From positions 1 through 64,000 of the forward strand of contig JAMXLO010000141.1 of the NCBI GenBank assembly GCA_024280945.1: a stretch of DNA of 64,000 nucleotides, given 5' to 3'. The stretch's first letter is position 1. Each line of letters begins with the position of its first letter. Positions 1 through 64,000 of this stretch are shown here, piece after piece. The DNA is from Acetobacteraceae bacterium (lineage in GTDB: Bacteria; Pseudomonadota; Alphaproteobacteria; Acetobacterales; Acetobacteraceae). The notes beneath the pieces are model-generated. The model ran no database searches. It worked only from the letters and a program-made list of their open reading frames with translations, and was not told the origin of the DNA. Position numbers and translations under genes: made by a program.

Positions 1-698
1 CTGTGCGGCGCGGTCTGCACGATCGCCTCGATCACCTCTGTGCGCGTCGCACCTAGGTTCAGTGCCGCCTGACCAAAGCGGCGCGCCTGTTCCGGCAACC
101 GAAGTGCCGTGAACGCTGCCACGGCGACCAACGCGCGTTGTCGGCGCTCCAACCCGGGCCGGAACCAGATCTCGCCATAGCCGTACTGGATCGCCAGTTC
201 GTACAGCGCATAGGTCACAGGGTTGTCAGGCGCCGCATAGCCTTGCCGACTGTTGGTCTGGTGCACATCCTGCATCAGCGCCTGTCCGCGCGCCGCAAGC
301 ACTTCCAGCGATGCATCTGTCTCAGGATCGGGTGGGAACGGCAGCCCACGTTCGGTCAACACCTCCGCCAGCAGCGCCAATGTTTCCTCGGCAGCCGAGA
401 AGCCGGCATACAGCCCGGCCTGCACCAGGACCTCGCGCACCGCTTCCGCTGACAGTCCCAGATCCAGCGCCGCGCCAAGATGACGCCGCAGCTGACGCCG
501 GCGAGGCCAGACCGCCAGCGCCGCCAGCGTGCACAGCATCCGGTCAGGCCGCCCGAGGCCAGGCCGGTTCCAGATCGCCCCGAATACCGCTTCGGTCAGC
601 AGCGTTCCAAAGCCAGGCGGCTCCGTTGCTGCGCCCGCACCGAACAGATGGAAGCGTGTCGCCTCTCCTTCTCTACGCAAGTTCTCGCGGGCGGACAT
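1..698 (-). CDS. Carboxymuconolactone decarboxylase (CMD) family protein, 3' end outside window
   Basis: The reading frame starts at an ATG at 698 preceded by a good GGAGG ribosome site and runs off the left edge, so about 232 residues are visible and the C-terminus is missing. The visible part has two helical, CMD-like stretches: one around residues 50-115 with alternating Leu/Ala/Glu helices, and a second near residues 165-232 containing YELAIQYGYGEIW and RQRALVAVAAFTAL. That matches the double-CMD layout of gamma-carboxymuconolactone decarboxylase-like proteins. No CxxC peroxidatic motif is visible, so an AhpD-type peroxidase role is unlikely. It lies 66 bases downstream of argB on the same strand and could be co-transcribed with it. 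Substrate unknown. Confidence 0.75.
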   Translation of the reverse strand, partial: MSARENLRREGEATRFHLFGAGAATEPPGFGTLLTEAVFGAIWNRPGLGRPDRMLCTLAALAVWPRRRQLRRHLGAALDLGLSAEAVREVLVQAGLYAGFSAAEETLALLAEVLTERGLPFPPDPETDASLEVLAARGQALMQDVHQTNSRQGYAAPDNPVTYALYELAIQYGYGEIWFRPGLERRQRALVAVAAFTALRLPEQARRFGQAALNLGATRTEVIEAIVQTAPH

Positions 699-764
699 GA
701 TCCCCTCCTGGCTCGATGCGCAAACTGCTGGATGTCATCCAGCACACTGCGAATGATGAAGCTC

Positions 765-1670
765 TTAAGGACGAATGATCGTGCCCGGGCCGGCCTCGAT
801 GAACAATTCCAGCAGGCATGCGTGTGGGACACGTCCATCGAGAATCACCGCTCCCTTGGCACCATTGCGCACCGCATCGACGCAATTCTCCACCTTGGGA
901 ATCATGCCGCCCGTGATCATGCCGCTGCGGACGCCTTCCTCGACATCGGCAATCGTCAGTTCCGCAAGCAACTGTCCGTCTCGGTCGAGCACGCCGGGAA
1001 CATCGGTCAGCATCAACAGCCGGGTCGCCTTCAACGCGGCCGCCACGGCTCCGGCAACCGTATCAGCGTTGATGTTATAGGTCTGTCCGTCCTCCCCCAC
1101 ACCCACCGGGGCAATCACCGGCACGAGACCACCACCGGTCAGCGCATGAATCACCCGGACATCGACATGCTCCGGCTCACCGACGAATCCTAGGTCCAGC
1201 ACACGCTCGATGTTGCTGTCCGGATCCTTCTTGGTGCGAGTGAGCCTGCGTGCGCGGATCATGGCGCCGTCCTTGCCAGAAACGCCGACCGCCAGCGCCC
1301 CGGCGCGCGTGATCAGGCTGGCGACCTGTTTGTTGACTGTGCCGGCCAGCACCATCTCCACTACTTCAACCATCGCCGCATCGGTTACGCGGAGCCCGTC
1401 GACGAAGGTGGACTGAATAGCCAGCCGCTTCAGCATGGCGTTGATCTGCGGCCCCCCGCCATGCACGACCACCGGATTGATTCCCACCTGTTTCAGCAGG
1501 GCGACGTCGCTGCCAAAATGTTGTGCGAGGTGCTCTTCGCCCATCGCATGCCCGCCATATTTCACCACGATCGTGGCACCGGCGTAGCGACGCAGGTATG
1601 GCAGCGCCTGGGCCAACACCAGGGCTCGCTCGGTGGCCGCCTGGAGGTCGATCGGAGTCTTCTCTGTCAT
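765..1670 (-). CDS. argB: Acetylglutamate kinase
   Basis: Phosphorylates N-acetyl-L-glutamate with ATP, the second step of arginine biosynthesis in the cytoplasm. The 301-residue length is normal for ArgB. Family signatures are visible in order: VVKYGGHAM near residue 36 (phosphate-binding Lys and glycines), [10 protein letters not shown] near residue 68, the VSGKDG segment near residue 130, [13 protein letters not shown] near residue 200 and LTDVPGVL near residue 220. The amino-acid kinase fold is complete. It sits downstream of the sensor kinase gene on the same strand with a 31-base gap. The usual alphaproteobacterial neighbour engB is not in view. Confidence 0.97.
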
Positions 1671-1701
1671 GCGGGGCGTGTACGGGCGACCGCCGGAAGG
1701 G

Positions 1702-3339
1702 TCAAGCGAGTGTCCTGCTGCTCAACGGCGCCGATGCCAGCTCCCTCTCGGCCAAAACCGGCAACGTGAAATGGAAATCGGCACCGCCCTCCGGCGATTC
1801 CGTCAGCCACAGCCGACCGCCGTGCGCCTCGATGATGCCATGGCAGATCGATAAGCCGACGCCCATGCCCGAGGGTTTAGTCGTAATGAATGGCTGGAAC
1901 AGTTTCTCGCGCACCTGCTCAGGTAGACCCGGACCACTGTCCGCCACGCTGATCTCGACCAGCCCATCGACAGACAACATCGTCTTGATCGTCAATTTAC
2001 GGCGGCGGCTGTCGCGCATCGCCTCCACCGCGTTACGGATCAGGTTCAGCAGCACCTGTTGTATCTGCACCTTGTCGATGAGCACCGGAGGCAAATCGGG
2101 TGCGTAGTCGGCTGCCAGATACACCCCGTGCCGCTCTGGCCCGAGCAAGGCGAGCGCCGCTGCCTCTTCGACTGTCTGGCGAACGTCTTCCGCCTCGCGC
2201 TGGGCATCGGCCTTTTTGACAAACTGCCGCAGCCGCTGAATCACCTGACTGGCGCGGGTGACCTGGTCGCTCGCCTTCTGTAGTGCCTCGTCGCATTTCT
2301 CCGTTGCTCCAACAAGCAGCAGGCGACGACTGGCGCGTACATAACTGCCGATGGCGGTCAGCGGCTGATTCACTTCATGCGCCAGTGCCGAGACCATCTG
2401 GCCGAGTTCCGTCAGTCGCGACACGTGGATGAGTTCCGCCTGCACCTCATGCAGCCGTTGCTCTTGGCGCCGGGTTTCGATCGCAAACGACTGCGCCAGT
2501 CGCGCATAGACTGCGCCCGTCTCGATCAACAGTATCAGCAGCACGAGGCCAGCAGCCAGCAGCCCATAGAGGCGGCCGGCATAAAACCCGAAATCGAACC
2601 GGCCAGCATTGAGCACCGCGCTCAAACCGATGTCGAACAGCCACGCTGACATGGCCACCATCAGCCAGACATCGAGCACCGAATATGGCGGCCGCTTCCA
2701 CAACAGCAGCAGCGCCACCAACGTGATTGTACACACGGTCCCGGTCGCGATCGGCAATACAGGCGTGTAGCCATCTCCTCGCATGATCTGGGGCAGCAGG
2801 TGGTGACCAGCAGTGACGAGCAAGGTCGCACCGACGGTGCACGCAATGACGACAGCAATGCCTGCAGCAACCGAGACACCGACATATCGTATGGAGCGAC
2901 TGCCGCGCGCCAACGAATAGCCGATCACGGCGAGCGGGAAGCCTGCATGCCAGATCATATAAAGCCACGCCGTCGTCTGTGGGCCGCCGATCAGCGGAAC
3001 CGGCCCGAACAGACGAGGAAAACTGAGCGCATGCGGAATGCTGATCAGCCCATTGAACAAGTAGCCGCTCGCCAGCACCAGCAGAGACACGGTACCGAGA
3101 ATGGCGAACTGCGCAAACAGTAGGATTGCGGTGATCAGATCGATCACCAGGTATGCACCCTGATAGCTCGGTATGAATGCCCAGACCTCGGGCAACTTCA
3201 CCTGGGCGAACGGCGCGCACAGCAGGAAGGCGCCAAGCAAGACCGACGCAACCCAGCGTGCCAAACGCCAATCTCGCGCCGATGCCGGCAAGCTGGAGAG
3301 GAATACCGACCGTTCGGCACTCGGCTGCTCCCACGTCAT
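1702..3339 (-). CDS. Membrane sensor histidine kinase with MASE4-type input domain
   Basis: A 545-residue two-component sensor kinase of the inner membrane. Residues about 30-275 form eight or so hydrophobic segments; the stretch around [20 protein letters not shown] (residues 88-107) and [20 protein letters not shown] resembles the MASE4 integral membrane sensor domain. The catalytic part is complete: phospho-acceptor His321 in [18 protein letters not shown]-box [12 protein letters not shown] with Asn436, G1 box VADSGPGLP near 465-473, F box KLFQPFITT and G2 box [11 protein letters not shown] near 491. The HEVNQPL His-box and overall arrangement are of the FixL/DctB-like HisKA class. No response regulator gene adjoins it, so it is an orphan here. 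The signal sensed is unknown. Confidence 0.92.
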
Positions 3340-3460
3340 CGGGTGGATGCCTCTGATGCGCTGTGCGAAGCAATACTATTCACTGCCGCGGCTCGCCAGC
3401 CTCAAGATGCGGGGCGGCAGAAGCGCGCTATCATCGCCCGCGCATGCGAGGAGGTTGGCC

Positions 3461-4296
3461 ATGCTGGACCTGTACGGTAAAACGGCGATCGTAACCGGCG
3501 CTGGATCCGGTATCGGGTTTGGTATTGCCAAGGCGTTGGCTGGGGCCGGGATGAATCTCGTTCTGGCCGACCTGCAACCCGAGCGGCTTGCGGTGGCGCG
3601 CCGGGACATCGAAGCACTTGGTGTCAAAGCAATCGGTGTGAGGGTCATGTCTCCGATCCCGCGTCCGTAGACGCTTGCGGTCGCGCCGCTGCCGAGGCAT
3701 TCGGTAAACTGCATGTCGCGGTGAACAATGCAGGCGTTGCGATGCACGGCACGCCGCTGGAGCAGGTCGGCATCGACGAGTGGAACTGGGTCATCGGCGT
3801 CAACGTGCTGGGCGTCATCAATGGCATCCGTAGCTTCGTGCCGATGATACGGCATCATACCGAGGGCGGTCACGTCGTGAACACCGCATCAATTTCCGGC
3901 TTTTTCGTCCGTCGCGGCCGCAACCAGGGCGCCTACTCCATGACCAAATATGCAGTAGTCGCTTTGTCCGAAGCACTGCAGCAGGAGGTGGAGGATGCCG
4001 GCATTGGCGTCTCGGTGCTCTGCCCTGGTGCAGTGGACACCAGCATCTTTGCTTCCGCGGCCACGCGGCCGGATCGCTTCGGCGGTCCATACACGCGTCC
4101 GCAGCAGGAGACGATGCGGGGCGCCATGGGCCAGGGACTGCCACCCGAATTGGTGGGTCGGCGCGTGCTCCAGGCAATTCGCGAGCGGGAGTTCTATGTC
4201 CTGACGCATGCCGCCGAGCGCGCCGCGATCAAGGCACGGCACGAGCGCATAGAGGCGGCCTTGGATCGGGCCGAAGCACAGGAGAAAACGCGATGA
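3461..4296 (+). pseudogene. SDR family oxidoreductase, broken by a single-base frameshift
   Basis: Classical short-chain dehydrogenase in two frames. The first frame starts at ATG 3461 behind a GAGGAGG site and shows the NAD(P)-binding motif TGAGSGIGFG, then hits TAG at 3668-3670. The second frame resumes with the expected VSDPASVDACGRAAAEAFGK, NNAGVAMHG and catalytic YSMTK motifs. Inserting one base near 3648 restores a continuous protein (VRV then DVSDPAS), so exactly one base seems to be missing. The total span is 836 bases, which is two over a multiple of three. The last codon overlaps the ATG of the epoxide hydrolase gene (ATGA), so the two were one operon. Either a recent inactivation or a sequencing/assembly error; every other part looks intact. 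Confidence 0.85.
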
Positions 4297-5432
4297 CCGA
4301 ACTCGGCCCACTCGACAGCGCCGCCCTGCCGCCCGGCGTCCGCTCGCGCTTCGTGCCCGACATCAACGGACTGCGTGTGCACCTGCTCGAAGCCGGAGCG
4401 CCCGACCGACCGTGCGTGCTGTTGCTGCACGGATTCCCGGAGCTGGCATATTCCTGGCGCAACGTCATGCCGGCGCTGGCAGAGGCCGGTTATCACGTCA
4501 TCGCCCCTGACCTGCGCGGTTACGGCCGCACCACTGGCTGGCGTGCAGACTACGATTCCGAGGCAGATCTGCAATCGTTCCGACTGTTGAACGCGGTGCG
4601 AGATCAGCTCGGGCTTCTGCATGCGCTCGATCACCGTTCGGTCGCTGCGGTCGTCGGCCACGACTTCGGCTCTCCTGTGGCCGGCTGGTGCGCACTGGTG
4701 CGGCCGGACGTGTTCCGCTCGGTCGTGTTGATGAGCGCGCCGTTCGAAGGCCCGCCCGATCTGCCGGCGCGTACGCCGGCTGTGCGCGAGGACGTGCATG
4801 CTGCGATGGCTAAGCTGCCACGCCCACGCAAACATTATCAGTGGTACTACTCGACGCGTCCCGCCAACGCCGACATGTGGCATTGCCGGCAGGGCGTGCA
4901 CGCCTTCCTGCGCGCCTATTACCACCATAAAAGCGCGGACTGGCGACAGAACGAGCCCTTCCGCCTGGCCGGGTGGACCGCAGAAGAACTGGCGAAGATG
5001 CCGACCTACTACATCATGGATCTGCACGAGACGATGCCGGAGACCGTAGCGCACGAAATGCCTTCGGCGGCTGAGATCGCCGCCTGCAGATGGCTCCCCG
5101 ACCATGAACTTGTCGTCTACGCCGCCGAATACCAGCGCAACGGCTTCGCCGGTGGCCTGCAGTGGTATCGACGCGGCACAACCGGGCTCGACACCGCCGA
5201 GCTACAGCTGTTCGCTGGGCGGACAATCGGTGTCCCCTCGATGTTCATTGCCGGCAAGAGCGACTGGGGCACCTATCAACGGCCTGGCGCCTTCGAACGC
5301 ATGCAGGATCACGCCTGCACCCAGATGCGTGGCTGCCATCTGCTCGAGGGTGCCGGCCACTGGGTGCAGCAGGAACGGGCGGCAATGGTCAACGAACTGC
5401 TGCGCAGCTTCCTGCGCGAGCAACCGCACTGA
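4293..5432 (+). CDS. Alpha/beta hydrolase, epoxide hydrolase type
   Basis: A 379-residue alpha/beta-hydrolase fold protein. The oxyanion-hole motif LLLHGFPELAYSWRN lies near residue 47, the nucleophile Asp is in VVGHDFGSPVAGW near residue 125 (Asp in place of Ser is the mark of epoxide hydrolases and haloalkane dehalogenases), and the catalytic His is in GAGHWVQQE near residue 352. The RGYGRTT segment after the second strand also fits soluble epoxide hydrolases. Predicted to open an epoxide to a diol in the cytoplasm; the natural substrate is unknown. The start codon overlaps the stop of the upstream SDR gene by four bases (ATGA), implying translational coupling that may now be weakened by the SDR frameshift. 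Confidence 0.88.
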   Translation: MTELGPLDSAALPPGVRSRFVPDINGLRVHLLEAGAPDRPCVLLLHGFPELAYSWRNVMPALAEAGYHVIAPDLRGYGRTTGWRADYDSEADLQSFRLLNAVRDQLGLLHALDHRSVAAVVGHDFGSPVAGWCALVRPDVFRSVVLMSAPFEGPPDLPARTPAVREDVHAAMAKLPRPRKHYQWYYSTRPANADMWHCRQGVHAFLRAYYHHKSADWRQNEPFRLAGWTAEELAKMPTYYIMDLHETMPETVAHEMPSAAEIAACRWLPDHELVVYAAEYQRNGFAGGLQWYRRGTTGLDTAELQLFAGRTIGVPSMFIAGKSDWGTYQRPGAFERMQDHACTQMRGCHLLEGAGHWVQQERAAMVNELLRSFLREQPH

Positions 5433-5452
5433 TTTTGCCTTCCCGGCACGGG

Positions 5453-5653
5453 TCAGGGGGACGGGGGCCGCCGGAAGAACGAGTCCGCCGCGCTCCGGTG
5501 GCCTTGTTTCCGTTCGATGTCGGCCTCCACGCGCTCGATTTCCGCCTTCAGTTCGGCGATGTAATCGCGCAGTTCCTCGATGCCCATCGTGTCCAGCACG
5601 ATCCTTTCCAGCCGCGTGCGCTTGCGCACCGGGCCCTCTTCCTCGTCCATCAT
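5453..5653 (-). CDS. DUF1192 family small protein
   Basis: A 66-residue acidic/basic coiled-coil-like protein with the core LERIVLDTMGIEELRDYIAE followed by ELKAEIERVEADIERKQ, which matches the short DUF1192 family of alphaproteobacteria. Function is unknown. It lies on the minus strand between the epoxide hydrolase gene (20 bases away, convergent) and the TrcR-like regulator (divergent). Confidence 0.8.
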   Translation of the reverse strand: MMDEEEGPVRKRTRLERIVLDTMGIEELRDYIAELKAEIERVEADIERKQGHRSAADSFFRRPPSP

Positions 5654-5741
5654 CGCGTGTTCTATCTCCCTCGCAGCAACCCAGCATAATCCTGATGCCT
5701 ATACTTGACCCACCCCAGACCGGGCGTCATATCCGGCCACT

Positions 5742-6320
5742 ATGACACTGCCATTGATGCCCAAGGCCACCGCCGTGTGGCTGATCGAAAAGACCGCGCT
5801 GACCTTCACGCAGATTGCGGACTTCTGCGGCATGCACCCGCTTGAGGTGCAGGCGATTGCCGACGGCGAGGTCGCACAGGGCATTGTCGGCTACGACCCG
5901 ATCGCCAATGGACAACTCACGGCACAGGAGATTCGTCGCGCTGAGCAAGACCCTGAGGCACGGCTGAGACTCGCGCCGACGGCGCTGCCGCAGCCGAAGC
6001 GCCTCCGCGGCTCCCGCTATACGCCAGTAGCGAAGCGGAACGATCGTCCAGATGCGATTGCCTTCCTGCTGCGCAGCTATCCCCAGCTCAGCGAGGCCCA
6101 GGTCTCCAAGCTGCTTGGCACCACCAAGGACACGATCCAGAAGGTGCGCGACCGCACGCACTGGAACAGCGCGAACATCAAGCCGCGCGACCCGGTGATA
6201 CTCGGTCTGTGCAGCCAGACGGATTTGAACGCCGCAATCGCCCAGGCCAACGACCGGCTGGAGCGGGAAGGGCGCGCCGTCCCGCCACCGCCGGTCCCCG
6301 AGCCTGATGAGGTCGCCTGA
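5742..6320 (+). CDS. DUF1013 / TrcR-type cell-cycle transcriptional regulator
   Basis: A 192-residue cytoplasmic protein that matches the DUF1013 family, whose characterised member is the cell-cycle regulator TrcR. The N-terminal half (residues 1-60) begins with MPKATAVWLIEKTALTFTQI and IADFCGMHPLEVQAIADG, an HTH-like module. The C-terminal half contains RPDAIAFLLRSYPQLSEAQV, then LLGTTKDTIQKVRDRTHWN, and closes with DPVILGLCSQTDLNAAI, all typical of the family. The tail is proline-rich. The start codon is set by the conserved MTLPLMPKATAVWLIEKTAL N-terminus. It is monocistronic here. Promoter not identified. Confidence 0.88.
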   Translation: MTLPLMPKATAVWLIEKTALTFTQIADFCGMHPLEVQAIADGEVAQGIVGYDPIANGQLTAQEIRRAEQDPEARLRLAPTALPQPKRLRGSRYTPVAKRNDRPDAIAFLLRSYPQLSEAQVSKLLGTTKDTIQKVRDRTHWNSANIKPRDPVILGLCSQTDLNAAIAQANDRLEREGRAVPPPPVPEPDEVA

Positions 6321-6324
6321 CGCT

Positions 6325-6498
6325 TTATTCCACCTGGCTGCGCAGGCGTTCGATCTCCTCCTTGACGTGCAGTTTCTCGATCTTCAGCCGGTTCAGCGTC
6401 TCGCTGTCCGGCATTGGCCGCTGGTCCTCCTCGGCAATGCGCATTTCGAGCGCGGCATGGCGCTCCTTCAGCGATTCGAGACGGCTCTGCAAGGTCAT
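6325..6498 (-). CDS. DUF465 (YdcH-like) small protein
   Basis: A 57-residue protein too short for ordinary ORF listing. It starts at ATG 6498 behind GGAGG with seven bases of spacing and ends at TAA 6325-6327, only four bases from the stop of the convergent TrcR-like gene. Sequence features are LQSRLESLKERHAALEMRI, a short linker with DSETLNRLKIEKLHVKEEI, and LRSQVE at the end: two helices as in the DUF465/YdcH family. It is divergent from a second, slightly longer DUF465 gene at 6616. Function unknown; family members are small helical-hairpin proteins. Confidence 0.8.
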   Translation of the reverse strand: MTLQSRLESLKERHAALEMRIAEEDQRPMPDSETLNRLKIEKLHVKEEIERLRSQVE

Positions 6499-6615
6499 CT
6501 ACAAACCTCCGCTAGAAAACGGCCTGCGATCACATGGTAACCCGACTGACATAGGCACGGCCATGACGATTGCGCCAGCCTGGGATTTGCGCCCCCTGTA
6601 TGGTATGGAAGCTAA

Positions 6616-6819
6616 ATGCTGACAGACCGGGACTCGCTGCTGCGCAAGCTGCACGAACTCCGCAGCGAGCATCGTGACCTCGACACGGTGATAGCGCGCC
6701 TCGCTGAACAGGGCGCCTCGGACCAACTGCATCTTCAACGTCTTAAGAAGCGAAAGCTGATGCTGAAGGATGAGATCGCCTGGCTGGAGAGCCGGCTGAT
6801 CCCGGACAGCATCGCCTGA
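6616..6819 (+). CDS. DUF465 (YdcH-like) small protein upstream of purE
   Basis: A 67-residue protein with the DUF465 pattern: [20 protein letters not shown], then [17 protein letters not shown] and a WLESRLIPD terminus. Its stop codon TGA shares its last base with the purE ATG at 6819 (TGATG), so it is translationally coupled to purE-purK. It forms a divergent pair with the 57-residue paralogue at 6325-6498, which suggests a local duplication. Function unknown. Confidence 0.85.
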
Positions 6820-7352
6820 TGCCGCAGTTGCAAAGCGGCGGCGGCGCGGAGCATAAACCGCGGCATCAGGATACCCCGCCGGTCGTCGGCATCATCATGG
6901 GCAGCCAGTCTGATTGGGAGACGCTTCGCCACGCCGCAGACACCCTGGACCGCCTCGCCGTCCCCTACGAGGCACGGATCGTTTCTGCGCACCGCACACC
7001 AGACCGACTGCGCGACTACGCGAAGACGGCACGACAACGGGGGCTGAAAGTGATCGTCGCCGGCGCCGGCGGCGCGGCACACCTGCCAGGGATGTGTGCT
7101 GCCTGGACACCGCTGCCGGTCCTGGGAGTGCCGGTGGAATCCCATAGTCTCAAAGGAATGGACAGCCTTCTGTCAATCGTGCAGATGCCCGCCGGTGTCC
7201 CTGTGGCCACCCTGGCGATAGGCCGTGCCGGTGCCGTCAATGCAGCACTCCTCGCGGCAGCGATCCTCGCGACCAGTGACGCGCCATTGGCGGCCAGGCT
7301 GGATGCCATCCGCGAACAACAGACCAACGACGTGGCCGACGCTCCTGCATGA
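6819..7352 (+). CDS. purE: 5-(carboxyamino)imidazole ribonucleotide mutase
   Basis: Class I PurE, which converts N5-CAIR to CAIR in de novo purine synthesis. Family hallmarks are [13 protein letters not shown] near residue 28, [11 protein letters not shown] with the catalytic His near residue 70, [12 protein letters not shown] near residue 90, and the [20 protein letters not shown] region. The 177-residue length includes a roughly 20-residue N-terminal extension before the conserved core. The gene overlaps the upstream DUF465 gene by one base and overlaps purK by four (ATGA), so the three form one operon. Confidence 0.97.
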
Positions 7353-8494
7353 CGCTGCTGCTGCCGCCGAACGCGACCATTGGCCTCGTCGGCGGGGGAC
7401 AGCTGGGCCGGATGTCGGCCATGGCGGCAGCACGCCTCGGCTACCGCTGCCATATCCTCACCCGTGAGCACGAAAGCCCGGCGAGCCAAGTCGCGGCGGC
7501 TGCCACGATCAGCGACTATCAGGAACCGGAGGGACTGCGCCGCTTCGCCTCAGCGGTCGATGTCATCAGCTTCGAGTTTGAGAATGTCAGTGCGGAAGGC
7601 CTTGATCTTCTTGCGTCTCTGAGGCCAGTCCGGCCCTCCCCGAAGATCCTTCGCACCAGCCAGGACCGGGTGACGGAGAAGGCCTTTCTTAATCGGATCG
7701 GTGTGCCGACCGCTCCATGGGCAGCGGTCCAAGACCTCGACGGGCTGTTGGCGGCGGTCGCTCAGATCGGCCTGCCTGCCGTGCTGAAGACCACGCGGCT
7801 GGGCTATGACGGTAAAGGCCAGACAACGCTGCGCCACCGAGATGACCTTGCCCCGGGCTTCGCCGCTCTGTCGCCCAAGCCTTTGATCTTGGAAGATTTC
7901 GTCGACTTCGCCCAGGAGATCAGCGTGGTCGCGGCGCGCGGTGAGGACGGCGGCTACGCCGCGTTCGACACAGTCGAGAACCGGCACCGCAACCACATTC
8001 TGGACGTGACGCTCGCGCCGGCTCGCCTCGCCGAGCCGGTTGACCGTCAGGCGCAGGCAATTGCGCGGAAGATTGCCGATGCCTTGGACCTGGTCGGGCT
8101 GCTCGCAGTGGAGATGTTCGTCGACCGCGACGGCCGCGTGCTGGTCAACGAGATTGCGCCCCGGCCGCACAATTCCGGGCATTGGACCATCGACGCCTGC
8201 CCCGCCAGCCAATTCGAGATGCACATCCGCGCCATCGCCGGCCTGCCGCTGCCGGCGGCCGTGCGTCACTCGGACGCGGTGATGAAGAACCTGGTGGGGC
8301 CGGAGGAGACGGCGCTGTGGCCGGCCATTCTGGCCGAACCTGGGCTGATTCCCCATCTCTACGGCAAGGCGGAAGCGCGGCCGGGGCGTAAGATGGGCCA
8401 TGTCACCCGGCTATTCCCGCGCGGCTCATTGCCGGGCGAGTTCGGCATTACGGCCGCTCTGGGGCCGGTGGCGCCGCACGGGACAGTGTGTTGA
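7349..8494 (+). CDS. purK: 5-(carboxyamino)imidazole ribonucleotide synthase
   Basis: ATP-grasp enzyme making N5-CAIR from AIR, bicarbonate and ATP; it works directly with PurE. The 381-residue protein has the N-terminal [15 protein letters not shown] nucleotide-binding loop, the acidic FEFENV motif, the ATP-grasp segments [14 protein letters not shown] and [16 protein letters not shown], and the metal-binding [17 protein letters not shown] motif. It overlaps the purE stop by four bases. Its last 47 bases overlap the 3' end of the convergent deoxyribosyltransferase gene. Confidence 0.97.
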
Positions 8495-9074
8495 TCGCCG
8501 TCTGAACACAACGTTCGAACACGGAGAGATCTGCCCAGCGACGGTCCTGCGCCACCTCCTCAGCGATGAGGACGCCGCCGGATGCAACGATCCCGGCCTC
8601 GATCATCAGGTTGTCGAACAGCCCGAACTGCTCGATCAGCATTCCCTCGCCGTCCCGCAATGACCCATCGGCGCCAGCGACGACGCCGCCCCGCTCGCCG
8701 GCAAAATTGGCCGTTCGCCGGGTGAAACCAACTGCAGTGGTCGCATAGCCGAACACCGGACGCCCGAGCGTCCGCATCACGGCAATCTCGTACGCCGTGC
8801 CGACATCGGCGCTTGGACCACGGAATGGCGTCAGATTGGCGATCATCAGGTCCGCAGAGCGGATCTGCGCCTCGTTACGGAGCGAAATCCGTCGCCACTC
8901 CGGAAGAGTCGCCCACGAAGCCGGCTCATTAGGCCAACTATCGAGCGGCGAAACGCCGGTCAGGCCATGGTGCGCGCATATCGCCTTCTTGCGGGCGACC
9001 AGCCCGGCGGCATCGGGCACAAAAATGTCCGGGCCGGCGAGATAGGCCCGCAAGCACTCAACCGAGTGCCGCAA
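8448..9074 (-). CDS. Nucleoside 2-deoxyribosyltransferase
   Basis: A 208-residue member of the nucleoside 2-deoxyribosyltransferase family, which hydrolyses or transfers deoxyribose between nucleobases (nucleotide salvage). Diagnostic parts are the N-terminal [15 protein letters not shown], the [19 protein letters not shown] segment and [20 protein letters not shown] carrying the catalytic Glu. The ATG at 9074 lies 17 bases inside pgk; an in-frame TTG eight codons in would avoid the overlap, but coupling to pgk is more likely. The 3' end overlaps purK on the other strand by 47 bases, an unusually deep convergent overlap. Proximity to pur genes fits a purine-salvage job. Confidence 0.88.
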
Positions 9075-10245
9075 CCCCTGGCAGCGTCTTGCCTTCCAAC
9101 CACTCCAGGAAGGCGCCGCCGGCGGTCGAGACGTAGCTCACGCGATCGAGCACACCAGCGTGGCGCAGTGCCGAGACTGTGTCACCACCGCCGGCAACGC
9201 TCCGCAGCGCGTCCTTGTCGGTGGCATCCGCCACCGCTTTGGCGAACGCCGTGGTCGCCGCGTCGAACGGTGGCGTTTCGAACGCGCCCAACGGCCCGTT
9301 CCACACGAGCGTCCGCCAGCTTGAGAGGTGGCGAACCAGCGCAGCCACTGTCGCTGGCCCGACATCGAGGATCATTGCGTCCGCCGGCACACTGGCTATC
9401 GCCACGGTCTGCGTCGCGACACCCGGCTTCAGTTCGTTTGCGACAACCGCGTCACTCGGCAGGATAACCTCGCAGCCGGCCGACTTGGCGCGCTCCAGGA
9501 TCTGGCGCGCTGTCGCGTGCATCTCGGCTTCCTGCAGCGAGCGGCCAACCGCAATCCCCTGGGCTGCGAGAAAGGTGTTGGCCATCGCGCCACCGATCAC
9601 CAACGCGTTGACCTTGCTCACCAGGTTGCCCAGCAGATCGAGCTTGGTGGACACCTTCGCGCCGCCGACAATCGCCGCGACTGGACGGACTGGATTGCCA
9701 AGCGCCGCATCCAGCGCTTCGAGCTCGGCCTGCATTAGCCGGCCTGCATAGGCCGGCAGCAGATGCGCCACGCCCTCGGTGCTGGCATGCGCGCGATGTG
9801 CCGCGGAGAATGCGTCGTTGACGTAGAAGTCTGCGAGGTGCGCCAGTTCGCCGGCGAAGTTCGAGTCGTTCTTCTCCTCCTCGGCGTGGTAGCGGGTGTT
9901 CTCCAGCACCAGCACCTCGCCGCTGGCCATGCGGTCCACCGCCTGCTGCGCCGGTACGCCGATGCAGTCCTCGGCGAAGCGCACACGCTGCCCCAGTACT
10001 TCGCCGAGTGCCGCGGCAACCGGGCCCAGTGACATCTCCGGCACCCGCTTGCCCTTCGGCCGATCGAAGTGACTGCACACGATGACCTTGGCGCCTTTGC
10101 TCACCAACTCGCGGATGGTCGGCGTCAGCCGCTCGATCCGCGTCAGGTCGGTGATCTTGCCGCCGCGCACCGGCACGTTGAGGTCGGCGCGCAGCAACAC
10201 GCGCTTGCCGGCGGCATCAAGGCTGTCGAGCGTACGGAAGGACAT
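9058..10245 (-). CDS. pgk: Phosphoglycerate kinase
   Basis: Glycolytic/gluconeogenic enzyme interconverting 1,3-bisphosphoglycerate and 3-phosphoglycerate with ADP/ATP. I chose ATG 10245 ([10 protein letters not shown]), eight bases after GAGGAG; the open frame extends 55 codons upstream but there it translates the palindromic repeat. Family motifs are [11 protein letters not shown] near residue 17, [11 protein letters not shown] near residue 58, [14 protein letters not shown] near residue 155, [14 protein letters not shown] near residue 195 and [11 protein letters not shown] near the C-terminus. 395 residues is the usual size. It is downstream of gap and tkt on the same strand. Confidence 0.97.
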
Positions 10246-10258
10246 GATCATCGCTCCT

Positions 10259-10344
10259 CCCCCTCCCCTTGCGGGAGGGGGTTGGGGGGAGGGGGAAGCG
10301 GCGGAGAGACCCTCCCCCCAACCCCCTCCCGCAAGGGGAGGGGG
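10259..10344. repeat. Perfect 35-bp inverted repeat between gap and pgk
   Basis: Arms 10259-10293 and 10310-10344 are exact reverse complements (core CCCCTCCCGCAAGGGGAGGG) separated by a 16-base loop. Each arm contains its own smaller palindrome around TTGCGGGAGGGG. It lies between the gap start side and the pgk ribosome site in the transcript direction, so it could form a strong hairpin in a tkt-gap-pgk mRNA, acting as a processing, stabilising or attenuating element. The composition resembles C/G-run intergenic repeats scattered through many alphaproteobacterial genomes. Confidence 0.9.
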
Positions 10345-10355
10345 GATTCTTAAGG

Positions 10356-11369
10356 CTACAGGCTGCCGAACAGCGCGGCGGTGTCCGACATGCGGTTCGA
10401 GAAGCCCCACTCGTTGTCGTACCAGCCCATCACCCGGGCCAGCGCACCATCCACGACAGTGGTCTGTGTCGCATCGAAGGTGCAGGACGCCGGGCTGTGG
10501 TTGAAGTCGATGCTGACCAGCGGCGCGGTGTTGTAGTCGAGCACGCCGCGCAGCGCGCCCTTGGACGCGTCGAGCATCGCCGCGTTGATCTCATCCTTGC
10601 TGGCCTGTTTCTTCAGGTTCACGTCCAGCGACACCAGCGACACGTTCGGCGTCGGGATACGGATCGCGGTGCCGTCCAGCTTGCCCTTCAACTCCGGCAG
10701 CACCAGGCCGACGGCGCGCGCCGCACCGGTTGAAGTGGGGATTGCCGACACGGCAGCCGCACGTGCCCGGTGCAGGTCCTTGTGCAGCGTGTCCACGGTG
10801 TTCTGATCGCCGGTATAGGCGTGGATGGTAACCATGTAGCCGCGCTCGATGCCGAAGCTGTCGTGCAGCACCTTGGCCATCGGCGCGAGACAGTTGGTCG
10901 TGCATGACGCGTTCGAGATGATCGTCATGTCCTTGGTCAGCGTCTTGTGGTTCACGCCATAAACGATCGTCGCGTCCACATGATCACCGGGCGCCGAGAT
11001 CAGCACCTTGCGCGCGCCGGCCTGCAGCAGCGCGGAGGCCTTCTCCTTGCTGGTGAAGATGCCGGTGCACTCCATCGCCACGTCGACGCCCTGGTATGGC
11101 ACCTTGGTCGGGTCGCGCTCGGCCGAGACCTTGATCGGCCCCCAGACGCGGCCGCCGTAGCGGATGGTGATGGTGTCACCGGACACCTCGAGCTGGCCGG
11201 GGAAACGGCCATGCACGCTGTCGTAGTGGAACAGGTGCGCGTTGGCCTCGGTGCTGCCCAGGTCATTGATCGCGACCGGCACCAGGTCGTCGCGGCCGCT
11301 CTCGATCATTGCGCGCAGCACCAGCCGGCCGATGCGTCCGAACCCGTTGATGGCGACCTTCACAGGCAT
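10356..11369 (-). CDS. gap: Glyceraldehyde-3-phosphate dehydrogenase, type I
   Basis: NAD(P)-dependent oxidation of glyceraldehyde 3-phosphate to 1,3-bisphosphoglycerate. The 337-residue protein starts with [18 protein letters not shown] (Rossmann loop), has the catalytic Cys in [14 protein letters not shown] near residue 152, and the conserved [12 protein letters not shown] near the C-terminus. Residues around 34 read INDLGS rather than the classical INDP. It lies 30 bases downstream of tkt and upstream of pgk, giving the order tkt-gap-pgk typical of a central-carbon operon. Confidence 0.97.
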
Positions 11370-11398
11370 GGTTGCATTCCTTCTCTATCGCTCAGCCC

Positions 11399-13435
11399 CT
11401 AGCCGAGCCGCTTGCGGACCGCGGCGACGACGGCCTCGGGGGTGATACCGAAGTGTTTGTAAAGAACTTCATAAGGGGCCGAGGCACCAAAGTCGGTCAT
11501 CCCGATGAAAACCCCGTCATTGCCCAGCCAACGCTCCCAGCCGAAGCCAGAGGCGGCCTCGACGCCGATCCTCGGCGCAGGCCCCAGCACCTGCATACGA
11601 TAATCTTCGTCCTGCTGCGAGAACAGCTCCCAGCATGGCAACGAAACCACAGCGACGTGCATCCCTTCGGCCGCCAGGGCTGAACGGGCGTCCATGGCGA
11701 TCGATACCTCCGATCCGGTGGCGATCAGCGTTGCCGCGCGCCGCCCTTCCGCCTCGGCAAGGACATAGCCACCACGGGCGCAGCGGTTCTCCGAGGTGTC
11801 GGTCCGCATCGTCGGCAGTGCCTGACGGGTGAGCACCAGCAGGCTGGGTCCGTCGCTACGGCGGATCGCCAGTTCCCAGCATTCAGCGACTTCCATCGCA
11901 TCGGCGGGACGATAGACGTGCAGATGCGGCATCGCCCGCAGGCTGGCCAGATGCTCGACCGGCTGGTGGGTCGGCCCATCCTCGCCAAGACCGATCGAAT
12001 CATGGGTCAACACGTGGATCACGTGCGCCCGGGCGATCGCCCCGATGCGGATCGACGGCCGCATGTAATCGGTGAAAACGAAGAAAGTACCGGTGTAGGG
12101 GATCAGCCCGCCGTGCAGCGCCATGCCATTTGCTGCGGCGCACATGCCGTGCTCCCGCACGCCGTAGTGGATATAGCGGCCGGCGAAGTTGCCCTGGGTC
12201 ACCGTCCCCATCGACTTCACGAAGGTCAGGTTGGAGCCGGTCAGGTCGGCCGAGCCGCCGATCAGCTCCGGCGTTGCCGGAACCAGCGCGTCCAACGCCT
12301 TCTGGCTGGACTGGCGGGTTGCCATCTTCGGCCGCGTCTCCGCGATCTCCTGCTTCAGCGCGGCGACGGCTTCGTGCCAGTTATCGGGCAGCCGCTTCGC
12401 CATGACCCGCTCGAACTCGGCCCGCATGTTGTTGTGGGCCAGACGCTTCAGCCAGGCACGACGGGTGCCCGCGCCGCGGCTGCCCGCCGCACGCCAGCGC
12501 TGCAGCAGGTCATCGGGCACAGTAAACGGCGGCTCATGCCAGCCCAGCGCCGCCTTCGCCCCAGCCGCCTCCTGCGCACCCAACGGGGAGCCGTGCGTCG
12601 CAGCGGTACCAGCCTTGGTCGGGGCGCCAAGACCGATAATCGTGCGGCAAGCAATCAGCGTCGGCTTCTTCGACCGCATGGCGAAGGACAGCGCTGCATT
12701 GATCTGCTGCGGGTCGTGGCCGTCGATGCGCCGTGCGGCCCAACCATAGGCGGAGAACCGCTTCAGCACGTCATCGGAATAGGCCTGCGCGGTGTCGCCG
12801 TCGATCGAGATGTGGTTGTCGTCATAGAGCACCGTCAGCTTCGACAGGCAGAGATGGCCGGCAAGCGCCGCTGCCTCGTGGCTGATGCCCTCCATCAGGT
12901 CGCCATCGGAACAAAGGGCCCAGGTTCGGTGATCCACCAACGAGCGACCGAACCGGGATGCCAGCAGGCGCTCGGCAATCGCCATGCCGACCGCGGTGGC
13001 GATACCCTGCCCCAGAGGGCCCGTCGTCGTCTCTATGCCCGGATGCAGGCCGTATTCGGGATGACCGGCGGCGGGCGATTCCAGCTGGCGGAACTGCTTG
13101 ATCTCTTCGACGCCCATGCCGTCGAAGCCGGTAAGATAGAGCAGCGCATAAAGCAGCATCGAGCCGTGGCCCGCCGACAACACGAAGCGGTCGCGATCCG
13201 GCCAGCGCGGATCGGCAGCATCGAACTTGAGGAAGCGGGTCCACAGCGCGGTGGCGGCATCCGCCATCCCCATCGGCATCCCGGGATGGCCCGACTTGGC
13301 GGCCTCCACGGCGTCGATCGCCAGCGCACGGATTGCGTTGGCCATCTGCCAAGACTGCTCATGCGGCCGGGCCAGGACCTCCGCCTGGTGGGCCAGCACC
13401 GGGTTGTCGATAACCGGGGCATCAAGCGCTGCCAT
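11399..13435 (-). CDS. tkt: Transketolase
   Basis: Thiamine-diphosphate enzyme of the non-oxidative pentose phosphate (and Calvin) pathway, transferring two-carbon ketol units. The 678-residue length is standard. Visible are the N-terminal AVEAAKSGHPGMPMGMADAA, HGSMLLYALLYLTGF, the ThDP motif GDGDLMEGISHEAA (here CSDGDLMEG) with YDDNHISIDG, the pyrimidine-domain TGTFFVFTDYMRPSIR and LTHDSIGLGEDGPTHQPVEH, and the C-terminal domain ending near VRKRLG. First gene of tkt-gap-pgk. A good AGGAGGTGAC ribosome site precedes the ATG. Confidence 0.97.
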   Translation of the reverse strand: MAALDAPVIDNPVLAHQAEVLARPHEQSWQMANAIRALAIDAVEAAKSGHPGMPMGMADAATALWTRFLKFDAADPRWPDRDRFVLSAGHGSMLLYALLYLTGFDGMGVEEIKQFRQLESPAAGHPEYGLHPGIETTTGPLGQGIATAVGMAIAERLLASRFGRSLVDHRTWALCSDGDLMEGISHEAAALAGHLCLSKLTVLYDDNHISIDGDTAQAYSDDVLKRFSAYGWAARRIDGHDPQQINAALSFAMRSKKPTLIACRTIIGLGAPTKAGTAATHGSPLGAQEAAGAKAALGWHEPPFTVPDDLLQRWRAAGSRGAGTRRAWLKRLAHNNMRAEFERVMAKRLPDNWHEAVAALKQEIAETRPKMATRQSSQKALDALVPATPELIGGSADLTGSNLTFVKSMGTVTQGNFAGRYIHYGVREHGMCAAANGMALHGGLIPYTGTFFVFTDYMRPSIRIGAIARAHVIHVLTHDSIGLGEDGPTHQPVEHLASLRAMPHLHVYRPADAMEVAECWELAIRRSDGPSLLVLTRQALPTMRTDTSENRCARGGYVLAEAEGRRAATLIATGSEVSIAMDARSALAAEGMHVAVVSLPCWELFSQQDEDYRMQVLGPAPRIGVEAASGFGWERWLGNDGVFIGMTDFGASAPYEVLYKHFGITPEAVVAAVRKRLG

Positions 13436-13698
13436 GTCACCTCCTCGGGCTGCCGGCCGCTATAGGAGCCGGGCATTCCGGCGGCAAGCCTCGGGGCCGT
13501 GCCGGAAAGTGGTGCATGCCTGAGCGAGCGGCCTGCAGAGCAACCACTCTTCCGACCCCGAGTTTGCCTCCAGCTATCGTCCTCCCAGGAATCGCCACGT
13601 AGCCATGACATTGGCAAAATGGCGAATGGACGTGCAGGCGATCGGGGGATTCGGACCGGGTGCAAGTCCAGCTTTCGACCGAACGCCAGTAGGCATGC

Positions 13699-14943
13699 AT
13701 GAATCGGCAAGGCTTGTGGAACCTTCAGACCTGGCTGACCCAGGCAGCGCTTTCGGGCAAGAGCGAAGCCGCGCTGCTTGATGGCTTCTGCCAGCGTGCG
13801 CTTGACGTCGGTTTCCCGATCGCGCGTGGAACTATCATGATCGACACGCTGCATCCTGTGCATGAGGGACGCGCCTTCTCCTGGCGCAGCAAAGCGGGAC
13901 GCACGTACACCGACATTTTCGAATACGGTCCCAGCAGCGAGGGTGAAGTCGCTGTAACCTGGCAGCGCAGCCCCCTGTTCTATCTGCGTGAGAGCGGAAA
14001 ATCGCTGTTTCGCGTGCGGTTCCACGCTGGGGATACCTCGGATTCCCCGACCATCGTGCGCCTGCGCGAGGAGGGAATGAGCGAAGTCGCCGCCATGATC
14101 ACCCGTTTCCCACGATCGGGGGCGATCGGCGAGATGGACGCGCTGTATGCCTACTGGGCCACCGATCAGCCCCACGGATTCGATGACGCGCAGGTCAACG
14201 CCATCGCCGACATGATGCCGATGCTGGCACTCGCAATAAAATGCGTTTCGCTTGCCCGCATTGCCGGGACACTCGTCGAAACCTATCTCGGCCGCGATCC
14301 GGGACGCCGTGTGCTCAAGGGGCTAATCCGGCGCGGTGTCGCCGAGAAGATCAATGCCGTATTATGGTACAGCGACCTGCGCAGCTTCACCAGCATAACC
14401 GATCATGCAGTGCCAGAGCAGATAATTCCCTTGCTGAACGACTACGCGGAGCAAGTAATACCCGCAATTTACAATTGTGGCGGCGATGTTCTCAAGCTGA
14501 TCGGCGACGGCATCCTGGCCATCTTTCATGCCACCGAGGCGGATGAACCCTGCGGCCGGGCAATTTCCGCGTATGAAGCCGTGCAGGAGCGCGTGGCGCG
14601 GCTGAACGAGCGGCGTGGCCGAGACGGGCTTCCCACCACACAGGTCTATGTGGGGCTTCACGTTGGTGAAGTATTCTACGGCAATATCGGCAGCGATGAA
14701 CGGCTCGACTTCACGGTGGTGGGTCCGGCCGTGAACGAAGTGGCGCGTATTGCGGCGATGTGTCGATCAGTAGAACGCAACATCTTGGTTTCGCAGGCGT
14801 TCGGTAACGCCACCTCATCCGAAAGTTGCCGGCTCGTCTCGGTCGGCCGGTATGCACTGCGCGGTGTCGAGCGGCCGCAGGAACTGTTTACCCTCGATCC
14901 GTTCTTTGACGGTATCCCCAGGCACGAGCGTCCGGCAGGCTGA
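13699..14943 (+). CDS. Class III adenylate/guanylate cyclase with unassigned N-terminal domain
   Basis: A 414-residue soluble protein making a cyclic nucleotide. The C-terminal cyclase homology domain (about residues 215-400) is intact: metal-binding Asp226 in VLWYSDLRSFTSITD, Asp270 in VLKLIGDGILAIFHA, and the transition-state pair Asn346/Arg350 in LDFTVVGPAVNEVARI. The Lys-type and Asp-type base-selecting residues fit adenylate specificity (LKLIGDG, LDFTVVG). Residues 1-210 contain no motif I can name; the stretch is rich in aromatic residues and may be a GAF- or PAS-like sensor. No receptor gene is adjacent. A 263-base gap separates it from tkt, divergent, where I see no gene. Confidence 0.9.
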   Translation: MNRQGLWNLQTWLTQAALSGKSEAALLDGFCQRALDVGFPIARGTIMIDTLHPVHEGRAFSWRSKAGRTYTDIFEYGPSSEGEVAVTWQRSPLFYLRESGKSLFRVRFHAGDTSDSPTIVRLREEGMSEVAAMITRFPRSGAIGEMDALYAYWATDQPHGFDDAQVNAIADMMPMLALAIKCVSLARIAGTLVETYLGRDPGRRVLKGLIRRGVAEKINAVLWYSDLRSFTSITDHAVPEQIIPLLNDYAEQVIPAIYNCGGDVLKLIGDGILAIFHATEADEPCGRAISAYEAVQERVARLNERRGRDGLPTTQVYVGLHVGEVFYGNIGSDERLDFTVVGPAVNEVARIAAMCRSVERNILVSQAFGNATSSESCRLVSVGRYALRGVERPQELFTLDPFFDGIPRHERPAG

Positions 14944-15057
14944 TCCGCGCCATGACGCCCGGTCACCGGATCAAACCCGTGGGTCGTCAAACACGGCGAC
15001 CGGCCCTGCTGATCGTGCTGCGACACGAAATAGATTTCGCCATGTTCCATGTTGCCG

Positions 15058-16308
15058 CTACGCCAGCACCCGACTCGCCCGCGCCACCACGGCTTCGAAC
15101 AGCACCTGGGCCCCCGCCGTTGCCTCTTCCGGCTCGATGCTCTCGGCTTCGTTGTGCGACAGGCCGTCCTTGCATGGCGTGAAGATCATCGCCGTCGGCA
15201 CGTGCCGTGCCACATACACCGCGTCGTGTCCCGCGCCGGACACGATCTCGCGCGCGGTGTAGCCGAGTTTCGCCGCACCCTCGCGCACAAGCTGGATGCA
15301 GCCAGGATCGAATGGCTGGGCCGGGATCTTGAACAGCTGGGTCAGTTCCAGCTTCACCCCACAGTCGCGCGCAATGAAGCCCGCCTCGCGCGGGAATTGC
15401 GCGTCGAGCCGGTCGACCTCGGCATCCGAAGGATGGCGGAACTCGACCGAGAAACGGACTTCACCCGGCACCACGTTGCGGCTGTTGGGTGAGACCAGCA
15501 GTTGACCCACCGTGCCGCGTCCATCCTCGCCGCGTGCCCGCATCATTCGGTCCACCAGGTCGATGATCCGGGCGGCGCACACCAGAGCATCCTTCCGCGC
15601 CGATGGCGGCGTCGTGCCGGCGTGCGAGTCCTGGCCGATGGCAACCGCGTCGTACCAGACCATTGCCTGCGCACCGGTCACGATGCCGATCTGCTTCGCC
15701 TCACGTTCCAGGATCGGCCCTTGCTCGATGTGCAACTCGAAATATGCATCCGCGGGAAACGCCGCGGCTGGCTCCCCGCCACGATAGCCGATGCCGTCCA
15801 GCGCCGTGCGGACCGTTACTCCTTCGACATCGGTCAACGCATAGGCCTTGTCGAGCGCGAACACCCCTGACCACACGCCAGATCCCATCAGCGAATGGCC
15901 GAAGCGGCTGCCCTCCTCATCGGTCCAGTTGACCAACTCGAGCGGTGCCTCGGTCACGATGCCGAGGTCGTTCAGCGTATGCATCACCTCCAGCCCGGCC
16001 AGCACGCCAAGCGCTCCGTCGTATTTGCCCCCGGACGGCTGACTGTCGAGATGGCTGCCGAACAGCACCGGAAGGCGGTTCGGATCGCGGCCAGGGCGTC
16101 GGGCAAAAATGTTGCCGATGGCGTCCACACGTACAGCCAGGCCGGCCGCCTCGCATTCCGCGCGGAACCTGTCACGCCCGCGCCGGTCTACCTCTGTCAG
16201 CGTCAGCCGGCGGACCCCACCCTTCGGGGTCGCCCCGATCTCGGCCATCGACATAAGACTGTCCCATAGCCGCTTGCCGTCGATGCGTTGGTTGGTTTGA
16301 GCGGTCAT
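15058..16308 (-). CDS. Zn-dependent hydrolase, allantoate amidohydrolase / N-carbamoyl-amino-acid hydrolase family
   Basis: M20-family amidohydrolase of the hydantoinase/carbamoylase group, releasing carbamoyl or ureido groups from amino acids or allantoate. The 416-residue version starting at ATG 16308 (MTAQTNQRIDG) is preferred over the upstream in-frame ATG at 16359. Metal ligands appear in order: FGSHLDSQPSGGKYDGALGV (His, Asp), VNWTDEEGSRFG (Glu), ELHIEQGPILE (His) and the late AGHDAVYVA/GLSHNEAE (His). The dimerisation-domain segment QDSHAGTTPPSARKDAL is also present. No hydantoinase neighbour is visible, so the natural substrate is open. Confidence 0.92.
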   Translation of the reverse strand: MTAQTNQRIDGKRLWDSLMSMAEIGATPKGGVRRLTLTEVDRRGRDRFRAECEAAGLAVRVDAIGNIFARRPGRDPNRLPVLFGSHLDSQPSGGKYDGALGVLAGLEVMHTLNDLGIVTEAPLELVNWTDEEGSRFGHSLMGSGVWSGVFALDKAYALTDVEGVTVRTALDGIGYRGGEPAAAFPADAYFELHIEQGPILEREAKQIGIVTGAQAMVWYDAVAIGQDSHAGTTPPSARKDALVCAARIIDLVDRMMRARGEDGRGTVGQLLVSPNSRNVVPGEVRFSVEFRHPSDAEVDRLDAQFPREAGFIARDCGVKLELTQLFKIPAQPFDPGCIQLVREGAAKLGYTAREIVSGAGHDAVYVARHVPTAMIFTPCKDGLSHNEAESIEPEEATAGAQVLFEAVVARASRVLA

Positions 16309-16379
16309 CAGCGGGATCCGTTGGGCAGTGACGCCGGCATCTTGCCCGCCACCCGACAAGCTGCAAGAGAGTGGCCGCT

Positions 16380-16784
16380 ATGAAAGGGACGCGGGGGTTC
16401 GCGGCGGCGCTGCTGCTGGCGGGCTGCAAGCTGATTGACCAGACGACGTTTGCGCCGTCGCCGGAGGCAGCCCCGGCGGCTGAGCAGATGGCGAAGGTCG
16501 ATGCACGGACTGCGCTGCTGACCATCAACTACACCGAACCGAACCCGAGCTACCGGGACGTATTGCGCTACGCCGTCAGGACGGCGGAAGCGCGGGCGCC
16601 CGGGGTGCAGTACGATGTCATCGCCATCCTGCCATCGGGTGTCGATGCCGCGGCGGCGCAGGCGCGGGCAGCCGATGTGATGCGCAGCATCATGGATCAG
16701 GGTGTATCTGACAGCCGGATTCATCTTGGGCTGCGGTCCGCGCCGGCCAGCAGCCCGCAGGAAATCCGGGTCTATGTGAAGTAG
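16380..16784 (+). CDS. Small lipoprotein of unknown function
   Basis: A 134-residue protein with a lipoprotein signal: basic start MKGTRG, hydrophobic core and lipobox LLLAGC with Cys at about residue 16, so it should be lipid-anchored in the envelope. The mature part contains TALLTINYTEPNPSYRDVL, then a beta-alpha-beta-like stretch with QYDVIAILPSG, AADVMRSIMDQGVSDSRIHL and a terminal beta strand EIRVYVK. The repeated beta-alpha pattern recalls small pilus-assembly or OmpA-like accessory lipoproteins, but I do not recognise a family. An in-frame GTG at 16371 is an alternative start. Confidence 0.75.
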   Translation: MKGTRGFAAALLLAGCKLIDQTTFAPSPEAAPAAEQMAKVDARTALLTINYTEPNPSYRDVLRYAVRTAEARAPGVQYDVIAILPSGVDAAAAQARAADVMRSIMDQGVSDSRIHLGLRSAPASSPQEIRVYVK

Positions 16785-16889
16785 GCTATAGTTCGCGCCG
16801 CATCCGGGAATGTACGCATGGGACGCAAGGGACGAGGGCGGTAGACTGAGATCAGGGTTATCGGGGTTAAGGTGGGGACCAAGACACGC

Positions 16890-18092
16890 ATGCACCCTTT
16901 CCATACGCACTGCGAGGCCGCACTGGCCGCCATCGAGGCGCAAGGCCGGTATCGTCGCTTTACCGCGCTGCGCAAGCAGGCGGAGCGGTTTCCGCTGTAT
17001 CGGCGCGCGGACGGCAGCGAGGTACTGGTGTGGTCATCCAACGACTATCTCGGCATGGGTGGCCACGAGGTGGTCATCGAGGCCGCCTGTGAAGCGGCCC
17101 GGTCGATGGGTGCCGGCGCCGGCGGCACGCGCAACATCAGCGGCACCAGCCCGTGGCACGATGCGCTGGAGGCGGAGCTTGCGGACCTGCACGCCAAGCC
17201 AGCGGCGCTGCTGTTCACATCCGGCTTTGTATCCAACCAGGCCGCACTCTCGACAATCCTGAACTCGCTGCCGGATTGGCATGTGTTCTCCGACGCTCGC
17301 AACCATGCGTCGATGATTGCCGGCATCAAGGGGGCCAAGGCGACCTGCCATATCTTCCGGCACAACGACCTGCGGCACCTCGAAGAGCTGTTGCGGTCGG
17401 CGCCCCCGGCCGCGCCGAAACTGATCGCGTTCGAATCGGTTTACTCGATGGATGCCGATATTTCGCCGATCGGCGCGATCTGCGATCTGGCCGGCCGCTA
17501 CGGCGCGATGACCTATCTCGACGAGGTGCACGCGGTCGGGATGTACGGACCCTCGGGTGCCGGTGTCGCGGAACGCGACGGCGTGGCGGCGCGGGTCGAC
17601 GTGATCGAGGGCACGCTGGCCAAGGCCTTCGGCTGCCATGGCGGCTATATCGCCGGCGAGGCGACGGTCATCGACTATATCCGCTCCTGCGCGCCGGGCT
17701 TCATCTTCACCACGTCGCTTCCGCCGATGATCGCGGCTGCTGCCGTCGCGTCGGTGCGCCATGTCCGCTCCGACGCGGCCCGGCGGGCCACACTGTTCGA
17801 GCGCGCCGAGACCTTGAAGCGCCGACTGACTGCAGCAGGATTGCCGGCGTTGCCGTCGGCCAGCCATATCGTGCCGCTGCATATCGGTGACGCAGCGCTG
17901 TGCAGCGCGGTCAGCCGTCGGTTACTCGACGAGTTTGCGATGTACGCAACGCCGATCAACTACCCGACTGTGCCGCGCGGCGAGGAGAGGCTGCGGCTGA
18001 CGCCGACCCCGCTGCATACCGATGCGATGATGGACCGGCTGGTCGCAGCGCTAAACACGATTTTGGTGCCCGAACGGCGCGCCGCTGCCTGA
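16890..18092 (+). CDS. hemA: 5-aminolevulinate synthase
   Basis: PLP enzyme condensing glycine and succinyl-CoA to 5-aminolevulinate, the first step of heme and chlorophyll synthesis by the C4 route that is characteristic of alphaproteobacteria. 400 residues from ATG 16890 ([12 protein letters not shown]); GTG 16872 is an alternative six codons earlier. Hallmarks: [30 protein letters not shown] near residue 80, [26 protein letters not shown], and the PLP-lysine in [16 protein letters not shown] near residue 243. It is convergent with the MarR-GNAT gene, six bases between stops. Confidence 0.96.
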
Positions 18093-18098
18093 AGGTTC

Positions 18099-18980
18099 CT
18101 ACAGGCGCTTCTCGAACCAATAATGGGCGTAGGGTTCGGCGTTGAACGCCGGCACCTCCGAATAGCCTTGTTGCCGATACAGCGCCTGCGCCTCGGTGAG
18201 CGACCGATTGGTCTCCAGTCGGAGTGTCCTAACGCCCGACTCGCGGGCGATTGATTCCAGTGTCTGCAGCACGCGGCGGGCGACGCCGCGCCCCCGCATC
18301 TCAGGCGCAGTCCACATCCGCTTGATCTCGGCGATGCCTGGGTCGAGGCGTTTGAGGGCACCGCACCCTGCGATGACGCCGTCGATGCGCGCGACCACGA
18401 AGTAGCCGTCCGGCGGCGTCAGGTCCTCGTCTGCGGCGGGATTGCTCCTGGCAGGATCGAACCCGGTATCGAACCGCTGCGCAAGATCACAGAAGTATTC
18501 ATCGAGGCACCAACGGGCATCGGCACTGTCCGGCGGTTCCACCCGAACGTCGATCGCTGATACGCTGAGCAGCCGTTCGATTTCCGCCATTGCACTTACC
18601 AGCCGCTCGCGATGGTGCTCATCGAGCGGCGCCAGCATCGACGCGGCGAGCGTATCGGACAGATCATCATACTTCGCCAGTTCGGCGCAGCCCTTGCGCG
18701 TCAACGTCACCCGCCGCATCCGAGCGTCGCCAGCCTGCTTCTGCACTGCGATGAGGTGCTGTTCCTCGAGCGAGCGCAGAAGCCGGCTGAGATAGCCGGA
18801 GTCCAGACCCAGTCTGGCTCGCAGGCTGCGCAAGTCGGCGCCATGGCGGCCGATTTCGAAGATCAGGCGCGCCTCGCCCAGCGGACGGCCACGCCGCAGG
18901 TAGCTGTCATCGAGCGCGCCCACCCGCTGCGTGACCAGTCGATTGAACCGTCGCACCTGCTGGATCTGGCCATCGTCCAT
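18099..18980 (-). CDS. MarR-type regulator fused to GNAT acetyltransferase
   Basis: A 293-residue bifunctional protein. Residues 1-145 form a MarR winged helix (LGEARLIFEIGRHGADLRSL, LDSGYLSRLLRSLEEQ and the wing GDARMRRVTLTRKG). Residues about 150-293 are a GNAT N-acetyltransferase with the acetyl-CoA loop MRGRGVARRVLQTLE and the C-terminal ALYRQQGYSEV. The architecture is a known bacterial MarR-GNAT family. It starts directly beside a perfect inverted repeat (18983-18998), so autoregulation is likely. The acetylation substrate is not evident. Confidence 0.9.
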   Translation of the reverse strand: MDDGQIQQVRRFNRLVTQRVGALDDSYLRRGRPLGEARLIFEIGRHGADLRSLRARLGLDSGYLSRLLRSLEEQHLIAVQKQAGDARMRRVTLTRKGCAELAKYDDLSDTLAASMLAPLDEHHRERLVSAMAEIERLLSVSAIDVRVEPPDSADARWCLDEYFCDLAQRFDTGFDPARSNPAADEDLTPPDGYFVVARIDGVIAGCGALKRLDPGIAEIKRMWTAPEMRGRGVARRVLQTLESIARESGVRTLRLETNRSLTEAQALYRQQGYSEVPAFNAEPYAHYWFEKRL

Positions 18981-18982
18981 TC

Positions 18983-18998
18983 TCTGACTTTAGTCAGA
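18983..18998. promoter_or_regulatory. Inverted-repeat operator beside the MarR-GNAT start
   Basis: TCTGACTTTAGTCAGA: two perfect 7-base arms around a 2-base centre, two bases upstream of the MarR-GNAT start codon and about 78 bases ahead of the divergent methyltransferase gene. MarR proteins bind such 16-20 base palindromes, so this is a good candidate site for self-repression and perhaps control of the divergent operon. Its position on the start codon would block transcription or initiation directly. Confidence 0.7.
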
Positions 18999-19075
18999 TA
19001 CCTGGCGGGCGCAAGCCTTGACCGGGTGTGACGGCCGGGCAGATTGGGTGGGCCAGGACCGGTGGAGCGACGACT

Positions 19076-20263
19076 ATGCAGACTGTGCTGGATCGACCGA
19101 TCCTGCGGCTCAACCCAGGCCAGGGACGCAGACTGCGTTCCGGTTCGCCCTGGGTGTTCTCCAACGAAATTGCGATGAAGCCGGAGTATCGACAGATCCC
19201 GCCGGGAGATCTCGTGCGCATCGAAGGCGATGACGGCGTGCGGTTCGGCACCTTCATGTTCAACCCGCACAGCCTGATCGCCGCACGGCAGCTCGATCGC
19301 GATCCGGCGGCGGAAATCGATGCCGCTTGGGTCCGGCAACGGCTGAAATCGGCGATCGGATTGCGTCAGCGCGTCTGTGCCACGCCGTTTCACCGGATGG
19401 TGCACGCCGAAGCCGATCGGCTGCCTGGACTGGTGATCGACCGGTATGACGATGTCGCCGTCATGCAGGCGAACACTGCGGGGATGGATCGTCTTACATC
19501 GCTGATTGTAGAGGCGCTCACCGACCTTTTGCCGTTGCGCGCAGTCGTTGCACGGAATGACTCGCCGGCGAGGCGACAGGAAGGATTGGCAGAAGAAGTG
19601 TCGCTGCTGCTCGGCAGCGATGCGCATGCGGAGGTCGTGGAGGAAGGGATAAAGTTCGCGGTCAATCCACTCGGTGGCCAGAAGACCGGCTGGTTCTTCG
19701 ACCAGCGACCGAACCGCGACCGCGTCTCGATGCTGGCAGAAGGAGCGCGCGTGCTCGACGTATTCTGCCATGTCGGCGCGTTCGGTCTGCGCGGCGCGGC
19801 GGCGGGTGCGCGCGAGGTGACATTGGTCGACAGCAGCGCGGCGGCACTCGCGCAAGCAGAGCAGGCCGCAGCGCACAACGGGCTCTCCGATCGTCTGCGA
19901 GTCCAACGCGGCGATGGGTTCGATGCGATGAGTGCGCTTCACGGCGAAAAATTCGACATCGTGATCTGCGATCCGCCCGCGTTTGCCCGCTCGCGCAAAG
20001 ATGCGGAGGCTGGGCTACGGGCCTATGGTCGCATGGCGCGCCTTGCGGCGTCGCTGGTTGCGCCGGGCGGTTATCTGTTCGTCGCCTCGTGCAGCCACCA
20101 TGCGCCGTTGGAGGCCTGGGGCGCACAGATTGCCTGGGGCCTGCATCGCGGGCGACGCGAAGGCCGCATCCTGTTCACCGGCGGCGCGGGGCCCGATCAT
20201 CCGGTGCATCCGCACCTGCCCGAGACCGCCTATCTGAAGACCCAATTGATCCAGTTGCTGTAA
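19076..20263 (+). CDS. PUA-domain class I rRNA (cytosine-C5) methyltransferase, RlmI-type
   Basis: A 395-residue SAM-dependent methyltransferase of the RlmI/YccW family, expected to methylate a cytosine in 23S rRNA. The N-terminal PUA-like region shows PILRLNPGQGRRLRSGSPWV and the EIAMKPEYRQIPPGDLVRI strand. The middle EEGIKFAVNPLGGQKTGWFF and DQRPNR segments and the Rossmann motif VLDVFCHVGAFGLRGAAAGA are characteristic, as is VICDPPAFARSRKD (catalytic loop region). ATG 19076 follows GGTGGAG; GTG 19028 is a longer in-frame alternative. Ten bases separate it from the downstream flavin monooxygenase gene. Confidence 0.88.
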   Translation: MQTVLDRPILRLNPGQGRRLRSGSPWVFSNEIAMKPEYRQIPPGDLVRIEGDDGVRFGTFMFNPHSLIAARQLDRDPAAEIDAAWVRQRLKSAIGLRQRVCATPFHRMVHAEADRLPGLVIDRYDDVAVMQANTAGMDRLTSLIVEALTDLLPLRAVVARNDSPARRQEGLAEEVSLLLGSDAHAEVVEEGIKFAVNPLGGQKTGWFFDQRPNRDRVSMLAEGARVLDVFCHVGAFGLRGAAAGAREVTLVDSSAAALAQAEQAAAHNGLSDRLRVQRGDGFDAMSALHGEKFDIVICDPPAFARSRKDAEAGLRAYGRMARLAASLVAPGGYLFVASCSHHAPLEAWGAQIAWGLHRGRREGRILFTGGAGPDHPVHPHLPETAYLKTQLIQLL

Positions 20264-20272
20264 GATGCAGGC

Positions 20273-21412
20273 ATGAACGCGTCCCGCGCCAACAATCCGC
20301 TGTTCGGGCCCAACCGCTTCAAGCTCGGCGTGTTCAGCGCCAATTGCGATGGCGGACTGACGATGTCGCTCGCACCCGAACGCTGGGGCGCGAACTGGGA
20401 CGATATCGTCGCGATGACACAGATCGCGGACGAGGCCGGCCTGGAGTTCATTCTGCCGGTGGCGAAATGGCGCGGCTATCAGGGAAAGGCGAATATCTAC
20501 GGCCGGTCGTTCGAGACGCTGACGCACGGCGCGGCACTCGGCGCATTGACCAAGCGCATTGCGATCTTCTCCACCGTGCACGTGCCACTGATCACGCCGG
20601 CGTTCGGCGCCAAGGCGATCGCCACCATCGACCACGTGACCCATGGCCGCGCCGGGCTCAATATCGTCTGCGGTTGGAACCAGGAAGAGTTCGACCTGCA
20701 CGGCGTCACAATCGACCAGGATCGCCGGTATGAGCACGGGCTGGAGTGGTTCCGCATCTGGTCGCACCTGTTGCTGGGCGGGCCGGAATTCGATTGGGAC
20801 GGCGAGTTCTTTCATCTGAAACGACTGCACACCGACCCCGCTTCGGTGCAGCGGCCGTGGCCGGCGGTCATGTCTGCCGGGTTCTCACCCAAAGGACGCG
20901 ACTTCGCCGCACAGGCGGCTGATGTGTTGTTCACCACGATGAGCGAGCTTGATCAGGCCCCTGCCCTGCTGAGCGATATCCGCAGCTACATTGCGCGCCA
21001 TGACAGGAAGGTGGACATCTACACCATGTCGCACGTGGTGTGCCGACCGACCCGACGCGAGGCGGAGGGGTTCTATCACTACTTCGCCGAGGAAATGGCC
21101 GACGTCGACGGCCAGGCGTATTACCGTCGGCAGCGCGGACCCGCGGTCAAGGACGCCGCCGGCAATGAGATCCGTCGTCCTTTGGTGAACCGCTTCATGC
21201 GTGAGACCGGCAAGCGATATGACGGCGCGTACCCGGGTGCGTTCCCCCTGGTCGGCACGCCGGATGATGTGGTCGCCGATATGGTGCAGATGAGTGAGCA
21301 GGGACTGACTGGAACGTCGGTTGCGTTTCTTAACTACCTGAAGGAAATTCCCTTCTTCGTGCAGGAAGTGCTGCCGCGGCTAGAACGGCTCGGACTGCGC
21401 GAACCCGGGTAG
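20273..21412 (+). CDS. LLM-class flavin-dependent monooxygenase (RutA/SfnG-like)
   Basis: Luciferase-like (beta/alpha)8-barrel flavin monooxygenase of 379 residues. The N-terminal FKLGVFSANCDGGLTMSLAP and WGANWDDIVAMTQIADEAGL closely follow the pattern of the pyrimidine-oxygenase/dimethylsulfone-monooxygenase branch. Other barrel landmarks are IAIFSTVHVPLITPAFGAKA, DHVTHGRAGLNIVCGW and GTPDDVVADMVQMSEQGLTG. It needs reduced FMN from a separate reductase, which is not visible nearby. It sits in a tight run with the upstream methyltransferase and the small ABM-fold gene 13 bases downstream. Substrate unknown. Confidence 0.88.
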   Translation: MNASRANNPLFGPNRFKLGVFSANCDGGLTMSLAPERWGANWDDIVAMTQIADEAGLEFILPVAKWRGYQGKANIYGRSFETLTHGAALGALTKRIAIFSTVHVPLITPAFGAKAIATIDHVTHGRAGLNIVCGWNQEEFDLHGVTIDQDRRYEHGLEWFRIWSHLLLGGPEFDWDGEFFHLKRLHTDPASVQRPWPAVMSAGFSPKGRDFAAQAADVLFTTMSELDQAPALLSDIRSYIARHDRKVDIYTMSHVVCRPTRREAEGFYHYFAEEMADVDGQAYYRRQRGPAVKDAAGNEIRRPLVNRFMRETGKRYDGAYPGAFPLVGTPDDVVADMVQMSEQGLTGTSVAFLNYLKEIPFFVQEVLPRLERLGLREPG

Positions 21413-21425
21413 ATCGGAGGCAACA

Positions 21426-21725
21426 ATGCCCGCGTATTTCGTGGTGCGCGCCGTGGTGGGTGAAGCGGACCGGCGTGATTTTGACATTTGGTACCGCACC
21501 GAACACCTGCCGGACGCGCGCGCAGCGTTCAACGCTCAGTCCGCCTGGCGCGGCTGGAGCCGTACCGATCCGTCAGTCCATTATGCGTTCTATCAATTCG
21601 CCGACCTAGCGGCAGCGGAGGCGGTGAGTAGATCGCCAGCGATCGCCAGGCTGGTTGCTGATTTCGACGCACGCTGGGGCAGCCGCGTGACGCGCACGCG
21701 CGAGATCATTGAAGCAACCACATGA
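21426..21725 (+). CDS. Small dimeric alpha-beta-barrel-like protein
   Basis: A 99-residue protein behind a GGAGG site. The pattern YFVVRAVVGEADRRDFDIWY, then TEHLPDAR, and a closing beta strand VHYAFYQFADLAAAEAV suggests a ferredoxin-like dimeric alpha-beta barrel such as EthD or antibiotic-biosynthesis-monooxygenase domains. It is 13 bases after the flavin monooxygenase gene and probably in the same transcript, so it could assist that reaction. I cannot assign a specific family. Confidence 0.65.
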   Translation: MPAYFVVRAVVGEADRRDFDIWYRTEHLPDARAAFNAQSAWRGWSRTDPSVHYAFYQFADLAAAEAVSRSPAIARLVADFDARWGSRVTRTREIIEATT

Positions 21726-21761
21726 AGCGACAGCGATAGCGCGCCGGCAGGAGCCGGGTCC

Positions 21762-23534
21762 ATGCCCATCAACCGTCGCCTCGCAGCCGTGCTGATTGCC
21801 GACGTGGCTGGGTATTCGCGTCTCATCGGCGCCTATGAGGAACAGACACTGGGCCGTCTTGGCGCGATCCGGTCGGAGGTGATCGAGCCGACGATCGCTG
21901 CGAACCACGGCCGACTGGTCAAGACCAAGGGTGACGGGCTGCTCATCGAGTTCACCAGCGTGATGGACGCAGTGCGCTGTGCGATCGCGGTACAGCGCCT
22001 GATGGCCGAGTACAACGACCGCCTCTCACCGCCCGAGCGGATCGAGTATCGGATCGGCATCAATCTTGGCGAGATCGTCATCGACGACGACGACATCTAC
22101 GGTGAGGGCGTCAATATCGCCGCACGGCTAGAAGCATTGGCCGAGCGCGGCGGCATCTGTGTTTCCGCTCGCGTCCAGGAAGAAGTGGACGGGCGGCTCA
22201 ACGTCGCGTTCGAGGACATGGGCGAGCAGACGCTCAAGAACATCGCACGGCCGGTGCATGTCTATCGTGTCGTGCCTGGTGCAGCGGCCCGACCGCATGC
22301 CGCGTCGCCGACCCACCCTGGAGCCGCTCTTCCCTTGCCCGACAAACCTTCCATCGCGGTGCTTGCGTTCACCAACATGAGCACCGACGCCGAGCAGGAG
22401 TTCTTCGCCGACGGCATCTCCGAGGACATCATTACTGAGCTGTCGCGCTCGCGTTCGCTGTTCGTGATCGCGCGCAATTCGAGCTTCGTCTACAAGGGAC
22501 GGCCGACCGCGATTCGCGATGTGGGTCGCGAACTCGGCGTGCGCTACGTGCTGGAAGGCAGCGTGCGGAAGGCGCGCAATCGGGTGCGGGTGACGGCGCA
22601 GCTGATCGAGGCGACCACCGGTGGCCATGTCTGGGCCGAACGCTACGACCGCGAACTCGCCGACATCTTCTCCGTGCAGGACGAGATCACCGCCAGTGTC
22701 TCCAGCGCCATCCAGCCGGCGCTGGAACGCAGCGAGCGTGAACGCGCGGTGCGCAAGCCGGCCGATGATCTGGATGCCTGGGAGAGTTACCACCGCGGGA
22801 TGTGGCATTTCTCGCGGATCGAAGCAGGCGACAATGAAACAGCGCGCGATTTCTTCCGGCGCTCGATCGAACTGGATCCGCAGTTCGCCCGGGCGGTGGC
22901 GGCGCTCGCGCTGACGTTTCTGAACGAGATCACGTTGTTTCGTCCGCAGCAGCGGGCGGTGAACATTCCGCTGGCTCTGGAAAGCGCGTCGCACGCCGTA
23001 GCCATTGATGCGACAGACGCGATGGGCCATGCGGCGTTGGCCCGCGCGCTGTGGATGTCGGGACGGCACGCCGAGAGCCTGGTCAGAGCGGCCACTGCGG
23101 TGCAGCTCGAGCCGAACTCGCCGGCCGCGCATGGGGCACTCGGCGGTGCCAGGCTTTGGAGCGGCCGGCCGGCTGAGGCGATCGAACCGCTGCAGTCTGC
23201 GATGCGTCTAAGCCCGTTCGATCCGCTCACGTCGCTCTGGCTGCACTTCATGGCGCGCGCGCATTACTGGAGCGGGAACTACGGTGCATCGATCGCGGTC
23301 GCGACCCAGGTGCTACAATCGGTTCCGAACTTTCGTCAGCCCTACAATACGCTGATCGCCGCGCTGGGACAGGTCGGCCGCGTCGATGACGCCCAGGCGG
23401 TCATGGCGGATGGACTGGCGCGGTTCGGCGATGCGTTCCGCGCGCTGATGGAGCTGCCCGCCGACCTGCGCGAACTTCGCTCCGAGGACCGTGATCACCT
23501 GATCGATGGCTTCCGCAAGGCCAACCTGGCCTGA
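21762..23534 (+). CDS. Class III adenylate cyclase with TolB-like and TPR domains
   Basis: A 590-residue protein of the adenylate cyclase-TPR type common in rhizobia-like genomes. Residues 1-170 are a cyclase domain with Asp14 (VLIADVAGYSR) and Asp58 (LVKTKGDGLLIEF) as metal ligands and YGEGVNIAARLEALAE for the catalytic Asn/Arg. Residues about 190-330 carry a FlgO/TolB-N-like domain (KPSIAVLAFTNMSTDAEQ, FADGISEDIITELSRS, YVLEGSVRKARNRVRVTAQL). Residues about 340-560 are TPR repeats. This layout suggests cyclase output gated by a protein-interaction module. Cytoplasmic; no transmembrane segment seen. Confidence 0.93.
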   Translation: MPINRRLAAVLIADVAGYSRLIGAYEEQTLGRLGAIRSEVIEPTIAANHGRLVKTKGDGLLIEFTSVMDAVRCAIAVQRLMAEYNDRLSPPERIEYRIGINLGEIVIDDDDIYGEGVNIAARLEALAERGGICVSARVQEEVDGRLNVAFEDMGEQTLKNIARPVHVYRVVPGAAARPHAASPTHPGAALPLPDKPSIAVLAFTNMSTDAEQEFFADGISEDIITELSRSRSLFVIARNSSFVYKGRPTAIRDVGRELGVRYVLEGSVRKARNRVRVTAQLIEATTGGHVWAERYDRELADIFSVQDEITASVSSAIQPALERSERERAVRKPADDLDAWESYHRGMWHFSRIEAGDNETARDFFRRSIELDPQFARAVAALALTFLNEITLFRPQQRAVNIPLALESASHAVAIDATDAMGHAALARALWMSGRHAESLVRAATAVQLEPNSPAAHGALGGARLWSGRPAEAIEPLQSAMRLSPFDPLTSLWLHFMARAHYWSGNYGASIAVATQVLQSVPNFRQPYNTLIAALGQVGRVDDAQAVMADGLARFGDAFRALMELPADLRELRSEDRDHLIDGFRKANLA

Positions 23535-23617
23535 GGCGCGTCGCGGGAGGCGGCGGCGGGCCCGCTTGCGTTTCCAGCGAAGCTGGCGACACTGCCCCCG
23601 ACATCGCGGAGGGAACC

Positions 23618-24679
23618 ATGGGGAACAAGATTGCAATCATGGGCGTCGGCGCCGTCGGCGGTTATGCCGGCGCGCACATGGCCCAGGCCGGCGAGGACGT
23701 GACATTCATCGACCCATGGCCCGCGCATGTCGAGAAGATGCAGCGTGACGGCCTGAAGATCAGCCACATCCGCGACGTTCCCGAATTCACCGTGAAGGTG
23801 CGCGCGATGCATCTGACGGACGCGCAGCAGCTCGCCAAGGAGAAGCCGATCGACGTCGCCTTCGTGTGCATGAAGTCGTATGACACCGAGTGGGCGGCCA
23901 CGCTGATCAGTCAGTACCTGGCCCCGGGCGGCTTCATCGTGTCATTGCAGAACTGCATGAACTAGGAGACGATCGCCAACGTCGTTGGCTGGGGCAAGAC
24001 CGTCGGCTGCATCGCCAGCTCGATCACCGTCGATCTGTGCGAGCCAGGCCATGTGCGCCGCGCCGCTGGCAAGAGCGGGACGCGGCACACCGTGTTCCGC
24101 ACCGGCGAGGTGCACGGCCGCGTCACCGATCGGGCAAAGGAGATCTGCCGCCTGGTCGGCCTCGCGGACAGCGCGATGGTCACCGAGAACCTGTGGGGCG
24201 AGCGGTGGTCCAAGCTGGTGACCAACGTGATGGGCAACGGTCTGTCGGCCTGCACCGGGATGATCGGCAAGGAGATGGTGCAGAACGACGCAATCCGCCG
24301 CTTCTCCTCGCGCCTTGGCAGCGAGGCGATCCGTGTGGGCCAGGCGCTGGGCTATGAGCTTGAGGAGATCATCCATCTCGATCCGGAGATCATCGCCCGC
24401 GCCGGCGAGGGCGATGCGGCCGCGACGAAGCAGTATGACGAACACCGCCTGGCAGAAGTCAGCAAGGGCGGCGGTGAGCACCGGCCATCGATGGGCCAGG
24501 ACATGGTGAAGGGCCGCCGCACTGAGATCGAGTTCCTCAATGGCCTAGTGGCGAGAAAGGGTGACGAGATCGGCATTGCCACACCGGCCAACGTCGTGCT
24601 GACCGATATCGTCAAGCGCGTGGAGAAGGGTGAACTGAAGCCTGATCCGCGGCATATCACCGACCTGCGGCTGAACTGA
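23618..24679 (+). pseudogene. 2-dehydropantoate 2-reductase family gene with internal amber codon
   Basis: One continuous frame of 354 codons, interrupted by TAG at 23963-23965 (codon 116). The first part has the NADP loop IMGVGAVGGYAGAHMAQAG and the conserved Lys in FVCMKSYDTEWAA. After LQNCMN the amber codon stands where the family normally has Glu (a GAG to TAG change), and the sequence continues perfectly with ETIANVVGW, NLWGERWSKLVTNVMGNGLS and the C-terminal PSMGQDMVKGRRTEIEFLNG. ApbA/PanE-family enzymes reduce ketopantoate or related 2-oxoacids. Everything else is intact, so inactivation is very recent, or the base is a sequencing error. GTG/ATG restart points exist after the stop but would lack the Rossmann fold. 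Confidence 0.88.
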
Positions 24680-24690
24680 TGCACCACACC

Positions 24691-24777
24691 GTCATGGGCG
24701 GCGCGGGCCGGCCATCCACGTCTTTCCTTCACGGTCGCGACCAAGACGCGGATGGCGGGGCCAAGCCCCGCCATGAC
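24691..24777. repeat. Inverted pair of REP-like palindromic repeats (family A)
   Basis: Two copies of a roughly 35-base repeat in opposite orientation: 24691-24724 (reads GTCATGG to CCACGTCTT) and 24743-24777 (AAGACGCGGATGG to CCATGAC), separated by 18 bases. Each copy is itself a GC-rich imperfect palindrome. The same repeat flanks the GIY-YIG gene near 41.4-41.9 kb, where the pair has the opposite arrangement. It occupies the whole gap between the reductase pseudogene and the next flavin monooxygenase, and may also act as a hairpin terminator. Confidence 0.85.
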
Positions 24778-24813
24778 GGTGAGAAGCGTTCGGCGGCGAC
24801 GTAGCCGAGCGTC

Positions 24814-25872
24814 ATGCGCGTATTCACCCGGTTGCCGATGCATGACTGGAAGGCGACGGCTCAGGCTGCGCGCGATGCAGAGGCGGCAGGGTTCGATGCG
24901 GTCATGACCGTCGAGCTTGGCCATGACGTGTTTGCGCCGCTCGCCATTGCCGCGATGGCAACCGAACGCGTCGAACTGACCCCTTCGGTCGCGGTGGCAT
25001 TCCCGCGCAGTCCGACAGTGCTGGCATCGCAGGCCTGGGACCTGCAGGCCAACTCAGGCGGCCGCTTCGTTCTCGGCCTGGGTAGCCAGGTGAAAGGCCA
25101 CAACGAGCGTCGCTTCGGCATCGCCTGGGCCGCGCCCGCACCGCGCCTGCGCGACTACGTGCGGGCGCTGCGTGCGGTCTGGCGATGCTGGGAGACACGG
25201 GAAAAACTCGAGTTCCATAGCGAGCACTACACGCTGACGCTGATGACGCCCGACTTTTCCCCCGAGCCGAGCGGGCTGCCGATGGTGCCGGTGACCATAG
25301 CCGCCGTCGGCGAAGCGATGCTGCGTGTCGCCGGGCAGGTCGCGGACGGCGTGCGCCTGCACCCGCTGTGCTCGCGCCGCTATCTGGAGGAGGTGTGCCT
25401 GCCGCAGATCGCCGTTGGCATGCAGCGCGGCGGCAGCAAGCGGGAGAACTTTGACGTGCACGGTGGTGGCTTCGTCGTCACCGGCCCAGATAATGCGACG
25501 GTCGCCGCCGGGATGGAGACTGTCCGGCGCCGCATCGGCTTCTACGGGTCGACGCGCACCTACATGCCGATCCTCGCCTTGCATGGCCTGCAGGACCTTG
25601 GCCTGAAGCTGCACCGCATGTCGGTGGAAGGCCGCTGGAGCGACATGGCGGCGCAGGTGTCGGATGACATTGTGCGGATTTTTGCCGCGTGCGGGACATA
25701 CAGCGAGATCGCCAAGTCGATCGAGCAGCGCTACGGCGGGGTTGCAGACTCCGTCGATCTGGATTTTCCGGCAGATGCGCCACCAGGACTGCGTCGCGAG
25801 CTTCTTGCTGACATCTGCCGCATTCCACATTCCTTTGTCGGGTTCGCCGACGGCCATCGATTACAACCGTAA
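24814..25872 (+). CDS. LLM-class flavin-dependent oxidoreductase
   Basis: A 352-residue luciferase-like barrel enzyme. Barrel motifs are AQAARDAEAAGFDAVMTVEL, VELTPSVAVAFPRSPTVLAS, LQANSGGRFVLGLGSQVKGH and RFGIAWAAPAPRLRDYVRA, a pattern shared with F420- or FMN-dependent LLM oxidoreductases. The KGH(N)ERRFG stretch after the GLGSQ loop is typical of the TIGR03617-type subgroup. No cofactor reductase lies beside it. First gene of a run that continues with the two monooxygenases and VOC protein downstream, so a catabolic role on an aromatic or organosulfur compound is likely but unproven. Confidence 0.86.
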   Translation: MRVFTRLPMHDWKATAQAARDAEAAGFDAVMTVELGHDVFAPLAIAAMATERVELTPSVAVAFPRSPTVLASQAWDLQANSGGRFVLGLGSQVKGHNERRFGIAWAAPAPRLRDYVRALRAVWRCWETREKLEFHSEHYTLTLMTPDFSPEPSGLPMVPVTIAAVGEAMLRVAGQVADGVRLHPLCSRRYLEEVCLPQIAVGMQRGGSKRENFDVHGGGFVVTGPDNATVAAGMETVRRRIGFYGSTRTYMPILALHGLQDLGLKLHRMSVEGRWSDMAAQVSDDIVRIFAACGTYSEIAKSIEQRYGGVADSVDLDFPADAPPGLRRELLADICRIPHSFVGFADGHRLQP

Positions 25873-25928
25873 CGGCAAACCCTCATCGTGTAATGCTGTC
25901 GCAATGCGGGCAGGTGAGGCTGCACCGC

Positions 25929-27098
25929 ATGACATGTGCAAACGCGCGGCTTCTTGCCGACATCCGCCAATTGGCTCCTCAGTTCAGCGCCCGCGCTGCC
26001 GAATTCGAAGCGGCGCGATGCATCCCACGCGACGTGGTGGAGACGCTGCGATCAATCGGCGTTTTTCGCATGCTCGCGCCACGCAGCCACGATGGCCTGG
26101 AGCTTGAATTGCCCGACGCGCTGGAAGTTCTCGCGACGCTGAGTCGCATCGACGGCTCGCTCGGCTGGACGGCGATGATCGGTAGTGGAACCGCGATCTT
26201 CGTGCCGCTATTGCCAACCGCGACCTACGAGCAGCTCTACTGCCGCGGACCCGACGTAATTTGTGCGGCTTCTGCCACTCCCGCGGGGACGGCAACAAGA
26301 GTTCCGGGCGGATGGCGCGTCACTGGTCGCTGGCCGTTCGCCAGCGGCTGCGAGCATGCCGATTGGATATTCGGCGTCTGCGTCGTGACCGAAGACGGCA
26401 AGCCGGTGCTGGGACCTGCGGGCGAAGGTGGCCCGCCATCGATGCGGGTTGTCGCGCTGCCAGCGCAGCAGTGGCAGATCGAGGACACCTGGTTTGCCGC
26501 TGGTCTGAAAGGTACCGCCAGCCATCACGTCGCACTCAGGGACGTCGTGGTGCCGGAAGCGAATTTCTTCGATTTTCCCGACGCCCGCTCCTGCCACCCT
26601 GGGCCGCTTTATCAATCCGTCTTGCACATGCTTCCGGTGATGCACGCCGCCTTTCATGTGGGTGTCGCCGAGGGCGCAGTGGACGAGTTGACGATGCTTG
26701 CCAAGAGCGGTCGGCAGCAGCTCAGGGCCACCGTGCCGTTGCGGGAGTCCGAAATATTTCAATATGAACTTGGGCGTGCCGCGGCCGACGTCAGGGCGGC
26801 GCGCGCGGCCTTCGAAGTTCAGGTCGCCAGCCACTGGCGCCATGCGCTTGCCTATACGCTGAAGGACGAGGCGCTGCTGATAGAGGGCACGCAGACCGCG
26901 GTCTGGGTCGCGAGCACCTGCGACCGTGCGGCACATGCATGCTTTGCTCTCGCCGGTGGCAGCGCGGTCTACGAAAGTTCCCCTCTGCAACGGCGGCTGC
27001 GCGACCTGTATGTGGCATCGCAGCACGCTGCGGTGCAGCAGCGCCACTATGCAGACGCCGGAAGGTTGCTGTTGGGAAAGACCGCCGCCGGCAGCTAA
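25929..27098 (+). CDS. Acyl-CoA-dehydrogenase-fold flavin monooxygenase
   Basis: A 389-residue flavoprotein of the acyl-CoA dehydrogenase fold whose C-terminal half matches the type-2 domain of HsaA/DszC-like FMN-dependent hydroxylases. Landmarks are VETLRSIGVFRMLAPRSHDG and LEVLATLSRIDGSLGWTAMI in the N-terminal helical domain, the beta-domain GGWRVTGRWPFASGCEHADW, GLKGTASHHVALRDVVVPEA, and the C-terminal helices ending SSPLQRRLRDLYVASQHAAV. The ATG at 25929 (MTCANARLLADIRQ) fits the family better than the frame start at 25893. It precedes an HpaB-like gene and a ring-cleavage-type VOC gene, so it may hydroxylate an aromatic substrate using reduced flavin. Confidence 0.82.
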   Translation: MTCANARLLADIRQLAPQFSARAAEFEAARCIPRDVVETLRSIGVFRMLAPRSHDGLELELPDALEVLATLSRIDGSLGWTAMIGSGTAIFVPLLPTATYEQLYCRGPDVICAASATPAGTATRVPGGWRVTGRWPFASGCEHADWIFGVCVVTEDGKPVLGPAGEGGPPSMRVVALPAQQWQIEDTWFAAGLKGTASHHVALRDVVVPEANFFDFPDARSCHPGPLYQSVLHMLPVMHAAFHVGVAEGAVDELTMLAKSGRQQLRATVPLRESEIFQYELGRAAADVRAARAAFEVQVASHWRHALAYTLKDEALLIEGTQTAVWVASTCDRAAHACFALAGGSAVYESSPLQRRLRDLYVASQHAAVQQRHYADAGRLLLGKTAAGS

Positions 27099-27163
27099 AG
27101 GCGCGACGTGGCGCCGACAACGGCGCTGTGGCAAGCTCATGGCCAGCTCCAGGGAGACACGCC

Positions 27164-28633
27164 ATGCCGGCTCGTACAGGACGGCAATACCTGAACGGAC
27201 TGCGGGAGCAGGAACGGGAAGTCTGGATTGGCGGCGAGCGCGTCAAGGACGTGACCAAGCATCCTGGCCTCGCCGGCGGCGCACGCGCCATCGCAGCGCT
27301 CTACGACATGCAGTGCGATCCCAAGTACCGGGACGAGATGACCTACACGTCGCCGACCACCGGCGATCGGGTCGGCCTGTCATTCATCAACCCGCGCACG
27401 CGCGAAGAACTGGAAGCGCGCCGCGTCATGATGCTGAACTGGGCGCGCTCGACCTGCGGCATGATGGGGCGGTCGCCCGACTTCATGAACGTGACACTTG
27501 CCGCCTGGGGCGCCGCGGCCGACTACTTTGCTGGTGGAAAAGGCGGGCGACCGGAGTTCGCGCAGAATGTCCGACGCTACTACGAGTTTATCCGCGAGAA
27601 TGACATCGTCCTCACCCACTCGCTGATCAACCTGCAGCGCAGCCGCAACGTCACCGCCCACTACAACCTGCAGGAAGGCACCGCGCTACAGGCGATCCGC
27701 GAAAACAGCCGCGGTATTGTCGTGCGTGGCGCACGGGTGCTGGCAACGCTCGGTCCAATCTCGGACGAGATCGCTGTCTACTCACCGCGGCTCGGCCAGT
27801 ACAGCGAGGGACACAGCCCGTTCGCCCTCGCCTTCTCGATCCCCTGCGGCACGCCGGGACTGCGCTTCCTCTGCCGCGACAGCTTCGATCTCGGTCGCTC
27901 GCATTTCGACCATCCGCTCGGCTCTCGCTTCGAGGAAATGGACTGCATCGTGTTCTTCGACGATGTCGAGGTGCCATGGGAGCGGATGTTCCTGTACGGC
28001 GATGTCGATCTGCTCAACGGCGCCGCGGCCGGCACGCACTACTCGGCGCACTCTTCGCACCAGGGCGCAGCGAAGAATCTCGCCAAGTGCGAACTCGTCC
28101 TGGGCCTTGCGCTGCTGATGACCGAGACGCTGGGGAACGCGCACCTGCCGCATACCGAGGAACGCATTGGCGAGCTTATGCTGACAACCACGCTGACCCG
28201 GGCGCTGATGCGCGCGGGCGAGGCGGATGCGAAGCTCGACGAGTGGGGCGTGATGTGTCCCGACCCGGTGACGATCGAAAGCACGCGCAACCTGTTCATG
28301 ACCGCCTATCCGCGGATGATCGAGATCCTGCAGCTTCTCGGATCCTCGAGCTTCATGATCACGCCGAGTGAGGCCGACTTCAAAGGTCCGCTGGCTGCCG
28401 ACATCGAACAGTATCTGGCCACCGACAACACCGCAGCCCGCGATCGAGTGCGGCTGTTCCGCCTGGCCTGGGACGTGGCCGGCAGCTCGTTCGGCAGCCG
28501 CCAGGTGCTGTATGAGCGCTTCTTCGCCTCCGACCCGTTGACACGCGCCCGCGCCCTGGCTGCGATGTATCCGAAGAGTGAAGCAATGGAACGCGTGCTG
28601 GATTTTCTACGCAGGGAGGATGGGCAGGTGTAG
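27164..28633 (+). CDS. 4-hydroxyphenylacetate 3-monooxygenase family oxygenase (HpaB-like)
   Basis: Oxygenase component of a two-component FADH2-dependent hydroxylase, 489 residues from ATG 27164 after AGGGAGA. It opens with the family's MPARTGRQYLNGLREQ and VWIGGERVKDVTKHPGLAGG, has HSLINLQRSRN near residue 153, GIVVRGARVLATLGPISDEI near residue 185, DDVEVPWERMFLYGDVDL near residue 266, and the C-terminal GSRQVLYERFFASDP. These enzymes ortho-hydroxylate phenols to catechols. The flavin reductase partner is not adjacent. A VOC protein able to bind metal lies 80 bases downstream, so hydroxylation followed by ring cleavage is plausible. Confidence 0.93.
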   Translation: MPARTGRQYLNGLREQEREVWIGGERVKDVTKHPGLAGGARAIAALYDMQCDPKYRDEMTYTSPTTGDRVGLSFINPRTREELEARRVMMLNWARSTCGMMGRSPDFMNVTLAAWGAAADYFAGGKGGRPEFAQNVRRYYEFIRENDIVLTHSLINLQRSRNVTAHYNLQEGTALQAIRENSRGIVVRGARVLATLGPISDEIAVYSPRLGQYSEGHSPFALAFSIPCGTPGLRFLCRDSFDLGRSHFDHPLGSRFEEMDCIVFFDDVEVPWERMFLYGDVDLLNGAAAGTHYSAHSSHQGAAKNLAKCELVLGLALLMTETLGNAHLPHTEERIGELMLTTTLTRALMRAGEADAKLDEWGVMCPDPVTIESTRNLFMTAYPRMIEILQLLGSSSFMITPSEADFKGPLAADIEQYLATDNTAARDRVRLFRLAWDVAGSSFGSRQVLYERFFASDPLTRARALAAMYPKSEAMERVLDFLRREDGQV

Positions 28634-28713
28634 CGTGCCCATGACCATCGGGACAAGCCCGGTGGCAGGCGTTGAAGGTGGGGCTGGCGCCCGGAACCAT
28701 AGGAGGACACGGT

Positions 28714-29220
28714 ATGAGTTATCGGCCGAAGCATCTCGGGCACGTCAACCTGTATGTGCGCAACGCCGAGAGATCGCGCCAGTGGTATGAGGATGTGCTT
28801 GGGCTGCACACCTATCATTTCCGTCCTGGCCGCGCCGCCTTCATGTCAGCGGACGAAGAGAAGTCGCATGAGATAGCGCTGATGGAACTCGGCGACGATG
28901 CACCCTTGCAGTTGAAGCGCCAGGTCGGGCTGAACCACGCTGCCTTCATGATGGAGAGCCTCGACGATCTCAAGGAGGCCTATGCCCGGCTGAAAGCAAA
29001 GGGTGTCAAAATCGACCACATTTCCGATCACGGGCTGTCCCTCGGCATCTATTTCCGCGATCCGGACGGCAACGGCCTGGAAGTCTCCTATGAGTTGCCG
29101 CGGGAGAAATGGCCGCGCCAGGAGAGCGTGTTCGCGCCAGACGTGGTGAACCTGGGTCTGTTTCCGGGACCCTGGGACGAAGAGATTGCGCGGCAGCGTG
29201 CGGCGGTACCGGCGCAGTAG
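28714..29220 (+). CDS. VOC-family metalloenzyme, extradiol-dioxygenase-like
   Basis: A 168-residue vicinal-oxygen-chelate protein starting at ATG 28714 after GGAGGA. Two beta-alpha-beta-beta-beta modules are visible. Candidate metal ligands are His10 (HLGHVNLYVRN), His75 (QVGLNHAAFMM) and Glu123 (DPDGNGLEVSYE), the 2-His-1-carboxylate set of catechol 2,3-dioxygenases. The conserved GLSLGIYFRDPDGNG loop supports this. It follows the HpaB-like hydroxylase, so ring cleavage of the catechol formed is a reasonable inference; a glyoxalase-like or resistance role cannot be excluded. Confidence 0.85.
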   Translation: MSYRPKHLGHVNLYVRNAERSRQWYEDVLGLHTYHFRPGRAAFMSADEEKSHEIALMELGDDAPLQLKRQVGLNHAAFMMESLDDLKEAYARLKAKGVKIDHISDHGLSLGIYFRDPDGNGLEVSYELPREKWPRQESVFAPDVVNLGLFPGPWDEEIARQRAAVPAQ

Positions 29221-29223
29221 CGG

Positions 29224-29645
29224 CTAGAGCCAGCGCCTGAACCAGGCGCCGGAAGCGACCGCGGTCGACAGCGTCCCGCCGCAGATGACCAGCGCGGCGC
29301 CGGTGGCACGCAGCGCCAGCCAGCCACCGCCGACGGCGATGAGCATCCGCAGTATGCCGGCGAGCAGCAGGCAGAATGGGCGCCCTGCACCCTGCGAGGC
29401 GAAATAGAGCGAGAGGCCGAGGCCAAAGAAGCCTAGGCAGGACCGACCATGCGCAGATGCGCCGTGGCCGCCCCGCAGCATGCGGAGATCGTGGCCGAAC
29501 AAGCCGCGCCACGCTGCTGGCCAGATCGCGGCTGCGACACCAACGGCTCGGTTCAGCAGAAAGGCGAGCGCACCGCCGGTCAGCGCGATCCGCAGGACCC
29601 GCGCCCGTTGTCCGGCGCCGATGTTGGTGCCGTTCGACCATTGCC
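29224..29645 (-). pseudogene. C-terminal remnant of a MATE-family efflux transporter
   Basis: The minus strand reads in one frame through segments typical of the last third of MATE transporters: NGTNIGAGQRARVLRIALTG, AAAIWPAAWRGLFGHD, FFGLGLSLYFASQGAGR and LRMLIAVGGGWLALRATG. The sequence between the FGHD and FFGLG blocks is scrambled relative to the family, consistent with compensating frameshifts, and the last membrane segment is shortened. There is no N-terminal half: homology stops near 29645, shortly before the divergent antiporter starts. This remnant explains the otherwise empty 458 bases between the VOC gene and the antiporter. Confidence 0.75.
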
Positions 29646-29678
29646 CTGCGCGCGGCAAGCAACGAACATCCGCGGCGC

Positions 29679-30938
29679 ATGCCGATCGGTCCGGAACTCT
29701 TCGAACTCGGCCACGCCCGCATGACGTTCGCCCACGAGGTGATCCTTGGTGGTGCGGTATTGGGCGTGCTGAGCGTGCTCGCGGGAGTGCTGTCGCGGCG
29801 GCTCGGCGCGCCGGTGCTTCTGGTGTTCCTTGCGCTTGGGATGCTGGCAGGCGAGGACGGACCCGGCGGCATCCCGTACCGTGATTTCGCCTCCGCCTAC
29901 CTGGTCGGCAGCGTCGCGCTCGCCGTGATCCTGCTGCGGGGCGGGCTGCAGACCACCCCATCGATGCTGCGCCTGGCGGGATGGCCGGCGCTTGCACTTG
30001 CGGTTGTCGGTGTCGGAGTGACGGCCGTGTGTGTCGGTGCGGCGGTGTCGGCGCTGACCGGCACGCCGTTGATGAAAGCAATGCTTTTTGGCGCCGCAGT
30101 GGCGCCGACAGACGCCGCCGCTGTCGCTGCCGTGCTCGGACGCGCCCGCGTCGCGCTACCGGAACCTCTCACCGCGGTCCTGGAGGTGGAGTCCGGGCTC
30201 AACGATCCGATGTCGATCTTCCTGACCGTGTTCGTCATTCACAGCATCGTCGATCCGGCCCCGATCAGCCTGTTCAGCGGAACAATGCTGTTCCTGCACG
30301 AGATGATCGGCGGGATGCTGCTGGGCCTGGGCGGCGGCTGGCTGCTTGCGTTGGCGCTGCGCAACCTGTCGCTGGAGGTTCCGACCGCCATGGTCTTCGT
30401 GCTCGCCGTCGGGCTGGCAGTCTTTGGCCTGGCCCAGGTCCTCGGGACCAGCGGCTTCATGGCGATCTATCTGCTCGGAATCATGATCGGCGCGACCAGA
30501 CTCCCTGGCCAGCAGGCGATCGCCAATTTCTTCGATGGCGTCGGCTGGCTGGCACAGATCGTGCTGTTCCTGATGCTGGGACTGCTGGTGACCCCGCACG
30601 ATCTCGTGCCATTCATCCCGATCGGCATTGCCATTGCCCTGGTGCTGATCCTGGTGGCGCGCCCGCTGGCGACGTTCGCCTGCCTGTTGCCGTTCCGGTT
30701 CAACTGGCGGGAGTCGACATTCGCGTCCTGGGTCGGACTTCGCGGTGCGGCGCCGATCTTCATCAGCTTCATTCCGGCGCTTGCCGATCCGGTGCGCGAC
30801 GAAAAGCTGTTCTCGGGCGTGTTCGTCGTCGTGGTCGTGTCACTCGTCGTTCAAGGCTGGACGATCGGCGCTGCGGCTCGCCTGTTGGGCTTTGCTACAG
30901 CGCCGCACAACGCACAGGCCAAGGCGGGGGTGGTGTGA
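29679..30938 (+). CDS. Potassium/sodium:proton antiporter, CPA1 (NhaP2/CvrA-like)
   Basis: Inner-membrane cation:proton exchanger of 419 residues with about 12 hydrophobic segments. The ion-binding region AVAPTDAAAVAAVLGRARV and EVESGLNDPMSIFLTVFVIH carry the conserved Asp pair of CPA1 exchangers, and SWVGLRGAAPIFISFIPALA is the late conserved loop found in NhaP2-type K+/H+ antiporters. It lacks the cytosolic TrkA_C domain of full-length NhaP2, ending soon after the last membrane segment. Start ATG 29679 or 29721; neither has a clear ribosome site. Confidence 0.88.
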   Translation: MPIGPELFELGHARMTFAHEVILGGAVLGVLSVLAGVLSRRLGAPVLLVFLALGMLAGEDGPGGIPYRDFASAYLVGSVALAVILLRGGLQTTPSMLRLAGWPALALAVVGVGVTAVCVGAAVSALTGTPLMKAMLFGAAVAPTDAAAVAAVLGRARVALPEPLTAVLEVESGLNDPMSIFLTVFVIHSIVDPAPISLFSGTMLFLHEMIGGMLLGLGGGWLLALALRNLSLEVPTAMVFVLAVGLAVFGLAQVLGTSGFMAIYLLGIMIGATRLPGQQAIANFFDGVGWLAQIVLFLMLGLLVTPHDLVPFIPIGIAIALVLILVARPLATFACLLPFRFNWRESTFASWVGLRGAAPIFISFIPALADPVRDEKLFSGVFVVVVVSLVVQGWTIGAAARLLGFATAPHNAQAKAGVV

Positions 30939-30948
30939 CCGAGTGAGG

Positions 30949-31512
30949 TTATCTTGCCAGGCCGGGGCTGCCCGCCGGCACGGCATAAAAGTTCATCGTC
31001 AGCGACACACACGTATAATAGCCCATCAGCACGATCATGTCGGTGATGCTCTCGTGCCCCAGCACCTTGACTGCGCGATCATACAATCCTTGCGGCACGA
31101 TGCGCTCCGACGCCAGTGCCGTGGCGCATTCGTAGACGCACTGCTCGCGCGAATCGGTAAATGATGTGGGTAACCCGGCGATGATCGCCTCCACCGACGC
31201 CGCAGGCAGACCGACTTCCTTGCCGCGCTTCTCGTGCGCATTGTTCGGATAGGCCGAGTGCCACTTGCTGGTGATCACCACGACGGCGATCTCCCGCTCG
31301 CGCTCGCTCAGCGACGAGGCACCGGGTGTGAAGTGTTGTCCGAGCGGGTCCGCCGCATGCACCAGGCTCGGATTGTGCACCCAGATCTTGTACGGTCCCG
31401 GCAGGCGCCTGCGCGGCCCGTCGACCAGGAAGCGATAGCCTTCCTGCTGTTCCGGCGTCATCCGGTCGAACGGAATTTCTGCATATCGACCAAAGCTCGG
31501 TGTATCCGCCAT
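30949..31512 (-). CDS. Carboxymuconolactone decarboxylase family protein
   Basis: A 187-residue helical protein. ITSKWHSAYPNNAHEKRGKE and VGLPAASVEAIIAGL, followed by LYDRAVKVLGHESITDMIVL, are characteristic of CMD proteins with a His-Glu pair in the active region instead of CxxC. This subfamily is often annotated as 4-carboxymuconolactone decarboxylase-like. It is convergent with the antiporter gene and divergent from the YqgE-like gene. Substrate unknown; the catabolic setting fits a ring-cleavage lactone. Confidence 0.82.
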   Translation of the reverse strand: MADTPSFGRYAEIPFDRMTPEQQEGYRFLVDGPRRRLPGPYKIWVHNPSLVHAADPLGQHFTPGASSLSEREREIAVVVITSKWHSAYPNNAHEKRGKEVGLPAASVEAIIAGLPTSFTDSREQCVYECATALASERIVPQGLYDRAVKVLGHESITDMIVLMGYYTCVSLTMNFYAVPAGSPGLAR

Positions 31513-31551
31513 TCTTGCGTTTCCTTCTCCTGACGCGGCAGGATATGACCG

Positions 31552-32178
31552 ATGACGCTCATGCGGTCCAGGCGTGCCGTTCTGTCACTCGGCGTCCTGT
31601 TCGCGACGCCAGCGTTCAGCGCTGCCTTCGCAAAGCCCGAGGCTACGCAATCCGGCACGTCACTTGCCGGTCAGTTGCTGGTCGCAGAACCGGAGATGAG
31701 CGATCCGCGCTTTGCCAAGTCGGTCATCCTGATGGTGCAGCACGACCAGAAGGGAGCGCTCGGGATCGTGATCAATCGGCCGGTAGATGAAGTCCCAGTG
31801 GCGAAGCTGCTGAATGCACTCGGCATCGACAGCAAGGACAGCGACGGCAGTGTCCGTCTATTCGCTGGAGGACCAGTGCAGCCGGATGTCGGACTTATCG
31901 TTCATTCGGCAGAATATCGGCTCACGGGAACCATCAACATCGATGGTCGCGTGGCGATGACGACCGATCCGCAGGTGCTGCGCGACATCGGCCGCCATGA
32001 AGGCCCGCGGCAGAGCCTGGTCGCCTTCGGCTATGCCGGTTGGGGACCGGGGCAACTGGAGGGCGAGTTATCGCTGCGCGGTTGGTTCACCATGCCGGAG
32101 GATCCAACGCTCGTGTTCGATTTTGATCGCGACAAGCTGTGGGACGAGACCATGAAGCGTCGCACGATTCCGCTCTGA
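31552..32178 (+). CDS. YqgE/AlgH (DUF179) family protein with apparent signal peptide
   Basis: A 208-residue protein whose core matches YqgE/AlgH: SLAGQLLVAEPEMSDPRFAK, SVILMVQHDQKGALGIVINR, LFAGGPVQPD and AFGYAGWGPGQLEGELS. Family members are usually about 185-190 residues and cytoplasmic. This one begins with MTLMRSRRAVLSLGVLF and an Ala-rich stretch ending AFSAAFA, which looks like a Sec or Tat signal (Arg-Arg before a hydrophobic core), so export is predicted. Three bases separate it from the DsbA-family gene downstream. Confidence 0.88.
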   Translation: MTLMRSRRAVLSLGVLFATPAFSAAFAKPEATQSGTSLAGQLLVAEPEMSDPRFAKSVILMVQHDQKGALGIVINRPVDEVPVAKLLNALGIDSKDSDGSVRLFAGGPVQPDVGLIVHSAEYRLTGTINIDGRVAMTTDPQVLRDIGRHEGPRQSLVAFGYAGWGPGQLEGELSLRGWFTMPEDPTLVFDFDRDKLWDETMKRRTIPL

Positions 32179-32180
32179 CC

Positions 32181-32795
32181 ATGCGCAGCATCACTGCCTA
32201 TACCGACTACAAGAGTCCGTATGCCTATCTGGCGAAGGATCTCACCTACGCGCTCGAACGCGAGTTGGCGGTACATGTCGAGTGGTTGCCCTACGTGCTC
32301 GACATTCCCGCCTATCTTGGCTCGGCGCGCGTCGATGCGGAGGGGCGTGTGCTGGAGGAGAGCCGCAACGCGCACCAATGGCGCCGCGTGCGCTACAGCT
32401 ACATGGACTGTCGTCGCCAGGCACGCAAACGCGGGCTGGTCATCCGCGGACCCCAGAAGATCTGGGATTCAACGCTCGCCGCCGCGGGGATGTTGTGCGC
32501 CAAACAAGCCGGCACCGCGGTCTTTCGCCGCTACCACGACAGCGTGTTCGAGCGTTTTTGGCAGCGCGAGCTGGATATCGAGGACGCCGCAAGCATCGGG
32601 AGCCAACTGGCAGAGGCCGGCGCCGATGCAGCCTTGTTCGCCAGGGAGGCGCCGGTCCTGCGTGACGAGGTTACGGCCATCAGCCGGGCCGCGGAGGAAT
32701 GCGGCGTATTCGGCGTGCCCAGTTTCATCGTCGATGGCGAGTTGTTCTGGGGCAGCGAGCATCTTCCGGACATCCGCGCTATGCTCGCAGCCTGA
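32181..32795 (+). CDS. DsbA-fold protein, 2-hydroxychromene-2-carboxylate isomerase type
   Basis: A 204-residue thioredoxin/kappa-GST-fold protein from ATG 32181. It begins ITAYTDYKSPYAYLAKD, where the usual DsbA CxxC is replaced by SPYAY as in HCCA isomerases, and ends with the cis-proline loop CGVFGVPSFIVDGELFWGSE. Such enzymes isomerise hydroxychromene carboxylates with glutathione in naphthalene-type catabolism. Other cysteines (DCRRQ, MLCAK, EECG) are not in a redox pair. The downstream dehydrogenase starts 18 bases later, so these form one operon. Confidence 0.85.
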   Translation: MRSITAYTDYKSPYAYLAKDLTYALERELAVHVEWLPYVLDIPAYLGSARVDAEGRVLEESRNAHQWRRVRYSYMDCRRQARKRGLVIRGPQKIWDSTLAAAGMLCAKQAGTAVFRRYHDSVFERFWQRELDIEDAASIGSQLAEAGADAALFAREAPVLRDEVTAISRAAEECGVFGVPSFIVDGELFWGSEHLPDIRAMLAA

Positions 32796-32813
32796 CGCAA
32801 CGGGGGACATGTC

Positions 32814-33896
32814 ATGCGTGCAGCGATCTTTCGCCACGGCGATTTCGTCGTGGACACCATCGCGGACCCGAAGCCGGCCGCAGGCCAGGTGCTGGTGAAG
32901 ACCCTGTGCTGCGGCATCTGCGGCACCGATCTGCACGCGGCGAAGTTCACCGAGCAGTTCATCGAACGCTCGCGCCGCGCCGGCGGACGCTGGCCGATGG
33001 ACCCGTCACGCGACGTGGTCTTCGGCCACGAATTCTGTTGCGAGATCGTCGAGCATGGCACCGGCACCGAGAAGCGACTGAAGCCGGGAACGCTGGTCTG
33101 CTCGATGCCGATGACGATCGCCGATGCCACCGTGCAGGGCATCGGCTATTCCAACGATATTGCCGGCGGCTTCGCCCAGTACATGCCGCTCGCGGAACGC
33201 ATGCTGCTGCCGGTGCCGAACGGATTGCCGGCCGATAAGGCGGCGCTGACCGAGCCGATCGCCGTGGGTTGGCACGCGGTACAGAAGGCGCGCCTCGCAC
33301 CCGATGATGTGCCGCTGGTGATCGGCTGCGGGCCGGTCGGTCTGTCGGTGATCGCCGCTCTGAAAGTCCGCGACGTGCACCCGATCATCGCCGCGGATTT
33401 TTCGCCCGGCCGGCGCGCGCTCGCGCAGCAGATGGGCGCCGACATCGTGATCGATCCCGGCGCGACGTCGCCTTATCAGTCCTGGAAGGATGTCGCGACG
33501 CCGGCCGGCTATGACGGCAGCCGCTATGCGCAGTTGTTCGGCAGCGGTCCGAAGCAGCGACCGGCGGTGATGTTCGAATGTGTCGGTGTGCCTGGCGTCA
33601 TCCAGCAAATCATCGACGGCGCACCGGCTGATGCGCGCATCGTCGTGGTTGGCGTCTGCATGGAGTCCGACCGGTTCGAACCGTTCTTCGGCATCATCAA
33701 GCAGCTGAACATCCAGTTCGTGCTGGCCTATAGCGGCGAGGAGTTCGCCCAGAGCCTGCATCACATCGCCGAAGGCAAGGTGGACGTGACGCCGCTGATC
33801 ACCGGCCATGTCGGGCTGGAAGGCGTGAAGGGCGCGTTCGCCGAACTGGCCAATCCGGAAAAGCATGCCAAGATCGTCGTCCAGCCCTGGGAGTAA
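32814..33896 (+). CDS. Zinc-binding medium-chain dehydrogenase
   Basis: A 360-residue MDR-family dehydrogenase. Catalytic zinc ligands are visible as Cys33 in CCGICGTDLHAAKF and His-Glu in VVFGHEFCCEIVEHG. The NAD-binding loop is VIGCGPVGLSVIAALKV near residue 165. The four-cysteine structural zinc lobe of classical alcohol dehydrogenases is absent, as in several catabolic MDRs. It lies between the DsbA-fold gene and the lactonase gene; dehydrogenation of an alcohol to a ketone or lactone followed by hydrolysis would be a sensible pathway step. Confidence 0.87.
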   Translation: MRAAIFRHGDFVVDTIADPKPAAGQVLVKTLCCGICGTDLHAAKFTEQFIERSRRAGGRWPMDPSRDVVFGHEFCCEIVEHGTGTEKRLKPGTLVCSMPMTIADATVQGIGYSNDIAGGFAQYMPLAERMLLPVPNGLPADKAALTEPIAVGWHAVQKARLAPDDVPLVIGCGPVGLSVIAALKVRDVHPIIAADFSPGRRALAQQMGADIVIDPGATSPYQSWKDVATPAGYDGSRYAQLFGSGPKQRPAVMFECVGVPGVIQQIIDGAPADARIVVVGVCMESDRFEPFFGIIKQLNIQFVLAYSGEEFAQSLHHIAEGKVDVTPLITGHVGLEGVKGAFAELANPEKHAKIVVQPWE

Positions 33897-33900
33897 TAAG

Positions 33901-34998
33901 GTGGCGAACAAGGTGTGGCTGTACGCCAATGTCGGACCGGAGCTGACGCAGTATGATGTCGATGTGGACGCGGCGACACTGACGCGCCGCGACACCGTCA
34001 GCCTGTCGGCGAACGTGCAATATGCGTGGCCGCATGCATCGCGGCAGTTCCTTTATGTCGCGACCAGCGACAGCGCGTCCGGGATGGGACCAGCGGGCAC
34101 GAACCATCATGTGACCGCGTTGCGCATCGACGGTGCAACGGGTGCGCTCAGCCAACATGGTGCGCCGATCCCGCTGCCGACGCGGCCAATCCACATGGCG
34201 ACGGATATTCCGTCACGCCACATCCTGGTCGCTTTCAACAATCCCAGCGCGATCCGCGTCTATCGGATCAGTGCCGACGGCACTGCGGGTGCCGAGGTTG
34301 CGCAATCCGGCGCAATCGATGCAGGCATTTTCGCCCATCAGGTACGCGCAACACTGGACAACCGGCAGGTCATTCTTGTCTGCCGCGGCCACGACGCTGC
34401 CGACGGCAAGCCGGAAGAGCCCGGATCGCTGAAGCTGTTCGACTTCACCGACGGCGTGCTGAGCAACGGCGTATCGATCGCACCGGATGGTGGTTATGGC
34501 TTCGGACCGCGGCATCTGGATTTCCATCCGACGCAGCCCTGGGTCTATGTGTCGCTGGAACGGCAGAATGCACTCGATCTGTTCGATCGGACGAATGGCA
34601 AGCTTTCGCCCGCGCCACGCTACCGCAAGCCGACGCTAGGACGTTCGCCCGTTGGCCGCCAGGCTGTCGGCACGGTGCACGTGCATCCGAACGGTCGCAC
34701 CGTCTACGTCGCCAATCGCGCCGCCGACGCGGCGGGTGAGAACTCGCTGGCGGTGTATGCGATCGATCAGGCCAGCGGCGAACCGAACCTGATCCAGCAC
34801 ATCGACTCGCACGGCGTGCATCCGCGTACCTTCCACATCGACCCCAGCGGCCGGCTGATGGCGGTGGCGCACATCACCGGTGCTGCGCTGTCGCTGTTCC
34901 GCATCGCCGCGGACGGCAAACTGGAGTTCGTGCGCAGCTATGATATCGATGTCGGCAACCGCACCATGTGGTGGATGGGAATGGTGGAGCAGCCATGA
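33901..34998 (+). CDS. Lactonase family beta-propeller (6-phosphogluconolactonase-like)
   Basis: A 365-residue seven-bladed propeller of the Pgl/carboxy-cis,cis-muconate cyclase family, beginning at GTG 33901 with AAGGTG context four bases after the dehydrogenase stop. Repeated blade motifs include QFLYVATSDSASG, RHILVAFNNPSAIRVYRIS, GPRHLDFHPTQPWVYVSLE, GTVHVHPNGRTVYVANR and HPRTFHIDPSGRLMAVAHI. Predicted to hydrolyse or form a lactone in the same pathway as the upstream dehydrogenase. Its stop overlaps the next gene's ATG (ATGA). Confidence 0.87.
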   Translation: MANKVWLYANVGPELTQYDVDVDAATLTRRDTVSLSANVQYAWPHASRQFLYVATSDSASGMGPAGTNHHVTALRIDGATGALSQHGAPIPLPTRPIHMATDIPSRHILVAFNNPSAIRVYRISADGTAGAEVAQSGAIDAGIFAHQVRATLDNRQVILVCRGHDAADGKPEEPGSLKLFDFTDGVLSNGVSIAPDGGYGFGPRHLDFHPTQPWVYVSLERQNALDLFDRTNGKLSPAPRYRKPTLGRSPVGRQAVGTVHVHPNGRTVYVANRAADAAGENSLAVYAIDQASGEPNLIQHIDSHGVHPRTFHIDPSGRLMAVAHITGAALSLFRIAADGKLEFVRSYDIDVGNRTMWWMGMVEQP

Positions 34999-35849
34999 AA
35001 TTCGGCGCCTCGATGTTCTTTACCGACTATTCGATGACCCCGGCAGAGCTCGCGGTCGCGCTGGAACAGCGCGGCTTCGACATTGTCTGGGCACCGGAGC
35101 ACTCGCACATTCCGCTGTCGCGCAAGACCCCGTTCGTCCTCGGCGGCGATCTGCCGAAGCGCTACTACGACGCGATGGACCCGTTCGTCACGCTCAGCAT
35201 GGCGGCAGCGGCGACAAAGACGCTGAAGATCGGCACCGGCGTTTGCCTGATCGCACAGCGCGATCCGATCCAGACGGCAAAGCTGGTCGCTTCGATCGAC
35301 CAGGTGTCCGGCGGACGCTTCGTGTTCGGCGTCGGCAACGGCTGGAACCAGGACGAGATGGAGAACCACGGCACTGACTTCAAAACGCGCCACAAGCTGG
35401 CGCGCGAGCGCATCGAGGCGATGAAGGCGATCTGGATGCAGGACAGCGCCGAGTATCACGGCGAGTTCGTCAACTTCGATCCGATGCGGGCTTGGCCGAA
35501 GCCAGTGCAGAAGCCCCACCCGCCAATCTTGGTGGGCGGCGCGTTTCCTTACAGCGCGCGGCGCGCTGTGCGTTACGGCGATGGCTGGGTGCCGCAGATC
35601 ACTGCCGGATCACCCACGCCGCTGACTGAACTGATCCCGCGCTTTCGCCAGATGGCAGCCGAGGCTGGACGCGATCCGAACGGGTTCGACATCTCCATCG
35701 GTGGCCAGGCGGAGGATGTCGCGCTCATCAAGCGGTATCAGGATCTCGGCGTGAATCGCGTGTCGGTCAGTCTGCCGTCGGAGAAGGCGGATACCATTCT
35801 TCCGGTGCTGGACCGCTGGGTTGCGATCATGCGCGCGGTGAACGGATAG
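34995..35849 (+). CDS. LLM-class F420/FMN-dependent oxidoreductase
   Basis: A 284-residue luciferase-like barrel protein starting MKFGASMFFTDYSMTPAELA. It has FDIVWAPEHSHIPLSRKTPF near residue 33, KTLKIGTGVCLIAQRDPIQT, DQVSGGRFVFGVGNGWNQDE and HPPILVGGAFPYSARRAVRY, the pattern of the TIGR03619-type F420-dependent LLM group. The gene is translationally coupled to the lactonase (ATGA). Its last 23 bases overlap the 3' end of the convergent molybdenum hydroxylase gene. Confidence 0.86.
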   Translation: MKFGASMFFTDYSMTPAELAVALEQRGFDIVWAPEHSHIPLSRKTPFVLGGDLPKRYYDAMDPFVTLSMAAAATKTLKIGTGVCLIAQRDPIQTAKLVASIDQVSGGRFVFGVGNGWNQDEMENHGTDFKTRHKLARERIEAMKAIWMQDSAEYHGEFVNFDPMRAWPKPVQKPHPPILVGGAFPYSARRAVRYGDGWVPQITAGSPTPLTELIPRFRQMAAEAGRDPNGFDISIGGQAEDVALIKRYQDLGVNRVSVSLPSEKADTILPVLDRWVAIMRAVNG

Positions 35850-38085
35850 CCTGCCACACACGATACGGCGTTGCCGGTCCATCGAACTGGGTGACGCCGA
35901 GTGGCGCGAGCGCATCGACGATGGCGTTGTGGATGGCGGGCAGCATGGCGACGGCACCCGCCTCGCCGCAGCCTTTCACACCAAGCGGGTTGGTGGTGCA
36001 GCGCGTGGCGTTGAACTCAAGGTGGAACGACGGCAGGTCGTCGGCACGCGGCAACGCATAGTCCATGAACGAACCGGCGAGCAGCTGGCCCGACTCGGCA
36101 TCGTAAGCGGCGTGCTCCAGCAGCGCCTGACCGGCGCCTTGGGCGATCGCTCCATGCGCCTGCCCTGTTGCGATCATCGGGTTCACCAGCACGCCGTAGT
36201 CGTCCACCGCGGTGTGACGCACCAGCGAGACAGCACCGGTTTCCGGATCGATTTCCACCTCCACCACATGTGCGCCGTTCGGGAAGGTCAAATGCTCGCG
36301 CGTCCACGCGTGGTATGTGTCCAGCGGCTTGCCGGCGTCGCGCGCCCGCGCGGCCACCTCCAGCAGCGACACCGAACGGTTGGTGCCGACAACCGCAAAG
36401 TGCCCATCGGCGAAGACAATGTCTATCTCGGCAGCTTCCAGGACATCCGCGGCGATGCGACTGCCTTTTTCCACGATGGTTTCCGACGCACGATAGATGG
36501 CCGTGCCGCCCATGTAGGTGGCGCGCGAACTCCCGTGGCCTCCGCCCATCGGGATCAGGTCGGTGTCGCCCTGGCATAGTCGGATCTGCTCATTGGCGAT
36601 GCCAAGCCGATCGGCCAGCATCTGTGGAAACGTGGTTTCGTGCCCCTGCCCGATCGTCTGCGTGCCGGTGATCAGCGAGACCGTGCCATTCGCTTCGAAG
36701 CGGATATCGACGTTTTCATGCGGCGAGCCGCCGGTGCCCTTGATGTGATAGGCAATGCCGAGGCCACGGTGAAGGCCGCGCGCCTCGGTGTCGGCACGGC
36801 GCGTCGAAAAGCCTGCAACGTCCGCGGCTTTTAGCGCACGATCCAACGTGCTTGCGAAGGCGCCGCTGTCCACCGAGAACCCGAGAGCATTGGTCATCGG
36901 CGTGGTGGCCATGTTGCGTCGGCGCAGCTCCGCGCGATCGAAGCCGCACTGCCGCGCCGCCGCGTCGATCAGCCGCTCGATGATGTTGACCGCTTCGGCG
37001 AAACCCGGTGCGCGCGTCACTCCGATCGGCGTCGTGTTGCTGAGCACTGTGACGACATGCAGCGCGATGGACGGGATCGCATAGACGCTGCCCTGCAGAT
37101 GCACATACTGATAGGTCTGCACGGCCCCGGCGCCGCCGGCCATATAGGCGCCGATATCAGCCACGCTGTTGACCCGCAGCGCGAGGAATTTCCCGGCCGC
37201 ATCGAGCGCCAGCAACGCCTCGGCCCGATGGTCACGCGCCTGATGGTCGGAGACGAAGCCTTCGCTGCGCGTCGCGATCCACTTCACCGGGCGCCCCAGT
37301 CGCTTTGCCGCCCACAGGATCAGCGCGAATTCGGCATAGTTGAAGTTCTTCGCGCCGAAACCGCCACCGACATCCGGTGCAATGAAACGCACATCGGCCG
37401 CAGGCACGCCCAGCGCACGCGCTGTCGCGTCGCGATTGCCGTGCAGATTCTGGCTGGATACGTGCAGAGTGTAGTGGCCGTCGTAGATACCGACGGCACC
37501 GCGTGGCTCCATCGGGTTGGTGACGACGCGGTGGTTGTTCAGCCGCAGCGACACGACATGGGCCGCGATGGCGAATGCTGCGTCGACCGCCGCGGCATCT
37601 CCCCAATGCCAGTCCATGCAGACATTGTCCGGCACTTCATCGGCAATCGGTGGCGCGTTCACCGGCAGCGGTGTCCAGTCGATGACAATCCTTTCGGCGG
37701 CGTCCTGCGCCTGCGCGCGCGTCTCGGCGACGATCAGGGCAACCGGTTCGCCAACAAAGCGGACCTTGCCCACCGCCAGCAGCGGCTGGGGGGCGAAGGC
37801 GAACGGCTCGCCGGTCTGCACGTTCGCCTCCACCGTCGGGCGGAGCGGCAGCAGGCCGTCCCTGTGCACCTCATCGGCCGTCAGCACCGCCAGTACACCA
37901 GGTGCCGCCCGGGCGTCCGCCGCGTCGGTCCGATCGATCCGAGCGTGTGCATGTGGCGAACGAAGCAGCACGGCATGCGCCATGCCATCAAATCGCAGAT
38001 CGTCCAGGTAGCGGCCTTGGCCGGTGGTGAAACGGGCATCCTCCCGCCGCCGTGGCGTATCGCCTATATTGAACCTGAGTGTCAT
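35827..38085 (-). CDS. Xanthine dehydrogenase family molybdopterin-binding subunit with altered active-site loop
   Basis: A 752-residue CoxL/XdhB-type large subunit that should bind the molybdenum-cytosine dinucleotide cofactor. The N-terminal fold is recognised by RREDARFTTGQGRYLDDLRF, FVGEPVALIVAETRAQAQDA and DVGGGFGAKNFNYAEFALIL; the cofactor-binding TQTIGQGHETTFPQMLADRL and the late GCGEAGAVAMLPAIHNAIVD are intact. However the segment that is normally AYRGAGRPE reads VTRAPGFAE. No medium (FAD) or small (2Fe-2S) subunit genes adjoin it. It is divergent from the NtaA-like monooxygenase gene by 39 bases. Hydroxylase, isoquinoline-type or nonfunctional; the substrate is unknown. Confidence 0.87.
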   Translation of the reverse strand: MTLRFNIGDTPRRREDARFTTGQGRYLDDLRFDGMAHAVLLRSPHAHARIDRTDAADARAAPGVLAVLTADEVHRDGLLPLRPTVEANVQTGEPFAFAPQPLLAVGKVRFVGEPVALIVAETRAQAQDAAERIVIDWTPLPVNAPPIADEVPDNVCMDWHWGDAAAVDAAFAIAAHVVSLRLNNHRVVTNPMEPRGAVGIYDGHYTLHVSSQNLHGNRDATARALGVPAADVRFIAPDVGGGFGAKNFNYAEFALILWAAKRLGRPVKWIATRSEGFVSDHQARDHRAEALLALDAAGKFLALRVNSVADIGAYMAGGAGAVQTYQYVHLQGSVYAIPSIALHVVTVLSNTTPIGVTRAPGFAEAVNIIERLIDAAARQCGFDRAELRRRNMATTPMTNALGFSVDSGAFASTLDRALKAADVAGFSTRRADTEARGLHRGLGIAYHIKGTGGSPHENVDIRFEANGTVSLITGTQTIGQGHETTFPQMLADRLGIANEQIRLCQGDTDLIPMGGGHGSSRATYMGGTAIYRASETIVEKGSRIAADVLEAAEIDIVFADGHFAVVGTNRSVSLLEVAARARDAGKPLDTYHAWTREHLTFPNGAHVVEVEIDPETGAVSLVRHTAVDDYGVLVNPMIATGQAHGAIAQGAGQALLEHAAYDAESGQLLAGSFMDYALPRADDLPSFHLEFNATRCTTNPLGVKGCGEAGAVAMLPAIHNAIVDALAPLGVTQFDGPATPYRVWQAIRSPRA

Positions 38086-38124
38086 TCGGCTTCCTTAGCC
38101 GGGTTCAGGAACGGACAACAGATC

Positions 38125-39450
38125 ATGACCGCCAAACGCCAGCTCCATCTCGGCGCCTTCATGCGGCCGACGACCATCCATACCGCGGCCTGGCGCTATC
38201 CGGGCGCCTATCCCGACGCCAATTTCAACCTCGCACACATCAAGCGCTTCATCCAGACGCTGGAGCGCGGAAGGTTCGACGCGTTCTTCATGGCCGACCA
38301 TCTGGCCGTGCTGAACATGCCGATGAACGCGCTGAAGCGCAGCCATACGGTGACCTCGTTCGAGCCATTCACGCTGCTGTCGGCGCTCGCCATGGTCACC
38401 GAGCATATTGGGCTGATCGCCACCGGCTCGACCACGTTCGAGGCGCCATTCCATGTCGCCCGTCGCTTTGCCTCACTCGACCACATCAGCGGCGGTCGTG
38501 CGGCGTGGAATATCGTCACCACATCCAACCCCGACGCGGCGTTGAACTTCGGGGTGGACGACCAGATGGAGCACGACGAACGCTACCGCCGCGCGCGTGA
38601 GTTCTACGATGTGGTGACCGGACTATGGGACAGCTGGGCGGAGGATGCCTTCATCCGCAACGTGGAGACCGGCGAGTTCTTCGATCCGTCGCGCATGCAC
38701 GTGCTGAACCACCGCGGGAAATACTATTCGGTGCGCGGGCCGCTGCACATCGCGCGGCCGATCCAGGGTTGGCCGGTGATCGTGCAGGCCGGCGCCTCGG
38801 ATGCTGGCCGCCAGCTTGCGGCGGAGACGGCCGAGATGGTGTTCGCCGGCGCAGGCGACATCAATGGCGGACGTGCACTCTACGCCGACATCAAGGGCCG
38901 CATGGCGGAGATCGGCCGCAACCCCGACCACCTGAAGATCCTGCCAGGAGCCTTCGTGGTGATCGGTGATTCGCTCGACGAAGCTCGCGAGAAGCGAGCC
39001 AGGCTGGACGGCCTGGTGCATTACGACAGCGCCATCGCCTCTCTGTCGATCGCGCTTGGCACCGATGCGTCGCGTTTCGATCCGGATGGGCCGTTGCCCA
39101 CAATTCCCGAGACGAATGCGAGCAAGAGCGGACGCGAACGCGCGATCAACCTGGCGAAGCGTGAGAATCTGACGGTACGCCAGCTGGCCCAGCGCCTGGG
39201 CGGCTACAGTGGGCCGGCACTGTTGGGAACGCCGACAATGATTGCCGACCAGATGGAGGAGTGGCTCACCACCAACGCGTGCGACGGGTTCAACATCATG
39301 TTTCCCTTCCTGCCCGCCGGTCTTGATGACTTCGTCGAACGTGTCGTGCCGGAGTTGCAGCGCCGCGGCATCCTCCGGCGCGAATATGAAGGCAAGACAT
39401 TGCGCGAGAACCTGGGGCTGCCGCGTCCCGAGAACCGCTTCTTCGCTTGA
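38125..39450 (+). CDS. NtaA/SnaA/DszA-family flavin monooxygenase
   Basis: A 441-residue luciferase-like monooxygenase from ATG 38125 (the open frame extends antisense to the preceding gene). Family landmarks are LGAFMRPTTIHTAAWRYPGA, FDAFFMADHLAVLNMPMNAL, HISGGRAAWNIVTTSNPDAA, YYSVRGPLHIARPIQGWPVI and VQAGASDAGRQLAAETAEMV. Members oxidise chelators (nitrilotriacetate), sulfones or other small organics with FMNH2 from a reductase. It precedes the ABC permease genes by 78 bases on the same strand, so import and oxidation of one compound is likely. No reductase is visible. Confidence 0.9.
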   Translation: MTAKRQLHLGAFMRPTTIHTAAWRYPGAYPDANFNLAHIKRFIQTLERGRFDAFFMADHLAVLNMPMNALKRSHTVTSFEPFTLLSALAMVTEHIGLIATGSTTFEAPFHVARRFASLDHISGGRAAWNIVTTSNPDAALNFGVDDQMEHDERYRRAREFYDVVTGLWDSWAEDAFIRNVETGEFFDPSRMHVLNHRGKYYSVRGPLHIARPIQGWPVIVQAGASDAGRQLAAETAEMVFAGAGDINGGRALYADIKGRMAEIGRNPDHLKILPGAFVVIGDSLDEAREKRARLDGLVHYDSAIASLSIALGTDASRFDPDGPLPTIPETNASKSGRERAINLAKRENLTVRQLAQRLGGYSGPALLGTPTMIADQMEEWLTTNACDGFNIMFPFLPAGLDDFVERVVPELQRRGILRREYEGKTLRENLGLPRPENRFFA

Positions 39451-39528
39451 CTTTCGCACTGACACGACCACAGGCTGGCCACGAGGCAAACGTCAGAGCG
39501 CCGCCACCACAAGGCGGACCGGGAAACA

Positions 39529-40485
39529 ATGTACAGCTACATCGTGCGGCGTCTCGCCTTCGGTGCGATCACGGTAGTCGGCGTATCCATCGTCGTGTTC
39601 TTCGTGCTGCGCGTCCTGCCGGGCGACCCGCTGGTCGCAATTTTCGGCCCCGAGGGCTTCACCAAACTTTCGCCTGAGCAGCGCGCCAGCTACATGGCAC
39701 AGCTTGGGTTGAGTGACCCGCTGATCGTGCAGTATCTGCGGTGGGTTCGCGACATCCTGTCCGGCAGCCTGGGCCATTCGTTCTTCCGCTCGGAGAGTGT
39801 GGCCGAGATGATCGCACGCCGTGGGCCCCTGACCGCCGAGATCGCTGCCCTTTCAGTGGTGCTGTCGTGGCTGGTCGGGATCCCGGTCGCCATCGTCAGC
39901 GCACTGAAGCCCAACAGCATCGGGGACAACGTCTCACGCTTCCTCAGCATCCTGTTCCTGGCGATACCAGGCTTCTGGCTCGCCATGCTGATCGTGCTGG
40001 TGCTGCTGTTCGGACTGGGCTATCGCGCACCACTGGCGAATGTTGCGTTCTTCACCGATCCGCTGGCCAATCTGCAGATCGTCGTCGGACCTGCCATTGT
40101 GCTCGGGTTGGGCCAGGCGGCCTATATCGCGCGCATGGCGCGCTCCAGCCTGCTGGAGGTGGTGCGCGAGGACTATGTCCGCACGGCGCGCGCCAAGGGA
40201 CTGAACAACCGGTTGGTGATCGCGTTCCACGCGCTGCCAAACGCCCTGCTGCCGGTGATCACGCTGTCCGGCATCCTGCTTGGGTTTGTGCTCGCTGGAT
40301 CCATACCCGTCGAGCGCGCGTTCGGCACGCCGGGCCTTGGCTACGCCATGTACACCGCGGTGAGCGAGCGCGACATCTTTGTCATGCAGAACCTGGTGTT
40401 CCTGTATTCGATCGTGTTCGTGCTGCTGAACATCACCGTCGACCTCGCCTCGGCCTGGCTCGACCCGAGGATCCGCTATCGATGA
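39529..40485 (+). CDS. ABC transporter permease, DppB/OppB type
   Basis: A 318-residue inner-membrane permease with six hydrophobic segments. It begins MYSYIVRRLAFGAITVVGVS, has the periplasmic-loop pattern VLPGDPLVAIF, and the EAA coupling loop VREDYVRTARAKGLNNR followed by HALPNALLPVITLSGILLGF, typical of peptide/opine/nickel (PepT) importers. Coupled to the next permease by an ATGA overlap. The matching ATPases and binding proteins lie at 41.9-47.5 kb. Confidence 0.94.
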   Translation: MYSYIVRRLAFGAITVVGVSIVVFFVLRVLPGDPLVAIFGPEGFTKLSPEQRASYMAQLGLSDPLIVQYLRWVRDILSGSLGHSFFRSESVAEMIARRGPLTAEIAALSVVLSWLVGIPVAIVSALKPNSIGDNVSRFLSILFLAIPGFWLAMLIVLVLLFGLGYRAPLANVAFFTDPLANLQIVVGPAIVLGLGQAAYIARMARSSLLEVVREDYVRTARAKGLNNRLVIAFHALPNALLPVITLSGILLGFVLAGSIPVERAFGTPGLGYAMYTAVSERDIFVMQNLVFLYSIVFVLLNITVDLASAWLDPRIRYR

Positions 40486-41399
40486 GCGTCACCCAACCTG
40501 ACACCACGCTGCCGCTGGAAAGCATCGCTGTTGCGCAGCCGTCCTGGCTGAGACGCGCTCTTCGCGGCCTGCGCACTTTCGTACGACGGTCGCCTATGTC
40601 GGCCTTCTGGGCCTGCGTTGCCGCCGCCATCATCTTCATGGCGATCGCCGCTCCGGCGCTCGCGCCGTTCGACCCGGTACGCGCTGACTTTCGTCACATG
40701 ACCAAGCCGCCGTCGGAGCTGCACTGGTTCGGCACCGACCAGATCGGCCGAGATACGTTGAGCCGGGTGATTTATGGCAGCCGCGCCTCGCTCACGGTCG
40801 CCGCGGGCGCAGTGCTGCTGGGTACGACGCTTGGCGCGATCTGGGGCCTGGCCTGCGGCTATTTCGGCGGCCGGTTCGACATCTTCAGTCAGCGCATCAT
40901 CGAGTTCCTGCAATCGTTCCCCGACCTGATTCTGGCTATGGCTATTGCGATGGCGCTTGGCGCGGGGATGGGCACGGTGATTGTCGCCATTGCGATAACC
41001 CGCATACCGTTCGGGGGACGGGTGATCCGCGCCGTGGTGCTGTCGCTGAAGGAACTGTCGTATGTCGAGGCTGCGCGCGGTCTCGGCGCTTCGCATATGC
41101 GCATGATGGCGCGGCACATATTGCCGCAGTGCATTGCGCCCTACCTGATCCTGGCGACCACGCATCTCGGCGTGGCGATCATTATCGAGGCGGCACTGGG
41201 TTTCCTTGGCGTTGGCATTCCGCCGCCGACCCCGACCTGGGGCAACATGCTGGCCGATTCACTCAACGCGGGACTGGTGCCGCCGTGGTGGCTGGTGCTG
41301 TTCCCTGGCGTCGCCATCACGCTGACGGTGCTGGCGTTCAATCTACTGGGTGACGGCATACGCGACGCACTTGATCCGCGGCTACGCGGAGCCGTCTGA
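40482..41399 (+). CDS. ABC transporter permease, DppC/OppC type
   Basis: A 305-residue permease beginning at ATG 40482 inside the DppB-like stop. It has the OppC_N-type cytoplasmic start WLRRALRGLRTFVRRSPMSA, the family signature HWFGTDQIGRDTLSRVIYGS, and the EAA loop ELSYVEAARGLGASHMRMMA with ARHILPQCIAPYLI. Ends LGDGIRDALDPRLRGAV, the classic DppC terminus. The palindromic repeat pair starts 15 bases after its stop. Confidence 0.94.
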   Translation: MSVTQPDTTLPLESIAVAQPSWLRRALRGLRTFVRRSPMSAFWACVAAAIIFMAIAAPALAPFDPVRADFRHMTKPPSELHWFGTDQIGRDTLSRVIYGSRASLTVAAGAVLLGTTLGAIWGLACGYFGGRFDIFSQRIIEFLQSFPDLILAMAIAMALGAGMGTVIVAIAITRIPFGGRVIRAVVLSLKELSYVEAARGLGASHMRMMARHILPQCIAPYLILATTHLGVAIIIEAALGFLGVGIPPPTPTWGNMLADSLNAGLVPPWWLVLFPGVAITLTVLAFNLLGDGIRDALDPRLRGAV

Positions 41400-41413
41400 G
41401 GGGTATGACAAGA

Positions 41414-41510
41414 AAGACGTGGATGGCTGGCACGCGGCCGGCCATGACGAGGGGTGGAATCGCGTGTGCTCCTTGTCATGGCCGGGCGTGGCCCCGGCCA
41501 TCCACGTCTT
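41414..41510. repeat. Inverted pair of REP-like repeats upstream of the GIY-YIG gene
   Basis: Copy one, 41414-41448, reads AAGACGTGGATGGC to GGCCATGAC. Copy two, 41475-41510, is the same repeat reversed (GTCATGGCC to CCATCCACGTCTT). The spacer is 26 bases. Each copy is internally palindromic and GC-rich. This is the same family as 24691-24777 and the partial copy at 41834. The pair forms a long imperfect hairpin between the permease stop and the nuclease start. Confidence 0.88.
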
Positions 41511-41538
41511 GTTCATCAGCGGTCCCTACGATGGCCGC

Positions 41539-41919
41539 ATGGGCGGCCGGGTCTACATCATGAGCAATCGGCGGAACGGAACGCTCTATATCGGCGTCAC
41601 CAATGACCTGGTCCGACGTGTGCGGGAACACCGGGAAGGTCTTGGCAGAAGTTTCGTCCGCAAGTATGGCCTGACGAGGCTGGTACATTGCGAGCGTCAC
41701 GAAGACATACGGATCGCGATACAGCGGGAGACAAGCCTTAAGCGTTGGCCTCGCGCCTGGAAGGTGCGGCTGTTCGCGAAACAAAATCCTGAGTGGCAGG
41801 ACTTGTATCCGACTTTGTTCGGTTGCAGAGGGAAAGACGTGGATGGCCGGGCCGAGCCCGGCGGCTACTGCACCGCAATCGGCGCCAAAGGAAACCGCAC
41901 CCCGCCATTATGCAAATGA
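41539..41919 (+). CDS. GIY-YIG nuclease domain protein bracketed by REP-like repeats
   Basis: A 126-residue protein whose residues 4-95 form a compact GIY-YIG nuclease domain: VYIMSNRRNGTLYIGVTNDL (the two strands), VRREHREG-like helix with RRVREHREGLGRSFVRKYG, then HCERHEDIRIAIQRETSLKR (catalytic Glu region) and FAKQNPEWQDLYPTLF. After residue 95 the frame runs through a repeat copy and 55 bases into the 3' end of the convergent ATPase gene, so the tail is probably accidental. ATG 41539 is the start nearest the domain; no strong ribosome site. Single-domain members of this family are widespread in alphaproteobacteria. DNA cleavage is predicted; the biological role is unknown. Confidence 0.85.
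   Translation: MGGRVYIMSNRRNGTLYIGVTNDLVRRVREHREGLGRSFVRKYGLTRLVHCERHEDIRIAIQRETSLKRWPRAWKVRLFAKQNPEWQDLYPTLFGCRGKDVDGRAEPGGYCTAIGAKGNRTPPLCK
41834..41862. repeat. Partial REP-like repeat copy at the 3' side of the GIY-YIG gene
   Basis: AAGACGTGGATGGCCGGG followed by CCGAGCCCGG: it matches the first three quarters of the 35-base repeat but loses the terminal CCATGAC. It lies inside the open frame of the nuclease and two bases before the stop codon of the convergent ATPase gene. With the pair at 41414-41510 it brackets the nuclease domain. Confidence 0.8.
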
Positions 41920-42878
41920 CACGCGGCCCAATGTCCCGGGACCACTTCCCGCAACGCGGGCACCTCATGCCGACACTGCGCCATAGCATAGGGACACCGC
42001 AGATGGAAATGACAGCCCGATGGTGGATTGATCGGGCTCGGCACATCACCACTCAGGATCACACGCTTGCGCCGCCGTGCACCGGCTTTGGGAATCGGCA
42101 CCGCCGACAGCAGTGCTTCGGTGTAGGGGTGCAGCGGCATATCGAACAGGCTGTTCTTGTCGGTCGTCTCAACAATGCGGCCGAGATACATCACCGCGAT
42201 GCGATGACTGATGTGCTCCACCACCGCTAGGTCATGCGCTACGAACAGATACGACAGCTTGAATTCGTCCTGCAGATCCATCAGCAGGTTGATGATCTGC
42301 GCCTGAATCGAAACATCCAGCGCTGATACCGGTTCGTCGCCGACGATCAGTTCCGGGCCAAGCGCCAGCGCGCGAGCGATGCCGATGCGCTGCCGCTGTC
42401 CGCCCGAGAACATGTGCGGGAACGAATGCCTGTGCTCCGGCCGCAGTCCAACGCGCTCGAACAGGCTGGCAACGCGCTCCTGGCGTTCCGCCCGTGTGCC
42501 AGCATCGTGAATGATCAGTGGCTCCTCGACGATATCGCCCGCCGACATGCGCGGATTGAGTGATGCGTAAGGATCCTGGTAGATCATCTGCATCTGCTCG
42601 CGGTATGGGAACATTTTCGCCGCATCGAATTCGGTGATGTCCTCGCCACGTACCTTGATGCGACCTGCCGTCGGTTCGAGCAGCTTCAGAAGGGTGCGGC
42701 CAACGGTCGATTTGCCACAGCCGCTCTCGCCCACCAAGCCGAGTGTTTCACCGCGATCGATGTGGAACGACACGCCGTCGACTGCATGAACTTGGCCGGC
42801 TACCCGCGAAAACACGCCCTTATAAACGGGGAAATGCTTCTTGAGAGCCTCAACCTGCAGCAGGGGTGCGTTGCTCAC
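41865..42878 (-). CDS. ABC transporter ATP-binding protein, DppF/OppF type
   Basis: A 337-residue cytoplasmic ATPase. GTG 42878 overlaps the stop of the DppD-like gene (GTGA), which is the most economical start. Walker A is [14 protein letters not shown] near residue 47, Q-loop [15 protein letters not shown], signature [17 protein letters not shown], Walker [15 protein letters not shown] and the H-loop [10 protein letters not shown]. The C-terminal oligopeptide-ABC extension has the cysteine pattern [16 protein letters not shown], as in this family. The stop codon adjoins the partial repeat, so the native C-terminus may have been altered slightly. Confidence 0.95.
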
Positions 42879-43921
42879 AGCATTTCTCCGGCGCGCCAGC
42901 ATGCGACCCAATGGCCTGTCGTGTGCAGCTCCAGCTTTGGCGCCACGGCATGACAGTGCTCTGTGGCCAGCGCGCAGCGCGGTGCAAAACTGCAGCCCTT
43001 TGGTAAATTGAACAGCGAGGGCACCATGCCCTTGATCTCGTTCAGCCGGCTTCGGCCGCGCGGCACGCGCCCGACGAGATCCAGGCTCGGAATGGAGCCC
43101 AACAGTCCTCGCGTGTATGGATGGGCCGGACGTTCGAACAGATCGTCGACCGGCGCCTCCTCCACCTTGCGTCCAGCGTACATCACCACCACGCGGTCCG
43201 CGTTTTCCGCCACCACACCCATATCGTGGGTGATCAGGATGATCGCAGTCCCCAGCGTGTCGCGCAGCTCGCGCATCAGGTCGAGGATCTGCGCCTGGAT
43301 CGTCACGTCCAGCGCGGTTGTTGGCTCGTCCGCGATCAGCACCTTGGGATTGCATGACAGCGCCATCGCGATCATCACACGCTGGCGCATTCCGCCGGAC
43401 AGCTGATGCGGAAAGGCATGCACCCGCTGCTCGGGTTCCGGGATGTGCACCCGACGCAGCATCTCGACCGCACGGTCCATTGCCTCACGGTTCGACAGGC
43501 CTTGGTGCAGTGCCACCGCCTCGCTGATCTGCCGGCCAACGGTCAGCAGCGGGTTCAGCGACGTCATGGGCTCCTGAAAGATCATTGAAATGCGGTTGCC
43601 CCGAACCTCCTCCATTTGGCTTTCTGAGAGGGTCAGGAGGTCCGTACCCTCGAACCGGATCGCGCCGCCGGCGATGCGGCCTGGGGGACTCGCGACGAGA
43701 CGCAGGATGGAGAGCGCGGTGACGCTCTTACCGCAGCCCGACTCCCCGACGACGCCGAGTGTCTCGCCGCTGCGTAGGGAGTAGGATACGCCATCCACCG
43801 CTCGCACGATGCCCGCGGGCGTAGCAAACTGCGTGTGCAGATCAACGATCTCTAGTAGCGGTCGAGGCTCGCCCACATTGTTGACGGAGGCGGCCCGAGT
43901 GGGCAACGGCACTTCATTCAA
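42875..43921 (-). CDS. ABC transporter ATP-binding protein, DppD/OppD type
   Basis: A 348-residue ATPase if translation begins at TTG 43921 (after GGGAG with about seven bases spacing); GTG 43912 is a close alternative and no ATG fits. Walker [19 protein letters not shown]-loop [17 protein letters not shown], signature [17 protein letters not shown], Walker [16 protein letters not shown] and H-loop [14 protein letters not shown] are all intact. C-terminal cysteine motif [15 protein letters not shown]. It is divergent from the binding-protein genes and coupled to the DppF-like gene downstream. Confidence 0.92.
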
Positions 43922-44033
43922 GACGTGACTCCCAGTATTCCGGCGTGTAATCTTTTCGCAAAGCGGCCGGTTCGCACGCCTATCAGAGCACGTGATTACC
44001 CGGACTGAAAAGGCCAAAGGGAGGGACACCGGG

Positions 44034-45731
44034 ATGGATGAGACGGATGCCGCGCGGGTGGCGTTGACGCGTCGCGGTCTGCTGGGGACCGGGGCCGCGT
44101 TGGCTCTTGGCGCGTATGGACTGCACCCCACGCGCGGGGTGGCGGCGGACGTTGCCATGGAATTCGACGGTTCCAAGTTTCAACTCGCGGCGCCGGAACC
44201 CAATCCGAAATATGGCGGCACGCTGCGGATCGGCCTCACCAGCCGTCAGCCCCATTTTGACCTGCATCAGTCCGGCACCTTCAACAATCTTGGTGCAATG
44301 GCACCGATGTTCGACAATCTGATCCGCCGCGATCCGCGCGACAGCGGCAAGACGATCATCCCTGATTTGGCACATAGCTGGCAGATCTCGAAGGACAGCA
44401 GGACCTATACTTTTTTCTTGCGCAAAGGTGTGCAGTTCAGCGACGGCGGCGAATTCACCGCCGATGACGTGAAGGCGACGTTCGATCGCATCGTGAGGCC
44501 GCCTGAGGGGATCAGCATCCCGCGCAGCATCCTGTTCAAGGCGGTGAGCGAGATCAACGTCCGCGACAACTACACCATAGAATTCAAATTGTCCGAGGCA
44601 CGGTCGCCGAACTTCATCATGTCGGCATTCGCCAGCGGCTGGAACGTGATCTACCGGAAGAAGACGCTGGAGGAGAACAACTACAACCTGCGCAAGGTGA
44701 TGCTGGCGCCAGGCACCGGACCGTTCAAGACAGTGCGGCGGGTGGAGAACGAGGTTTGGGTGCTGGAGAAGAAGAAGGACTACTGGAACAATGGTCTGCC
44801 ATATCTGGATGGCGTCGAGTCGTACAACCTGATCCCGTTCTCGCCGGAACTGGGGTCGTCGATCCTGTCGCATCGGATCGACTATGGCCGCGTGTTCGAT
44901 CCGGTGACCGAGCGCAAGGCGAAGGCGACGCCCGGCATGCTGACCGCCAAATACAACCAGAGCGTCATCCAGGGCACCTGGATGAACAATCGGCGCAAGC
45001 CGCTGGACGATCCTCGGGTGCGGCGGGCGCTGCACCTGGCGATGGACAAACACGTGTTGATCGATGTCGTGAAAGATGTCGCGCCGATGCAGGTCGGTGG
45101 CTTCATCTATCCGTTCTCGGAGTTCGCCACGCCGAAGCCGGAGCTGTTCAAGCGGATCGGTTATCAGACCGATCCTGCGGCCGCTGAGAAGGAGGCGAAG
45201 GCGCTGATGGCGGCGGCCGGCTACAAGGACGGGCTGAAGCAGCCGCTCGACTTCCTGATCCGCGACGTCTCCAGCTTCAAACTATGGTCGCAGGCCATGC
45301 AGGCGATGTTCCAGCAGACGCTGAACATTCAATGCAACCTGCGGGTCGTGGTCGAGTCGGTGTGGTTCGACGACATTGCCAACGGCAATTTTGATCTGGC
45401 GATCGGCGCGGTGGTGTCAACGCTGCTCGACCCGTCGGACTATTTCAACGCCTGGTATCGCAGCGGCGGACCGCAGAACTACTCCAACTGGAGCAATAAG
45501 ACGTTCGACGCGCTGGCGGACCAGATCGATCGGGAGCTCGATCCGGCGAAGCGCAAGGTGCTGATCCAGCAGGCCGAGGCGATCTTCGAACAGGATCCGC
45601 CGGTGCTGCCGGTGGCGTGGGAGCAGCTCATCGACATCTGGTACAGCAATGTCAAAGGCGCGAATCCGTACGAATACTTTGGCGCCTATGACGTCATCCG
45701 CCACGACGTCGTCTGGCTGGACAAGACCTGA
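44034..45731 (+). CDS. ABC transporter substrate-binding protein, family 5 (first of tandem pair)
   Basis: A 565-residue periplasmic binding protein from ATG 44034 after GGGAGGGAC. The N-terminus has a Tat-like signal ([20 protein letters not shown]). The mature protein shows family SBP_bac_5 features: [20 protein letters not shown], the domain-I strand [40 protein letters not shown], and [20 protein letters not shown] near residue 325. Members bind peptides, opines or similar solutes. A second copy follows 32 bases downstream. Confidence 0.94.
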
Positions 45732-45763
45732 GCAATCGAGAGACACGGAAAGGCTACTATACA

Positions 45764-47455
45764 ATGAGTGACGAGACGATCGGTAACCGGGGCTGGGGCC
45801 GGCGCAGGTTCCTCCAAGGCAGTGCTGCGGCAATGGCCGCGGCCTATGGGTTACGCTCCGATTATGCGCTGGCGGAGATCCCCAACGAGTTCGACGGGTC
45901 AAAGTTCCAACTGGCGGCACCAGAACCGAATCCGAAACATGGGGGTGTGCTGCGCGTCGGTATCCTGAACCGGCCTCCGCATTTCGACTTCCAGCAGTCG
46001 GGCACCGTCGGCAATATCGGCACGCAGGGATGCATGTTCGATAATCTGATCCGGCACGACCCGCGCGACAGCGGCAAGACGATCATCCCCGACCTCGCAC
46101 ATAGCTGGGAGATCTCGAAGGACGGTACGACCTACACGTTCTTCCTGCGCAAGGGCGTGCTGTTCCATGACGGCGCCGAACTGACCTCGGCAGACGTCAA
46201 GGCGACGTTCGATCGCATTGCCAAGCCGCCGCAGGGCGTCAGCATCCCGCGCAGCATCCTGTTCAAGGCGGTGAGCGAGATCACCGCGCCAGACAAGTAT
46301 ACTGTGCAGTTCAAGCTGGCTGCGCCTCGCCCCCCCAATTTCATCATGGCGGCGATCGCCAGTGGCTGGAACGGCATTCTGCGCAAGCAAACGCTGGAGG
46401 AGAACAACTACAACCTTCGCAAGGTTGCCAATATCCCGGGTACCGGCCCGTTCAAGACCACTCGGCGGGTCGAGAACGAGGTCTGGGTGGTGGAGAAGAA
46501 CAAGGACTACTGGAACAAGGACCTGCCATACCTGGACGGCATCGAGTTCTACAATCTGATCCCGTTCTCGCCCGAACTCGGTGCGGCGATCCTGTCCAAC
46601 CGAGTGGACTACGCGCGCATCGTCGATCCGGTGACCGCGCGGAAGGCGAAGTCGACCCCCGGCATGTCGACCACGGCATTCAATCAGAGCGTGATCCAGG
46701 GTGTCTGGCTCAACGACAAGAAGAAGCCATTCGACGATCCGCGGGTGCGGCGGGCATTCCACCTGGCGATGGACCGCCATGTCATGGTGGACGTGGTCAA
46801 GGACGTGGCGCCGATGCGGGTTGGCGGCTTCATTTATCCGTTTTCGGAATTCGCGACACCAACGGACCAGTTGTTCAAGGAGGTTGGCTACCAGGAGGAT
46901 CCGACCGCCGCTGCCAAGGAGGCCAAGGCGTTAATGACCGCGGCCGGTTACGGCAACGGGATCAAGGGCATGGACTTCATGGTGCGGGATGTGGCGTCCT
47001 TCAAGCTCTGGTCCCAAGCTTTCCAGGCGATGTTGCAACAGACACTCAACGTGGAGTGCAATCTACGCACAGTGGTGGAGTCGGTCTGGTTTGACGATGC
47101 CGCGAATGGACATTTCGATTTGTGCGTAGGCGCCATTGTGTCGACGCTGCTTGATCCTTCGGATTACTTCAACGCGTGGTACCGCACGAGCGGACCACAG
47201 AACTACTCATTCTGGCACAATGACAAATTCGACGCGTTGGTGGATCAGATCGATTCCGAGGTCGATCCCGGCAAGCGCAAGGCGCTGGTCCGGCAGGCGG
47301 AGCAGATCATGGAACAGGATCCGCCGGTGCTGCCGGTCTGCTGGGAGCAAATCAACGATGTCTGGTGGAACTACCTGAAGGGCTACAACCCGTACGACTA
47401 TTTTGGAGTCTACGACGTCGTACGCGAAGACATCTTCTGGCTTGACAAGGCGTAG
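45764..47455 (+). CDS. ABC transporter substrate-binding protein, family 5 (second of tandem pair)
   Basis: A 563-residue paralogue of the preceding gene with most residues identical by eye throughout, for example [20 protein letters not shown] and [20 protein letters not shown]. It has its own Tat-like signal (GWGRRRFLQGSAAAMAAAYG) that differs from copy one, so the leader diverged faster than the mature part. The pair looks like a tandem duplication, perhaps giving two substrate specificities to one transporter core. Confidence 0.94.
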   Translation: MSDETIGNRGWGRRRFLQGSAAAMAAAYGLRSDYALAEIPNEFDGSKFQLAAPEPNPKHGGVLRVGILNRPPHFDFQQSGTVGNIGTQGCMFDNLIRHDPRDSGKTIIPDLAHSWEISKDGTTYTFFLRKGVLFHDGAELTSADVKATFDRIAKPPQGVSIPRSILFKAVSEITAPDKYTVQFKLAAPRPPNFIMAAIASGWNGILRKQTLEENNYNLRKVANIPGTGPFKTTRRVENEVWVVEKNKDYWNKDLPYLDGIEFYNLIPFSPELGAAILSNRVDYARIVDPVTARKAKSTPGMSTTAFNQSVIQGVWLNDKKKPFDDPRVRRAFHLAMDRHVMVDVVKDVAPMRVGGFIYPFSEFATPTDQLFKEVGYQEDPTAAAKEAKALMTAAGYGNGIKGMDFMVRDVASFKLWSQAFQAMLQQTLNVECNLRTVVESVWFDDAANGHFDLCVGAIVSTLLDPSDYFNAWYRTSGPQNYSFWHNDKFDALVDQIDSEVDPGKRKALVRQAEQIMEQDPPVLPVCWEQINDVWWNYLKGYNPYDYFGVYDVVREDIFWLDKA

Positions 47456-47620
47456 CACGCCAGACGCGGCGCAGCGCAACCTCCGGGATCGGCCCTCTCG
47501 CGCCTCACCAGGTCAGATGCGCGAGTCAGCCAGGAACATCAAGGGTCTTTGTCATGTCGGTTCAGCGCGGGGAGGTCTCCGCCAGGATTGCCCAGCCTAG
47601 GTAAATAGCCCGCCGACGGT

Positions 47621-47634
47621 TTGATCCATATCAA
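47621..47634. promoter_or_regulatory. FNR/FixK-type box upstream of the universal stress protein gene
   Basis: TTGATCCATATCAA is a perfect TTGAT-N4-ATCAA palindrome, the consensus bound by FNR and FixK regulators. Its centre is about 58 bases before the ATG at 47686. A class II arrangement (centre at -41.5) would place the transcription start near 47669, leaving a short leader. Suggests induction under low oxygen. Confidence 0.85.
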
Positions 47635-47685
47635 AGCGGTCGTCCGCAGTTCCGTGCCATCAAGGCGCATCACGCGGAGCGGCTC

Positions 47686-48552
47686 ATGTACAAGTACCTC
47701 CTCGTTCCGGTCACCGGTGCCGAAAGCGATGGACCGGTGTTCGCCACGGCCCTGATGGTCGCGCGTATCATGCCGGCGCATCTGGCCTTCCTGCACGTCC
47801 GCCTTGATGTCGGGGCGACACTGACCGCGATAGCAAGCTCGGACACAGGCGGTGGGCTCGGCTACGCAGAGATGCTCGGAACGCTCGAGCAGGAGGCAGC
47901 CGCCCGACAGAAGAAGGCCGAGTTGGCGTTCCGCGACTTCTGTGAGAGCGAGCGCATCATGGTGACCGCGGACCCGTCCGCCGGCCTGCCATCAGCCGAC
48001 TGGCGAACCGAGACCGGCGACGAGCCGTATTGGCTGGCGGAACACGGCCGGGCCGCGGACCTGATCGTGGTCGGGCGTCCTCATGATGGCGAGGCCGTCG
48101 CGATGGACGTCCTGGAAGCGGCGCTGCTGGGAACGGGTCGTCCGGTTCTCATTGCGCCAGCGCATGCGCGCCGAGAACTATCACGGGTGGTTGTCATCGC
48201 CTGGAAGGACCGAGCTGAAGCGGCCCGCGCGGTTGCGGCAGCACAGCCATTCCTGCGCCTCGCCAGCAAGGTGATCATCATGTCGGTCAGCGAGGACGCA
48301 GCGAGTGACGAACCGTCGCGCGAACGGCTCCGACGCGCATTATCCTGGCAAAATCCTGCCGTCAGTGTGCAGTGCGTGAAGCCGAATGGTCGTCCGCCAG
48401 TAGAAGCGTTGTTGGCGGCCGCACATGCAGTGAACGCCGACGTGCTGGTGATGGGGGGTTACGGTCATAGCCGCACGCGCGAGATCATCTTCGGCGGCTT
48501 CACCCGTCGCATCTTATCGCACGCCGATCTTCCGGTGTTGATGGCACACTGA
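47686..48552 (+). CDS. Universal stress protein (UspA family)
   Basis: A 288-residue protein in which the second half is a standard Usp domain: VVIAWKDRAEAARAVAAAQP, then VLVMGGYGHSRTREIIFGGF and TRRILSHADLPVLM, i.e. the ATP-binding G-2x-G-9x-G pattern. The first half (KYLLVPVTGAESDGPVFATA to DLIVVGRPHDGE) is a second, degenerate Usp domain, as in tandem-Usp proteins. The perfect FNR/FixK box upstream suggests expression when oxygen is low, as known for many Usp genes. Followed after 28 bases by a cytochrome c gene. Confidence 0.9.
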   Translation: MYKYLLVPVTGAESDGPVFATALMVARIMPAHLAFLHVRLDVGATLTAIASSDTGGGLGYAEMLGTLEQEAAARQKKAELAFRDFCESERIMVTADPSAGLPSADWRTETGDEPYWLAEHGRAADLIVVGRPHDGEAVAMDVLEAALLGTGRPVLIAPAHARRELSRVVVIAWKDRAEAARAVAAAQPFLRLASKVIIMSVSEDAASDEPSRERLRRALSWQNPAVSVQCVKPNGRPPVEALLAAAHAVNADVLVMGGYGHSRTREIIFGGFTRRILSHADLPVLMAH

Positions 48553-48580
48553 TCAGCATACTGATGGATGATGGGGGAAC

Positions 48581-48919
48581 ATGACCAAGGCGGATGCGCG
48601 GTGGGTTGGTTTGGCGCTTGGATTGTTGCTGGCGGATACCGCCACGCCATCAATTGCGCAGGACCTCGGGGACGTCGCCGCTGGCCACAAACTGGCGGAA
48701 ACCTGGTGCAGTTCTTGTCATTTGGTCGGAGCGCCACACAGCGCGGTCGTCAGCAACGGGGCGCCAACATTCACCGCCATCGCTGCCGACAAGTCCGTCA
48801 CCGCTCTGTCGCTGCGGGCGTTTCTGCAGACGCCGCACGCAAGGATGCCGGACCTGCATCTGACCCGCGAGGAGGTGGACAATCTGGCCTCCTACATCCT
48901 CAGTCTGCGGGCACGCTGA
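48581..48919 (+). CDS. Small c-type cytochrome
   Basis: A 112-residue exported cytochrome c. It has an N-terminal signal (VGLALGLLLADTATPSIAQ), one heme attachment motif CSSCH at residues 43-47 and a likely axial Met89 in HARMPDLHLTREEVDNLASY. The C-terminal ILSLRAR helix closes the fold. Likely a periplasmic electron carrier. It sits between two genes that each have an FNR/FixK box, and is probably read from the upstream box. Confidence 0.9.
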   Translation: MTKADARWVGLALGLLLADTATPSIAQDLGDVAAGHKLAETWCSSCHLVGAPHSAVVSNGAPTFTAIAADKSVTALSLRAFLQTPHARMPDLHLTREEVDNLASYILSLRAR

Positions 48920-48938
48920 ACCGATGGATTGTACGACA

Positions 48939-48952
48939 TTGATCGAGATCAA
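48939..48952. promoter_or_regulatory. FNR/FixK-type box upstream of the hibernation-factor gene
   Basis: TTGATCGAGATCAA, again a perfect TTGAT-N4-ATCAA site, with its centre about 60 bases before the ATG at 49006. A TATTGT sequence at 48974-48979 sits where a class II -10 element is expected. The spacing to the start codon is nearly the same as for the box at 47621. Confidence 0.88.
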
Positions 48953-49005
48953 AGCCCTGCCTCGCACAGCCGGTATTGTTGCAACAACTCAGTGAGGAGA
49001 TGGGC

Positions 49006-49368
49006 ATGGCCCCCGAGGTCCAGATAACATTTCGCGGCATGGAGTCGTCGCCGTCTGCCGATGCGCAGGTGCGCCACAAGGTGGAAGAGCTGCAGCAATT
49101 CTCCGATCGTATCAGCGCGTGCCGGGTCACCCTGGAGACGGGGCATCGCCATCATCGGCAGGGCAATGTCTACAATGTTCGCGTGGATCTCGCGGTGCCG
49201 GGCGGACAGATCGTGGTGAACCGCGAACCTGGCGAGGACCACGCGCATGAGGACCTGCATGTGGCGATTCGGGATGCGTTCGATGCAGCGCGCCGCCGGC
49301 TGCAGGACCACATGAAGCGCCTCGACGGCGTGCGCAAGCAGCACGCCCCGCCGCAATCGGAGCAGTGA
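49006..49368 (+). CDS. Ribosome hibernation-promoting factor / sigma-54 modulation protein family
   Basis: A 120-residue short-HPF/RaiA-type protein from ATG 49006 after GAGGAG. It has the family's beta-alpha-beta-beta-beta-alpha pattern: VQITFRGMESSPSADAQVRH, VEELQQFSDRISACRVTLET, VYNVRVDLAVPGGQIVVNRE and LHVAIRDAFDAARRRLQDHM. Such proteins bind the 30S subunit and stall ribosomes under stress. It lacks the dimerising C-terminal domain of long HPF. The upstream FNR/FixK box suggests that ribosomes are silenced when oxygen drops. Confidence 0.88.
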   Translation: MAPEVQITFRGMESSPSADAQVRHKVEELQQFSDRISACRVTLETGHRHHRQGNVYNVRVDLAVPGGQIVVNREPGEDHAHEDLHVAIRDAFDAARRRLQDHMKRLDGVRKQHAPPQSEQ

Positions 49369-49378
49369 CTACAACGCG

Positions 49379-49597
49379 TCAGCCGAGCGCTTGTACGACT
49401 TCGTCCTCGGTTGGAAAGCGGCCACTCGCCTTCTTCGAGTAAGCAAGCTTGCCATCGACGGTGATTTCAAACACGCCGCCACCGGACTTGCGCAGGGCCA
49501 CCTGCGCCGCAGGCTGCGTCTTCCGGATCAGATCTGCCGCCTCACGGGCGCGCGGTTCGTATCCTCACATTCCGCAGTATTCGATCTCGACTTGCAT
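49379..49597 (-). CDS. SelW-like (Rdx family) selenoprotein, TGA read as selenocysteine at codon 11
   Basis: A 72-residue gene that ordinary ORF calling drops because codon 11 is TGA (49565-49567). Reading that TGA as selenocysteine gives MQVEIEYCGMU then GYEPRAREAADLIRK, and further on GVFEITVDGKLAYSKKASG. The YCGxUGY motif and the later FE-V-GKL-SKK block match eukaryotic and bacterial SelW, where CxxU is the redox centre. ATG 49597 has GGAAGG seven bases upstream and the frame ends at TGA 49379-49381, with no other in-frame stop. A candidate bacterial SECIS hairpin follows the TGA. SelW-family proteins are small thioredoxin-fold redox proteins. Convergent with the hibernation-factor gene. 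If the organism lacked selenocysteine machinery this would be a truncated gene, but the match of position and motif argues strongly for Sec. Confidence 0.88.
49536..49553 (-). promoter_or_regulatory. Candidate bacterial SECIS hairpin of the SelW-like gene
   Basis: In the mRNA the stretch GCGCGCC-CGUGA-GGCGGC can fold into a six-pair stem with one bulged G and a five-base loop whose second and third bases are G and U. The loop starts 19 bases after the UGA, within the 16-37 base spacing known for bacterial SECIS elements. It is a weaker hairpin than the one in the UGSC gene, so I treat it as a candidate. Confidence 0.6.
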
Positions 49598-49675
49598 GAA
49601 AGGGCCTTCCCGGGCTGTGGACACCGAGAGCAGGATGGCAGGAGAGTGCAAACTCCGATAGTCCCCCAGGCCGCG

Positions 49676-50644
49676 ATGACGGATGACCGCCTCAAGCCGA
49701 TGGATCCTGCCGTATCGCCGCGCTTCGGCGACGTGGCGACCCTGTTGCGCGCACCGCGCGTGCCGCCACGCGCCGGGATCGACATCGCACTGGTCGGCGT
49801 GCCGTTCGACCTTGGCACCAACTACCGCACGGGCGCGCGCAGCGGCCCGGCGGCTGTGCGCGAAGCATCGCGAACCATCCGATTGGTGCACCCGACCAGC
49901 CGGATCGCGCCATTCGATCTCTGTCAAATCGGCGATGTCGGCGATGTGGCGATCAACGCCATGGACCTCGCCGCCAGTCTCGCGGCGATCGAGGCCTTCT
50001 TCGAGCGCCTGCAGGATCTCGGGATCACGCCGATATCGGTGGGCGGTGACCACACGGTTCCGCTGCCCATCTTGCGCGCGTTCGCCCCGCAACCGGTGGG
50101 ATTGGTGCAGTTCGACGCCCATCCGGACACGCTGGACACGCTGATGGGCACGCGCATCAACCACGCCACAACGTTCCGTCGCGCGGTGGAAGAAGGGCTG
50201 ATCGATCCGCAGCGCGCCGTTCAGGTCGGACTGCGCGGCAGCATGTTCAGCGCCGACGACGCAAGTTGGAGCCGCGCGGCTGGCATGCGCGTCATCACCA
50301 TGGACGAATTCGAGGCCCTGGGACGTCCGCGGGTGATCGAGGAGATCGGCCGCGTGATCGGTGACGGCCCGACCTATGTCAGCTTCGACATCGATGGACT
50401 GGACGCCGTGTACGCGATGGGCACCGGCGTGCCGGAGGTCGGCGGCTACTCGGTGCGTGACGCGCAGGTCATGCTGCAAAGCCTGCGCGGACGCCACCTG
50501 ATCGGCGCCGATCTGTGCGAGGTGGCACCGATGTACGATCCCACCGGACAGACCGCACTGAACGCCGCAAACCTGCTGTTCGAACTGCTGTGCGTCGTGG
50601 CGGACAGCCGCGTCGCTCAGGCGAGCAACAGCCGCCGCACCTGA
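49676..50644 (+). CDS. Agmatinase-like ureohydrolase
   Basis: A 322-residue arginase/agmatinase-fold hydrolase from ATG 49676. Binuclear Mn ligands are visible: His126 in SVGGDHTVPLP, Asp147/His149/Asp151 in VQFDAHPDTLD, and Asp238/Asp240 in YVSFDIDGLDAVYAMGTG, followed by VPEVGGYS. Such enzymes hydrolyse guanidino groups (agmatine, guanidinobutyrate and relatives) to urea plus amine. DGLDAVYAMGTG differs from the more common DVLDPAFAPGTG, so the substrate may not be agmatine. It stands on the plus strand between two minus-strand selenoprotein genes, and its last 28 bases overlap the 3' end of the UGSC gene. Confidence 0.9.
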   Translation: MTDDRLKPMDPAVSPRFGDVATLLRAPRVPPRAGIDIALVGVPFDLGTNYRTGARSGPAAVREASRTIRLVHPTSRIAPFDLCQIGDVGDVAINAMDLAASLAAIEAFFERLQDLGITPISVGGDHTVPLPILRAFAPQPVGLVQFDAHPDTLDTLMGTRINHATTFRRAVEEGLIDPQRAVQVGLRGSMFSADDASWSRAAGMRVITMDEFEALGRPRVIEEIGRVIGDGPTYVSFDIDGLDAVYAMGTGVPEVGGYSVRDAQVMLQSLRGRHLIGADLCEVAPMYDPTGQTALNAANLLFELLCVVADSRVAQASNSRRT

Positions 50645-51138
50645 TCCGCGGCGCTCCGCGCCATGGTCCGCAGCGCGTCATCGTCGGCGCTGCTGATCGG
50701 ATGCGCGATCACGGCGAACCGGTAGTTGGCAAACCCGAGCACGCGCGCCATCAGTTCCGCGGCACTGACGAAGCGCGTGGTCATTACCGCCATCGCGGCG
50801 ATGCCCAAACGTTCGGCAGTGACGGAGTCATGCAGACTGCACGACGAACAACTACCTCAGTCGCCGATGCCGGTAACGACCGCATGCCAACGGGCGATCT
50901 CATCGACGATATGACGATCCGCGGGCGCGCTGAAATTCGACTTCACCCGCAAGACGACGTCGGCGACGTCGAACTCTTCGCGGAGTATGCGGTCCAGATG
51001 CGCGAAGAAGCCCTTCGTCCCCTCCTTGCCGTTCGAGATCACTCCGACCGTCTTGCCGGCGAGTGACACTGGACGCCGCGCGGGCTGGCCCAGCGGCGGT
51101 GCGGTCTCATTGGTGGGATCGAGGACCTGCAGAACCAT
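50617..51138 (-). CDS. UGSC-family selenoprotein, TGA read as selenocysteine at codon 94
   Basis: A 173-residue gene split by an in-frame TGA at 50857-50859. Read through as selenocysteine it gives VVTGIGDU followed by GSCSSCSLHDSVTAERLGIA, that is the U-G-S-C motif that names the UGSC (seleno)protein family. The N-terminal part has VSLAGKTVGVISNGKEGTKG and LRVKSNFSAPADRHIVDEIA, and the C-terminal part AVMTTRFVSAAELMARVLGF and YRFAVIAHPISSADDD; both are needed for one domain, which shows that the two short frames are one gene. A strong SECIS-like hairpin follows the TGA. The gene starts nine bases after the stop of the partner gene upstream. The family is thought to be redox-active; no biochemical function is firmly known to me. 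Confidence 0.9.
50827..50845 (-). promoter_or_regulatory. Candidate bacterial SECIS hairpin of the UGSC gene
   Basis: In the mRNA, GUCGUGCA pairs perfectly with UGCAUGAC around a GUC loop (eight pairs including one G-U). With the last A-U pair open the loop reads AGUCU, close to the AGGUCU loop of the Escherichia coli fdhF SECIS. The apical loop begins 20 bases after the UGA, within the known range. Strong support for selenocysteine insertion. Confidence 0.78.
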
Positions 51139-51147
51139 CGCGCCAGT

Positions 51148-52203
51148 TCACTGCCCAGGCGGCCCGCAGTCAACGCAGGCGCCGATCGGCAACGTGACGG
51201 CGCGGCTCTTGGTGCCCAGCCACGGCGGGATCACCGCGCCGAACCCACCCGCGGGACCACCGGCCGCGATCACCAGAAGCTGCTCGGGCGTCTCGAGCGC
51301 GGCGTACTCCGTATCGCCACGGTCACGCACCACTGCCCCTTTGCCGACATCGGCCCATTCGCGCCGACGAATCCGCGCGCGCTGATGGACGAATGCCGCT
51401 ATGTCGGTCTTGCTCCAGCCGGCGGCCTGCAGATGCTCGCGCAACTGCTTGGGAATGATCAGGGCGTAGTTGCCGCCCCAGATCGAATAGCCACGCATGT
51501 TGGCGCGCATTTCCGCAGCGAAGGTCTCCAGGATCTCCTCCGGCACCATGGTCCATTCGTTCATGATCTGCCGCGGTGCACCAGCCGCCATGACGGTGAC
51601 GAATGATGCGTCTGCCGGCAGACCGCGCTGCACATGCAACGGCAGCCAGGTGCTGTCCTCTTCATCCTCGGCCACGCAGAAGCTGAACTTGCCGGGATGG
51701 CCGATGGTGGAGCGGTCGATGCCGCCAGGCCGCACCTCCAGGATGTTGATCAGCGCCAGCCGGACGGCACGGCCGATCACCGCGGTGGCGCGATCACTGT
51801 TGCCGAGCGCGTTGAACGTGCCCACCGCACCGATCTCGCGGCGCAGCGGGCCGTTCAGCACGATCAACACCGCACATCCGCCGGTGGAGGCGGTGGCGCC
51901 ATGCAACAGGAACTCGGGCTGCAGCATCGCGGTGATTGCAGTGACCACAGCCGGGAAATGCATCGGCAGGCAACCGGCCATGACCGCGTTGATCGCCAGC
52001 TTCTCGGCGGTGATCGCCACCTCGCGCACCGGCTCGATGCCGATCAGCTGATCGGGCGGCAGCATCGCCCATTCCAGGCAGGCGTGCACGGCCTCGCCCG
52101 TGGGCGGGACGATCGGCAAGCCGTCGGTCCAGCCATTGGCGTGGTACAGCTCCTGCGCCGCATTGATGTCGGCAACGTCGTACGTCTTGCTGGCAAGTGC
52201 CAT
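51148..52203 (-). CDS. Conserved protein of unknown function, operon partner of the UGSC selenoprotein
   Basis: A 351-residue cytoplasmic protein from ATG 52203 (MALASKTYDVADINAAQEL); an in-frame ATG at 52251 overlaps the divergent promoter region and is less likely. Conserved-looking blocks are LYHANGWTDGLPIVPPTGEA near the N-terminus, LLHGATASTGGCAVLIVLNG, FNALGNSDRATAVIGRAVRL, and a C-terminal GACVDCGPPGQ that ends with a CxxC four residues from the terminus. It lies nine bases upstream of the UGSC gene on the same strand, so the two are probably one transcript. The terminal CxxC could exchange electrons with the selenol of the UGSC protein. I cannot assign a domain family. Confidence 0.75.
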   Translation of the reverse strand: MALASKTYDVADINAAQELYHANGWTDGLPIVPPTGEAVHACLEWAMLPPDQLIGIEPVREVAITAEKLAINAVMAGCLPMHFPAVVTAITAMLQPEFLLHGATASTGGCAVLIVLNGPLRREIGAVGTFNALGNSDRATAVIGRAVRLALINILEVRPGGIDRSTIGHPGKFSFCVAEDEEDSTWLPLHVQRGLPADASFVTVMAAGAPRQIMNEWTMVPEEILETFAAEMRANMRGYSIWGGNYALIIPKQLREHLQAAGWSKTDIAAFVHQRARIRRREWADVGKGAVVRDRGDTEYAALETPEQLLVIAAGGPAGGFGAVIPPWLGTKSRAVTLPIGACVDCGPPGQ

Positions 52204-52253
52204 GGCGCCGACACTAGACCCAGAGTGACTGCCAGTGCGAGGGAGAGCCAAGC

Positions 52254-54029
52254 ATGTTCACCACCCGTCCCGAAATTGCCGGCACCTTCGGCGTCGTCGC
52301 CAGCACGCACTGGATCGCGAGCCAGGTCGGGATGGCTGTGCTGGAACGCGGCGGCAATGCGTTCGACGCAGCGGTAGCGACCGCCTTCACGCTGCAGGTG
52401 GCCGAGCCGCACCTCAACGGGCCGGGCGGCGACGCACCGATCATCCTGCATTCCGCCCGCAGCCAGTCGCAGCACGTGATCTGCGGCCAAGGGGTCGCGC
52501 CCCAGGCGGCCACGCTGGAAAAGTTCCGCCAGCTCGACATCGATCTGATCCCTGCGACCGGCGTGCTGCCTGCCGTGGTGCCTGGCGCTTTCGACGCCTG
52601 GTGCCTGCTGCTGCGTGACTGGGGGACCTGGGAACTGACGGACGCGCTGGCCTTCGCCATCGGCTACGCGAAGAAGGGTGTCCATATCGTGCCACGCATC
52701 AGCGCCACAATCGAGAGCGTGCGCATGCTGTTCGAGGCGGAATGGCCGTCATCTGCCGCTGTGTTCCTGCCCGGCGGCAAGGCGCCAGCGCCGGAATCCC
52801 TGTTCGCCCGCCCTGCCCTTGCCGCGACATATGAGCGCATCTGCAAGGAAGCCGTCGGTGCTTCGCGCGAGGCTCGCATCGATGCGGCGCGCGGTGCCTG
52901 GTATCGCGGCTTCGTCGCCGAGGCGACGGATAAGTTCTTCCGCTCGACCGACGTCCTCGACGTGTCGGGACGTCGCCATCGCGGCCTACTGGCAGCCGAT
53001 GACTTTGCTCGCTGGTCGGCCGCCGTCGAGGACCCGGCCGCCTACGCCTATCACGGCCACACAGTGCTGAAATGCGGGCCATGGAGTCAGGGGCCCGTCT
53101 TCCTGCAACAGCTCGCACTGCTGCGCGACTTCGACATCGGCGCGATGGACCCGTTCGGCAACGAATTCGTGCACACGGTGGTGGAGTCCGCCAAGCTCGC
53201 CTACGCCGACCGCGAGGCATACTACGGCGATCCAAATTTTTGCTCGGTCCCGCTCGGGACGTTGTTGTCAGACGATTACAACGCCGGCCGTCGCAGACTG
53301 ATCGGGCGCAACGCGTCGCTGGATCTGCGCCCGGGCAGCGTGCCCGGTCATACACCGGTGGTGGATCGTGACGGCGCCGGTCGCGCCCATCTGCTGACGC
53401 GCTCGCCCGGCGTCGGCGAGCCAACGGTGGCGAGGCTCGGCGTGATCGGCGCCGACACCTGCCATCTCGACGTGATCGATAAGGACGGCAACATGGTCAG
53501 CGCCACGCCATCCGGCGGCTGGCTGCAATCTTCACCCGTTATCCCGGAACTCGGCTTCTGCATGGGCACGCGCGGGCAGATGTTCTGGCTGAGACCCGAT
53601 CTGCCCAACAGCCTGGCACCCGGCAAGCGCCCACGCACCACCCTGTCCCCAAGCTTCGCGCTGCGCGAGGGAAAGCCGTGGATGGCATTCGGCACGCCGG
53701 GCGGCGAGCAGCAGGACCAGTGGTCGCTGACCTTCTTCCTGCGCATGGTCCATCACAACATGGGCATCCAGGAGGCAATCGACGCGCCGTCATTCCACAC
53801 CGAGCATTGGCCATCGAGCTTCTGGCCGCGGGTCGCGCGGCCGGGCAAGGTCGTGCTGGAGGGTCGCTATTCCGATGCGGTGATGTACGAACTCAAGGCA
53901 CGCGATCACCGGGCGGAGAAAGGGGAGGAATGGTCGGAAGGTCGCCTGTCTGCCGCCCGTATAGAGGACGGCCAAATGCGGGCTGGGGCCAATCCGAGAG
54001 GGATGCAGGGATACGCCGTGGGGCGCTGA
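52254..54029 (+). CDS. Gamma-glutamyltransferase family protein
   Basis: A 591-residue N-terminal-nucleophile hydrolase. The maturing nucleophile is Thr402 in GADTCHLDVIDKDGNMVSAT, and the following TPSGGWLQSS and later PRTTLSPSFALREGKPWMAF are family landmarks. The N-terminal VVASTHWIASQVGMAVLERG and GGNAFDAAVATAFTLQVAEP is typical of Ggt. No signal peptide is seen, so it appears cytoplasmic, which fits the cephalosporin-acylase-like or YwrD branch rather than classical periplasmic Ggt. Predicted to act on glutathione or other gamma-glutamyl compounds. Divergent from the UGSC operon with 50 bases between starts. Confidence 0.9.
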   Translation: MFTTRPEIAGTFGVVASTHWIASQVGMAVLERGGNAFDAAVATAFTLQVAEPHLNGPGGDAPIILHSARSQSQHVICGQGVAPQAATLEKFRQLDIDLIPATGVLPAVVPGAFDAWCLLLRDWGTWELTDALAFAIGYAKKGVHIVPRISATIESVRMLFEAEWPSSAAVFLPGGKAPAPESLFARPALAATYERICKEAVGASREARIDAARGAWYRGFVAEATDKFFRSTDVLDVSGRRHRGLLAADDFARWSAAVEDPAAYAYHGHTVLKCGPWSQGPVFLQQLALLRDFDIGAMDPFGNEFVHTVVESAKLAYADREAYYGDPNFCSVPLGTLLSDDYNAGRRRLIGRNASLDLRPGSVPGHTPVVDRDGAGRAHLLTRSPGVGEPTVARLGVIGADTCHLDVIDKDGNMVSATPSGGWLQSSPVIPELGFCMGTRGQMFWLRPDLPNSLAPGKRPRTTLSPSFALREGKPWMAFGTPGGEQQDQWSLTFFLRMVHHNMGIQEAIDAPSFHTEHWPSSFWPRVARPGKVVLEGRYSDAVMYELKARDHRAEKGEEWSEGRLSAARIEDGQMRAGANPRGMQGYAVGR

Positions 54030-54030
54030 G

Positions 54031-56157
54031 ATGCGCCACCGCCTCGCGCGTATTGCTGTCATTGCACTGCTTGGCGGCACGCTCGGCGCATCAGCCGAGG
54101 CGAAGATCACCCGCATCGAAATCATCAAGGCAGAGCCCGCATTCAGCGGTCAGAACTTTGGTACGGTGGGCCCATTCGAGCGCGTCACCGGCCGCGCAGA
54201 TGGCGAGCTGGACCCGGCATTGCCTGAGAACAGTATCATCCAGGACCTTGGCCTCGCACCACGCAATGCTCGCGGCATGGTGGAATACACCACCGACATC
54301 GAGATCCTTCGTCCGGCCGATCCCACCAAATCCAACCGCATGCTGCTGTTCAACGTCATCAACCGTGGCAACAAAGGTGGGTTGTCGCTGTTCAACGCGG
54401 ACGTGCCGCCTAACCTCGCAGACAACAATGCACTGAAGGTTGCCGGCGACGGCTGGCTGCAACGACAGGGCTATACGCTGGTCTGGTTCGGATGGCAGGC
54501 CGACGTGCTGCCTGGCAATGGTCGCATGACGCTGACAGTGCCGATAGCCCTGAACAAGGACGGCTCACCGCTGACCGGCATCGTGCGCGCCGAACTGGTC
54601 ACGCTGGCGCCGACAACGACACTGCCGCTCTCGGCTGGTTGGTTCGCTGGCGCGACGCACGTCCCTTATCCCACTGTCAGCACCGATAATCGAACCGCGC
54701 AGGGAGACGGCTTTCTGCCGACACTGACTGGGCGTGAACGCGAAAACGCGCCGCGCACACCGGTCGCCAACTCGGACTGGCGCTTCGGCCACTGCGACGA
54801 CGAGAAGCCGGATGAGCGCGCAATCTGCTACCCTGCCGGCTTCAAGCCTGGTCGTATCTACGAAGTTATCTACCGTGCCAGGGATCCGCTGGTACTTGGG
54901 ATCGGCTTTGCGGTCGCAAGGGATCTCGGCGCGTTTCTGAAGACGCGCAGCGCGGACGATGCTGGCACCCCCAACCCCGTCGTGCATGGCGACGGCGTCC
55001 GAACCATCATCACCGGATCGTCGCAGAGCGGACGCATGATCCGCACCCTGTTGCACCTTGGGTTGAACCAGGCCGAGGGAGGAGGTCGCGCGTTCGACGC
55101 GGCGCTGCCGCATATCGGCGGCGGCCTGTTGGGGCTGAACATCCGCTTCGGCCAGCCAGGGCGCGGCTGGAATGAACAAGTCGACCACCTGTATCCGGCT
55201 TATGAGTTTCCGTTCAACTATGCGAAGCAGACCGATCCGTTGACCGGGCGCAGCGGCGGGATTCTCGATCGCTGTGAAGCCGCCGGCACATGCCCGCTGA
55301 TCATCCATGCTGCGACCGCGCTAGAGATGTGGGAGGGCCGTCAATCGCTGGGCTTCACCGATCCACTCGGGCTGCGCGACATCACCGATCCCCCCAACGT
55401 CCGCACCTATGTCATGACCAGTACTCAGCATGCGCCGGCAGCGTTGCCGCTGCCGGGCAAGGCGCCGTTCGGCGTGTGCTACCAGCAGGGCAATCCCAAC
55501 CCGCAGACCTGGACCATGCGCGCATTGCTGGACGACCTGACGCAGTGGGTGCGCGATGGCAAGGAACCACCTGCCAGTGTGGTGCCGCGCATCGCTGACG
55601 GCACACTGGTGTCATCCGACGCTGTGCACTTCCCGTCGATCCCGGCAAATGCCTATGGCGGGGTCGAGCGGCATCCGGTGAGGTTCACCGGCGCCTACAA
55701 TCCGCTGCACGTGTTCCAACGTGGCGCAGGGTACCACACTGGCGACATCAGCGGCGTGCTCGATGTCGAGCCGCCTACGATGGACACGGCTCGGTACGGC
55801 GCGTTGGTGCCGCAGGTCGATGCGGATGGCAACGATATCGGCGGTGTCCGTTCGGTATTCGTGCAGGTGCCCATCGGCACCTACACCGGATGGAACCAGT
55901 TCCGAGACGGCTGGTTCGACGGAGGTTTCTGCCCACTGTCCGGCAGCTTCGTTCCATTCGCAACGACCAAGGCCGAGCGCGAGCGGACCGGCGATACGCG
56001 ATTGTCGCTGGAGGAACGCTATCCGACCAAGGAGGTCTATATGACGGCGGTGCGGAAGGCGGCCGATAGCCTCGTCACGGCGCGACTGCTGCTGCCGGAG
56101 GATGCCACGCGTTTGATCTCCGAGGCAGAGGCCAAGGGCATACGCAGCGGGCCATAA
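54031..56157 (+). CDS. Secreted alpha/beta-hydrolase-domain protein (Abhydrolase_10 type)
   Basis: A 708-residue protein with a signal peptide (IAVIALLGGTLGASAEA). The large region from about residue 40 to the end matches the pattern of the alpha/beta hydrolase domain family PF20091 found in alphaproteobacteria: LLFNVINRGNKGGLSLFN, GYTLVWFGWQADVLPGNGRM, and nucleophile context VRTIITGSSQSGRMIRTLLH near residue 330, then MTSTQHAPAALPLPGKAPFG. Likely periplasmic or secreted. Substrate unknown. Starts one base after the Ggt stop, so it is in the same operon. Confidence 0.8.
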   Translation: MRHRLARIAVIALLGGTLGASAEAKITRIEIIKAEPAFSGQNFGTVGPFERVTGRADGELDPALPENSIIQDLGLAPRNARGMVEYTTDIEILRPADPTKSNRMLLFNVINRGNKGGLSLFNADVPPNLADNNALKVAGDGWLQRQGYTLVWFGWQADVLPGNGRMTLTVPIALNKDGSPLTGIVRAELVTLAPTTTLPLSAGWFAGATHVPYPTVSTDNRTAQGDGFLPTLTGRERENAPRTPVANSDWRFGHCDDEKPDERAICYPAGFKPGRIYEVIYRARDPLVLGIGFAVARDLGAFLKTRSADDAGTPNPVVHGDGVRTIITGSSQSGRMIRTLLHLGLNQAEGGGRAFDAALPHIGGGLLGLNIRFGQPGRGWNEQVDHLYPAYEFPFNYAKQTDPLTGRSGGILDRCEAAGTCPLIIHAATALEMWEGRQSLGFTDPLGLRDITDPPNVRTYVMTSTQHAPAALPLPGKAPFGVCYQQGNPNPQTWTMRALLDDLTQWVRDGKEPPASVVPRIADGTLVSSDAVHFPSIPANAYGGVERHPVRFTGAYNPLHVFQRGAGYHTGDISGVLDVEPPTMDTARYGALVPQVDADGNDIGGVRSVFVQVPIGTYTGWNQFRDGWFDGGFCPLSGSFVPFATTKAERERTGDTRLSLEERYPTKEVYMTAVRKAADSLVTARLLLPEDATRLISEAEAKGIRSGP

Positions 56158-56246
56158 ATAAGCGATGGACTGCCGCCCGCGCGCCGCAAGCACATTGCCG
56201 GGATCGACCAGCGTGCTGGGATCGACGCGATGGCTGTAGCCGAAGT

Positions 56247-58019
56247 TCATCCACCCCGCTTCTTGGCAACTGGTCCGGACCGCGCCGGCTTCGGGTGCTT
56301 GGAGGTCGCTGCCCGCTTTGGCTTGGCGCGCTTCGCCGCTTTGCCTGCACGCAATTCGGCGATCGTGGCACGCGTGGTGATCTGCTCCGGGTTCATGCGC
56401 AGCTCGATCACGGCCGGGCGGCCACTCTCCACCGCGCGACGAAACGCCGGAGAGAACTCCGCAGTCTCGCTCACCACCTCACCATGACCCCCGAACGCGT
56501 CGATGAACTTGGCAAAGTCAGGATTGGTCAGCGCCGTGCCGGACACGCGACCTGGATAGGCCCGCTCCTGATGCATGCGGATCGTGCCATACATCTGGTT
56601 GTTGAACACCAACACGATGGGTGCCACTCCGTGATGGAATGCAGTCGCCAGTTCCTGTCCCGTCATCAGGAAGCCACCATCGCCGACCAAAGCGACAACC
56701 ATGCGGTCAGGATACGCGATCCTGGCACCAATTGCCGCCGGTACGCTGTAACCCATCGCGCCATTGGTCGGCCCGATATAGCGCTGCCCGTCTCGAAAGT
56801 TGATGAAACGCGTTGCCCAGCCAGCAAAATTGCCGGCATCGGTGGTGATCAAAGCGTCCGGGTCGAGCAACCCTTCGAGCTCACGCATCACTGTGCCGAG
56901 ATTCAGCGTGCCTTGGTAGTTTGGCACCGCGCGCTGTGCTTCGCGCAGCGAGCGCAACTCCTCGGTCCACCGGGCCCAACTGGCCCTCACTGGCTCGAGT
57001 GCGGCGACGGCATGGGCGAACGTGTTGAGGTCGGAGACGATTCCCAGTGCCGGCCGGAACACCCGCCCGATTTCACTGCCGTCGGGATGCACCTGGATGA
57101 TCGGAACGCTGCCGGCCATGTCGAGCAGCGTGTAGCCCTGCGTCACGGTGTCGCCGAGCCGTGACCCGATCGCCAGGATCAGGTCAGCTTCCTTCACTTT
57201 GCCGACCAGACCGGGATCGGAACCCACGCCCAGGTCGCCGGCGAAATTGACCAGTGTGCCATCGTACAGCGCCTGGCGACGAAAGCCGACGGTCACCGGA
57301 ACGTCATTGCCCAAGAGGAAGTCACGGATCGCAGCGCGGCCTTCCTCCGTCCAACACGACCCACCAAGGACAGCCAACGGCTTGCGTGCGCGGCTGAGCA
57401 TCGAGCGCAACTGAAGCAGGGCTGCGGGGTCGGGATGCGGCACAGCTACCTTTGCGAGCGGCAGATCGGGCACCTCTACGAGATCCTTCTGCATCTCTTC
57501 CGAGAGCGCGATCACCACCGGACCTGGCCGCCCTGACACGGCCACGTCGTAGGCATGGGCGATGATTTCCGGAATGCGCTTTGCCTGATCGATCTGCGTC
57601 ACCCACTTCGCGAGCGGGCTGAACATGCGTCGGTAGTCCACCTCCTGGAACGCGTCCCGCCCCGCGTCCTCGTGTGGAATTTGGCCGACGAACAACAGCA
57701 AGGGAGTACTGTCCTGCATGGCGATGTGCACGCCGATCGCGCCGTGGCAGGCCCCTGGCCCGCGCGTCACCATCGCTGCCGCGGGCCGACCTTGCAGTTT
57801 TCCGAACGCCTCGGCCATGTTGACGGCGCCGGCCTCGAACCGACAAGTGACCAGGTGCAGCTTCTGACGCACCTCGTACAGGCCATCGAGCACATCGAGG
57901 TAGCTCTCGCCTGGCACGGCAAAGACATGATCAATCCCTTGCGCGACCAGCGCATCGGCCACCGCACGCCCACCGGTTCGCCGTACGATGCGCGCCTTGC
58001 GCGCCTGTGCCAGTTCCAT
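56247..58019 (-). CDS. Thiamine-diphosphate enzyme, acetolactate-synthase large-subunit-like
   Basis: A 590-residue ThDP enzyme from ATG 58019 behind GGAGG. Catalytic Glu38 is in HVFAVPGESYLDVLDG, the ThDP/Mg motif is LVGDGGFLMTGQELATAFHH ending VLVFNN, and the middle domain has the KPLAVLGGSCWTEEGRAAIR pattern. It belongs to the ALS/benzoylformate-decarboxylase/TPP family without clear specificity; no regulatory small subunit or ilvC is nearby, so it is probably not biosynthetic ALS. The C-terminus carries a Lys/Arg/Pro-rich tail of about 35 residues (KAAKRAKPKRAATS) that is unusual for the family. Confidence 0.88.
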   Translation of the reverse strand: MELAQARKARIVRRTGGRAVADALVAQGIDHVFAVPGESYLDVLDGLYEVRQKLHLVTCRFEAGAVNMAEAFGKLQGRPAAAMVTRGPGACHGAIGVHIAMQDSTPLLLFVGQIPHEDAGRDAFQEVDYRRMFSPLAKWVTQIDQAKRIPEIIAHAYDVAVSGRPGPVVIALSEEMQKDLVEVPDLPLAKVAVPHPDPAALLQLRSMLSRARKPLAVLGGSCWTEEGRAAIRDFLLGNDVPVTVGFRRQALYDGTLVNFAGDLGVGSDPGLVGKVKEADLILAIGSRLGDTVTQGYTLLDMAGSVPIIQVHPDGSEIGRVFRPALGIVSDLNTFAHAVAALEPVRASWARWTEELRSLREAQRAVPNYQGTLNLGTVMRELEGLLDPDALITTDAGNFAGWATRFINFRDGQRYIGPTNGAMGYSVPAAIGARIAYPDRMVVALVGDGGFLMTGQELATAFHHGVAPIVLVFNNQMYGTIRMHQERAYPGRVSGTALTNPDFAKFIDAFGGHGEVVSETAEFSPAFRRAVESGRPAVIELRMNPEQITTRATIAELRAGKAAKRAKPKRAATSKHPKPARSGPVAKKRGG

Positions 58020-58249
58020 GCAAGCCTCCCCGCTGGGCGCCTTGAAGCGCTTGCTCACAGAATAGTCAGGTCGCGTCGATCCCGCCAACGACCCATACGT
58101 AGAATCCCTATCCGGACAATTCCCAACTTTCCCACGCTCACCCGACAGTGTTTGCTCGCCACAAATCCGACAAAACGTCTGCCAATTTCCGCCCTTGCCT
58201 CTCACCACCGTCTGCGTATCTGCTGCAACGACGAAAACGAGGTGCCGAG

Positions 58250-58519
58250 ATGCTTCAGAGCTTGACCTGGTTTGCCACTGACAACCTGGCCAGAAGCCAG
58301 TTCGAGTTGTTCAGCGAGATCGGCGAGCAGATGCAGCTCAGCGACGACGATCGGCGCCGCGTTCTGCTGTTGTCCGAGCAGGAATGGGCGCAGTGGTCCG
58401 AGTTCTGCCAGGATGGTCCGCTGCCGGCGCAGCCCCAGCTTCCGATCATGCTCCGTCGTCTCGGCAGTGCCAGCCATCGCCTGGCAACGCTGGCCGACCG
58501 CGCGGCCGGGAGGGCATAG
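58250..58519 (+). CDS. Small protein of unknown function
   Basis: An 89-residue protein from ATG 58250. The segment EIGEQMQLSDDDRRRVLLLS followed by EQEWAQWSEFC and QLPIMLRRLGSASHRLATLA has a helical look and a faint similarity to the toxin-binding C-terminal part of Xre/MbcA/ParS-type antitoxins. No toxin gene is adjacent, so I do not assign one. It is divergent from the ThDP enzyme and precedes the Lrp/AsnC-domain gene by 32 bases. Confidence 0.55.
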   Translation: MLQSLTWFATDNLARSQFELFSEIGEQMQLSDDDRRRVLLLSEQEWAQWSEFCQDGPLPAQPQLPIMLRRLGSASHRLATLADRAAGRA

Positions 58520-58551
58520 TTTCTCGGCGCCTTCCCTGCTAGGGTGTCGCC

Positions 58552-58806
58552 ATGCGAGCGATCTTCGTGCAGATCAAATGTGAAATGGGACAGGCCTATA
58601 AGGTCGCCCGCGAGGCTGCCGATACCATCGAGCAAATGTCCGAGCTTTACTCCACATCGGGCCAATACGATCTGCTTGGTAAGTTCTATCTGGAACCTGA
58701 ACAGGACATCGGACTGTTCGTGACCGAGAAGGTCCAGGCGCTGAAGGGCGTGAAGGATACCTACACGCTCATCACCTTCAACGCCTTCAGCGGCGGCCGC
58801 AGCTAA
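58552..58806 (+). CDS. Stand-alone Lrp/AsnC ligand-binding (RAM) domain protein
   Basis: An 84-residue protein without a DNA-binding part. VQIKCEMGQAYKVAREAADT, YSTSGQYDLLGKFYLEPEQD and IGLFVTEKVQALKGVKDTYT are the RAM domain of Lrp/AsnC regulators. Stand-alone RAM proteins form decamers or octamers that bind amino acids. Its stop overlaps the 3' end of the convergent RidA gene by four bases. Confidence 0.88.
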   Translation: MRAIFVQIKCEMGQAYKVAREAADTIEQMSELYSTSGQYDLLGKFYLEPEQDIGLFVTEKVQALKGVKDTYTLITFNAFSGGRS

Positions 58807-59174
58807 CGACGGGCGACGCAATCGATTTCCACCAAAGCGCCACGCGCCAGGCCGGTGACACCGACACAGGTCCGCGCCGGCAAGCGATCGCGTGGAAAAT
58901 AGCTGCGATATACTTCGTTCATCGGCGCATAGTCCTGCTCGAACCGCGTCAGATAGGCGCGAACGCCGACCACGTGCTGCAAGCCGAGCCCCAGGCCACG
59001 CAGCACGATGATCAGATTGTCCATCACGCGTCGTGTCTGCGCCTCGATGCCTTCAGGCAACGGCGCCCTATCGTCACCGGGCAGCGTCGGCATCTGGCCC
59101 GTCAGGAACACCCACCCATCCACCTCGGCCGCGTGCGAGAACGGTGCCACCGGCGTCGGCGCGCCGGTCACCAT
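58803..59174 (-). CDS. RidA/YjgF family protein
   Basis: A 123-residue RidA-like protein if it starts at ATG 59174 (MVTGAPTPVAPFSHAA); ATG 59222 would add 16 residues but overlaps the upstream subunit gene by 31 bases. It has VFLTGQMPTLPGD, VVGVRAYLTRFEQDYAPMNE and LPARTCVGVTGLARGALVEI. The final strand reads VEIDCVA where typical enamine deaminases have VEIEAIA, so the catalytic Glu is Asp here. It follows the molybdenum hydroxylase subunit gene on the same strand. Confidence 0.85.
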   Translation of the reverse strand: MVTGAPTPVAPFSHAAEVDGWVFLTGQMPTLPGDDRAPLPEGIEAQTRRVMDNLIIVLRGLGLGLQHVVGVRAYLTRFEQDYAPMNEVYRSYFPRDRLPARTCVGVTGLARGALVEIDCVARR

Positions 59175-59191
59175 ATGGAACAGCGGTCCGG

Positions 59192-61492
59192 TCACGAACG
59201 CGCCGCGGCGATCGCCGACCACAGGCGATACGGAGTCGCCGGCATATCGAAGTGTCGAATGCCGAGTGGCGCCAGCGCATCGTTCACCGCATTCATCGCT
59301 GCAGCCATTGCGCCAACGGTGCCAGCTTCGCCAACCCCTTTCGCCCCCAGCGGGTTCACCTTGGTCGGCACCTCGCGGGTCGCCATCTGGATATCCGGCA
59401 GGTCCGCGGCACGCGGCATCTGGTAGTCCATGAACGAGGCGGTCAGCATCTGACCCGAGTGCGGGTCATGCACGATCTGCTCGGCCATCGCCTGGCCGAC
59501 CCCCTGCGCCACCCCGCCATGCGTCTGTCCCGCCACCAGCATCGGGTTCAGCACATAACCGAGTTCCTCCACCGCGCTGTAGCGGACCACGTCGGCGACA
59601 CCGGTGTCGGGATCGATCTCCACCTCGCAGATATGCGTGCCATTCGGGAAGGTGACTGCAGTCGGAGTGAATTCCCCACTCTCCACCAGTTCGTTCCCGT
59701 CCACCGTCGTCGCCTGAGCCACCTCGGCGAGACTCACCGAGCGATCCGTCCCCGCGATGGTGAACCGGCCCGCGTCAAAGGTGACGTCCACTTCCGCCGC
59801 CTCCAGCAACTCAGCGGCCGCCTGTTTCGCCTTTTCGATCACCTTGTCCACCACCAGGCTCACCGCGGCGCCGCCGATGCACAAGGCGCCAGAACCGCCA
59901 TTGCCCTTTCCGCCGGACAGCAGATCGGTGTCGCCCGCCTCGTAACGTACGTGGTCGAGCGACACGCCGAACCGGTCGGCGACAAGCTGGCAAAACGCGG
60001 TTTCCAGCCCCTGCCCGACTGACATCGAGCCAGAGCGCAGCACCAGCGAACCGTCTCCCGCCAGGCGTAGGCTGGCCTGGTCCTTTGCCGGACGCAGGAA
60101 TGGGCCGCCAGCAACTTCGATGCAGTTGCAAATCCCGATGCCACGCAACTTGCCACGCGCGTTCGCTTCGGCGCGGCGACCTTCGAAGCCGTCCAGCTCT
60201 GCCATATCGGCAGCCTTGCGCATGTTGCCTTCGAACTCGCCGCAATCATAGGTGAAGGTCAGTGCGGTCTTGTAGGGCATCGCCTCCGGCGGGATCAGGT
60301 TGATGCGGCGCAGTTCGTACGGACTGATTCCGAGTTCGCGCGCCGCAACGTCGATGATGCGCTCGATCGTGTAGGTCGCCTCCGGTCGACCGGCGCCGCG
60401 ATACGCTGCGGTGGGCACCGTGTTGGTCATGATGCCGCATGACTCGGCGTAGATCGTCGGGATGTGATAAACACCTGCCGTGCCGCCGATATTTCCGACC
60501 GGCCAACCCGACCGACCCGTCACATAGGCTCCCAGATTCACATCCCATCGCAAACGCAACGCGGTGAACTTGTGCTCCGCGTCGAGCCCAAGCTCGACAG
60601 TGATGCGCATCTCGCGTGCCTGTTCGTCGGCAAGGAAACCTTCAGTCCGATCGGATACCCACCGCACCGGTCGTCCTAGCTTGCGGGCTGCCCAGGCAAC
60701 CAGCGCGTACTCTGGCTGCACACCGGACTTCATGCCGAACGAGCCACCGACATCGGCGGTCAGCACACGGATATCGGTCGGCTTGATGTTGAAATTGCCG
60801 TTCGCCATGCCGTTGCGCAGATTGTACGGCGACTGATGCGCCGCATGCACCACCATGCGGCTATCGGGACCTATCTGCGCCCACGCCGCACGTGGCTCCA
60901 TCGTGCTGGCCGTGACCCGCGACACGGTGAACTGCAACCGCGCGACATGGGCAGCCGAACGCAATGCAGCCTCCGTCACCTCGGCATCGCCGCGCTTCCA
61001 CAGAAAACCGATATTGTCTTTCAGTTCCTCCCATACTTTGGGCGCCTCGGGCTGCAGCGCAATGATCGCATCAGTCACCAGCGGCAGCTCCTGGTAATCG
61101 ACAAGCACTGCCTCAGCCGCATCTTGCCCGCCACTGATTGTGTCGGCCAGAACAACCGCCACGGGTTCACCGACAAAACGCACGCGCTCTGCCGCCAGCA
61201 ACGGCCGATCGGTCTTTGGTGCTGGACTGCCGTCTGGTCGCGGAAAACCGATGCCGCCGGGAATAGGCCCCACATCGGTCAGATCAGCTGCGGTGAAGAC
61301 CGCCACCACGCCCGGCATCGCGGCCGCCGCACTGACATCGATACGACCAATCATCGCATGAGCGTGATGAGAGCGGACCAGCACGGCGTACAGCAGCCCT
61401 GGCGGGTTTGGGTCGGAACTGTAATTCCCCTTGCCGGTCAGCAGCCGCACATCCTCGCGCCGACGCACCGATCTGCTCTGCAACGTTGCCAT
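59192..61492 (-). CDS. Xanthine dehydrogenase family molybdopterin-binding subunit (canonical loop)
   Basis: A 766-residue CoxL/XdhB-type large subunit from ATG 61492, overlapping the stop of the upstream remnant (TGATG). It keeps the canonical active-site loop AAYRGAGRPEATYTIERI, unlike its paralogue at 35827. Other landmarks are RREDVRLLTGKGNYSSD, VRFVGEPVAVVLADTISGGQ, DVGGSFGMKSGVQPEYALVA, RSGSMSVGQGLETAFCQLVA and GAKGVGEAGTVGAMAAAMNA. No FAD or iron-sulfur subunit genes are adjacent. Substrate unknown; form-II loops occur in aldehyde/aromatic hydroxylases. Confidence 0.92.
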   Translation of the reverse strand: MATLQSRSVRRREDVRLLTGKGNYSSDPNPPGLLYAVLVRSHHAHAMIGRIDVSAAAAMPGVVAVFTAADLTDVGPIPGGIGFPRPDGSPAPKTDRPLLAAERVRFVGEPVAVVLADTISGGQDAAEAVLVDYQELPLVTDAIIALQPEAPKVWEELKDNIGFLWKRGDAEVTEAALRSAAHVARLQFTVSRVTASTMEPRAAWAQIGPDSRMVVHAAHQSPYNLRNGMANGNFNIKPTDIRVLTADVGGSFGMKSGVQPEYALVAWAARKLGRPVRWVSDRTEGFLADEQAREMRITVELGLDAEHKFTALRLRWDVNLGAYVTGRSGWPVGNIGGTAGVYHIPTIYAESCGIMTNTVPTAAYRGAGRPEATYTIERIIDVAARELGISPYELRRINLIPPEAMPYKTALTFTYDCGEFEGNMRKAADMAELDGFEGRRAEANARGKLRGIGICNCIEVAGGPFLRPAKDQASLRLAGDGSLVLRSGSMSVGQGLETAFCQLVADRFGVSLDHVRYEAGDTDLLSGGKGNGGSGALCIGGAAVSLVVDKVIEKAKQAAAELLEAAEVDVTFDAGRFTIAGTDRSVSLAEVAQATTVDGNELVESGEFTPTAVTFPNGTHICEVEIDPDTGVADVVRYSAVEELGYVLNPMLVAGQTHGGVAQGVGQAMAEQIVHDPHSGQMLTASFMDYQMPRAADLPDIQMATREVPTKVNPLGAKGVGEAGTVGAMAAAMNAVNDALAPLGIRHFDMPATPYRLWSAIAAARS

Positions 61493-61809
61493 CACTTGTT
61501 CTCCTTCGGCAGCGCCCTCGGGCTCGACCCGAGGACTACGTCATCCGGCGGAAGCAGTGTCCCGCGCAGCACGGACTGCATGTTGGTGAAGGCGTGACGC
61601 GCGATAACAGCCACAAGGTCGATGACACTTGCCGCGGTGTGCGGCGTGACAACGACCTGATCCAGCCGGAACAACGGATCGGCGGGGTCCGCCGGCTCCG
61701 TCGCGAACACGTCAAGCCCTGCGCCAGGCAGCTTGCCACTGACCAGCGCATCATACAACGCCGCCTGGCCGACGATGCCGCATTGCGCCACGCTGATGAA
61801 GATCAGCGC
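61492..61809 (-). pseudogene. C-terminal remnant of a D-2-hydroxyacid dehydrogenase
   Basis: About 106 residues of a NAD-dependent D-isomer-specific 2-hydroxyacid dehydrogenase C-terminal part: ALYDALVSGKLPGAGLDVFA, then EPADPADPLFRLDQVVVTPH and TAASVIDLVAVIARHAFTNM. The catalytic His (TPHTAAS) remains, but the usual GGIVDE reads CGIVGQ, so the catalytic Glu is gone, and the whole N-terminal half including the Arg and the main Rossmann fold is absent. The frame continues open to 61989 only antisense to the propeller gene. Its stop is coupled to the start of the molybdenum hydroxylase gene, showing a former operon. Confidence 0.82.
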
Positions 61810-61870
61810 GTCATCTTGAGGCGGCGATGCCCGGCGGGCAACAATGGCGTCAGCAGGCGGAGGAAACGTC

Positions 61871-62836
61871 ATGTCGGTCGTGCTGGGAGCGGGCGAATAC
61901 CGGTACCGCGTCGAAGAGGGCTGGGGTCGGATCCCTGACGGCTGGTCCTTCCATGAGGTGGCAGCCGTCGGGGTCGACAGCAATGACAACGTCTATGTGT
62001 TCAATCGCGGCGAGCACCCGATGATCGTGTTCGATCGGGAAGGCAACTTTCTGCGCTCCTGGGGTGAAGGCATGTTCCCTCGCGCGCACGGCGTGCACAT
62101 TGATCCGGAACAGACGATCTGGCTTACCGATGACGGCGCACATTGCGTGCGGCGGTGCACGCTGGACGGCAAAGTCCTGATGACGCTGGGCACACCTGGC
62201 AAGCCGGCACCTTTCATGAGCGGACAGCCATTCTGCCGCTGCACTCACACCGCGCTGTCGCCGAAGGGCGAAATTTACGTGACCGACGGCTATGGCAACG
62301 CGCAGGTGCACAAGTACACACCAGATGGAAAATACCTGATGTCCTGGGGGAAGTGCGGCATCGGCGATGGCGAATTCAACCTACCGCACAACATTCACTG
62401 CGACACTGATGGCTGGATCTACGTCGCTGATCGCGAAAACCACCGCGTGCAGGTGTTTGACGGCAACGGCCGGTTCGAGACCGCGTGGTGCAACGTGGTG
62501 CACCGGCCAAGTGCACTGCATATGACGACAGGACGCTGCCCACTCTGCTTCATCGGCGAGGTCGGGCCGTATCTCGGTTCCAATCGTGGCTTCCCCAACC
62601 TGGGTCCGCGCATCAGCATCCTGTCGAAAGAGGGAAAGCTGCTGGCGCGGCTTGGCTCCGAGACCAATCCGCACGGCCAGGCGCCAGGCCAATTCATGTC
62701 GCCGCACGGTATCGCGGTTGATTCGCGTGGCGACATCTACGTGGGGGAAGTCTCCGTCGCGTCCTGGCCGTCACTGTTCCCTGGCCAGCCACGCCCTGAC
62801 AACCTGCGTAGTCTGCAGAAGCTGGTGAAACTCTGA
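61871..62836 (+). CDS. NHL-type beta-propeller protein (peptidyl-alpha-hydroxyglycine lyase-like)
   Basis: A 321-residue six-bladed propeller from ATG 61871 after GGAGG. Repeats include VAAVGVDSNDNVYVFNRGEH, ARLGSETN-like strands and GEIYVTDGYGNAQVHKYTPD, DGWIYVADRENHRVQVFDGN, and FMSPHGIAVDSRGDIYVGEV. The NHL/PAL branch has such metal-lined propellers. No signal peptide is visible, so it is probably cytoplasmic. It is divergent from the dehydrogenase remnant with 61 bases between. Confidence 0.85.
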   Translation: MSVVLGAGEYRYRVEEGWGRIPDGWSFHEVAAVGVDSNDNVYVFNRGEHPMIVFDREGNFLRSWGEGMFPRAHGVHIDPEQTIWLTDDGAHCVRRCTLDGKVLMTLGTPGKPAPFMSGQPFCRCTHTALSPKGEIYVTDGYGNAQVHKYTPDGKYLMSWGKCGIGDGEFNLPHNIHCDTDGWIYVADRENHRVQVFDGNGRFETAWCNVVHRPSALHMTTGRCPLCFIGEVGPYLGSNRGFPNLGPRISILSKEGKLLARLGSETNPHGQAPGQFMSPHGIAVDSRGDIYVGEVSVASWPSLFPGQPRPDNLRSLQKLVKL

Positions 62837-62979
62837 CAGCCGATCCTCGGCATTTCATCTGAAACGCAATTCGCTCGGGCCTGACATCGTTCGGAAACCC
62901 GCCGCCCGCATTCCTGTGCTCGCTCCCGGCAAACGGAAGCATTGGTCACGACATCTGATCGCGAGCCCAGGAGGAAATG

Positions 62980-64000
62980 ATGGCAGCGAAACGTGTGGAG
63001 CCGCGTGCGCGCGGCCGTCCGCCCAATGGAGCGCAAGGAGCAAAACGGGCGCTCCTCGTGGCGGTCAACCACTATGGCAACCCGCAGAACGATCTGCCGA
63101 GTTGTCTCAAGGATGCAGCACAATTCAAGTCCGTGCTGCAGTCGCACTACGGGTTCGAGAGCATTACCGAACTCTATGATGCGGATGCCACCGCCACCAA
63201 GGTGGATGCAGGCCTTGGCTGGCTTCTGCAGGATGCAACAGAGGCCGACCGGCTGGTGTTCTTCTACTCCGGACACGGCTACCAGCAACCGCGCAACGGC
63301 AACCTCGAAGAATGCCTGGTACTCGGCAACCTTGACTTCTACTTCGATGACCGCCTGAGCAGGCTCAGTCAGTCGGCACCAGCGGGCGTCCTGACTGTGG
63401 TCCTCGACTCCTGCTTCTCCGGCGGGATGGATAAGCGGATTCTGCTCGGCGATCGCATCGAGGTCGCCCGTACCAAGCTATGGGTGCCGCCGCCTGACGC
63501 GTCGCAAGGGAAGGCTTTCGCCGCCGGACCACTGGTGCCGCGTCCATTTGGCTGCTTCCCCGTCAAGGGCCAGGACGCAGTCAAGCGCCTTGTGCTGGGT
63601 TCCGAACTCGAACCTGGCGCAAAGGTGCTGCAGCCTGCGGCAGCCGCTGGGGACGAAGCCGGGCAACTCCAGCTCAACGCTCTGCTGCTCTCGGCCTGCA
63701 GCGAAAACGAAACCGCGTCTGCCGCGACTTCGACGACGAAGGGAATGTCAGCCTTCACCTTCGCGCTGACCAATACGATACCCGCGTCCGGCGAAATAGC
63801 GGCCACCAAGCTGCACGACGATGTCCGCGAGCGACTGGCGGGAATGGGCTTTCGCCAGACGCCACTTCTAAGAGCCCCTGCCCGCCCGACCGGCATGTCC
63901 GACAGGAGCTTTGTCACGCTCCTGCCGCTCACCGCCGCGTCCCCGGCCGCAGGTAACACCGGCAAGGCCATGCAGGTCTCGACCGGCTCCCACCTCTCAG
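62980..64000 (+). CDS. Caspase-family (C14/metacaspase) protease, 3' end outside window
   Basis: An open frame of at least 340 codons that runs off the right edge. ATG 62980 is five bases after GGAGG; ATG 62977 directly before it is possible. The caspase fold is clear: RALLVAVNHYGNPQNDLPSC (p20 start), catalytic His99 in LVFFYSGHGYQQPRNG and catalytic Cys145 in VVLDSCFSGGMDKR. Residues 150-290 form a long insertion and the LLLSACSENETASAATSTT and MSAFTFALTNTIPASGEIAA strand typical of the p10-like part. C-terminal domains are unseen. No effector, sensor or membrane gene partner is in view, so a defence or stress role is open. Confidence 0.88.
   Translation, partial: MAAKRVEPRARGRPPNGAQGAKRALLVAVNHYGNPQNDLPSCLKDAAQFKSVLQSHYGFESITELYDADATATKVDAGLGWLLQDATEADRLVFFYSGHGYQQPRNGNLEECLVLGNLDFYFDDRLSRLSQSAPAGVLTVVLDSCFSGGMDKRILLGDRIEVARTKLWVPPPDASQGKAFAAGPLVPRPFGCFPVKGQDAVKRLVLGSELEPGAKVLQPAAAAGDEAGQLQLNALLLSACSENETASAATSTTKGMSAFTFALTNTIPASGEIAATKLHDDVRERLAGMGFRQTPLLRAPARPTGMSDRSFVTLLPLTAASPAAGNTGKAMQVSTGSHLS

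Follow-up and report, generated by a model that had tools for sequence, protein, structure and literature searches.

A small gene on the minus strand of the window (the whole 64,000-nucleotide stretch of DNA that was analysed) very likely encodes a SelW-like selenoprotein, a small redox protein of the Rdx family in which an in-frame UGA is decoded as selenocysteine (Sec). The gene comprises 72 codons plus a stop (49379..49597, minus strand), with an ATG start at 49597-49595 and a terminal TGA stop at 49381-49379. Another TGA lies in frame at codon 11 (49565..49567, minus strand), and translation through it gives MQVEIEYCGM-U-GYEPRA...FEITVDGKLAYSKK..., which can also be written MQVEIEYCGM-U-GYEPRAREAADLIRKTQPAAQVALRKSGGGVFEITVDGKLAYSKKASGRFPTEDEVVQALG. 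Codons 8-11 read C-G-M-TGA and thus form a CxxU motif near the N terminus; the Cys of this redox pair is the TGC at codon 8 (49574..49576, minus strand), which was invariant in 17 aligned rows. A candidate ribosome binding site, GGAAGG, is located 7 nt 5' of the ATG (49605..49610, minus strand). A first-pass annotation had proposed these coordinates, the minus strand, the position of the TGA codon and a 72-codon readthrough gene, and all of this was borne out by the sequence and by a profile match that runs through the TGA.

To assign the family, the translation was compared with the Pfam profile Rdx (PF10262). The match covered residues 2-70 with an E-value of 4.4e-21 and 75.3 bits (cut-off 22.6). 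Searched in six frames with the same profile, the genome (6.42 Mb in 156 contigs, 99% complete) yielded the gene at E = 9.5e-18 with one TGA inside the match, and no other Rdx match in it reached E <= 0.001. Because the PF10262 match continues through the TGA, a chance reading is excluded. Sequence relatives in the PDB were C17orf37 (2ljk, E = 5.8e-12), Atu0228 (2fa8, 6.6e-8), a SelT/selW/selH domain protein (2obk, 4e-5) and Selenoprotein W (2npb, 1e-4), while rows above E ~0.01 in this list look like chance. The SelW/Rdx assignment made at first pass therefore holds, by the profile matches and by PDB relatives that carry the names Selenoprotein W and SelT/selW/selH domain. From this family membership, the 72-residue product would be expected to have a thioredoxin-like fold and thiol redox activity.

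We collected 72 relatives by scanning one genome per species (GTDB 220). Identity was 62-80% for relatives titled Rhodopila, Acetobacteraceae or Asaia; Rhodopila globiformis DSM 161 (L060), at 72%, has this gene too. By its closest relatives, the source bacterium probably belongs to the Acetobacteraceae, in the vicinity of Rhodopila. The sequence 3' of the TGA was conserved across the 66 relatives that share the TGA, which come from several phyla. Unrelated sequence past the TGA in close relatives had been named beforehand as evidence that would speak against a selenoprotein; the close relatives were found to be conserved there. Two of the relatives, L085 and L086, belong to one assembly in which the SelW-like gene stands at two contig ends, with the TGA in both pieces. 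A further genome of the genus (73% complete) gave no Rdx match, which counts against the selenoprotein reading. Among plasmids, tblastn returned a single distant hit, in Thermomicrobium roseum (41% identity).

We searched the genome for selA, selB, selD and tRNA-Sec and found all of them; a lack of selB and tRNA-Sec had been named beforehand as evidence against Sec decoding. The tRNA-Sec gene has the anticodon tca and scored 75.9 bits, and the next best matches of the model (52 and 47.7) were tRNA-Ser. The selA gene (535 bits) is on the same contig as tRNA-Sec (C113), with about 25 nt between both matches, and selB (414 bits) is on contig C137. In some Alphaproteobacteria tRNA-Sec genes are nested in selB, according to a 2021 paper (PMC8124441), whereas in the window's genome the two are on different contigs. 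Two selD matches exceeded the cut-off (305 and 300 bits). These two selD genes (L020 and L021, on contigs C123 and C120) are long frames of 778 and 759 codons, each with an extra N-terminal part, and both carry the Cys-type motif RCGGCGAK. The tRNA-Sec model was unspecific, with matches at E <= 0.001 in all 14 control genomes and over the cut-off in 5; since it also picks up other tRNAs, we relied on the tca call of ARAGORN for the tRNA and on selA over its cut-off for co-occurrence. The genome also contains a formate dehydrogenase alpha gene (L129, C61:30832-33819) that scored 937 bits, over the TIGR01553 cut-off, and has one in-frame TGA in the context NQARI-U-HSSS, which we take to be the usual Sec site of this enzyme. 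At least one further selenoprotein is therefore expected in the genome.

Co-occurrence of the TGA form with selA was examined in 395 genomes of the order. Rdx was present in 127 of them: 27 had a TGA inside the match, 99 were stop-free (the site itself was inspected in 20 of these loci, all CTQC) and one was a fragment that starts past the site (G349). selA over the cut-off was found in 25 of the 27 genomes with the TGA type, in none of the 99 with the stop-free type, in the genome of the fragment, and in 58 of the 268 genomes without Rdx. Fisher's test gave p = 2e-24 for the co-occurrence, a value that ignores relatedness. The two remaining TGA-type genomes (G282 and G305) showed no selA over the cut-off, which counts against the Sec reading. 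In a sample taken across the phylum, Rdx was present in 83 of 398 genomes and had the TGA form in 2 of the 83, the window's genome and G533.

Two other explanations of the TGA at codon 11 were weighed against decoding as Sec. In one of them the gene is a decayed Cys-type Rdx gene, whose Cys codon mutated to TGA and whose remainder is a pseudogene. TGC and TGT are each one base away from TGA, and Cys codons do occur at the last CxxU position in five of the 72 relatives (TGC in 3, TGT in 2; TGA in 66; the site is missing in one fragment). Against decay, the sequence after the TGA is conserved among those 66 relatives of several phyla. Over the 59 codons past the TGA, comparison with 12 of the 29 loci of the window's clade gave 17-32 synonymous and 11-23 non-synonymous differences (a rough count, with no dN/dS estimate), and synonymous changes outnumbered non-synonymous ones in 9 of the 12 comparisons, contrary to free drift. 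In a tree of 17 Cys rows and 63 Sec rows, one of them from the window, a single branch with support 100/98 divided Sec from Cys, which speaks against a recent local origin of the TGA. With 73 columns, a large number of forks left unresolved, no known root and one family supplying 12 of the 17 Cys rows, this tree is evidence of separation and not of direction. We consider decay extremely improbable.

In the other explanation the UGA is read as a residue other than Sec, either by suppression or because the codon has been reassigned, as it has in some lineages. However, the gene itself ends in a TGA stop, the alternative residue at the site is Cys, which is the residue exchanged with Sec, and the genome has a complete Sec machinery that co-occurs with the TGA form across the order. 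We consider insertion of a different residue very improbable. Decoding as Sec, the reading of the first-pass annotation, was thus supported by the profile, the decoding genes, the conservation and the co-occurrence with selA, with Sec insertion itself deduced from comparison.

To look for a SECIS element, we analysed the sequence 3' of the TGA separately for distant relatives and for the window's clade, with columns counted from the T of the TGA. In the 34 distant Sec relatives, 5-6 base pairs (columns 19/20-24 with 30-34/35) form a stem around a 5-nt loop with an invariant G at column 26, and RNAalifold recovered this stem unaided. In these relatives 87.3% of cells pair, and sliding the partner lowered pairing to 41-53%. 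Cells changed on both sides numbered 42 against 11.7 in shuffles, and the covariation score was 0.525 against 0.151. Two further measures were unremarkable, with 3 both-side-changed pairs (reached in 350 of 500 shuffles) and 10 further pair types (reached in 44 of 500). As the hairpin stretch is coding, the covariation pattern may partly follow amino acid changes.

The window and the 29 loci of its clade differ from the 34 distant relatives in that the stem (columns 16-21 with 27-32) is three nucleotides closer to the TGA. In the window this probable bacterial SECIS hairpin occupies columns 16-32 (49536..49552, minus strand), with a core stem of 49549-49547 with 49541-49539 and the loop CGUGA. 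Among 29 distinct rows of the clade, pairing was seen in 86.8% of cells (85.1% in shuffles), and no covariation was found because the bases are almost invariant. Five of these 29 rows, two of which are the closest relatives, L057 and L058, do not form the innermost pair, and RNAalifold alone recovered two pairs only in the clade. In single-sequence folding the stability of the window hairpin was not above that of shuffles (z = +1.0 and +0.18). No Rfam family reached its gathering score within the window, and ARAGORN found no tRNA there. We regard the window's hairpin as a probable SECIS.

The gene is flanked by an S30AE-type gene (48976-49368, plus strand) and an arginase-family gene (49676-50644, plus strand). 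The row before it (47686-49368) consists of universal stress protein, small cytochrome c-type and S30AE (ribosome hibernation type) genes, a stress-like neighbourhood. No functional link emerged from the neighbours of the window gene. The frame 5' of the TGA stays open as a GTG-started frame of 310 codons (49565-50497), antisense to the arginase-family gene, which could mislead a gene finder at this locus. In 19 of the 72 relatives (L057, L058, L061-L066, L069, L072, L073, L075-L077, L080-L083 and L086) a common neighbour region beside the SelW-like gene was found via antisense translation; clustering of ORFs gave 16 loci. Pfam searches on two of these loci, L057 and L082, placed the neighbour on the opposite strand as a gene of the mannose-1-phosphate guanylyltransferase / mannose-6-phosphate isomerase type. 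The window is without this neighbour and has the arginase-family gene there instead. An NCBIfam scan of 6 upstream frames was of little use because at least one of the frames is an antisense shadow.

From the family and the machinery we infer SelB-dependent Sec insertion into a thioredoxin-like CxxU redox site. SelB with Sec-tRNA(Sec) would read the UGA at codon 11 as Sec, probably helped by the hairpin immediately 3' of it. The product would be a 72-residue Rdx-family (thioredoxin-like) protein, and its C-G-M-U pair may form and break a selenenylsulfide with a partner thiol, possibly glutathione. More tentatively, and as a suggestion that we rate as less likely than not, Sec-type SelW could be a separate subfamily, for which no Cys form turned up, that Acetobacteraceae kept beside the Sec formate dehydrogenase and in which the SECIS hairpin of the window's clade moved one codon (3 nt) nearer the UGA than in other bacteria. 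If this were true, the shifted hairpin would be a natural test of the spacing tolerated by SelB.

Bacterial SelW-like CxxU selenoproteins have been known in print since at least 2005, and the window gene adds one more. Earlier papers rank SelW-like proteins first in abundance among the selenoprotein families of the Sargasso Sea set, with 48 genes and a CXXU motif, a suggested redox function and a noted interaction with glutathione (PMC1088965, 2005), and name SelW-like and SelD as the most widespread families in GOS samples, with 427 SelW-like genes (PMC2398784, 2008). SELENOW-like, PF10262, CxxU, is listed in two reviews (PMC9312934, 2022; PMC13188914, 2026), the 2026 table placing it under 'predicted with high confidence'. 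The first-pass annotation expected standard annotation to overlook the gene entirely, which goes beyond the evidence; both reviews give a protein accession for the bacterial SelW-like family, and hence such genes are at least sometimes annotated. Among open PubMed Central papers, we found none containing both Rhodopila and selenoprotein. As the gene and the readthrough of its TGA are very probably real, annotation as a selenoprotein is warranted. The gene leaves the understanding of the SelW-like family unchanged and adds Acetobacteraceae-type bacteria to its known spread.

Compared with eukaryotic Selenoprotein W (2npb) and C17orf37 (2ljk), similarity extends over 63-70 query residues (E = 1e-4 and 5.8e-12). 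Eukaryotic selenoprotein genes use another type of SECIS, which is located in the 3' UTR. The Cys-type Rdx proteins of the same bacterial family (L027-L056, CTQC) share the Pfam family with the window gene and have 34-41% identity to it in the 20 rows shown, but they have Cys in place of Sec, CTQC and LLR(A/S) motifs and a position on the other side of the tree. Cys-type Rdx requires a Cys codon as the last CxxC position, where the window gene has TGA. With bacterial SelW-like selenoproteins the window gene shares the Rdx domain, the TGA for the presumed Sec in CxxU and a Sec machinery in the genome, and it probably also has their hairpin directly 3' of the TGA. A 2006 survey (PMC1794560) reports very few or no Cys homologs of SelW-like proteins in Sec-containing organisms and lists Alphaproteobacteria with one selenoprotein family, FdhA; the window gene comes from that lineage.
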